From Spirochaetaceae bacterium (lineage in GTDB: Bacteria > Spirochaetota > Spirochaetia > Treponematales > Breznakiellaceae), in contig JAITCP010000180.1 in NCBI GenBank assembly GCA_031283025.1, forward strand, positions 1 to 42,081: 42,081 nt of DNA, in the 5' to 3' direction. Positions 1 to 42,081 of the stretch are shown one piece after another; positions within the stretch are counted from its first letter, which is position 1, and the number at the start of each line of letters is the position of its first letter. The notes beneath the pieces were generated by a model. That model made no database searches, was not told the DNA's origin, and saw only the letters and a list, made by a program, of their open reading frames with translations. The position numbers and the translations under genes are program-made.

Positions 1-160
1 ATTCATGTCTAACCCCATTTGTTCCTCCGTGTCTGGTAGGAACCAGTATAATTTGGGCTAGATTTTTAGTTTTGATGCACACCCCCTTTTCGGCTAGATT
101 AATTATGAGGCAATGCGCCATATTGTGCCTAAAGAATCTTCATGGTAATCTAATTCTGGT

Positions 161-1243
161 ATGAAACAGTTTTTAATTTTTGCTTGTGTTTTTTCTTTGT
201 TCTTTTTTGCCTGCGCTTCCGGCCCCAGATACCTTCCCGGGCAGGATACCTTTTATGTTAAAGCGGGCGGCAGCGACCGCAATGACGGCCTTTCACCGGA
301 AACCCCTTTCCGTTCCCTGTTTAAGGCCCTGGCCGCGGCGGCAAAGGGCACCATTAAAACAATAACGGTATTGGGCACGCTCGATGAGGCCAGTGAACAA
401 TCTTCCAATAGGGAAAGGGTTTTTCTCATCCAAAGCATGGGAAAGAATGAAATACTAATCCGTGGAACACCCTCCGCCGGTGAACCGGCAGTCCTTTCCG
501 CCGCAGGAAGCGGCAGAAGGGCAGTTCTGATTAGAGGCAATTCCCCCATCCGTTTTGAGCATATTGTCATTTCCGGCGGCGTTAGTTCCGGCGAAGGGGG
601 CGGCATAGGCATAGCGCCCGGTTGCACCGTAATCTTAGGGCCCGGCGCCGTGATACGGGATAATAAGTCGGACAATATTGGCGGCGGCATTGCGGTTTTT
701 AGGGGAGGTACCTGTACCCTTTCCGGCGGTACAATATACGGCAACACAGCCGGTTTAGCCGGGGGAGGCGTTGTCGTTATCCAGAGCGGAACCTTTATCA
801 TGGAAGAAGGCGTTGTTCGTGAAAATAAAACTTCAGGTTCCGGCGGCGGGTTTGCCTTATTGGGAGGGGGTGCCCTTGTTTTCAAAAACGGAGAGATCAA
901 CAGTAACAGCGCGGGAGAACACGGCGGAGGCATTGCAGCCGACACCGAAAGCGCTATAACCGTAGAGGGGGGCTTTATTTCCGCAAATACCGCCGCTATA
1001 TGGGGCGGAGGCGTTTTTACTGCCGGCCCCTTTCAAAAAACCGGCGGTAAGATTTATGGGAATGACGTGCCAAAAGATCAGGCTAATACTGCCGTTTTAG
1101 GCCCGGCGGTTTTTATTTACCAATGGGACAGAACATATAAGGTGCGGGAAAAGAGCGCCGGAGAAGACCTTATTCTGGATGCTTCCGCTGATGACGGCTG
1201 GGATATTGAAGAAGATGAAGAAAATGAAGAAGATGAAGAATAG
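161..1243 (+). CDS. Lipoprotein with right-handed parallel beta-helix-like Gly/Asn repeats and an acidic C-terminal tail
   Basis: ORF; lipobox-like FFFACASG; N-terminal FYVKAGGSDRNDGLSPETPFRSLFKAL, typical of DUF1565/beta-helix proteins; repeated GGG(I/V)...N.A/S..GGG pattern; tail DIEEDEENEEDEE. Confidence 0.8.
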   Translation: MKQFLIFACVFSLFFFACASGPRYLPGQDTFYVKAGGSDRNDGLSPETPFRSLFKALAAAAKGTIKTITVLGTLDEASEQSSNRERVFLIQSMGKNEILIRGTPSAGEPAVLSAAGSGRRAVLIRGNSPIRFEHIVISGGVSSGEGGGIGIAPGCTVILGPGAVIRDNKSDNIGGGIAVFRGGTCTLSGGTIYGNTAGLAGGGVVVIQSGTFIMEEGVVRENKTSGSGGGFALLGGGALVFKNGEINSNSAGEHGGGIAADTESAITVEGGFISANTAAIWGGGVFTAGPFQKTGGKIYGNDVPKDQANTAVLGPAVFIYQWDRTYKVREKSAGEDLILDASADDGWDIEEDEENEEDEE

Positions 1244-1246
1244 CCC

Positions 1247-1723
1247 CTATAGCCCGCTTACTTTATTCCCCGCATTAATGCCTGTTTTGGCAAACCAGCC
1301 CTGGGGCACTTCCAGGGCATAGCGGACGGAACGGCTTGAATGGACGGAGCTTGTGTCGTGGGGGTACATATTTCGTATGTCAATGATAGTTCCGTCGTAA
1401 CTGATGTAGGCGATTGACAGTGGAATAAAGGTATTTTTCATCCAGAATGAAAGTACCTGGTCTCTTTCAAAGATAAAGAGCATTCCCTTGCCATCTTCCA
1501 GTTCCGTGCGGTACATCAAGCCGGTGTTCCGTTGCGTTTCTGTCCGGGCAAGTTCGACTGTAAGTGAAACCGGCCCGCCTGCGGAATTTATGGTAATTAC
1601 GCTGGTTTCAAGGCCCGTCTGAGGTTTGCCGGTTTGGGAAGTTCGGGATTCAGAAGGTTGGATTCTGCAGGTACAAAGGGTAAAGACAAGAAAAACCGGA
1701 CAGCACAGTTTCTTAAAATTCAT
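1247..1723 (-). CDS. DUF192 family lipoprotein
   Basis: ORF; lipobox-like LCTC; GLMYR..L..GKGMLFIF....SFWMKNTFIPLSIAYI motif typical of DUF192. Confidence 0.88.
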   Translation of the reverse strand: MNFKKLCCPVFLVFTLCTCRIQPSESRTSQTGKPQTGLETSVITINSAGGPVSLTVELARTETQRNTGLMYRTELEDGKGMLFIFERDQVLSFWMKNTFIPLSIAYISYDGTIIDIRNMYPHDTSSVHSSRSVRYALEVPQGWFAKTGINAGNKVSGL

Positions 1724-2303
1724 TCAAAAACCCCTGGCGTCGGAATACTTCCGCAGATTCTTCCGTCTGCGCTTCGTTTATTATAGCCTTAAAAACGGCC
1801 ATATCAATGTACTTTACCGTTAAGGGCCGTTCAAGCGAAATTCGGGTTTCGTCATTTTCCCAGACCGCTTCCCGGGGGTTTAGGCTTACCGGTTCGCCGT
1901 ATTTTCTGACAAGGCTGGTAAAAACCGAATAATGGTCAATACGCCGGCTGTCCAGTGTGAACGCCATGATAAAAACCGCTTCTTCCCTAAGCTGAAAAAA
2001 GGCCCGGCGTATAAAGGAAAGCCCGGTGGTCTCCACCAGATTTTCTTCTTTGGCGGGCAGGAAGGACACGTCCGGGTCTCCCCGGAATTCAAAAAGTTCG
2101 TCATCTTTCAGGGCTTCTTTCAATTCTTCCAGGTTCATGCCAAGCCGGAGATTTCTGAATGACCGGGGCAGATCCTCTGAACCGGGGATTAAAGACGGCC
2201 CGGGGCCGGAGGGCAGCGTAATATCCATTGTAGTCTGAGGCCATAGGGGAAAAACAAAAGCCAGAAAAACTATTACGGGAAAAAGCGGAATTTTTAGTTT
2301 CAT
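1713..2303 (-). CDS. Hypothetical secreted protein
   Basis: ORF with N-terminal signal peptide; overlaps the DUF192 start, consistent with an operon. Confidence 0.7.
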   Translation of the reverse strand: MKLKIPLFPVIVFLAFVFPLWPQTTMDITLPSGPGPSLIPGSEDLPRSFRNLRLGMNLEELKEALKDDELFEFRGDPDVSFLPAKEENLVETTGLSFIRRAFFQLREEAVFIMAFTLDSRRIDHYSVFTSLVRKYGEPVSLNPREAVWENDETRISLERPLTVKYIDMAVFKAIINEAQTEESAEVFRRQGFLNEF

Positions 2304-2357
2304 GTTTTATTATCGGCAAAATACCGGATCGGCAAAATTGCCGTAACAATGAACTGC

Positions 2358-3593
2358 TTACAGACTGCTTATGGCAGTGCCCTCACGGCGGGATCTTTCA
2401 ATTTTTTCCATTTTACGGTAATACTCGGTTTGTTTGAAAATATCCGATAAATCCGTGGAATGGATTTTTTCATTGACGACCTGGATTCTTTTGTTTGCCA
2501 GGAGTTTCTGAAAAACCAGAGAGCCCTCACTTTGGGTAATTCCAACCATATTGACCAGTTCCCTGGGGCCAAAATCAAAGGTATACGTGGATGTGTTAAA
2601 AGGCACCCGGTTTTTTTCAAGCTGGATAAGGAGGGCGTCGTACATTCGTCCTACCGGATCGTGAATCAGGGTATTGACCAGTTGTTTATAAATAAACCAG
2701 ATGCGTTCCGCCAGCAGGGTGGTAAGCCGGGATACGATCTGGGGCTGAGTGCTGACCATTCGTTCAAAATTCGCCCTGTTAACGGCCATTAGATGGCATT
2801 CCTCGTAGGCAACGGCGCAAGCCGCCCTTGGTTTTGATTCCAAAAGGGACATTTCCCCAAATATATCCCCGGCTTTAAGCACCGCCAGAAGTACCTCATT
2901 ATTGTCAACTATTTTTGCGATTTTTACCGATCCCTTTTGGATAATAAACAGTTCCTCTCCCGGTTCGCCCTCTGAAAAAATCATGTTGTCTTTGGGATAA
3001 ACGCGGTTAAATTCATCGCTTTTGAATTCTATTTTTACCGATTTAATATACCCGGCAATTTTTGCCATCAACTGCCTGGCTTTATTGGCGTTTCCCCCCT
3101 GGGGGCAATATTTGATATACTGATTAAAGGCATAGTAGGCCTGGTTATACTGGTTTTGGCGGGTATAATATTCGGCCACATTGTATAGGTGGGACACATC
3201 TTCTTCCGCTGTGTTTTTCAGCGTTAGTCTGGTTAAGGCTTCATCCAGATAACGCACCCGTTTGGAAAACTGGAGGATGATCTTCATTGCCACAGGAGTA
3301 TTGTTCTGTATAAGCTGGCCATACTGTTCTTTCATAACAGAAATAAGGGTAACATCGGTAATGGCCTGGGCTGTTTCTATATGGCTGTGGCTGGACATGG
3401 TAGAAACAACTCCAAAGAAGTCTCCGGGGCCAAGGACGCTCCCCCCTTCTTCTTGCACCACCTCTACATCCTTGGAAAGCCGCACCTTACCTTGGCGTAT
3501 GATAAAAAACCGGTCTGCATTGGGTTTGCCTTCCACAATGATGTATGAGTCTTTTTTATAGTTTATAAATGCAAGTTGAAGCGGCCCCGGCAT
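2358..3593 (-). CDS. Crp-like regulator with two cyclic-nucleotide-binding domains
   Basis: Two cNMP-binding domain signatures (FFIIRQGKVRLSK...GDFFGVVS and LFIIQKGSVKIAK...GDIFGEMSLLESKPRAACAVA) and a C-terminal HTH-like segment. Confidence 0.88.
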   Translation of the reverse strand: MPGPLQLAFINYKKDSYIIVEGKPNADRFFIIRQGKVRLSKDVEVVQEEGGSVLGPGDFFGVVSTMSSHSHIETAQAITDVTLISVMKEQYGQLIQNNTPVAMKIILQFSKRVRYLDEALTRLTLKNTAEEDVSHLYNVAEYYTRQNQYNQAYYAFNQYIKYCPQGGNANKARQLMAKIAGYIKSVKIEFKSDEFNRVYPKDNMIFSEGEPGEELFIIQKGSVKIAKIVDNNEVLLAVLKAGDIFGEMSLLESKPRAACAVAYEECHLMAVNRANFERMVSTQPQIVSRLTTLLAERIWFIYKQLVNTLIHDPVGRMYDALLIQLEKNRVPFNTSTYTFDFGPRELVNMVGITQSEGSLVFQKLLANKRIQVVNEKIHSTDLSDIFKQTEYYRKMEKIERSRREGTAISSL

Positions 3594-3679
3594 CTACCTC
3601 TACCTTATATTTCGCCTTAAAAAGTATACTGGAAAAAGGTCGGCATGGCAATAGGAGGTTTAGGCTGTTTCAGGGTGTT

Positions 3680-4336
3680 TTATGCGGCCACGGGGATAAC
3701 GATCCGGGCAATGGTTTCCTCGTTGGTTCTGAGTATATCAAAAGCGTTGGTACCCAAGCCCAGTTTTTTTAACATTATTACCAGCATTACCAGGCCCAAT
3801 CCTGCCCCCTCAGAATCGTCCAGAACCTGTACAATGGCCTCTTCCAGTTCATCACATTCTTTGGCCTTTATAATGCGGCTGCGGATTCTTTCCAGTTCTG
3901 TTATGGTTATGGAAGCGTTGTTCCTGACTTCTATGGTAATGACTCTGTCTTTAAGCTGAAGAATCAGCTTTATGTAAAGCCCCTGCTGGCGCTGGAGTTC
4001 CAGATAGTAATCAATGTTTTTCAGGGTATCGTCCCTAAAATTCGCCATACCCTTTTGATAATCGGTAGTATCATTAAGATCAAGCCCTTTTAGTGAAAAA
4101 TAGGCCCGTTTTGTGTTTGCTTTCTTGGCGTTTACTACCAGTTCCTGTATGCAATAGACCACATTGTCCTTAAGGTCGGATTGTTTTACATGATCAAGAA
4201 AGATGGAAACAACCTGTTCTATATAACGTTCAACCTTCCGTGGCGCCGTATAGGTGGTCATAATCAGAGGCACTTCCATTCTGATCGCCTCATTCACTTT
4301 CTCAATATCAACGGAAACGATGTCAACGTCGGCCAT
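3680..4336 (-). CDS. Stand-alone GHKL/histidine-kinase-like ATPase domain protein
   Basis: N-box-like CIQELVVNAKKAN and G-box-like DDSEGAGLGLVMLVIMLKKLG; no phosphoacceptor or sensor domain visible. Confidence 0.65.
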   Translation of the reverse strand: MADVDIVSVDIEKVNEAIRMEVPLIMTTYTAPRKVERYIEQVVSIFLDHVKQSDLKDNVVYCIQELVVNAKKANTKRAYFSLKGLDLNDTTDYQKGMANFRDDTLKNIDYYLELQRQQGLYIKLILQLKDRVITIEVRNNASITITELERIRSRIIKAKECDELEEAIVQVLDDSEGAGLGLVMLVIMLKKLGLGTNAFDILRTNEETIARIVIPVAA

Positions 4337-4407
4337 TTTGCCTCACCTCAAAAACGGGATTCGTTGTTACATTATCTAACTAACCTGATCTTTTGTCAAG
4401 AAAGAAT

Positions 4408-5403
4408 TTAATAAAAATTCCCGGTAAAGAGTATTTCCCGCTCAAGTTCCATACCCGTTTCCTCTTTAACACGATCTTCCACCATTTTTACCAGGGCCAG
4501 AATATCGGCGGAGCGGGCCCCGCCCGAATTTATGATGATGTTTCCGTGCCAGGGGGCTACCTGGGCGCCCCCTACACGGAAGCCCTTAAGCCCCAATTCA
4601 TCAATAATTTGCCCTGTCGGCTTGCCAAAGGCCCGGTTGTTTTTAAAGGCCGATCCTGCGCTGGGGCAGCGGTAGTGGCCCTTTGTTTCCCGGTCTTTCC
4701 GACGGGCCGATATTGTTTCCCGGATTACAGCGCTTTCCCCTTCTTCAAGAGCGGCGGAAACGGCCAGAATGAGGCAATCCATTCCCTGAAAAGGGCTTTT
4801 TTTATAGGAAAAATCCTCTTTTTTAGGGGTAATGGTCCGTATCCCGTTCCATTCCAGCACTTTTACCTGCCGAACTACGTCGGCCATTTCCCGGTCATAA
4901 CAGCGCGCATTCATCCACAGGGCCCCTCCTATGGAACCGGGCATACCCGCCAGAAATTCCATCCCGGAAAGACTCCGTGCGGCGGCAATTTCCACCGCAT
5001 CATCTACAGAGGTTCCGGCGCGGAAGAATAAGGAGTGGGGAGTAGGGAGTGGGGAGTAGGGAGTAGGAACTTCTTCCCCATTCCCCATTCCCCACTCCCC
5101 ACTCCCCATCTCCCCAGCATATCCCCCGGTGTCCAGCACTATGCCCCGAATTCCTTCATCGGACACGGCAAGGTTTGCCCCGCCGCCCAGAACAAAGACA
5201 GGAATTCTTTCATTGTGAGCGGATTCCAGAAGCATAGCGGCGTATTCGGGAAAACACTCCCCTTCGGGGCGTATCCACAAATCCGCCGGCCCTCCGGTTT
5301 TGAAGGTAGTGTGATCGGACATGGGCTCGTTAAACCGGAAACTCCCCTGAAAAGGGACGGAACGGGAATTGCAGTTTTCCAGGAATTTTGTTAAAGTATT
5401 CAC
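4408..5403 (-). CDS. murB: UDP-N-acetylenolpyruvoylglucosamine reductase (carries an in-frame repeat insertion)
   Basis: HTTFKTGGPADLW, GGGANLAVSDEGIRGIV, GMEFLAGMPGSIGGALWMNA, YRCPSAGSAFKN. Confidence 0.95.
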   Translation of the reverse strand: MNTLTKFLENCNSRSVPFQGSFRFNEPMSDHTTFKTGGPADLWIRPEGECFPEYAAMLLESAHNERIPVFVLGGGANLAVSDEGIRGIVLDTGGYAGEMGSGEWGMGNGEEVPTPYSPLPTPHSLFFRAGTSVDDAVEIAAARSLSGMEFLAGMPGSIGGALWMNARCYDREMADVVRQVKVLEWNGIRTITPKKEDFSYKKSPFQGMDCLILAVSAALEEGESAVIRETISARRKDRETKGHYRCPSAGSAFKNNRAFGKPTGQIIDELGLKGFRVGGAQVAPWHGNIIINSGGARSADILALVKMVEDRVKEETGMELEREILFTGNFY

Positions 5404-5417
5404 AGAGTTACTATACC

Positions 5418-6872
5418 ATGCCGCTCCAATTATTTAATACGCTGGGCCGTAAACAGGAAGAATTTATACCCCTTAATCCGGGCGTGGTTGGTTTTTACGG
5501 CTGCGGGCCCACGGTGTATAACTATGCCCATATCGGGAACCTGCGGGCCTATGTTACTCACGACATCCTTGTCCGCCTGCTCCGGGAACGGGGCTTTCGG
5601 GTGAACCATGTGATGAATATAACCGATGTGGGCCATCTTTCCGGGGATAATGATTCCGGTGAAGACAAGATGGTAAAAAGCGCCGCAGAGCGGGGCAGAA
5701 CCGTACTGGAAACCGCTGAATTTTATACACAGGCTTTTTTTAACGATACGGACAGGATCAACGTAATCCGGCCTTCCGTTGTTTGTAGGGCTACCGAACA
5801 CATTGACGGCATGATCGCCCTTATTAAGCGCATTGAGGAACGGGGCTATACCTACAGTTCCGGGGGGAATCTCTATTTTGACATAAGCCGTTTTGACCGC
5901 TATGGGGAACTGGCCCTGCTCCGCATGGACGAGCTTAAGGCCGGCGCCAGAACCGCCGTGGATGAGAATAAACGGAACTCAGGCGATTTTGTCCTTTGGT
6001 TCACTAAAAGTAAATTTGAAAACCAGGCCCTGGTCTGGGACAGCCCCTGGGGGCGGGGTTATCCGGGATGGCATATTGAATGTTCGGCAATGAGCATAAA
6101 GTACCTGGGTGAGCAGTTTGATATACACGCTGGGGGAATCGATCATATTCCTGTCCACCATACCAACGAGATCGCCCAAAGTGAAGGGGCCACGGGAATT
6201 CACCCATGGGTTCGGTACTGGGTTCATAACGAATTTTTGGTAATGGATAAGGGGAAAATGTCAAAAAGCGCGGGAGCTTTTCTTACCCTGCAAGATTTGG
6301 TAGAACAGGGTTTTGATCCTTTGGATTACCGGTACTTTCTTATTGGGGGCCATTACCGGAGCCAACTTCAATTTTCCTGGGACAGTTTAGAAGGCGCCCG
6401 GAATTCCCGCAAATCCCTGATGGACAGGCTACGGCTATTGGCGGAAACTGCGGGTGCTGACAATCCTCACAGCCCTGTCTCTTTTGACAGCCCTGCCTCT
6501 TCCGGCAGCCCTGCCATAAAGCGGCTTGACGCTTTTAACGCGGCCCTTGATGATGATATTTCCACCCCAAGGGCGCTGGCGGAACTGTGGGGCCTCCTAA
6601 AGGACAATGCCGTTCCTCCGGCGGATGCCCTGAGGGCCTGCCTGTACATGGACCGTGTGCTTGGGCTAAAGTTGGAAAGAGCCCTGATCGGAGGCGGGGA
6701 GGAAGCTCCCCCTGAATTAACAGCGGAAATTGAAGATCTGGTTGCCCGGCGGAACGCGGCAAAGGCGGCAAAAGACTTTGCCCAGGCCGATGCAATCAGG
6801 AACGAACTGTCCCTGCGGGGTATTGTATTGGAAGATACCAAGACCGGTACGGTATGGCGGCGTGCAAAGTAA
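5418..6872 (+). CDS. cysS: Cysteinyl-tRNA synthetase
   Basis: YGCGPTVYNYAHIGNLRAYV (HIGH), GWHIECSAMS, KMSKSAG (KMSKS); start at MPLQLFNTLG by family convention (the ORF extends to a TTG at 5388). Confidence 0.96.
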   Translation: MPLQLFNTLGRKQEEFIPLNPGVVGFYGCGPTVYNYAHIGNLRAYVTHDILVRLLRERGFRVNHVMNITDVGHLSGDNDSGEDKMVKSAAERGRTVLETAEFYTQAFFNDTDRINVIRPSVVCRATEHIDGMIALIKRIEERGYTYSSGGNLYFDISRFDRYGELALLRMDELKAGARTAVDENKRNSGDFVLWFTKSKFENQALVWDSPWGRGYPGWHIECSAMSIKYLGEQFDIHAGGIDHIPVHHTNEIAQSEGATGIHPWVRYWVHNEFLVMDKGKMSKSAGAFLTLQDLVEQGFDPLDYRYFLIGGHYRSQLQFSWDSLEGARNSRKSLMDRLRLLAETAGADNPHSPVSFDSPASSGSPAIKRLDAFNAALDDDISTPRALAELWGLLKDNAVPPADALRACLYMDRVLGLKLERALIGGGEEAPPELTAEIEDLVARRNAAKAAKDFAQADAIRNELSLRGIVLEDTKTGTVWRRAK

Positions 6873-6917
6873 TAATTTGTGTTATTGTTGTAACACTGTA
6901 ACATTTGGAGTTAAAGA

Positions 6918-7496
6918 TTGTTTTCAGAAGTGAGAGTAGATGTATCGCCGCAGGAGGTATTCCGGCGCTTATATACGGGGGTTTTTCCTATTTTGTTTCG
7001 GGTTGCCTGTCGTATAACAGCCAACGAAGAAGCGGCGGAAGATATGTGCCAAGAGGCTTTTTTTAGGTACCATGAGAAAGGGATGATTTTTCCCAACCCT
7101 GACGAGGCCAAATACTGGCTAATCCGGGTGGTTAAAAATTCAGCTCTGAATTATGCCAAGCGGAAGGAGCGTGAAAGGCGGGCCTATCAGCGGGCTTTCC
7201 GGGAGGAATACAGAAATGAGGGGAGTGGTGAAGAGGATTTATTACGAAAGGAAACCAGGCGTGAAGTAACGGAAGCTCTTGAACGGCTTCCCGAAAATCT
7301 GCGGATGGTGCTAATATTAAAGGAATATGGGGAATTGAATTACAAGGAAATTGCACGGATTTTGGGTATTAGCGAGGGCAACGTGAAAGTACGGGTATTT
7401 AGGGCAAGGGAACGGCTTTCCGCCCTGCTGGGAACGCAAGCCGGCGTGGCCGAAGAAGCGGCGCTGCCGGCGCCGTTAGCGGAAGAGAGGCTGTAA
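6918..7496 (+). CDS. ECF-type RNA polymerase sigma-70 factor
   Basis: Region 2 (AEDMCQEAFFRYHEK) and region 4 (RLPENLRMVLILKEYGELNYKEIARILGISEGNVKVRVFRARERL); TTG start preceded by GGAG. Confidence 0.93.
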   Translation: MFSEVRVDVSPQEVFRRLYTGVFPILFRVACRITANEEAAEDMCQEAFFRYHEKGMIFPNPDEAKYWLIRVVKNSALNYAKRKERERRAYQRAFREEYRNEGSGEEDLLRKETRREVTEALERLPENLRMVLILKEYGELNYKEIARILGISEGNVKVRVFRARERLSALLGTQAGVAEEAALPAPLAEERL

Positions 7497-7499
7497 AAA

Positions 7500-8102
7500 A
7501 TGAGGGGTAATATGTGTCCTGATCGTCAAATTCTTTCAGTTTATTTCGACGGTGAACTTGATTCACCCTGGAAAGAAAAATTTGAAAAACACCTGGAAAT
7601 TTGTCCTTCCTGCCGGGAGCGTCTGGCCGCCTACCGGGTTACCCGGCAAAGGCTTACAGAAACTCCCTTAGGCAGGGAAGATGCCGCTCTGGAGCGGATA
7701 TTGGAAAAAACCGGATTTGCGCTTAAACCACGGCGGCGGTTCTGGACCGGTTCTGTTACCCTTCCCATCCCCGTTGCCTCCGCCGCCGGGCTTATCATGA
7801 TTCTGACATTGGCAGCCCTTATCGTCCTGCGGCAGCCAGTCAAAACAAGCGAGCCTCCGCTGGCAGGGCTGGATATGCAGGAAATGATTTCTGTATCCGA
7901 CATGGCAAGTTTTTTCCAGCAAATGGGTAACGCCGGATCGGCAGATATGGTAATTATCCGTCTGCCAAATACAACATTCAGAAATGCCGGTGAACCCAGA
8001 ATGTTACGGGCGGCTGATTATCCAAGGAACGGCGCTGTTAACAGCGGCGGTAGGTCTCCAAGCAGTACCAGAGGCGGCACCGTGGACGGTGTTTCACAAT
8101 GA
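7500..8102 (+). CDS. Anti-sigma factor, zinc-finger (zf-HC2) type, membrane anchored
   Basis: HLEICPSCRERLAAYR zinc-finger motif, one TM segment, directly downstream of the ECF sigma gene. Confidence 0.85.
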   Translation: MRGNMCPDRQILSVYFDGELDSPWKEKFEKHLEICPSCRERLAAYRVTRQRLTETPLGREDAALERILEKTGFALKPRRRFWTGSVTLPIPVASAAGLIMILTLAALIVLRQPVKTSEPPLAGLDMQEMISVSDMASFFQQMGNAGSADMVIIRLPNTTFRNAGEPRMLRAADYPRNGAVNSGGRSPSSTRGGTVDGVSQ

Positions 8103-8587
8103 ATAAACCCGTCTTCTTTTGTCTGGCGGGGCTTTTGTTATGGAACTCTGGCCTTTTTGCCCAGGAACTTCTGCTGGAAGAACTTCCGGCCCTTAAAGAC
8201 AAGGCCATAGTACTAAAAATCGATACCAAAGTAGAAGAAAACAGCAAGGCGGTGATGAATACATCCAGTTCAAAAATTACCATTCCCGGACGGGCAGTAA
8301 GCATTAAGCTGGTGGGGGAAAACCTGATTATAGAGATTCAATTTACCCCCTATTTGCGAAGCGGGAAATATACGCTGGTTGCCCAGAGTCAAATATGGAT
8401 CAAAATATCAGAAAAAGAAGTGAGTTACAAAACCACAAACCATTCAATGTCTATGGATTTGGGGGAACAGATTTTATATTTGCCTCTGGGTACGGCTTCC
8501 GATTCTAATACTTCCCGTATTGAACTGCTCCTTACCTTGTACCGTTATGGTGAAGGACCTCCGGCAGAAGAAGCGGAAAATCAATAA
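8099..8587 (+). CDS. Hypothetical secreted protein
   Basis: Signal peptide MNKPVFFCLAGLLLWNSGLFAQ; ATGA overlap with the upstream gene. Confidence 0.75.
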   Translation: MNKPVFFCLAGLLLWNSGLFAQELLLEELPALKDKAIVLKIDTKVEENSKAVMNTSSSKITIPGRAVSIKLVGENLIIEIQFTPYLRSGKYTLVAQSQIWIKISEKEVSYKTTNHSMSMDLGEQILYLPLGTASDSNTSRIELLLTLYRYGEGPPAEEAENQ

Positions 8588-9303
8588 TGGTTACTGTTAT
8601 TTCTCTAGGCGGCTCCATCGTTGCACCCGGAGAAGTAGATGTTTCTTTTCTTGCCGAATTCCGTTCACTCGTCGGTGAATTTCTGGAGCGTGATGAAAAC
8701 CGCCGCTTTATCCTTGTAGTAGGGGGCGGCGGCCCCGCGCGGGTCTGGCAAAACGCGTGCAGGGAAATCGTAGCTTCCGTGCCGGATGAAGAAGCGGACT
8801 GGATTGGAATTATGGCAACCAGGCTAAACGCGCAGCTTGTTAAAGCGGTTATGGGCCCTTGGTGTACCCAGCCTGTGGTAACCGATCCCACCCAGGGCAG
8901 AATTGACGGGGCGCAGACAAGTCCGCAGGAGGGAACTTTTGCAGGCCGGGTTCTTGTCGCATCCGGCTGGAAACCGGGTTTTTCTTCAGATTATGACGCA
9001 GTGCTCCTTGCGGAGCGTTTTCATGCCGCCGTGGTGATAAACCTTTCCAATATAAAACAGGTTTATACCGGTGATCCCCGGAAAGACTCCAATGCCAAAC
9101 CCATTGACGCAATTTCCTGGGATGATTTTAGGGCGCTTGTGGGGGATGAGTGGACGCCGGGAAAAAACGTTCCCTTTGATCCGGTGGCAAGCCGTCACGG
9201 AGCGCAATTGGGCCTAAAAGTAATCTGCGCCGCAGGCCGTGATCTTCCCAACCTCCGGCTTATTCTGGAAGGAAAACCTTTTATTGGAACAATTATAGGT
9301 TAA
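8587..9303 (+). CDS. pyrH: UMP kinase (amino acid kinase family)
   Basis: ISLGGSIVAPGEVD, LVVGGGGPAR, NLSNIKQVYTGDPRKD, DPVAS. Confidence 0.85.
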   Translation: MVTVISLGGSIVAPGEVDVSFLAEFRSLVGEFLERDENRRFILVVGGGGPARVWQNACREIVASVPDEEADWIGIMATRLNAQLVKAVMGPWCTQPVVTDPTQGRIDGAQTSPQEGTFAGRVLVASGWKPGFSSDYDAVLLAERFHAAVVINLSNIKQVYTGDPRKDSNAKPIDAISWDDFRALVGDEWTPGKNVPFDPVASRHGAQLGLKVICAAGRDLPNLRLILEGKPFIGTIIG

Positions 9304-9325
9304 AATGCGTTTACTTAAGATTTTT

Positions 9326-9391
9326 AACCACGGAGGAACACGGAGTTTTAAGACGATTTAGCGCCTTATTCCTCCGTGAAACTCCGTGGTT
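9326..9391. repeat. Inverted repeat AACCACGGAG...CTCCGTGGTT with extra CACGGAG units
   Basis: 10-bp perfect terminal arms at 9326-9335 and 9382-9391; internal GAACACGGAG / CTCCGTGAAA also pair; intergenic between pyrH and pfp. Confidence 0.85.
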
Positions 9392-9478
9392 ATTTTCTTC
9401 CAATACTTTGAATTGCTGCCTAAGCGGCAGGTTGAGAATGACTTTTTTTTACATTAGAGTTATGGCAAGGAGTAATGA

Positions 9479-11131
9479 ATGGAAATTTCTGTACTGCAAA
9501 GAGCCCGTTACAAGTACGAGCCTAAACTTCCCGCTATTCTTTCGGGGGCTGTGGAGGAAATAGCCCTTTCTCTTGGAGATGCGTCCGGCTCCGCTGGGGA
9601 CGCTCTGGCGGAACTCTTTAAGCACAGTTACGGCAAACCAATTGCCGGTTTTATAAAAGGCAAAAACGAAAAAATGAAGCGGCCCCTGACCGTGGGGGTG
9701 ATCCTTTCCGGCGGCCAGGCTCCGGGCGGGCATAACGTGATCGCCGGCCTTTATGACGGCCTTAAAAAGGGGAATGACGCTTCCAAACTGCTGGGCTTTT
9801 TGGGCGGCCCCGGCGGCCTTTTGGAAGACAAGGCCGTGGAACTTTCAGGAGAGGTTATCGACAAATACCGGAATACCGGGGGCTTTGACATTATCGGATC
9901 GGGACGAACCAAAATAGAAACTCCCGAACAGTTTGCCGCCGCTTTGGAAACAGCAGAGAAGCGTAAGCTTGACGCCGTCGTGATCATCGGGGGGGACGAT
10001 TCCAACACCAATGCCGCCCTTTTGGGGGAATACTTTACCGCGCAAGGATGTGCAACACAGGTTATTGGCTGCCCAAAAACCATAGACGGCGATCTTAAAA
10101 ACGAGTATATAGAAGCGTCCTTTGGTTTTGATACGGCGGCAAAAACCTACAGCGAACTTGTCGGCAATATTGGGCGGGACGCTGCCAGCGCCCGCAAGTA
10201 CTGGCACTTTATCAAATTAATGGGCCGCTCGGCCAGCCACATCGCACTGGAATGTGCCCTGCAAACACAGCCTAATGTCTGCCTTATTTCGGAAGAAGTG
10301 GATGCCAACAAATTCTCCATGGGCCGGATTGTGGATGTTATTTGTTCGTCTGTCGTTAAGAGGGCGGCCAATAAAGAAAACTTTGGCGTGGTGCTGATCC
10401 CCGAAGGGCTGATAGAATTTGTGCCGGAAATGAAACAGCTGATCAAGGAATTAAACGATCTTATGGCCGCCCATGCGGATGAACTTTCCGGCATTTCAGA
10501 ATTTGCAGGCCTTGGTTCCTGGCTGGAAAACCGCCTTTCCCCTGAATCCGCCCTGCTGTTTGAAAGTATGCCGCCGGAAATCGCCCGGCAGCTTTTGGAC
10601 GACCGCGACCCCCATGGCAACGTGCAGGTTTCACGTATTGATACGGAAAAACTCCTCATCGGCATGGTGGAGAAAAAACTCTCTGAATTGAAAAATAACG
10701 GAACCTATACCGGCAAATTCAGCGCGCTGGCGCATTTCTTTGGGTATGAAGGCCGCTGCGCCTTTCCAAGTAATTTTGACGCGGATTACTGCTACAGCCT
10801 GGGTTTTACCGCCTTTGCTCTTATTGCCTGCGGGCTTACCGGTTATATTTCCGGCGTCAGAAACCTTACCGCTCCGGCGGACAAGTGGAACCCCGCCGGC
10901 ATACCCCTTACGATGATGATGAATATGGAGAGACGCCACGGTTCTTTCAAACCGGTAATTAAGAAAGCGCTGGTGGAACTGGACGGAAAACCTTTTAAGA
11001 CATTTGCGGAAAAGCGGGAGCAGTGGGCCGCGGAAACGTGCTATTGTTCCCCCGGAGCGATCCAGTATTACGGGCCGCCGGAAGCCTGCGATCAGCCGGC
11101 CATGACCCTTATACTGGAGCGGGGTAATTAG
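9479..11131 (+). CDS. pfp: Pyrophosphate-dependent 6-phosphofructokinase (long type)
   Basis: [57 protein letters not shown]. Confidence 0.93.
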
Positions 11132-11135
11132 AGTT

Positions 11136-11201
11136 TGTCCGTAATGTAAGCACATTATGGATCTGGACTGGCAGTCCGCAAAGTAACCGGCTTTACGGAC
11201 A
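11136..11201. repeat. Cloverleaf-like multi-stem intergenic structure
   Basis: Outer 9-bp stem TGTCCGTAA/TTACGGACA enclosing TAATGT-aagc-ACATTA and GGACT-ggc-AGTCC hairpins. Confidence 0.6.
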
Positions 11202-11233
11202 GACATTAATTAAAAGAACGGGGAGAAATAAAC

Positions 11234-13303
11234 ATGAAAAAAATAATTGGCTTTTTTTGTTTTATCTTTTTTTCAGGAGCGGCCTTTGCTCAAAATGCGG
11301 TTTCTCAAAACGCGGGTACGGGCGGAATTCCGGTAAAACGTATAGCGCTTTTTTCCTCCGGCGTGGGGTATTTTGAACATTCGCTTTCCGTTTCCGGTTC
11401 AGCCGGTTTAACGCTTGTCTTTAACGCGGAAGCGGTAAACGACGCGCTCAAATCCCTGGTGATAAACGATCCGGGGCAGGGGGCTTCCCCCTGGGTAAGT
11501 TACCCGGCGGAGGATACCCTTATACGGACGCTGCAAAGCTTAGGTATCGATCTTTCCTACAACCCCGGTACTGCGGAAATTCTTGCAAGCCAGCGGGGCG
11601 CGGAAATAGAAATTTTTGCTCCCAATTCCATAATCGGCCGTATTGTGGGAATTGAGATGCGGGCTGCGGCAGGGAGCAGCCCTTTCGGCGTGTTAACAGA
11701 ACCTTATGTTTCCCTTTATACAGGCGGGGGAATACGGGTTATCGCCCTAAGTGAAATAACATCCTTTAGCTTTAAGGATGCCGCTCTTAATGCGGACATA
11801 CAACGGGCGCTGGACCTTATTGCCTCTAACCGGACTTCAAGAACCCGCAGTCTTTTGGTTCAACTTCCCGGCAGTGGCAGCCGTACCGTTTCATTAAGCT
11901 ATGTTATTGCCGTTCCGGTATGGAAGGTTTCTTACCGGCTGGATATAGGGCAGGGGAGGCCCCTCTTTCAGGGCTGGGCGATCATAGACAACAACAGCGA
12001 CACGGACTGGAATAATGTGGAGCTTTCCCTGGTTTCCGGACGTCCTGTTTCTTTTATCCAGGAACTCTACCCCCCTTATTACGTTAACCGGCAAGTCTTG
12101 CCCCCGGCTATTGCAGGCAGCGCCCGTGCGCAAACCTATGACGGCGGCTATGACCGAGAAGTGCCCGAAGCGGAAGCAATGTATGACATGGCGGGTTCCA
12201 GTGCGGATGAATCCAGGGCAAAAATGTCCGCAACAGCGTCCGGCGGCGTTCCGGCCCCCGCTCCGGCGAGCGCACGCTCACCGGAGGCCAATGTAACGGC
12301 AGTAGAAGCAGCCGCCGCAGGAAGCGCCGTAGGGGATCAGTTTGCCTTTACGGTAAAGAACCCCGTTACCCTTAACCGCCGGCAGAGCGCCATGCTGCCC
12401 CTGGTGAACGGGACAATGGAAGCGGTTAAAACCCTTGTATTATCCGGGAGCAGGGTTTTGGCTGCCGGTTCATCCGGCGGCATACACCCTGACCTGGCCA
12501 CGGAATTAACCAACACGACGGGGATGAAACTGCCCGCCGGCCCCATCACGGTCTTTGACGGGGGAACATACGCCGGAGACGCCCTTATTGAATTCTTTGG
12601 GATGCAGGACAAGCGCCTTATCAAATACGGGGAGGACCTTTCCGTTACCGGTATGGCATCCTTTAACGCGGGAACACGGCTGGTCAGTTCTGTAACGGTG
12701 GCGGCAGGGGTTATGACGGTGAACCGCCGCCAGATTTACGAGCGGACATACACGGTTAAGAACGCCGCGCCGGAAGCAAAACGGCTTATTATCGAACATC
12801 CCATTACCGGAGGGGCAACCCTGACCGAACCCAAAAGTTATCTGGAAAAAACCAGTTCCCTTTACCGCTTTGCGCTGAACCTTCCCGCCAACGGCGAATT
12901 AACTTTTAAGGCCGTGGAAGAAAGCCCCGTAGCGGAACGGGTTGTCCTGGGCCAGCTTAGGCCGGAAAACCTTGTAAGCTACAGTACCAATCAGGAAATC
13001 CCCGCCAATGTAAGAGCCGCCCTTGCCCGTGCGGTAGAACTGCGGCAGAAATGCGATGCGGCAAAACAGGCTCAAACGGAACTGGAAGGGCGGCGCTCCC
13101 GCCTTATTGCCGATCAGGACAGGGTTCGGCAGAACCTGAATGCCGTAGGGGCCGCCAGTGATTTGGGGAAAGATTACATGAAGCGGATGACAAGCCTGGA
13201 CAAGGACATAGATTCCCTTAATTCGGAAATTGAAAAGGCCGCCGCCCTGGTACGCAGTACTCAAAAAGACCTGGACGATTATATCGCCGGGCTTAAATTG
13301 TGA
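11234..13303 (+). CDS. DUF4139 domain-containing secreted protein (MuiA-like)
   Basis: Signal peptide MKKIIGFFCFIFFSGAAFAQ; VPVWKVSYRLDIGQGRPLFQGWAIIDNNSDTDWNNVELSLVSGRPVSF typical of DUF4139. Confidence 0.85.
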   Translation: MKKIIGFFCFIFFSGAAFAQNAVSQNAGTGGIPVKRIALFSSGVGYFEHSLSVSGSAGLTLVFNAEAVNDALKSLVINDPGQGASPWVSYPAEDTLIRTLQSLGIDLSYNPGTAEILASQRGAEIEIFAPNSIIGRIVGIEMRAAAGSSPFGVLTEPYVSLYTGGGIRVIALSEITSFSFKDAALNADIQRALDLIASNRTSRTRSLLVQLPGSGSRTVSLSYVIAVPVWKVSYRLDIGQGRPLFQGWAIIDNNSDTDWNNVELSLVSGRPVSFIQELYPPYYVNRQVLPPAIAGSARAQTYDGGYDREVPEAEAMYDMAGSSADESRAKMSATASGGVPAPAPASARSPEANVTAVEAAAAGSAVGDQFAFTVKNPVTLNRRQSAMLPLVNGTMEAVKTLVLSGSRVLAAGSSGGIHPDLATELTNTTGMKLPAGPITVFDGGTYAGDALIEFFGMQDKRLIKYGEDLSVTGMASFNAGTRLVSSVTVAAGVMTVNRRQIYERTYTVKNAAPEAKRLIIEHPITGGATLTEPKSYLEKTSSLYRFALNLPANGELTFKAVEESPVAERVVLGQLRPENLVSYSTNQEIPANVRAALARAVELRQKCDAAKQAQTELEGRRSRLIADQDRVRQNLNAVGAASDLGKDYMKRMTSLDKDIDSLNSEIEKAAALVRSTQKDLDDYIAGLKL

Positions 13304-13314
13304 GATAAAAAAGG

Positions 13315-13320
13315 TATAAT
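13315..13320 (+). promoter_or_regulatory. Consensus -10 TATAAT, 12 nt upstream of the DUF3990 start
   Basis: AAAGGTATAATCAAAACAGAATTATG; no Shine-Dalgarno visible before the ATG; no clear -35. Confidence 0.4.
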
Positions 13321-13332
13321 CAAAACAGAATT

Positions 13333-13845
13333 ATGACCATATATCACGGAAGTAATATCGCAGTGCCAAGTCCAAAAATTCTCCCGGCTAACCGTTTGCT
13401 GGATTTTGGAGAAGGATTCTATACAACATCTTCTCCTGAACAAGCCCGCAGGTGGGCACAGCGCGTCAGTATAAATAAAAAAACAAAAGAACAGATAGTT
13501 AGCGTTTATGATTTTGACGCTGAAAAGGCGGCGGAAAATCTAAAAATTGTTCGTTTTAATTCACCCGATTCCGCATGGCTCCGTTTTGTTACAGCCTGCC
13601 GCAGCGGGAGGGAAACGCACATAGAATACGACATAGCAATTGGGCCGGTTGCCAATGATAATGTATACGCGACAATTCAATTATTTGAAACCGGACTTCT
13701 TTCTGAAACTGAAACGATAATTCGCTTAAAAACAGAAAAGATTTTTGATCAAATTCTTTTTCATACAATAAGGGCATTACAATATTGCACTTTTGTAAAA
13801 CATGAATATGCCAAGGAGGCATCTATTGAGCAAAGCTCAATTTGA
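13333..13845 (+). CDS. DUF3990 family protein (ADP-ribosyltransferase-like fold), putative toxin
   Basis: MTIYHGSN...LDFGEGFYTTSSPEQARRWAQR...FETGLLSETE pattern of DUF3990/ART-like proteins. Confidence 0.78.
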   Translation: MTIYHGSNIAVPSPKILPANRLLDFGEGFYTTSSPEQARRWAQRVSINKKTKEQIVSVYDFDAEKAAENLKIVRFNSPDSAWLRFVTACRSGRETHIEYDIAIGPVANDNVYATIQLFETGLLSETETIIRLKTEKIFDQILFHTIRALQYCTFVKHEYAKEASIEQSSI

Positions 13846-14059
13846 AGCGCTGCTTCCGTTGATAATAACCGCTCTTGTTCATAAAATCATAGAACGAAAA
13901 CAAATGTCCCAGGATGAAGCAATACTTTATCTTTATAATTCTGAATTGTATTCTGTTCTTGACGATGAAAAAACAAAAGTATGGCATTACAGCGCGGAAA
14001 AACTTTTTTTGTTATTAGATGAAGAAAAGACAACCGGAAAATTTGATCTGCCGGAGTAA
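13826..14059 (+). CDS. Small helical DUF3791-like protein, possible antitoxin/partner
   Basis: TTG start with AAGGAGG seven nt upstream; overlaps the DUF3990 gene by 20 nt; LSKAQFEALLPLIITALVHKIIERKQMSQDEAILYLYNSELYSVL. Confidence 0.65.
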   Translation: MSKAQFEALLPLIITALVHKIIERKQMSQDEAILYLYNSELYSVLDDEKTKVWHYSAEKLFLLLDEEKTTGKFDLPE

Positions 14060-14063
14060 TTGT

Positions 14064-14267
14064 ATGGACAAATTATTGGCATTTAAGATTTTTTGTCTTG
14101 AAAGTTATAAAGCTGTTCATAATTTGTCCGGAAAGGCGGCTATAGAGATTTTTTGTAAATACAAGGTTTTTGACTATATCGCGTTATGCTATGATGTGCT
14201 TCATTCCACCGGAAGACTGTTCATTGTTGGTGATATTGACGGCTTTATCGCCAATCGGACGGCGTGA
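14064..14267 (+). CDS. DUF3791 family small protein
   Basis: AFKIFCLESYKAVHNLSGKAAIEIFCKYKVFDYIALCYDVLHSTGRLFIVGDIDGFI, typical DUF3791; starts 4 nt after the upstream stop. Confidence 0.75.
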   Translation: MDKLLAFKIFCLESYKAVHNLSGKAAIEIFCKYKVFDYIALCYDVLHSTGRLFIVGDIDGFIANRTA

Positions 14268-14274
14268 AATCCCC

Positions 14275-14486
14275 CCGCTTATTTTCCAAATGATCAAGCA
14301 GTTTTTGGGGTAATGGCTTTCCACAAATGATACCGTTAAACTGGTTAAAGGCTCGGAAGTGAGTTGGTATTCGGGATGGAATTCCAGCGCGTCCTCATAA
14401 TCCTACAGTTCCGTTTGCAACGCCTCTATAAAAGCAGGATGCCAAGGTATATGCGTTGACTCGGTTTCAAGCAATTTTTGTTCCAT
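14275..14486 (-). pseudogene. Rpn family nuclease (PD-(D/E)XK transposase-like) N-terminal remnant with in-frame TAG
   Basis: Minus-strand translation MEQKLLETESTHIPWHPAFIEALQTEL*DYEDALEFHPEYQLTSEPL. Confidence 0.65.
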
Positions 14487-14582
14487 TGGGGATAGTGTAA
14501 GAGAAAACCGATTGGTTGTCTATTAACCGCAAGCACCGCGAACGGGTTTAGGCAATCATAGCTAATTAGAGTTTGTCCACTG

Positions 14583-14756
14583 GATTCGGAATTTGGCGCA
14601 AACTTTTTAGCGGAACTCGCTGCCAAAGCAGAGGCCAGAGGCAGAGCCGAAGTTTTTGAAGAAGTTGCGCGTAATGCCCTTGCCCAGGGGGCTTCACCTG
14701 ATTTTGTACAAAAAATCACCGGTCTTGATATACAAACCATTACCAGTTTAAGCTAA
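14583..14756 (+). pseudogene. Rpn family nuclease C-terminal remnant
   Basis: Translation DSEFGANFLAELAAKAEARGRAEVFEEVARNALAQGASPDFVQKITGLDIQTITSLS*, typical C-terminus of this family; no start. Confidence 0.65.
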
Positions 14757-14839
14757 CTGCCAAGTATGTGCCAAGGTATACTCAACCGAGCCGCGAAGTG
14801 GCGTAGGTTCCCCTCTTGCTGGCACTGTTACCAATGCTT

Positions 14840-14998
14840 TTAGACACACTTGCTCTTGGTCGCCAGGATTTTAACCAACTGTTTCAGGTCTTCCGCCGGG
14901 ATGTTCTGATCATCATTTATTTTAACGCTTTTAATTTCGCCTGTTTCATCGTCTATGATGTAATACTTGCCGTTGATAAAATAGGTCATTTTTCCCAT
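14840..14998 (-). CDS. Small hypothetical protein (52 aa)
   Basis: Translation MGKMTYFINGKYYIIDDETGEIKSVKINDDQNIPAEDLKQLVKILATKSKCV*; AGGAGGAAGGCTAA just upstream of the ATG; below the ORF-track length cutoff. Confidence 0.55.
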   Translation of the reverse strand: MGKMTYFINGKYYIIDDETGEIKSVKINDDQNIPAEDLKQLVKILATKSKCV

Positions 14999-15042
14999 TT
15001 AGCCTTCCTCCTTACACAACTCATCTGATATAAATATAACAG

Positions 15043-15071
15043 AAAAGCGGCTCCCAACGTAAGCCGCTTTT
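15043..15071. terminator. Hairpin AAAAGCGGCT-cccaacgta-AGCCGCTTTT, possible bidirectional terminator
   Basis: 10-bp perfect arms with A/T tracts on both sides. Confidence 0.6.
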
Positions 15072-15118
15072 CTTTTCAGCTTTAGACGGCATGGAGGCCG
15101 TTGTTACCAAGGCTTTAG

Positions 15119-15149
15119 TTTGGAGTTTTTGCGTTGCAAAAACTCCAAA
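15119..15149. repeat. Perfect hairpin TTTGGAGTTTTTGC-gtt-GCAAAAACTCCAAA
   Basis: 14-bp perfect arms, 3-nt loop. Confidence 0.85.
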
Positions 15150-15181
15150 GTCAATAATCCACAAGGACGTGGATTATTGAC
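15150..15181. repeat. Perfect hairpin GTCAATAATCCAC-aaggac-GTGGATTATTGAC, abutting the previous one
   Basis: 13-bp perfect arms, 6-nt loop; ends next to the stop codon of the 1947-aa gene. Confidence 0.85.
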
Positions 15182-15182
15182 A

Positions 15183-18100
15183 CTATGGCTGGTTTATCCC
15201 CGGCCAGCGGCTGTAGCTGGCGGTTAAGTTGGGACGCGCCATTAAGGTACCGGAGAAGTTCATTGCATTGTGAGGCTGACCAGCAGTAGCGGAGCCGTTT
15301 TGATATCCCATGTCGCACCAGCGGTGTTTGCCCGGGTAGATGGGGTAGAATGGTTTGAACGATGTCCAACCGTCAGTTTGGTACGCCATGCGTTTTGGGC
15401 CGTACTGCCATGCTTCATTCGCTGACGATGCGGCGAAATCAGTTTCAGTAAGATCACGCCCGCGTATAAAGTCTATGTATGCCGTAGCGTTCATATCCCA
15501 GGTTACAAATCTCCATGTTGAGTGATTCAGGCTGACGGTCATATTGTTATCCGTAACTAGAGTCATTAACCTGATGCCCGCCCGTTTATTGGTAAGATCG
15601 TTCCAGTTGTCTTCCCAGGTAAAAGGGAATCCCGGAATGGAAGAAGAGCTTACTGCGTCCCCGCCGCGTATCCATGCTTGATCACCATTGGCAAATATCG
15701 AACGTCCGGTGTTAGCTGTTATAGCGCCGGTTGAATTGTAGGGGGCATTGCCGCCGCGTATTGAGTAGCTAATTACCGTACGGTACGCCATTTCTTCCGT
15801 TTCGGCGCTGTAGGTAGTACCGACCACTGCCCTTGCCAGTACCCACCATTGGTAACCCTGCACATCGTTAATGTCTGGTGTATTACCATTCGCATTACTA
15901 CCAAGGGTTATCTGGTTACTGTTGGTATAAGAAGTAGTTGTCGCGTTAGCCGGACGGGTTGCGTTCGGATCATTATTATTATTTTTACCATTAGTTTCAG
16001 CATTATTATTATTAGTATTGGTAGTATTGGGAGAACTGACATTGTATCTCCAGTTATTGTTATCACCGGTAGTCCCCGGTGCATTTCCGCTTACGGTGGT
16101 TCGTCCCTCGTTTGCGGTATAGGTAATGGCAGAACCCGGGGTGCGACAATCCATACGCGCGTAAGAAAGGAAGGGCTGTGTCGCCACAAGCCTCGGTTGG
16201 GCATTCCCGGCAGTAGCAGTAGTTATCGTATCCTGGGTCTTCCTTATCCGTACAAAGGGCTTCGCCACGCCGCGCAGATTTACATCAACATTTTCCGCCC
16301 CGGAATTGTTACCCATCGAGTCGGTAACAAGACCGGAAGGCAGTGTTACCGTGTATGTCGCGCCGGGAACCTGCGGAGCGGTGGAACCAGTAAGCCGTAT
16401 TTTAAGAGTGTTTCCGTCTATCGTAACAGCGCTGGCGTTTACATTAATGGTTATTGTTTCCGCGCTACGGAAATTGGTAAACACCCCCGCCGGAATAAAC
16501 TCATTTCCGGTAAAACCAATATTATTGGCGGTTACGGAGCTGTTGGGATCATACTGGTAGTTCAACACATACTTGTTGGACGTATCCGAGCCTTGTCCGT
16601 TGATATACCCGTTTGTCCCTTTGACATAATACGTGTCAATAACGCCGCTGGTATTGGTGTTGCTTTTAAGGCGGTTGTACTGAGACTCGGTCATGACTGC
16701 GGGCAGACGGTAATTTGTACCGCTTTGCTGCGTAATGATAATGTTACCACTACCCTTGTTTATTGCGTGGTTAAACGGTACCTCCAATGTCGTCCAATAA
16801 GAGCCGTCGTCAGTCCTTATTCCATGGAAGTTCGAGTTTGTTTCAGTGTTCCAGCCTGTCCCGCCCTGATTATCTTCTATAAATACAATCATGTTTCTGG
16901 TAAGGTTCCCCGTTGCTACGGTAAACTGCTTGGTTGAATCAAGCTTTGGCGTACCGGCTGGCAGGACAATCAAACTGCTTACATTTACGCCGTTGCCCAC
17001 GGCATTGCCGTCCCATGCTGTAATGCCGGAAAGCGCGGTAATGTCCAGATACGTTGGCAACTCTCTGGAATCGTTATTTTGTACGGTATAGGTAAAGGTA
17101 AGCGAATTAACATCGCCGCCGGGTATGCTTGCGGTCGGTATGGTTACGTTAATGTTATTACCGCCCCGCTGTGCGTTAATCGTAAGCTGCGGCGTTGTTG
17201 TTGTCGCAATCCTAAGCGCTTTTCTGAAATTCAGAGTAAGTTTAATTTCATTGCGCCCGGTAACATGGGTATACTCTCCGTTGGCGCTTTCCGAACTTAT
17301 GCGGCTAATAAGCGGCCCCGGATCCCAGGTAAAGTTTACCGCAGATGTTTGCACGGATACATTCCCCGCCTTGTCTTTCTGACGGGCTATAATATTGTAA
17401 GTTCCCGACTGGGTAAGCTGAACCGGCGTGTTGGCTGTATTTCCAAAAGGAACCCAGCTTGTCCCGCCGTTTATTGAGTATTCCAGCGAATCAACTTTAT
17501 ACTGCGACGTCCCATCCCCTGTTGTATTTCCCTGTATCGCAAGCCAAAGATTGTCGTTGTAAACGTTGGTAAGATTTTTAACAGCGGCTGCGGATTCGCC
17601 CGTTACGGTATTACCGCTGACACTCTGTGAAATAACATTATTTACATTGTTTGCCGTAAGAACCCGTACCGTAGGCGCGCTAGGTAGCCGTGTTTCAATA
17701 ATTACGTTGCTTAACGTTTTGCTGCCTGTATAGACGTCGGAAATCGCGTTGGCCGCCAGCGCGTTACCAACAAGATCGGTAATGGTTCCGGAAAAAGTAG
17801 TTACAGTAACAGCGGCCCCGTTTGTCGTATCACCGGAACTGGTCTTCCTAATGGTGTATTTAAAGGTAATTTTATTGCCGCTTACCCGTACATCATCGGC
17901 GGCAGTACTTGTAGTACCATTGCTTGCTCCGTTGTTAACCGATAAGGTAAGGGCCGGCGTTCCTGTAATTTTAACCTCTTTATCAAAGGTTACCGTCATA
18001 TAAATATCGCCCGCGTTATAATAACCGGCAGCGGTATTTGACGTAATGCCGCTTACCGTGGGAGCCGCGTTATCTATTTGAATGTGCTTTCCGGCTGCCA

Positions 18101-20999
18101 GGGTAAACTGATAATCAGGATCGGCGGTATTGGCGGTAACAGGAAGGGTGCGTACAAAATACCCGCCCGATTGTATACTATTGCCGTCGTGTCCGGCAGT
18201 TGTTGTTAAACGCAGTTCTTCATACCGGCTCCCTGGTTGTCCGGCAGTTTCCCGGTCTCCGCTGTACCATGTAAACGGATAATTAGCGGCAGTAAATAAT
18301 GGCGGCTCATTTTGCAGGCCGGTAACATTAAGAGAGGTTGTATTATGGTTAGCGCCTATCGTATACACAAAGTATTGGCGGCTGTTTTGAGCCGTCTGTC
18401 CTGATTTGTATTCAGCTACGGCAGGAGCGCCTCCCTCTGTGTTAAGGAGCAGGAAGGGAGTACCCCCGTATCTTAACCTGACCGGTTTGCTGAATTCCAG
18501 GAAAATTTCTACCGTATCTCCGCTTTTATACGTACCGTCTTCTTTTTCACTGGAAATACGCATAAGCCGTATTTGGTCGGTTCTTATTAACCATGAACTG
18601 CCTATTTCCGCTTCGTTTCCGCCTATATCCTTGGCCTTTACGCTGATAACCAGGGTATCCTTGAGCTTGTCCGCCGGTAGCTGCCCGGAACCGTCGCCCA
18701 CCGTGGCTGTTATTGTCCATGTTCCTGTATCTTCGCGTCCCGGATTCTGCGTCAGCGTCAAATCTTCCGGCGGCAGTTTTATATTGTTTACGGTAACTTC
18801 AAAGTTGGATTTAAAGTACGTATTTATATCCAAATATTTTACGGAATCTTCCTCCCCTGTTCCCTCAATAGTTATGGTTTCGCCGCCTTCAAACGGCTCG
18901 ACTACCGTATATTGACCCGGTATACAGGTTACAGTCGGAGCGCCTGCTTTTGTTATTACCGCTTTGCTAATGGTAATTTTAGGAGCTAAGGTATCGCCCT
19001 GCGGCGCGTAGGTAATAATGGTCGTCTTTCCATCCGGATTTTCCGCCCTGAACAGGAATACCTGGCTTCGTAAGGGTTGTTTGTCCGCGCCTATATTCAG
19101 ATCATCAAGATTGATTACCTGTGAATAGGTAAAAACATGGCGGTTTGTCTCATTGTCTATATGGTCTTCGACAGGGGCAAGCTTCCATAGCCTGTTAGGA
19201 GAGTTTGGGTCATAATATGATTCTGTGATTGAGGGGCCGCCGGGACTTATTGAGGGCGACAGTATATCCAGCCATCCTTTGTAGTCCTTTTCGCGGAAAT
19301 AGGAAAGCTGGCTCATTGCCGCATAACCTTCAGATTCCGGGTTAATCCACACCAAGCACAGGGACTTTATTTCCGTAGCATCGCTTACCAAGCCGGTAAT
19401 GGTAATGGTATTGGGAGTACCGGGCGTACCATCCGGCCTCTTGCCTATAGCCTTAAAAAGCGGGTCGGAAGCGGGGGGCTGCGGCGGCTCGGGAAAATCC
19501 GGGAACGTAATATCCTGTACCCTGAACAGCATGGTATATGGTTCGCTTGGTTTATCCTGCGTGCTAAACGCCTGCACCTTAATAAGATAATACCCGGTTA
19601 TGGGGGGAACCTTAAATTCCCAGGGGAAAATGGTGGGGTACATTCCGGTGGGATAGGGGGTGTTTGATGCTGTTTTATCTTGATAGCTGTCTCCCGGAGA
19701 TGTTTCGGTGGTGCCAAGTACATTACCTGCTATGGGCAAACTCCACAGGCTGTACTTTACCTCTTTTACCCCATGCGCCTGGTACGCTGTAGCTTTTATG
19801 TTCCTGCCAGGATACACCATAAATACTTCCGGGTCTATACTGCCGGAAGTTTCAGCGCCAACCGGTTTGCCGTAATAATTGTAGGGCGTGCCGTCAGCAT
19901 TAACGCCTGTTGGCGGCCTTATGTCACCGGTAAATTGAATCCACGGGTCATTGGCCCTTGGCCAATAAATAAAATAGCCGATGGTTTTTTCCTGATTGGC
20001 GTTTCCCGCCGCGTCATTACAAACGGCAACCAGCTTGATCGTTGTTTTTTCCGTAACGGGGTTTACTATTTGTCCGCCGTTATATGTGCCGGGAGCGCTG
20101 TCAAGATCGGGAACCCTTACCGAGCCATTAGGCTTAATAAAGTCCCCAGGATTCACAACAGGCGGAATGGGCGGCAGGTTTTCATGATACTGGTATATAA
20201 CAGTTTCATCGGGAAGGGGAGTGGCGGGATCATCGTCAATTTCTTCATCGAAAGAATAAAAACGCAAGTCGATGGACCAAATGTCATTAAAATCGTCTAT
20301 CTGCCACTTAAGATCAAATTCCTGGGTAAGGAATCTGCCTAAATAGGCGGGGTCTTTCCAGTCATCATCCGTATCATCCCATGCATGGTATTGATCTAAA
20401 GGTGCCAGTTCATACGCCGGCTTTTTTGTACCGCTCACGTAACCGTCCCGGTAAAGATAGGGAGTTGATATATCCACCTTGGGCGGATCAAGGTCTATAA
20501 TAAGGATAACAGCCTTATAGGAATTATCATCGGAATTTCCGGCTTTATCCCAGCTTTGAACGCTAAACGTATATTCGCCGTCGCTGGTAGGCTCGCCTTC
20601 TATAGCCATGTTAATGGGAATTTTCCACTCGGCGGCTTTTTCGTTACCATCCCATACCGGCAGTTCATCGTCATAGCCCTCATACGGGTTCCATGTTGCC
20701 CCGAAATTTTCGGAAACTTCCCACGCGTCTTTACTCCAACGCCACTGGCGTTTAAATTCCTCTTCGCTCGTACCGGCTTTTATAACTATCCTGTCTACGC
20801 CGGTAAAATCCGAAACATCGCCTTCAATGGCAAATTTATGCGGAAGAGACTTGCGTTGCGATGGCGCTGTAATGTTAAGAACCGGGCCGTAAATATCCAG
20901 CTTGGAGCCTAAAGCAACCGGGTTGCCGCAGGAAAAGAACGATGCCGCAAGGGCGCAAAGGCTTATAAAAACCGTACTTATCGTTATCTTTGTTTTCAT
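15183..20999 (-). CDS. Giant surface lipoprotein with Ig-like repeats
   Basis: Lipobox AASFFSCGNP; start MKTKIT with AGGAGGAAAAGC upstream; repeated ISSE..G.Y..G..I.I.L.F...V blocks and 'DKAGNVS' Ig-like blocks. Confidence 0.85.
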   Translation of the reverse strand: MKTKITISTVFISLCALAASFFSCGNPVALGSKLDIYGPVLNITAPSQRKSLPHKFAIEGDVSDFTGVDRIVIKAGTSEEEFKRQWRWSKDAWEVSENFGATWNPYEGYDDELPVWDGNEKAAEWKIPINMAIEGEPTSDGEYTFSVQSWDKAGNSDDNSYKAVILIIDLDPPKVDISTPYLYRDGYVSGTKKPAYELAPLDQYHAWDDTDDDWKDPAYLGRFLTQEFDLKWQIDDFNDIWSIDLRFYSFDEEIDDDPATPLPDETVIYQYHENLPPIPPVVNPGDFIKPNGSVRVPDLDSAPGTYNGGQIVNPVTEKTTIKLVAVCNDAAGNANQEKTIGYFIYWPRANDPWIQFTGDIRPPTGVNADGTPYNYYGKPVGAETSGSIDPEVFMVYPGRNIKATAYQAHGVKEVKYSLWSLPIAGNVLGTTETSPGDSYQDKTASNTPYPTGMYPTIFPWEFKVPPITGYYLIKVQAFSTQDKPSEPYTMLFRVQDITFPDFPEPPQPPASDPLFKAIGKRPDGTPGTPNTITITGLVSDATEIKSLCLVWINPESEGYAAMSQLSYFREKDYKGWLDILSPSISPGGPSITESYYDPNSPNRLWKLAPVEDHIDNETNRHVFTYSQVINLDDLNIGADKQPLRSQVFLFRAENPDGKTTIITYAPQGDTLAPKITISKAVITKAGAPTVTCIPGQYTVVEPFEGGETITIEGTGEEDSVKYLDINTYFKSNFEVTVNNIKLPPEDLTLTQNPGREDTGTWTITATVGDGSGQLPADKLKDTLVISVKAKDIGGNEAEIGSSWLIRTDQIRLMRISSEKEDGTYKSGDTVEIFLEFSKPVRLRYGGTPFLLLNTEGGAPAVAEYKSGQTAQNSRQYFVYTIGANHNTTSLNVTGLQNEPPLFTAANYPFTWYSGDRETAGQPGSRYEELRLTTTAGHDGNSIQSGGYFVRTLPVTANTADPDYQFTLAAGKHIQIDNAAPTVSGITSNTAAGYYNAGDIYMTVTFDKEVKITGTPALTLSVNNGASNGTTSTAADDVRVSGNKITFKYTIRKTSSGDTTNGAAVTVTTFSGTITDLVGNALAANAISDVYTGSKTLSNVIIETRLPSAPTVRVLTANNVNNVISQSVSGNTVTGESAAAVKNLTNVYNDNLWLAIQGNTTGDGTSQYKVDSLEYSINGGTSWVPFGNTANTPVQLTQSGTYNIIARQKDKAGNVSVQTSAVNFTWDPGPLISRISSESANGEYTHVTGRNEIKLTLNFRKALRIATTTTPQLTINAQRGGNNINVTIPTASIPGGDVNSLTFTYTVQNNDSRELPTYLDITALSGITAWDGNAVGNGVNVSSLIVLPAGTPKLDSTKQFTVATGNLTRNMIVFIEDNQGGTGWNTETNSNFHGIRTDDGSYWTTLEVPFNHAINKGSGNIIITQQSGTNYRLPAVMTESQYNRLKSNTNTSGVIDTYYVKGTNGYINGQGSDTSNKYVLNYQYDPNSSVTANNIGFTGNEFIPAGVFTNFRSAETITINVNASAVTIDGNTLKIRLTGSTAPQVPGATYTVTLPSGLVTDSMGNNSGAENVDVNLRGVAKPFVRIRKTQDTITTATAGNAQPRLVATQPFLSYARMDCRTPGSAITYTANEGRTTVSGNAPGTTGDNNNWRYNVSSPNTTNTNNNNAETNGKNNNNDPNATRPANATTTSYTNSNQITLGSNANGNTPDINDVQGYQWWVLARAVVGTTYSAETEEMAYRTVISYSIRGGNAPYNSTGAITANTGRSIFANGDQAWIRGGDAVSSSSIPGFPFTWEDNWNDLTNKRAGIRLMTLVTDNNMTVSLNHSTWRFVTWDMNATAYIDFIRGRDLTETDFAASSANEAWQYGPKRMAYQTDGWTSFKPFYPIYPGKHRWCDMGYQNGSATAGQPHNAMNFSGTLMARPNLTASYSRWPGINQP

Positions 21000-21009
21000 G
21001 CTTTTCCTC

Positions 21010-24000
21010 CTACCAGTTGGTTCCATTACCGCAACTTATATTGTAACCATAGGTTAAGTCGCCGTAACCTATCATAAGGTAGTTATTTACCTCGCCAGGA
21101 GTCTGGTGGGTTCCGTTGTTATTGCCGCCGTTGCCTACTCCTGAGTCGGCGTTCGTACCGGTTGCCCTGCTTCTGCCGCCCCAGGTTAAGAAATACCATT
21201 CGCAGACAATTTCCGTGCTGACCCAATAAAACCGTTGATAGGGTCCAGCGTCATCATTGTCGTTATAAAATACCTTGTTATAACGGTTATCTCCCGTTTC
21301 CTCGGCATCCCGTACCGGAAAACCGGCGATAGAGGGCATTCCATTTTTAATGTTGGAGCCTTGTACGGCAAAGTATCTGCCCCGGTTAGTACCATAGTTT
21401 AATGCAATAACCGTTCTATAGACTCCTTCGTATCCTTTGGCGTTTGCGCCGTTAAGGATGGCAGTCCCGACAATATAGCTCTTGCTGGCTTCCAGGCTGT
21501 TAAACGTAAGGACGCTTTGCCCGCCCGACAGTATCGCGCCGCTTAACCCGGTTCCGTCCAGTTGGGCTTTTGTTAAATCCCTATTGTACGATCTAAACAT
21601 TCGTAAAGTCCCCACGGACGTGCGCGATTCGGGCGTGCTGTTTTTGGTAATAACCGTATAGGTTTGATCAGCGTTATTTCTTGACCTGCGGATAAGGTTA
21701 GATAATACCCATTCGCCGGGAGTATTGCCTGCCGCTTGATTCCATGTCATTGGGGTTATTTGCAATGTCGTGCCGGTGTTTGAGTCCGCGACACTGCCCG
21801 CCCATGCGGCGGTAACTCCGCCCCCGTTGGAATCAGCGCCTTGGTAATATTGGGCTGTTACTGCCGCGTTGGGGCTTTCGCTTTCTACGCGGTAATGTAC
21901 GGTATCAAAGTCTTTAATACCCCAGCCGTTATCACCCGCAACTCCGTTTACAGCAAAATTACTCGTAGCGGCGCTCCAGTCTGCCGAATTTGGCGGCGGG
22001 TTATAGGGCTTGGTATTATTGCCGTCCCATGTGGCGGTAGTGTTAGTGAGGGTCCATTTTGCTTCCCAGTATTCGTTTTTCGCGTCATAACTTCTGCGGT
22101 TTACCCGTATTACGGGCGCTTGTACGCCGGGGCTTGTAAAATAGTACGTGGTATTATCAGAAGCAGGCGCGTTATTCCCCGCCATATCGGTAAAGGCTCC
22201 GGCGGGATAATATACGTCCCATTCCAGGCCCTTAAGCAAGGGCTCGCTCAAGGGAATGGTTACCTGCGTATTGTTAGTTCCGCCTACAGTGGTATTAACA
22301 ACGTCAATTTCCTGCCAGCGCCATTTTGCCCTGGTAAGGGCGGCGCGTATATTGTTTACGGCGGTAACATTCTGCGTAATGCCATACTGGTAATCCAGCA
22401 CCCATTTAGTCGCCGTATCGGGAATCATGGCGGTATGGGCTCCGGTGCCTCCAAGGTTTGGAGAGTTGGCGCTGGCGGCGGCGTTGTTCGTAATGGTACC
22501 ACTATAATTCCCCGTATAACCGTATCCCTCAACCAGACCGTGAGTCATTTTTATGTATGGGCCGGCGTTCTGCCCCGTTCTGGCGTTTAGGGTAAGGTCG
22601 CTCATGCTTGAGCCTTGCGCCAGGTAGCCGCGTTCAACGCTGCCGGCTGGCAAAGCGTTATAAATATCGTAGAAGCTGGAAATATAGGTCCTGTTTACCC
22701 CGGAAGCAGAATACCTGTTTCCGTCTGTTCCAAGATAATACCCTGAGTCTTCCAGCACGGGCGGGATGGCGTAATTGCCCCGCGGCCTTATCGTTATGGT
22801 TCCGCCGCCCTTCATTACCGGTTCCCTAAAGGTAAGCATTATTGACGAAACGGCGGGGTCCGTGGCGGCGGGGGCGGTATTGTGCTGCGGAGTTCTTGCG
22901 GTAACGGAAGGGGCAATGGCATCTACTATTATGCCGGCAGCCAGGTTGGGGCAGTTACTAACGGAAATATTACCGGCCGTACCGCTATTCCATGCCGCTG
23001 TCCCGCTCGGGCCTAAACTGCCAAAGAGGTCCGTAAGGCCGTTCAAATTTACGGCGGATATGTACAGGCCGTCCCGCATTTCCTTATTGGTAATGTTCTG
23101 CCAGTTAAACGTAACGGTAGTAACGTTTGTATTGGCGGCGGTATTCGTTGGAAGGGTGATATACGTTGCTTCATCTGCCGAAGCGGCGGCCCTGTTTCTA
23201 AGCGTTATGGTTACGTTTGCGGCGTTAGTTACCCTGACCGTATCGGCAAAATTCAAGTTAAACGTTAAGGTTGACCCCGCCCGGTAAGAGCCGTTTGCCT
23301 GCGCCGCTCCAACCGAAACAAGGTTCGGGAAAGTGCTGTTTAACTGTATTACCTGACTGCGCGCAGTGCCTTCGTTTCCCGCCCTGTCTTTATAACGGGC
23401 CCTCAAGTTGGACGTGCCGCTGGCAGTGATGAGAACCGGATCTGTATAGGGGATCCATGTCCCGCCGCCGTTGATTGAATATTCTATGCTGTTTTCCCAA
23501 TTGCCGCCACCCTCAGGCGCGGGCGTTCCGTTCCATGAAAAAGCTGAAGCGTTTATCGTCAGCGTAGGGTTCGTATTGAAAAGGATCGGGGTATTTGGAT
23601 TAACCCCAAGGGTGGAGCTGCCTATGGTTCCTGTGGGTGGATCAGAGATGCTTTTCTTAATAAAGAAACGGGTACTGCCCAGTTCAAAGCTGGTTACCGT
23701 AGTTAAGTCAACGGTATTATCCACATTGTCCAAAATTGTTCCCCCATCCGTCCCCGTATACAGGCTTACATTAACCAGTTCCCCGTCTACAGGACAACTG
23801 GTAGCGTTTATTGGAAGGCTAAAAACAAGCGCGTTCTGTCCGTTTGGCCGCGAATAGGTAAACGCGGTACTATAAGGCCCGCCTAGGTTACTGTTCCCTT
23901 GCCTTATTTGGTACTGGAGGCGCGGAACCGTATCGGATGCCCTTATCTGTTTATCCGCAGTAAGGGTAAAGTTGATCGTTTCTCCTGTTTTTACGTAGAA

Positions 24001-27000
24001 CTGGTTAGGTGAATAGGCGGCTTTTCCGTTTGCATCCGCGCTAATGACGGTAATTTTGGGACGCGTACCGTCCAGTCCAATATCCTTCTTTTTTTGCAAG
24101 GTATAATCGTCCGTTGTCCAGTTAGGCATGGTTACCGACTCGCTTTTGCCTCCGGGGATAAAAGCCTGGCTGTTTCGTATATTGTCCATTATTGTTGTTT
24201 CAGGATACGTTACGGGGAGCGTAATGGGCACATTCCCTCCGACTCTTCCCCCGTACCAGGAGGAGGGAGGGGGGCCGCCGGGAGGATAACCGCTAATATC
24301 CTCATACATTGTTTCCAATAAGCCGCCAAATCCTTCCTCAACGACAAATTCAAAATCAAGGGACAATGCGGGATTGGCCTTAGTGGGCGGCGAGTTACAA
24401 ATGATAGACCTATACTGAGGGGTTCCATTAAAAAGATAGCGCACATTAATCTGTGGGTATCCGTTGGGTACGTATATCTGGCCGGAAAAATTGGCTTTAA
24501 GGGTTATCTTTTCGCCTATGCCATAGGTACCCGATTGGCTGGTTGTGGTTATATTTTCCAGCCGCGCCGCGTTGGTAACCGCAATGGTACGCTGTACCAT
24601 TGCTACATTGCCAAGCATATCCTCCGCCTCAAACAGGAAGGTTCTTTGGGCTATATCCGGAAAATACTCACAAAAACTAAAGGCCTCATCCGCCCCGTTA
24701 TAGCCGCTTCCCACTGCCGGTGCCAAATCCTTGTCGGACAAGGTTATGTCCTTCATGCTTATGCTCTTAACGGCAATGTCGCCGCCTTTTGACGCGGTAA
24801 TCCAGTATTTCACTATGGTTTCCCGCGGGTACATTGAGAACGGAGTGGAAAGATCGCCTGCGGCGCTTTTGGCTTTTATTGCATTGTAAACATTAGAATC
24901 CGAATTATACGCGTTAAGGGCGGCATAATATGCCGGGGTAAACCCGCCCGTCGCGTCGTCGGGATACCCCACATCATTCGGATTGGGAAGTTTCTTGCCG
25001 CCAACCTCCGGCATAACATCAATTTTGTGGGTAAGATCCGATACAGTAAGATTTGGGGGAGTTTTCATTCCCAACAGGCGGAGCTGCCGGAAAACGTCGT
25101 GCCCCATATTGTCCTGGGCGTAAAAGATAAAGAGCTTTGTTTCGTTTTCAAGATCGCCGTTATAGGTAAAATTTTTGTAACTGCTCTTTATGTCGTCCGG
25201 CACGTCCATAACGTTGAATGTTTTTTCAAATTTCTGGTTTCTGTACACAGTAGTCGAAATTACCTCTATATCACCGGGAAACGTGTCGGCATTTGGGTCA
25301 AATTTCCCCTCTGCAAAGCCCGATCCGGGGCCGCCGCTTTCTTGGAACTCCCAGTGTTGTACGCCCGCCAGGGCGGCGTCAAAGCTGGCAGGATAGCTGC
25401 TTGCTTTTAGGGCGTTTTGCACCCTGGTAATATAATTGTCGGCCCCATCCGGCATTCTAAAGGGAATCCACGCCATGCGGAATACTTTAACGCCGTTCTG
25501 GCCTGTCTGGTTTTCCCTTAGGGTGTAACCCTTAATGGTAAAAGATGCGCCGTCTGCAAGCGATGGGAAGGTGTTTTCTTCCGGACAGCCGTTTTCTTTA
25601 TCAAAAACAATCAGCGGCGCGTTCTCGTCTACAATTTTTACTTTCCAGACTTTGTAAGTCCAAACGTTTTTATTCGTGCGATTCGGGCCTTCTCCCGTGT
25701 GGGGAGAAAGTTTATTGTCGGCGGCCATGGTAAACAGCACATAATCGCCGTAATCACCTTCTTTATTTCCCGTTTGAACATACACAAGTTTTTCATCAAT
25801 GCTATTGTCTATAAGCTGCTTAATTTCCATGTCTTTTTGGTCACTCGGCGTTAATTCATATTTATCATACTGCCAGTTATATAACCTGCGCTCCGCCGTA
25901 TCGTTAATAACAAGGGAATCCATTCCGGTTCCGGTAAGCCGCTGTTTTAGCCATGCAACTTTTGCGTTATCATTCGCGCCTTGAATTTTTATGCCGCCTG
26001 AGTATACATCCTTTTGTCCGTTCCACTGTTCCTGGGTAAAAAGGCCCGCATAGGCCCAAAGAAGACTGTCATCGTCATAGAAATCAACCGGAAGCGGAGT
26101 ACCGCGCGATATGGTGTTTTCTGTACCGGAATCCTCAATGTCTTGCAATACTGTTAATCTTATGGCAGGATCAAGAACGCCTTTAGGATCATCCGACAGC
26201 GCCCACATACATATATAACCCTCGTCTTCCTCGACAATCTCGGTTATATTTTTGCTTTTATCAATAGCTTCAACAACAATACGGTAATAATAACGCTCGC
26301 CGTTATCATAATAATTGGTTCTATACGCGGCGCCCCATTTTGCAGCGCCGGCTTCTATTATTTCCTCTTCCTTTACTAACCAGCGGGGAAAATAATACGT
26401 ACGGTCATCGACTATATCTTCTTCCTCCAGTACTTTCAAACAAAAATCTATATCTTTTTTATAATCGTAAATTTTTAACTTTACACTTTCAATTCTGGTT
26501 TCTTCATCATTAAGCATGGCGTCCACATAGAACCAGCCGTTTTGGTAACGGTATAAATTGTCCTTTTTTTCTCCTTTGGGGTCAAGTGTTTCCAGTTCCT
26601 TTAAGTCCGGATACGGTTCAAGACGGCTCGGCCTGGTATCTGTACGCTGAATAGATATATTTTCAACTATGGGCGGCCTAATATCAATAATCAGGGTAAC
26701 AAAGGCAATGGAGTCCGCGCCGCAGTTTCCTATATTGTCGTAGGCGGAAATCTGAGCCATAATTTTTTCACCGTTTCGGCTTTCATCAAACATCAGCTCA
26801 ATTTCCCAGCGATCTCCGTTTATGACTGCCGTTAGAAGTTCTTCACCGGTTACGGAATCGGTCATTACAACCTTGCTAACCCCGACATTATCTTTAACAG
26901 TTCCGGTAAGTTTTTCGCCGTTCCGTACATAGAGGGGGTTTTGAACCTTGTCCATGGTAAGTACGGGGGGCTCCCAGTCTATTTGCCTTCCAAAGCCCAG

Positions 27001-27135
27001 AGGCGAGCCGCAGGTACTTAAAACGACGGTACAAACGCTTATAACGGCAAAAAGAATAATTAACGGAGGCTTTTCCAAAACTTCAGTTTTTGGAAAAGCT
27101 ACCTTAGATTTTAGGTTATTCTTAAAGAACGACAT
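21010..27135 (-). CDS. Giant surface lipoprotein with Ig-like repeats, paralogous to the downstream gene
   Basis: Signal and lipobox VISVCTVVLSTCGSPLGFGRQ after a 24-aa extension; Ig-like repeats; GGAGG SD before the start. Confidence 0.85.
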   Translation of the reverse strand: MSFFKNNLKSKVAFPKTEVLEKPPLIILFAVISVCTVVLSTCGSPLGFGRQIDWEPPVLTMDKVQNPLYVRNGEKLTGTVKDNVGVSKVVMTDSVTGEELLTAVINGDRWEIELMFDESRNGEKIMAQISAYDNIGNCGADSIAFVTLIIDIRPPIVENISIQRTDTRPSRLEPYPDLKELETLDPKGEKKDNLYRYQNGWFYVDAMLNDEETRIESVKLKIYDYKKDIDFCLKVLEEEDIVDDRTYYFPRWLVKEEEIIEAGAAKWGAAYRTNYYDNGERYYYRIVVEAIDKSKNITEIVEEDEGYICMWALSDDPKGVLDPAIRLTVLQDIEDSGTENTISRGTPLPVDFYDDDSLLWAYAGLFTQEQWNGQKDVYSGGIKIQGANDNAKVAWLKQRLTGTGMDSLVINDTAERRLYNWQYDKYELTPSDQKDMEIKQLIDNSIDEKLVYVQTGNKEGDYGDYVLFTMAADNKLSPHTGEGPNRTNKNVWTYKVWKVKIVDENAPLIVFDKENGCPEENTFPSLADGASFTIKGYTLRENQTGQNGVKVFRMAWIPFRMPDGADNYITRVQNALKASSYPASFDAALAGVQHWEFQESGGPGSGFAEGKFDPNADTFPGDIEVISTTVYRNQKFEKTFNVMDVPDDIKSSYKNFTYNGDLENETKLFIFYAQDNMGHDVFRQLRLLGMKTPPNLTVSDLTHKIDVMPEVGGKKLPNPNDVGYPDDATGGFTPAYYAALNAYNSDSNVYNAIKAKSAAGDLSTPFSMYPRETIVKYWITASKGGDIAVKSISMKDITLSDKDLAPAVGSGYNGADEAFSFCEYFPDIAQRTFLFEAEDMLGNVAMVQRTIAVTNAARLENITTTSQSGTYGIGEKITLKANFSGQIYVPNGYPQINVRYLFNGTPQYRSIICNSPPTKANPALSLDFEFVVEEGFGGLLETMYEDISGYPPGGPPPSSWYGGRVGGNVPITLPVTYPETTIMDNIRNSQAFIPGGKSESVTMPNWTTDDYTLQKKKDIGLDGTRPKITVISADANGKAAYSPNQFYVKTGETINFTLTADKQIRASDTVPRLQYQIRQGNSNLGGPYSTAFTYSRPNGQNALVFSLPINATSCPVDGELVNVSLYTGTDGGTILDNVDNTVDLTTVTSFELGSTRFFIKKSISDPPTGTIGSSTLGVNPNTPILFNTNPTLTINASAFSWNGTPAPEGGGNWENSIEYSINGGGTWIPYTDPVLITASGTSNLRARYKDRAGNEGTARSQVIQLNSTFPNLVSVGAAQANGSYRAGSTLTFNLNFADTVRVTNAANVTITLRNRAAASADEATYITLPTNTAANTNVTTVTFNWQNITNKEMRDGLYISAVNLNGLTDLFGSLGPSGTAAWNSGTAGNISVSNCPNLAAGIIVDAIAPSVTARTPQHNTAPAATDPAVSSIMLTFREPVMKGGGTITIRPRGNYAIPPVLEDSGYYLGTDGNRYSASGVNRTYISSFYDIYNALPAGSVERGYLAQGSSMSDLTLNARTGQNAGPYIKMTHGLVEGYGYTGNYSGTITNNAAASANSPNLGGTGAHTAMIPDTATKWVLDYQYGITQNVTAVNNIRAALTRAKWRWQEIDVVNTTVGGTNNTQVTIPLSEPLLKGLEWDVYYPAGAFTDMAGNNAPASDNTTYYFTSPGVQAPVIRVNRRSYDAKNEYWEAKWTLTNTTATWDGNNTKPYNPPPNSADWSAATSNFAVNGVAGDNGWGIKDFDTVHYRVESESPNAAVTAQYYQGADSNGGGVTAAWAGSVADSNTGTTLQITPMTWNQAAGNTPGEWVLSNLIRRSRNNADQTYTVITKNSTPESRTSVGTLRMFRSYNRDLTKAQLDGTGLSGAILSGGQSVLTFNSLEASKSYIVGTAILNGANAKGYEGVYRTVIALNYGTNRGRYFAVQGSNIKNGMPSIAGFPVRDAEETGDNRYNKVFYNDNDDAGPYQRFYWVSTEIVCEWYFLTWGGRSRATGTNADSGVGNGGNNNGTHQTPGEVNNYLMIGYGDLTYGYNISCGNGTNW
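27069..27099. repeat. Hairpin GCTTTTCCAAAACTTCAGTTTTTGGAAAAGC inside the coding start of the 2041-aa gene
   Basis: Near-perfect palindrome sharing the AAAACTTCAGTTTTT core with the 32.2-kb and 40.3-kb elements. Confidence 0.75.
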
Positions 27136-27173
27136 AACAACCTCCGCTTTGGCCTTTCAAAAAGCTGGTAACA

Positions 27174-27196
27174 TCTAAAAACCGCCTGTTTTTAGA
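27174..27196. repeat. Hairpin TCTAAAAAC-cgcct-GTTTTTAGA between giant genes
   Basis: 9-bp perfect arms, identical to the third stem of the 32.2-kb element. Confidence 0.75.
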
Positions 27197-27206
27197 AATT
27201 TCCCAT

Positions 27207-30200
27207 CTAAAAAATGTAAACACGTAACCCCATTATAACATGGGGAATAATAACTTTTATTCCCTGGGCGGATGCGTTAGCGTCCGTGGGAACAAACCAC
27301 AACTGGCCTTCTGTAAATACGCTGAATGTCCTAAATGCTCTTCTTTTCCCGGTGGCGCTTATGCGGGGGAACTCAATTTGCAGCAACAGGGCGCTCATCC
27401 AGGTTGATTCTCCGCTTTGGGTGTAGCCTTCATGCATAAGATCAAACAGTGAAAAGTTCGCGCCCAAAGAGAAGGTAGCGGAAAGCCATTCCCAGTCCGG
27501 CCCGGCAAAAGAACCAAAGGGTAAGCGGTATACGTTTGCCAGGAGTTTTAGCTCAAATACATGGCCGCCGTAACGCACGGTGGGCTTCCCGTCAATGCTT
27601 TTTTCCCCGCCTAAAGCTTCGTATTGCTTCTGGTCAATATATCCGTAACTGCCCTGTATTTTTACGTTGTCGTCATAGAAGGAAAGGCCTATCCCCACGT
27701 CGAAGTAAGTTGCGCCGCCGGAGAATATGGGCGCAAACTGGCCAAGTTGTTCGTGAAAGAACTGCCCGATAAGCGGCGGTATAGTCCCTTCAAAGTACAA
27801 ACCCTGCAGGAAGCCGGGAACGCCGTAAAACGCTTTATCGCCTTTTCGCAGATGATACGTTAAACTTATCAGTTCTATGTCGTCCTTCGCGGAACCGGAA
27901 TAGGCAATTTCCGCATTGTACCTGCTGCCCGGTTCAGGGGAAATAACCCGGATTAACGGCGGGGTCTTGTCTACCTGCACAAGGAGCCGCGTTACGGCAA
28001 CTTCCCGGTTTTTCATGGTAGTCCGCACCAGGATATAGTGCAGCCCTTCTTTCATTTCTCCGGTTTCCAGGCGGTAACGGTAGTTCACGTTCTTTTTGGT
28101 GCTTTTGTCGGTTCTATGGAACGTCCTTCCGTTGTCAAAACTTATTTCCGTATAATCGGGAGTCTTTGCCTTGATTTCATCGGCAATATCCTTTGGAATT
28201 TTTTTACCGGCAAGCATTTCCAGGTCTTCTTCACTTAAGACATAGCCGGTGCGCCCGGAAAGGTAGGGCCTGTCATAGGCAAAATCGCCGTAACTGATGT
28301 TGTCAATGGTAATCCACGGGCCGTCCGTGCGGTAAATGACATTTTGAGCGCGGGACTGTACCAGGGCGCTGCCGCCAAAAGTGCTGTGAACAATGAGGGA
28401 ATTTGTACCGGCTCCGACTTCCTCGGGTCCAAGAGAGAAACGGAAAAATCCGCTGGAATCAACTTCCTGTGTACTGCGGTCAATGCCGTTTATCCGTATG
28501 GTTACTGTTCCCGGCTTGTTGGTACCCCCGGCATAGCCGTACACGTTAAAGTTACCCTGAATTTCTTCATTGTTAAGGGGGTACAGTATTTCAACAAAGT
28601 CACGCAGGGTTTGCCGGGCAAGCTGGACGTTCCGTGAAACGCGGGTTATGTTTCCGGCTCTGTCCTGTGCCAGAATTTCCAGGTTGTAAAGGCCGTCTGC
28701 CTGCCTGCTTATGTCAAATTGTTCTTTTAGGGGGGTGGAAATTGCGCCAAGCTTGCGTGTACCCACGCTCGATCCGCTCTGAAGGCTGCGGATTTCCATG
28801 CTTATGCTTTCCAGATTGGGATCAAGGATCTGCCCCATTATGGATACAATACCGGTAAGCTGGGAACCGTCTATCGGAGTGTCCAGTATAATTTCCGGGG
28901 GCGTATTGTCAATGTTAATCATCGTTGAGTAAGTGGCCTGTATGCCGTACTTGTCTTCTATCCGGTAAAAGACCACGTGGGGGCCGTCTTCAAGTATTTT
29001 TGAATTGAACCGGTAACTCCAGGTTTCCGTACCGGCGGCGGTGTTAAAGCTGTTGCCGTTATCAACGGAAACTTTTACCTCTTTAATGCCGTTCCTGTCC
29101 GCCGCCGTTCCCCTTACTTCTATTTCATCCCGTAATACGGTGTCTATATTGGGGAATGTTATAGACCCTGTGGGCTCGGCAAGAGATACCCTGAAGTTAC
29201 GCCGTTCCGGCTTGCTTCTAACGCCGTATATGTCCTCTGCAATGACTGTTATGTAATGTTCATTGTCTGTCATTCTGGAAATGGGGATGGGGATGGAAAA
29301 GCCGTTTTCCGCTTCTATGGTTTGCTGTTGGCCGTTGTCCAGGCTCCAGTACACTTTGGCTATTGCGTCGTCATCAAACATAACGCCGGACACTAAAAAG
29401 TCAGATGTTATTACTTCATTATCCTGCGGCAGGATTACAAAAACAGTGGGGATGTCCATTTCATTATCGATAACAAATTCCCACCTGTCCAGCACGGAGC
29501 GGTTCCCCGCCATATCTTCAAAGGTAAAACGCATGGCGTTGTCAAGCGGCATTTCTATGGAGTTTGTTACAATTTCCAGGAATTTAGGGGCGTAGTCTTT
29601 ATCCCATGTGTCAACGTTAAATACTTCTTTGGTTATTGCCCGCTGGTTCCCCGCAGCCGCCCTTGTATAGGTAACGGTTTTCAGGGTGTTTGCGTTGCTG
29701 ACGGCAAAGCCCATGCGTATCATTCCGTTTACCCGCGCTTCCGCTATTGGCATAATAAGCTGCGCTTCCGTTGGTTTGGTTTTCTTTACCACGGTAAATC
29801 TGGCTATGGTTGTTTTATTAGCGTCATTGGATGACTTTACAAGTATGTTAATGCCCCCGTCTTCAACGGCGTTTATGTCAATTGTCCGGTTTATTTCCGC
29901 GCCGCTTCCCAAGCCCAGCCAGGTAGCGCCCAGATCCAAAGAATATTCAGCCGGCGTAAAGGGAACGGCGCTTGCAATATTCAACCGTACCGGAACGGTG
30001 CCCTGTACCAGTTTGCCGTCAGGAACATCGCGGAAGGTGATTGTAGGCCCGCCAAAGGCGGCAAGTATTCTGAACGGAGCGCTGTTGGAAGCGCCCCCCG
30101 CGCTTTGATAAGACAGGGTAAGCGGGCCAAAATTCCCCTCACGCAGGGCCTGTATTCTTGCCCGTCCGAATTGATCTACGCTTACGCTAAAGTTTTCCGC

Positions 30201-32105
30201 TCCCGTCCCGCGCAGCGCCACGCTTTCCAGCGGGTCTCCTATTCCATAGAGAACGTCTTCAGCGGAATCCATCAATATGCGGCCGTCCGGCAGCGTTTTC
30301 TGGCTTGCAATAACAAAGGAGCCTGCCGGATCGTACATATCCGCAACAACAAACACGTATTCATAGTAAACAGCTTCACGGTTAAACTTGTCCTTGGCGC
30401 GTAATTCTATCTTTGTCAGCCCCTGCGTCAGGTTCACCGGAACCGGCACTGTGGCGCGGAACCCGTCTTTCCCGGAGCTTGCCTTGACCGCTGCCGGGGG
30501 AAAATCCCCAAAAGCCACGGAAGCGGAAGTTAAGGAAGAAGCCTTCACGTTCAATTCCATTACCATCTTTGCCACGGGCTGTATTTTCATGCCCGAATAG
30601 AATTGCTGGGTAACATTGCTCTTGCCGGAAGGGAAGGTAATTGTGGCAAAGCGCGGTTCGGGCAGGGGGCCGGGAACCACTATGCCCTTTAACGGAACCT
30701 TGGGGCCGGCGATGCCGGAAACATCCTTGGCCCACACTTCAATGTTATGAACGCCTTCAGGAAGATCCGGTATAATAAACTGGAAATAGCCGGAACAGGG
30801 AATTGCAACTTCCGCTCCTCCGTTAATTGAATAAAGAACGGAAGCGACGCCGTCTGCCGCCGTAGCGGTTCCCTTAACCGCCAGATAATTGGTTTCAGTT
30901 AGGGTAAAGCCGGAGGCGGGTTCCTGTAATGTTACCCGTGCCATGCCCGCATTTTGATCTACTTTATATTTTTGTTTGGCAACGGTTACATTGCCGGAAA
31001 CATCCTCCGCCTTAATTTCTATGTCTATGGCGGAAATTTTTTGGCCGCGGGTGTCAATGTCCAATGACCACCAGGAATTTCCCTTTATAAGGGGGATTTC
31101 CCCGCTGTCCTTGCCTGCTTTCCAGGTTACTTTGTTTATCCCAACCGGATGAGAGGCGTACCCTGCAATGGTAAAAACGCCGAAAACAACCGTTGATGGA
31201 TCAGGGTAAACAATCTTTACTTCCGGGTTCGTATTGTTCGCAAATAAGAGGTGTGCGGCGCTCCCAATGGAACCCGTCCCGTCCTTGGCTTTCAGCCAGA
31301 TAACAGCCGGCCCGTCATCAAACGTTTTGCTGTTAATGGCGATTTCCCAATTATACAACGCGTTCCTTTTGTCATATTTTACGGATACCGGAACATAGGT
31401 TTTCCCGTTGTCAACCGAATAACTTAAACTGCTTATTCCGTTGCCGTCCTGGGCCGTGCCTTTCAGGTTTACCTTCCCGGAAACCAGCGCCCCCACTTCA
31501 TGGCTGGTTACGGTAATTTCCGGGTTTTTCCGGTCAAGATTCCAGAAAACCTGATGTTTTTTATGCTGTTTTGGCTTGAAACTCGTTGAAATGCCGGAAA
31601 GTTCGTTTATGTCCGTCGCCCATGCCGTTATGGTGTACTCGCCGTCAGTCCAAATTTCAGGATTTGTCGTATCAAGCATGAAAGACCAGAATTCGGTCCC
31701 TCTTGCGCGGGTACGTATCAGTTCTTCACCTTTCCCGTCCCTGCCGCGGTTAATGGTAAGCTCAACATATCCAACGCCGTCATCATCGGTGGCAATGCCA
31801 ACAATGTTAAGGTTCCCCTGTACCCGCATATTATAGCTGGGGTTGATAACGGTTACTCTTGGCAGATCTGATTCGGGGTCAATGTAGATGTTTTCCGGGC
31901 CCCCCAAAGCAACATTACCGGCTTTGTCGGTGGCTTCATACAGGTAATTGTACTTCCCCGCCGGTTTGGTTGAAGTATCTACCGGATCGGTAAACCCGGA
32001 CGGATCCGCAGCTTGACGGGATATATTCTCTTTTCTGCCGCCCCCCCAAAGAGCCGTACAGAAACAAGCCAATAAAATGCAGAAAAGAAAAGTGTTTTTT
32101 GCCAT
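27207..32105 (-). CDS. Giant Ig-repeat protein with a C-terminal outer-membrane beta-barrel-like domain
   Basis: Signal peptide MAKNTFLFCILLACFCTALWGG; many 'NTPPEI...I.G...D.N.I..V..S.D.G' Ig-like repeats; C-terminal alternating aromatic strands ending LRVYIF; start chosen at MAKNTF (ORF extends to 32144). Confidence 0.82.
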   Translation of the reverse strand: MAKNTFLFCILLACFCTALWGGGRKENISRQAADPSGFTDPVDTSTKPAGKYNYLYEATDKAGNVALGGPENIYIDPESDLPRVTVINPSYNMRVQGNLNIVGIATDDDGVGYVELTINRGRDGKGEELIRTRARGTEFWSFMLDTTNPEIWTDGEYTITAWATDINELSGISTSFKPKQHKKHQVFWNLDRKNPEITVTSHEVGALVSGKVNLKGTAQDGNGISSLSYSVDNGKTYVPVSVKYDKRNALYNWEIAINSKTFDDGPAVIWLKAKDGTGSIGSAAHLLFANNTNPEVKIVYPDPSTVVFGVFTIAGYASHPVGINKVTWKAGKDSGEIPLIKGNSWWSLDIDTRGQKISAIDIEIKAEDVSGNVTVAKQKYKVDQNAGMARVTLQEPASGFTLTETNYLAVKGTATAADGVASVLYSINGGAEVAIPCSGYFQFIIPDLPEGVHNIEVWAKDVSGIAGPKVPLKGIVVPGPLPEPRFATITFPSGKSNVTQQFYSGMKIQPVAKMVMELNVKASSLTSASVAFGDFPPAAVKASSGKDGFRATVPVPVNLTQGLTKIELRAKDKFNREAVYYEYVFVVADMYDPAGSFVIASQKTLPDGRILMDSAEDVLYGIGDPLESVALRGTGAENFSVSVDQFGRARIQALREGNFGPLTLSYQSAGGASNSAPFRILAAFGGPTITFRDVPDGKLVQGTVPVRLNIASAVPFTPAEYSLDLGATWLGLGSGAEINRTIDINAVEDGGINILVKSSNDANKTTIARFTVVKKTKPTEAQLIMPIAEARVNGMIRMGFAVSNANTLKTVTYTRAAAGNQRAITKEVFNVDTWDKDYAPKFLEIVTNSIEMPLDNAMRFTFEDMAGNRSVLDRWEFVIDNEMDIPTVFVILPQDNEVITSDFLVSGVMFDDDAIAKVYWSLDNGQQQTIEAENGFSIPIPISRMTDNEHYITVIAEDIYGVRSKPERRNFRVSLAEPTGSITFPNIDTVLRDEIEVRGTAADRNGIKEVKVSVDNGNSFNTAAGTETWSYRFNSKILEDGPHVVFYRIEDKYGIQATYSTMINIDNTPPEIILDTPIDGSQLTGIVSIMGQILDPNLESISMEIRSLQSGSSVGTRKLGAISTPLKEQFDISRQADGLYNLEILAQDRAGNITRVSRNVQLARQTLRDFVEILYPLNNEEIQGNFNVYGYAGGTNKPGTVTIRINGIDRSTQEVDSSGFFRFSLGPEEVGAGTNSLIVHSTFGGSALVQSRAQNVIYRTDGPWITIDNISYGDFAYDRPYLSGRTGYVLSEEDLEMLAGKKIPKDIADEIKAKTPDYTEISFDNGRTFHRTDKSTKKNVNYRYRLETGEMKEGLHYILVRTTMKNREVAVTRLLVQVDKTPPLIRVISPEPGSRYNAEIAYSGSAKDDIELISLTYHLRKGDKAFYGVPGFLQGLYFEGTIPPLIGQFFHEQLGQFAPIFSGGATYFDVGIGLSFYDDNVKIQGSYGYIDQKQYEALGGEKSIDGKPTVRYGGHVFELKLLANVYRLPFGSFAGPDWEWLSATFSLGANFSLFDLMHEGYTQSGESTWMSALLLQIEFPRISATGKRRAFRTFSVFTEGQLWFVPTDANASAQGIKVIIPHVIMGLRVYIF

Positions 32106-32245
32106 TATTATACCCCTTTCATTGCAAAATCCCCTCTCCCACAATGATTTTTTCCAGCTTTATATTATACACTAAATATCATTAATATCGGCAAATTTCC
32201 GAAAAAATTTAAGGTTTTTCTACTTTTTATGTACTTTTTGTTAAT

Positions 32246-32370
32246 GGGAATCTCTGAAAACTTCAGTTTTTAGAGATTTACCTCTGAAAAACGCACGTTT
32301 CGCAGCCCAAAGGGCGAGAAACCGCAAAGGAACCTCTAAAAACAACCGGTTTTTAGAAGGTTCCCCAATT
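32246..32370. repeat. Compound three-hairpin dispersed repeat, copy A
   Basis: About 120 bp nearly identical to the reverse complement of 40227-40350. Confidence 0.9.
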
Positions 32371-32427
32371 TTTATAAAAATTAACAAAAAGTACCGATAT
32401 TCAATAGCAAGCGGCTGGATACAATCA

Positions 32428-32883
32428 ATGCAAAAACAAATTAAAAAAGTTTTTTACGCGGACGGGCTGCGTTTTTCCTGTACCCGCTGTTCCGATTGCT
32501 GCCGCCATGAGCCGGGCTATGTCTTTTTGTCAGAGTCCGATTTACAGCTTCTGGCAAAAGAATTAAAAATACAGTACACTAACATTAATAAAATGATTGA
32601 TGCTTATTGCCGCTGGGTTCCCGTCGCCGAAGGGCAAAAGCTGTCATTAAAGGAAAAGGCGAATTTTGACTGTATTTTTTGGCAGGGCGGCTGTACCGTA
32701 TACCAGTCAAGACCCCTCCAGTGCAGAACCTTCCCGTTTTGGGAAACAGCCCTCCGTTCTCCGGAAGCCTGGAAAGCCCTTTCCTGTCCCGGAGCGGGCA
32801 GGGGAGAGCTCCGCAGCCTTGAATACATTGAAGACTGCCTTGAGCGGCGGAAGGCGGAGCCGGTTATGGTAAGGAGGGCGTAA
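32428..32883 (+). CDS. YkgJ family cysteine-cluster protein
   Basis: FSCTRCSDCCRHEPGYVFLSESD and FDCIFWQGGCTVYQSRPLQCRTFPFW. Confidence 0.88.
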   Translation: MQKQIKKVFYADGLRFSCTRCSDCCRHEPGYVFLSESDLQLLAKELKIQYTNINKMIDAYCRWVPVAEGQKLSLKEKANFDCIFWQGGCTVYQSRPLQCRTFPFWETALRSPEAWKALSCPGAGRGELRSLEYIEDCLERRKAEPVMVRRA

Positions 32884-33824
32884 TGACGGTCCATTTTTGG
32901 GGAGTCCGCGGTTCCCTGCCGTCGCCGCAGCTTCCATCCCAGATACGCAGTAAAATTTCCGCCATTTTGGAGCGGCTTACCTTGGACGACATTGAATCCC
33001 CGGAAAGCCGGGAGCGGTTTTTGGGAACCCTGCCCCCCTGGCTCTTTGGCACGATAGGGGGCAATACGCCCTGTGTTACCGTTACCTGCGAATCCGCCAG
33101 TGATATGATCGTTTTTGACGCGGGATCGGGCCTGCGGGAATTCGGCGCTTTTGTGGTAAAACAGCGTCCCAAACGGGATCATTTTTTGATTTTTCTTTCC
33201 CATTTTCATTGGGATCATCTGCAGGGCCTGCCTTTTTTTAATCCCGCCTATGATCCTTCATGTACCCTGGATTTTTATTCACCCTTAAAAAATCTGGAAT
33301 CCGCCCTTCACGGCCAGATGACCAGCCCTTACTTTCCGGTTCACATGGAATCCATGGCTTCCAAAAAGAATTTCTGCCTGCTTACGGAACCTATGCAGGT
33401 AGGTAATATCAACATTACTTTTAAGAAAATGAACCATCCGGGAGATTCTTATTCGTACAAACTTGTTGAGGGAAACCGGACATTTATCTTTGCCACCGAT
33501 ACGGAACTTTCCGCAAATGACTTCCAAAAAACGGAAGAAAATTCCGGCTATTTCCAGGATGCCGATTGTATAGTCCTGGATTCCCAGTATACCCTGGGGG
33601 AGGCCATTGAAAAATACAACTGGGGGCACAGCGCTTTTAGCATGGCGGCGGATTTTGCCACTAATTGGGGGATAAAACAGCTTGTCCTGTTCCACCATGA
33701 TCCCACCTATGATGACAAAAAACTGTTCAACATACTCCAGTCCGCCCGGTGGTATACTGAACGGATGGGGATTAAGGACATAGAAATTTCTCTGGCCATG
33801 GAAGGTATGGAGATAAACCTTTGA
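32883..33824 (+). CDS. MBL-fold metallohydrolase
   Basis: VRGSLPSP, GGNTPCV, FDAGSGLREFG, LSHFHWDHLQGLPFF, ATDTE. Confidence 0.9.
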   Translation: MTVHFWGVRGSLPSPQLPSQIRSKISAILERLTLDDIESPESRERFLGTLPPWLFGTIGGNTPCVTVTCESASDMIVFDAGSGLREFGAFVVKQRPKRDHFLIFLSHFHWDHLQGLPFFNPAYDPSCTLDFYSPLKNLESALHGQMTSPYFPVHMESMASKKNFCLLTEPMQVGNINITFKKMNHPGDSYSYKLVEGNRTFIFATDTELSANDFQKTEENSGYFQDADCIVLDSQYTLGEAIEKYNWGHSAFSMAADFATNWGIKQLVLFHHDPTYDDKKLFNILQSARWYTERMGIKDIEISLAMEGMEINL

Positions 33825-34036
33825 CGCCGGCTGTAGAGGTTCACGGGGGAAATTCCGCGGGGCTTTATTTAACCCTGGAAGAATTGTCCGCACTTTTTCC
33901 CTTGTTAAAAAACAATGAAGAGCGCATGGGCGTCCGGGAAAGGCAAATCCTTAACCGTATGGAACGGATTTTGTATGAGCATCTTTCCATTGAGGAAATA
34001 GAAAACCGCATAAGGGGTTCAGTTGGATATGGGTAA
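33821..34036 (+). CDS. Small hypothetical protein
   Basis: 71-aa ORF, TTG start overlapping the upstream stop and overlapping mltG; coupled operon position. Confidence 0.6.
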   Translation: MTPAVEVHGGNSAGLYLTLEELSALFPLLKNNEERMGVRERQILNRMERILYEHLSIEEIENRIRGSVGYG

Positions 34037-35105
34037 AATTCCCCGCGCTCTGCGGCTTTTTTTCAGCCTTATAAGTTTTTTTATCGGCCTTGTACTCCTC
34101 CTTGCCGGGGGCCTTGCCGGAACGGCGCTGTACTATAACGCCCCTCCGCAGGAAGCCCCGCTGTCCGGCGGTGATTTTGCCGGGGCAAAACGTGAAGACG
34201 GGGGAACGGTTCTTTTTGAAGTGCGTGAGGGGGAAAGCGCCTACGGAGTAGGGCAGCGGCTGGAACAGGCGGGGCTTATAAAAAACCGGTATTTCTGGAA
34301 TATTCTTTGCCGCATAAAAAAGGATTTTCTTAAAACGGGAACCTACCGCCTGACTTTTCCCGCTTCCCAAACGGAAATACGCTCCGTTTTGGTGGAAGGA
34401 AAGCAGCTCCTTTTGCGGGTAACCATTCCGGAAGGGGTAACCCTTAAAAAAGCGGCGGCGGTCATTGGGCAAAGCGGCATCTGTACGGCGGAAGATTTTC
34501 TTGCCGCCGCGGCGGATAAAGCAATCATCTCCGCCTACCGTATCCCCGGCCAAACTATGGAAGGCTACCTGTACCCGGAAACGTACTTTTTCCCCGGCTC
34601 CTTTCCCGCCGAACGGGTTGTAAAAACCATGGCGGATACGTTCTTTGAAAAACTCCGGGAACTTGCCCCGGAATCGGCAGGCTTTACCCCCCGTGAATTG
34701 AACGATATTGTTATCCTTGCTTCCATTGTGGAACGTGAATACCGCGTTGAAGATGAAGCCCCCCTCATGGCGGGGGTGTTCCGTAACCGTATGAAGATCA
34801 ACATGGCCATGGAATCCTGCGCTACGGTGGAATATATCATCACTGAAATTCAGGGAAAGCCCCATCCCCATGTTCTGTACTTTGAGGACATAGCGATTCA
34901 GCATCCCTACAATACTTACGTGAACCCCGGCCTGCCGCCGGGCCCCATCTCCTTTCCCGGCAGAACCGCCCTTGACGCGGCCCTGCATCCGGCGCAAACG
35001 GATTACCTCTTTTTCCGCCTTGTGGACGAATCCGCCGGGCGGCATTATTTTTCCAAAACCCTGGACGCCCACATCCGGGCCGGCGCTCTTTTTGTAAAGG
35101 GCTGA
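34029..35105 (+). CDS. mltG: Endolytic transglycosylase MltG (YceG-like)
   Basis: TIPEGVTLKKAA, MEGYLYPETYFF, LASIVEREYRVEDEAPLMAGVFRNR, YNTYVNPGLPPGPI. Confidence 0.94.
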   Translation: MGKIPRALRLFFSLISFFIGLVLLLAGGLAGTALYYNAPPQEAPLSGGDFAGAKREDGGTVLFEVREGESAYGVGQRLEQAGLIKNRYFWNILCRIKKDFLKTGTYRLTFPASQTEIRSVLVEGKQLLLRVTIPEGVTLKKAAAVIGQSGICTAEDFLAAAADKAIISAYRIPGQTMEGYLYPETYFFPGSFPAERVVKTMADTFFEKLRELAPESAGFTPRELNDIVILASIVEREYRVEDEAPLMAGVFRNRMKINMAMESCATVEYIITEIQGKPHPHVLYFEDIAIQHPYNTYVNPGLPPGPISFPGRTALDAALHPAQTDYLFFRLVDESAGRHYFSKTLDAHIRAGALFVKG

Positions 35106-35106
35106 T

Positions 35107-36984
35107 ATGGCCCGCTTTACAGAGGCTTCCAAACAGGCGGTTCTTGACAGCATAGACGCTGCGGCGGTTGTTGGGGATTACCTCAGACTGGAAAAAAAGG
35201 GCGGGCGTTACTGGGGGCTGTGCCCTTTTCACCATGAAAAAACACCTTCCTTTACTGTAGACGCGGATCGTAAATACTATTATTGCTTTGGCTGTCATAA
35301 GGGCGGCTCCATCGTTGATTTCATCATGGAGATGGACAAACAGAGTTTTCCTGAAGCAATAGAAACTCTGGCAAAGCGTTTTGGGGTATCTCTCAGCTAT
35401 GAAAAGGGAAGCAGTCCGGGGGAAGACAAAAGCGGTTACATCGAAGCCCTGGCGGATTTGTACAGCCGGGTGGCGGCAAGTTTTCATTACATATTGCTGA
35501 ATAAGGGGGAAGGGGAGAAGGCAAAACAGTATATTATAGACAGGGGTATCGCCATGAATACGATTGAACAGTTCCGTCTTGGGTTTTCTCCCGCAGACAG
35601 ATCATGGCTGTACCGTTTCCTGAGCGGGAAGGGCGGATTTTCCAAAGACTTTCTTGCCGCCACGGGCCTATTTTCCCCAAAGTATCCTTCCGCGTCTTTT
35701 TTTTCCAACCGGCTCATGTTCCCCATTGGAGATAAATCCGGCAGGACTATCGCTTTTGGAGGCAGGCTCCTGGAAGGGGAGGGGCCCAAGTACATAAACT
35801 CCCCGGATTCCGAATTGTTCAAGAAGGGCCGCACCCTCTTTGCCGTGGATTTAGCCCTGCCGGAAATTCGGCGGACAAAAGAAGCGTACCTGGCGGAAGG
35901 CTACATGGACGTGATCTCCCTCCATCAGGGAGGGGTAACCAACGCGGTGGCCCCCCTGGGAACCGCCTTTACCGACGATCAGGCAAAATTCCTTCACCGC
36001 TGGGCGGACAAGGTTTACCTTATGCTGGATAACGATGAAGCTGGGCAAAATGCCGCCTATAAGGCCGTTTTATGCTGCCGCAGGAACGGTTTGGAATGTG
36101 CCGTGGTAGATACCGCCCGGTTTTTTAACGGAAAAGGCGAAACTCCCAAAGATCCTGCAGAAATTTTGCAAAAATTTGGTTCCCAGGCATTGAAAAAAAG
36201 TGTAAAATGTGCTATACTTGACATTGATTTTGTGATTACCCGTAGCAAAACCTTTAAGGATACAGCCCAATCGGTGGCTTTTTTATTTCCCTATTTGGAT
36301 GCCCTTGATTCAGAGGTTGCCAGGGATGTAACTATAGGGGCCATTGCCCAGTCTTTTGGAGTGGAATATCGGGCAGTCCTGGATGATTATAACCGGGCAC
36401 GGCAGCCGGAAAGGCAGTTGACGGCGGAAAAGGGAGTTCCGTCCGGAATTTCGGCGGTAAAAAAAACATTTCGCGCCGGAGACGAACTATACCTCCTTGC
36501 GGCGGTATTTGTGAATCCCGGCCTGTTCAAAGTTCTGCGTTCCGCCCTTTCCCCGGAGGACTTGGAAGATAGCAACGCGCGGGAACTGTACATTGTCATG
36601 GAGGATTGGTTCCGGCTTAATTCGGATCTCTTATCCGGGGAAGAAAACATGACGGGCATTGAAACCGGTGTTCAATTTTGTAACCGGGTTCCTGCCCGCT
36701 CCGGTAATCTCCTTGATATGATTCCGGAAGGGGATTTACGGGATTTTATTTTACGGCAGGAAGCGTCGGGGGCCTTTACCAATCCGGAAAAAGTCCTCAG
36801 TGACGGAATAGCCAGGATGAGGAGCAAAATTCTGGAACGGCGGCGCAGGGAAATAACACGGGAGCTGCGGCACACCACGCATGAAGATGCAAAAGAGGCC
36901 GATTTGCTTGCGGAAAAAATGTATATTGACGCTGAACTAAAGGGCCGTCATCAGGTAAAACAAACTACAAGAGGAGCCGAATGA
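35107..36984 (+). CDS. dnaG: DNA primase
   Basis: [29 protein letters not shown] zinc finger; [27 protein letters not shown]. Confidence 0.97.
36190..36218 (+). promoter_or_regulatory. Promoter-like TTGAAA-17 bp-TATACT inside dnaG, upstream of rpoD
   Basis: TTGAAA at 36190-36195, TATACT at 36213-36218, exact 17-bp spacer. Confidence 0.5.
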
Positions 36985-38813
36985 GCGAAAAATCCGTATC
37001 CACTGCCGGTAAAACCAGAACCAGGACATTGAAACAAAAACGTTCCTCTACCGCATTAAAGGCCGGAGCGCAGGTTGTCCATGTTGACGTAGCCTCGGAC
37101 CCTGCAGTCCTTAAACTGCTGGAATACGCCCGGAATAAAAAGATTCTTTCCTATGACGAATTACAGGACTTTTTGCCCGAACACATAGCCGGTACAGACA
37201 GAATCGAACAGGTTCTTGCTTTACTGGAAACGAATGACGTACAGCTTCTTGAAGACGATTCCCTGGACGATGAAGAAGATACTGAAAGCCGGAAAAATGA
37301 AACTACTAAAAAACGGCTTGTCTATGCGGAAAAGGAATCTTCCGCGGACGATCCAATACGGCTTTATTTAAGGGAAATAGGCAAGGAAAACCTTCTTACC
37401 GCCGAACAGGAAGTGGAGCTTTCAAAGCTGATGGAGGAAGGGGAGAATATTATCAAAGGGGTGATCAAAAATTCCGGCATGATCATCCCGGAGTTCTACC
37501 ATATTGCCCAGCGTGTTTTTTCCAAAAAAGATCCAAAGGAACTGGCCCTTTCCAAAAAGGAAATTACTGAATTCATGACGGAGCGGCGGCGTTTAAACCA
37601 GTTTTACAAGGAAATCTTAAGGGTTGCCGGAACAGACTTGAAAAATTACATGGAAATGAAACGCCGCCTTCTTGCCAAAGGCGCGGATATTTATGAAGAC
37701 AAGGAACTGGCGGATTTACGGAAAAAACTTCTGGACATTGTTGTTCACAGTGAAATCCACCCGGAAGAAATTACCGGTTTTTCAGAAAAATTCGTTCAGG
37801 CTGCAAAAAAAATAAAACGGTATAAGAAAGAGCAGGAACGGATTGAAAAGCGCCTTAGGGTGGGTTCCCTTAAAGAACTGCGCGCGCTTGGGCGCGCTCT
37901 GACCATAAAAGAAGAACGTGAAGTCCTGGAGGAAGATCTGGGCCTTTCCTCTGATGACATCAAGGAACTGATCCGCCACATCCAGGTAACGGACAAAAAG
38001 CTCCGTCAAATGGAAACGGAATTTGAAGAGCCTATCGACAACATCAACCTTTTGGCCAAGGAAATCAACCGGGGCCGTGTCATGATGAAAAACGCCAAGG
38101 ACAGGCTTATCAAGGCAAATCTGCGCCTTGTGGTATCCATTGCCAAAAAGTATACCAACCGCGGGCTTCATTTCTTTGATCTGGTACAAGAGGGTAACAT
38201 AGGGCTCATCAAGGCGGTAGAGAAATTTGAATACCAGAAAGGCTTTAAATTTTCCACCTACGCCACCTGGTGGATACGGCAGGCGATAACACGTTCCATT
38301 TCCGATCAGGCCAGGACTATCCGGGTACCGGTGCACATGATCGAGCAGATCAACAAGGTGGTCCGGGAATCCCGCCAGCTCATGCAGGTATTGGGCAGGG
38401 AACCCACCGATGAAGAAATTGCCGGGCGGCTGGGCTGGACAGCCTTCCGGGTCAAGACCGTCAAAAACGTAGCCCGTGAACCTATCAGTCTGGAAACCCC
38501 CATCGGGGAAGAAGAAGATTCCCTTTTGGGGGATTTTATAGAGGACAAAGATGTGGAAAATCCTGCCAGCCAAACCGCCTTTACCCTGCTTCAGGAACAA
38601 CTTTCCGGCGTTCTTTCCACCCTTCCTGACCGGGAGCAGGAAGTGCTTAAAATGCGCTTTGGCCTGGATGACGGTTATTCCCTTACGCTGGAAGAAGTAG
38701 GGCTTTACTTTAACGTAACCAGAGAGCGTATCCGGCAGATAGAAGCTAAAGCCTTACGGCGGCTGCGGCATCCCCGGCGGAGCCGTAAACTTAAAGATTA
38801 TTTGGATCATTAA
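36981..38813 (+). CDS. rpoD: RNA polymerase primary sigma factor
   Basis: [86 protein letters not shown] overlap with dnaG. Confidence 0.97.
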
Positions 38814-38828
38814 AATACGAGGTGTAAC

Positions 38829-39671
38829 ATGGTAATGGAAGAGGTTTTTGTAAAACTTAGGACGCTTCAGGATATTCTTTCCGACAAGATAGAACTGGAA
38901 CATAAGGTAGAAGAAATTCCCAAAATTCTGGTTACGCAGGAAGAACTCCTTGCCCGTTTGAAACGATCGTTCATCGAAAAAAACCTGGAATATGAAAAAT
39001 GCCGGGCGGCGGAAAACGAATACCGCTCCTTGCTTTTTGAGGCGGAATCCAACCGGGAAAGGTCGGAAAAACACATGGATGCGGTAAGCACCCAACGGGA
39101 ATACGAGGCCCTGGACAAGGAAATTCGGGATGCGGCGGATAAAGAGCAGCAATACCGGAAGGAACTCCAACGTGAAGAACGTCTCCTTACCGAACTGGAT
39201 GAACAGATAAAGCAGGGCGCAGCCCTTATTGAACAGCAGGAAAAAGACCTGGATGAACGCCGCCGGGGCATAGAAGCGGAAGTTACGGAAAAGAAAGAGC
39301 GGATCCGCAGGCTGGAAGAAGAAGAACAAAACCTGATTCCCGGCCTTGATCCGGAGGTGCTCTTTAAGTTTGAACGGATTATCCGTAACAAGATGGGCCG
39401 GGGCATTGTAGCCATTAAGGGCGGGGTTTGTATGGGCTGCCACATGGTACTTCCCGTCCAGTTTGCCAATGTTGTCCACCAGGGGGAAGAAATTGTTTTC
39501 TGTCCCTACTGTTCCCGCATCCTTTTTTACGAGGAAAGCGGCCAGGACGGTGAAAACTACTTTGATATTGAAGATTCCGGAAGCCTTTCAGACCTTGATG
39601 ATATGGAAGAAGACGAATATGATGATGATGAGGAAGAAGAAGAAAGCGCCGATATTGAATATGAAGAATAA
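38829..39671 (+). CDS. Coiled-coil plus C4-type zinc-ribbon protein with acidic tail
   Basis: Long coiled coil; GVCMGCHMVLP...VFCPYCSRILFY; tail DDMEEDEYDDDEEEEESADIEYEE. Confidence 0.85.
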   Translation: MVMEEVFVKLRTLQDILSDKIELEHKVEEIPKILVTQEELLARLKRSFIEKNLEYEKCRAAENEYRSLLFEAESNRERSEKHMDAVSTQREYEALDKEIRDAADKEQQYRKELQREERLLTELDEQIKQGAALIEQQEKDLDERRRGIEAEVTEKKERIRRLEEEEQNLIPGLDPEVLFKFERIIRNKMGRGIVAIKGGVCMGCHMVLPVQFANVVHQGEEIVFCPYCSRILFYEESGQDGENYFDIEDSGSLSDLDDMEEDEYDDDEEEEESADIEYEE

Positions 39672-40219
39672 GCGATGAACCAGGCAGCCGCCTGACCGTC
39701 AGGTGTTTTACCGGATATGCTTTGCATAACGGCAGCATGGCGGTCAAGAGGAAAGTCCGGACTCCGCAGGACACGATGCCGGGTAACGCCCGGGACTTGG
39801 CGCTTAATTCCCATAGCCGGAGGGTTTTACCCGCGGTTAAAAGGAATCACGCGCCGGGGACAGACAGTGCAACAGAAAGCAAACCTCCTTTTATCCCATT
39901 ACGGAATAGAGGGAAAGGGTGAAAGGGCGGGGTAAGAGCCCACCTCGGCGGCGGCAACGCCGCCGGTAAGATCGGCTGCACCGAATAGGCAGGGAGTTTT
40001 GGAACGAAACTCCCAAGCCATTTCGGCAAAGCCGAAATGGCCAACCTCATCGGGAGCAAAGTCAAGCAGCGTTTAGGTGAATGGCACAGCCGTTCACGCC
40101 GGTTGTCCGCCGGATAAAACGCGGGTAGACTGCATGGAGATGGCCGGTAACGGCCTTCCCAGACAGATGGTTGCTCTGGCAGTTTTTGCCATGACAGAAT
40201 CCGGCTTATGGTTCATCGC
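39672..40219 (+). ncRNA. rnpB: RNase P RNA (bacterial class A-like)
   Basis: Conserved GAGGAAAGTCCGGACTCC, GGTAAGAGCCCACC, ACAGAATCCGGCTTATGGTTC; P1 pairing GCGATGAACC (39672-39681) with GGTTCATCGC (40210-40219), followed by an oligo-T tract. Confidence 0.93.
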
Positions 40220-40226
40220 TTTTTTT

Positions 40227-40350
40227 AATTTGGGGAACCTCTGAAACCGGTTGTTTTTAGAGGTTCCTTTGCAGTTTCTCTCCCTTTGGGCTGCGAAACG
40301 TGCGTTTTTCAGCGGTAAATCTCTAAAAACTGAAGTTTTTAGAGATTCCC
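40227..40350. repeat. Compound three-hairpin dispersed repeat, copy B (inverted relative to copy A)
   Basis: Reverse complement nearly identical to 32246-32370; contains perfect AATCTCTAAAAACT-ga-AGTTTTTAGAGATT. Confidence 0.9.
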
Positions 40351-40380
40351 TTTGGTCATTTTTGGGACAGACTCGCTTAA

Positions 40381-40409
40381 TTGACTTTTTATTTCAAACG
40401 GTATTTAAT
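40381..40409 (+). promoter_or_regulatory. Promoter-like TTGACT-17 bp-TTTAAT upstream of the TPR gene
   Basis: TTGACT at 40381-40386, TTTAAT at 40404-40409. Confidence 0.45.
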
Positions 40410-40420
40410 CAAAGGTTAGT

Positions 40421-41365
40421 ATGGCTAATATCGGGGAAATGTCCTCTGTAAATAATAAAACGCTCAAAAAGCAGGTAATTCAGGGAACTGTGTTCCTTTT
40501 GGCGCTGGGGGCGGCGCTGGTTCTTTTTATCATTTTCTTTGGGGTAAAGTTTCGTGAAGCGGGGAATAAAAAGAACCTCCTGGTACACTGGGAACAAGGG
40601 GCGTGGATGGAAGTTTATGAAACAAGCAAAGACGCCCTTGCCTCAAAGCCCATGGACGCATTTTATTTAACCATCAATGGTTTTGCCGCGTATCAGGCTG
40701 CCATGGCGCAGATTAACAATTCGGAAGCGCTTGAATATATAGATCAGTGTATCTGGACGCTCCGTAAGGCTTTATTGGGCAAAAATACCGATAAAGACGG
40801 CAGGATACGCTATGTCTTGGGTAAAGCCTATTATGCCAAAGGGCCGGATTATGCTGATCTTTCAGTACGGTATCTGGAAGAGGCAAAATCGGCCGTTTTT
40901 TCCGCCGGGGACTTAAACGAGTATCTGGGTTTGGCCTATGCGGCAATCAAGGATTACCGGAAAAGCATAGAAGCCCTTACCGCGTCTTTGGCTTCCGCCG
41001 GTAAAGATGCGGACTCTGATATGCTTCTTATGCGCATAGCCCAATCATATATGGGGCTGGAAGACTGGGAAATGGCAAAAACGTACCTTATCCGTTGCAT
41101 CGACGCTTCACGTGATACCGGTTTAGCGCTTAAATCCCGCCTTTTTTTGGGAAAGGTACTGCGTAATTCCGGGGATTTGGACGGGGCTATTGCCGCTTTT
41201 GATTTGGTACTGGAAGAAAGCGGGGAGAATGCGGAAGCGGCCTTTGAAATAGGTGAAATTTATGCTTCCCGCGGGGACACGATCCGCGCCAGGGCTGCTT
41301 GGCGCAGGGCCCACCGTTCCGATCCAAATTTTGCGCCGGTGATGGCCCGGCTTAATACATTGTAA
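40421..41365 (+). CDS. TPR-repeat membrane-anchored protein
   Basis: N-terminal TM segment; TPR-like repeats (AAFEIGEIYASRGDTIRARAAWRRAHRSDPNFAP). Confidence 0.85.
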   Translation: MANIGEMSSVNNKTLKKQVIQGTVFLLALGAALVLFIIFFGVKFREAGNKKNLLVHWEQGAWMEVYETSKDALASKPMDAFYLTINGFAAYQAAMAQINNSEALEYIDQCIWTLRKALLGKNTDKDGRIRYVLGKAYYAKGPDYADLSVRYLEEAKSAVFSAGDLNEYLGLAYAAIKDYRKSIEALTASLASAGKDADSDMLLMRIAQSYMGLEDWEMAKTYLIRCIDASRDTGLALKSRLFLGKVLRNSGDLDGAIAAFDLVLEESGENAEAAFEIGEIYASRGDTIRARAAWRRAHRSDPNFAPVMARLNTL

Positions 41366-41401
41366 ACATTTCCCCGTTCTGCGGGGAAACGTGGAGGATC
41401 T

Positions 41402-42081
41402 ATGTTTGGAATTCAGTCTTCAGATATTGGGATTGATTTGGGAACCTGTAATACCCTTATCTATATCCGAGGTAAAGGCATTGTGATCAACGAACCTTCA
41501 GTGGTTGCCGTTGAACGGGGTACAAAAAAGGTTATGGCGGTGGGAGAGGACGCCAAACGGATGCTTTACAAAACTCCGGGTAATATTATCGCCATCCGGC
41601 CCATGCGGGACGGCGTAATTGCGGACCTGGAATCCACAGAGAAGATGATCCGTTACTTTATTACCAAAATACTCCCCCGATACCGGTTTATCAAACCCCG
41701 GATGGTTATAGGAATTCCTTCATGTATCACGGAAGTTGAAAAACGGGCCGTGGAAGAAAGCGCCTTTAAGGCGGGAGCGCGGGATGTAACCGTTATAGAG
41801 GAAAGCCTTGCCGCCGCTATCGGGGCGGATATACCTATCTTTGAACCCGCAGGCCACATGATCTGCGATATAGGCGGGGGAACCACGGAAATTTCCGTTA
41901 TTTCTCTGGGAGGTATGGTGGTTACCAATGCCATACGCCTTGGCGGGGATGAATTTGACGAAGCGATAATCAAGCACGTGCGCAGCGTTCACAACCTTAT
42001 CATCGGGGAGCAAACGGCGGAACGGCTTAAAATTGAAATAGGAAACGCATCTCCGGATAAAACCATAGAAAAGGTGGAAAT
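41402..42081 (+). CDS. mreB: Rod shape-determining protein MreB (truncated by window end)
   Basis: [37 protein letters not shown]...[37 protein letters not shown]; open to the window end, so absent from the ORF track. Confidence 0.95.

Follow-up and report, generated by a model that had tools for sequence, protein, structure and literature searches.

What does a spirochaete build from three consecutive giant genes, the first of which ends in a predicted outer-membrane β-barrel, and on which side of the outer membrane would its long chain of Ig-like domains lie? The question is raised by a 42,081-nucleotide stretch of DNA (contig C161, referred to as the window) from a Spirochaetaceae draft genome of 2.15 Mb. 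The three genes, P1, P2 and P3, are intact ORFs that lie side by side on the minus strand and, from their likely starts, encode proteins of 1,632, 2,041 and 1,938 aa (Table 1). A sequence-only reading of the window had already described three giant ORFs here. As the frames are uninterrupted over 1.6–2.0 kaa and all three proteins have full-length relatives, they are not chance ORFs. Gaps of 71 bp (P1–P2) and 10 bp (P2–P3), the latter with an AGGAGG ribosome site between the two genes, suggest one putative operon, in agreement with the same reading.

The total of terminator-like sites in the scanned region is near the shuffled expectation, which is a caveat on the hairpin found after P3. The nearest flanking genes are on the opposite strand to the trio and have no evident link to envelope assembly; on one side they encode a phosphofructokinase, DUF4139 and DUF3990 proteins, and on the other a CxxCxxCC protein, a metallo-β-lactamase fold protein, DnaG and the housekeeping sigma factor. 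As the source genome is only 65% complete, the absence of further copies of the trio from it means little. Among the named genomes (the best 80 of 185 matches) the closest relatives of the window are Treponema MAGs, several of which belong to sets whose names we take to be those of termite-gut studies.

Table 1. Features of the P1–P2–P3 locus and associated elements; positions refer to the window unless a locus is named.
Feature	Position	Strand	Basis or remark
P1 ORF	27207-32144	(-)	From first in-frame TTG; likely ATG 32105
P1, Ig-chain protein with C-terminal outer-membrane barrel	27207..32105	(-)	ORF, translation, Big_7 domains, orthologues
P1, about 14 Ig-like (Big_7-type) repeats	27828..32015	(-)	Iterated HMM; conservation along 73 full-length orthologues
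P1, predicted 8-stranded OmpA-type β-barrel domain, ends in Phe	27210..27803	(-)	AlphaFold2, Foldseek, amphipathic strands
P2, giant lipoprotein, first-position type, 2041 aa	21010..27135	(-)	ORF; its orthologue at related loci is the first lipoprotein
P2, predicted lipidated Cys (LSTC/GSPLGFGRQID)	27010..27012	(-)	Invariant in 41 family members; profile match begins there
P2, C-terminal region, conserved block GYEGVYRTV..GSNIKNGMPSIAGFPVRD..YWVSTEIV	21013..22116	(-)	Alignment
P3 ORF	15183-21026	(-)	Likely ATG 20999 behind AGGAGG
P3, giant lipoprotein, second-position type, 1938 aa	15183..20999	(-)	ORF; its orthologue at related loci is the second lipoprotein
P3, predicted lipidated Cys (FFSC/GNPVALGSKLD)	20928..20930	(-)	Family alignment; profile match begins there
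P3, C-terminal region, related to that of P2 but divergent	15186..16259	(-)	Alignment
Terminator-like hairpin after P3: 13 pairs, loop 7, T-rich tail	15041..15073	(-)	Of such stems in the scanned region, the longest
Dispersed palindromic element, core AAAACTGAAGTTTT, variable complementary arms	27077-27090, 32257-32270, 40326-40339
Protein of about 330 aa at related loci	L039:17159-18220, L058:1437-2525, L057:15353-16363, L046:2-997, L095:3983-4897

P1 begins with a Sec signal peptide that has no lipobox and continues with a chain of Ig-like domains, which Pfam recognizes as Big_7 in six stretches (E 7e-49). A profile iterated on the P1 family gives about 14 repeats rather than the 'dozens' counted by eye from the sequence, and 14–15 is also the commonest number in the orthologues. 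These are proteins of 1.2–2.3 kaa at 79 named loci (among the best 80 of 185 matches). The Ig-barrel gene is duplicated in tandem in L055, L056 and L057, three genomes of the window's family, each copy encoding 1.38–1.42 kaa. Conservation along the chain was followed in 73 full-length orthologues. Ig domains 1–5 (residues 61–480) share 33–58% identity with the window's P1 and most of the last six share 30–56%, with a variable middle part (residues 481–840) at 19–29%. The barrel is 40–56% identical, so that the outer Ig domains are about equally conserved.

The C-terminal domain of P1 comprises about 198 aa and ends in Phe, as expected of the barrel that had been suspected there. AlphaFold2 folds the last 320 aa of the protein with eight strands at a pLDDT of mostly 80–98 (59-sequence alignment), a strand count that comes from a single prediction. 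The polar and apolar faces of the strands alternate, with small bulges in strands 4 and 6, and Lys, Glu, Gln and Arg residues within the strands are invariant. The top Foldseek matches, OmpA, NspA, OmpX and Ail, are all eight-stranded. As the E-values are weak (0.011 at best; for OmpA a probability of 0.98 with E 0.011 and r.m.s.d. 8.4), the barrel is described as 'OmpA-like' by topology, with homology unproven. The domain has no match to Pfam or NCBIfam models, and a PDB sequence search with the barrel profile gives no relative. Neither the OmpA family nor the peptidoglycan-binding OmpA-like periplasmic domain of Pfam is matched by P1.

The number of strands bears directly on the direction of the Ig chain. 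By an established rule, an outer-membrane barrel of eight strands with its C-terminal Phe at the periplasmic edge also has its N-terminus in the periplasm. Eight strands in P1 would therefore place the N-terminus of the barrel, and with it the Ig chain, in the periplasm. The variability in length of the segments between strands fits this placement: the orthologues show 8, 8, 6 and 7 different lengths for the four putative outer loops and 1, 1 and 5 for the inner turns, so that two of the three turns never vary. A barrel of this size is also too narrow for a polypeptide to pass through its pore for export. In a surface stalk one would expect the outer end to be the most variable part, and the conservation of the outer Ig domains of P1 suggests otherwise, short of proof. 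On the model, then, the Ig chain probably points into the periplasm. Two considerations sit less easily with this: fourteen extended Ig domains would measure about 55 nm, which is long for the periplasm unless the chain is bent or runs along the cell, and Ig repeats are commoner in surface adhesins, which counts against a periplasmic location.

P2 and P3 share a common N-terminal arrangement consisting of a signal peptide, a relaxed lipobox, a short GxG-[VIL]D motif and an Ig-like module. The residue at position −1 is Thr or Ser, which makes the lipobox of the relaxed spirochaete type. All 41 members of the lipoprotein family that were aligned keep the Cys, together with one Gly and one Pro. 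With signal peptide and lipobox Cys both present, the two proteins are predicted to be acylated. They are homologous to each other (25% identity over 916 aa, E 2e-21, with a second match at the N-terminus). The lipoprotein assignment and the related N-termini noticed from the sequence thus hold, and both N-terminal motifs are present; only the gene order needs amending, STCGSPLGFGR belonging to P2 in the middle and SCGNPVALGS to P3 at the end. Searches of Pfam, NCBIfam and PDB place neither protein in a functional family, Pfam and the PDB sequence searches giving no match at all. OmpL47-type repeats of NCBIfam reach 27.3, 37.8 and 25.5 bits in the three window proteins against a curated cut-off of 40. 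With these as the only family matches for P2 and P3, the earlier term 'Ig-like blocks' is reasonable for them, on weaker grounds than for P1.

The palindromic element listed in Table 1 has a core with 179 exact copies in the draft genome; the reversed control has 0. One copy, at 27077, falls within the coding start of P2, where it encodes FPKTEVLEK, a peptide absent from P2 orthologues; it resembles the in-gene palindromic elements of Rickettsia.

At the C-terminus P2 and P3 have a conserved block in common, to which two class-level relatives give weak distant matches. An AlphaFold2 model of this region of P2 was discarded (pLDDT 39, 8 sequences). The giant lipoproteins of oral and rumen treponemes end instead in repeats that by eye look like propeller blades, and the C-termini of the family thus vary by lineage. 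Open frames of 5–7.6 kaa for giant lipoproteins were seen in the treponeme relatives G488, G039 and G485.

The barrel profile and the lipoprotein N-terminal profile were searched in 393 Spirochaetota genomes, 110 of which encode the barrel protein, mostly in one copy. Ig-type domains are common to P1 and the lipoproteins and inflate weak matches, those of P1 itself reaching about 7e-16 with the lipoprotein profile; strict thresholds were therefore applied. At E ≤ 1e-16 the lipoprotein N-terminus is found in 102 of the 110 barrel genomes and in 2 of the 283 others, and at E ≤ 1e-20 in 92 and 0, respectively. A co-occurrence of 110/110 at E 1e-6 was rejected as the profile there also matches the Ig domains of P1. 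The values at E ≤ 1e-16 bear out the expected co-conservation of the trio across spirochaetes, and the co-occurrence is partly phylogenetic.

Within a single genus (g61) all 41 barrel-positive genomes encode the lipoprotein at E ≤ 3.4e-25, and in at least eight barrel-negative genomes (G235, G301, G305, G413, G483, G492, G508 and G515), one of them a single contig, the lipoprotein match is absent or weak (5e-8 in G483). Both components are missing from the smallest treponeme genome sampled, a single contig of 1.1 Mb from the same order that is similar in size to the genome of T. pallidum. One genome of the window's family (G078, 94% complete) has a lipoprotein N-terminus (1.8e-19) and no barrel match, possibly from an assembly gap or loss.

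Adjacency was read from the best 80 of 185 matches in named genomes, 76 of which have a readable next gene. At 45 of these 76 loci a lipoprotein gene lies directly downstream of the barrel gene; upstream of it, at up to 9 further loci, is a large gene on the same strand, which at some of them is clearly a related giant and at others is not, and at 22 the barrel gene has no lipoprotein beside it. Near-complete genomes contain one barrel gene to between one and about five lipoprotein genes, encoding up to 6 kaa in those checked, and one draft genome has open frames of 6.5–7.6 kaa belonging to this family. Among the matches listed, the three-gene order with distinct P2- and P3-type genes recurs at eight related treponeme loci, where P2 is by far the better match for the first lipoprotein and P3 for the second. 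At L069, for example, P2 scores 741 bits with the first lipoprotein and 37 with the second, and P3 scores 812 bits with the second and 60 with the first. As the two orthologues have been kept distinct at all eight loci, the three genes form a fixed set in the window's clade.

A subset of treponeme loci has, between or beside the barrel gene and the giant gene, a gene for a protein of about 330 aa that by eye resembles a solute-binding protein and has no Pfam or NCBIfam match in the members scanned. The idea of a third universal partner was rejected, since the protein is found at part of the loci only and a search of the 65% complete source genome did not find the closest relative tested.

Several known systems combine comparable parts. 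OmpA resembles P1 in having a small eight-stranded barrel and in the expected periplasmic position of its partner domain; in P1, by contrast, this domain precedes the barrel, consists of about 14 Ig domains in a chain and has giant lipoprotein partners. Type Va autotransporters have a C-terminal 12-stranded barrel with a passenger pore, and type Ve intimin/invasin proteins an N-terminal 12-stranded barrel followed by a C-terminal Ig passenger. Both, like P1, unite a barrel and an Ig-like or passenger region in one chain. These models fail because of barrel size and position: eight predicted strands do not fit a classical autotransporter, of which Pfam also finds no family match, and a C-terminal barrel of eight predicted strands does not fit an intimin or invasin. 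To our knowledge the Lig proteins of Leptospira are without a barrel and without a known co-conserved barrel partner. LigA and LigB are spirochaete Ig-repeat proteins with 12–13 Ig domains (PMC12183334). Big_2, the Ig repeat type of LigA and LigB, has no match in P1–P3 or in the window contig by Pfam scan; large Big_2-type proteins, of another Ig family than P1, are encoded on other contigs of the source genome G000 (C60, C175, C27, C130 and C128). The similarity of P1–P3 to the OmpL47-type repeat proteins of Leptospira (NF047446/NF047441) is weak, all matches being below the NCBIfam cut-off. No description of the barrel/lipoprotein pair was found in literature searches.

Three other explanations have to be weighed against a periplasmic Ig chain with lipoprotein partners. 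The sequence-only reading made P1 a surface-displayed, barrel-anchored stalk that forms an adhesin or fibre together with P2 and P3. Ig-repeat chains of this kind, with Big_7 and Ca_tandemer-like matches, are indeed typical of adhesins, and the C-terminal regions of P2 and P3 are lineage-specific. This model is nevertheless unlikely given a predicted eight-stranded barrel whose N-terminus would be periplasmic and which would offer no channel to a polypeptide, the loop and turn lengths, and outer Ig domains that are highly conserved instead of variable; the stalk is the part of that reading that finds no support here.

Slam proteins have an N-terminal periplasmic repeat region (TPR) before a C-terminal barrel. 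One such outer-membrane protein serves several lipoproteins (PMC9090332, PMC5449769). By analogy, P1 could be devoted to translocating or assembling the giant lipoproteins, and the gene logic is similar: repeats precede the barrel, and one outer-membrane protein is matched to several lipoproteins that are often adjacent and are lost with it. However, P1 has no DUF560/Slam-type match in Pfam or NCBIfam, Ig instead of TPR repeats, and a predicted barrel too small for a translocon. As the gene logic is shared and the barrel family is not, Slam membership is not claimed, and such a dedicated role seems distinctly unlikely. Finally, P1 might be an OmpA-like tether that links periplasmic structures to the outer membrane, with independent lipoproteins that merely share its regulation and lineage. 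The OmpA-like barrel and the barrel genes without an adjacent lipoprotein would suit such a tether, but joint presence and loss within one genus and the conserved operon order make it improbable.

The barrel/lipoprotein set is a widespread, uncharacterised spirochaete cell-envelope system of putative function. Our preferred reading, to which we give a probability of about one half, is that the trio is a version of this system in which a barrel-anchored periplasmic Ig chain partners one to about five giant lipoproteins. Such a pairing of one chain with several lipoproteins suggests a shared dock, anchor or assembly partner. The first component of the system would be a usually single-copy outer-membrane protein, held in the membrane by a small eight-stranded barrel and with some 14 Ig domains hanging as a chain into the periplasm. 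The second would be the giant lipoproteins, of 1.5–7.5 kaa, with their common N-terminal lipobox and GLGxxVD-Ig module; a duplication of the lipoprotein gene in the clade of the window would have given the fixed P2 and P3 pair. The conserved Ig chain of P1 may bind the lipoproteins through their N-terminal Ig module, which is likewise conserved, so that P1 would hold or organize them at the outer membrane as a fibrous coat or scaffold. Their lineage-variable C-termini could then form the distal, ligand-facing part, possibly exposed at the surface. More tentatively, and with some doubt on our part, the set may be a hitherto nameless, spirochaete-specific envelope machine in which an OmpA-type barrel with a periplasmic Ig chain docks giant lipoproteins and with them builds the inner or outer coats of treponemes.

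Among the widely conserved outer-membrane proteins seen here in treponemes, the barrel protein ranks with the largest; it is present in oral (T. putidum, T. vincentii and T. socranskii) as well as rumen species (T. ruminis and T. bryantii). For this protein the prediction is opposite to the obvious adhesin reading, as the Ig chain would lie inside the outer membrane. We know of no genes assigned to the coats of termite-gut spirochaetes. Electron microscopy of these organisms shows an outer membrane with thick coats, inner and outer (PMC13067680). The barrel/lipoprotein operon is a candidate, and nothing more, for the genes behind them.
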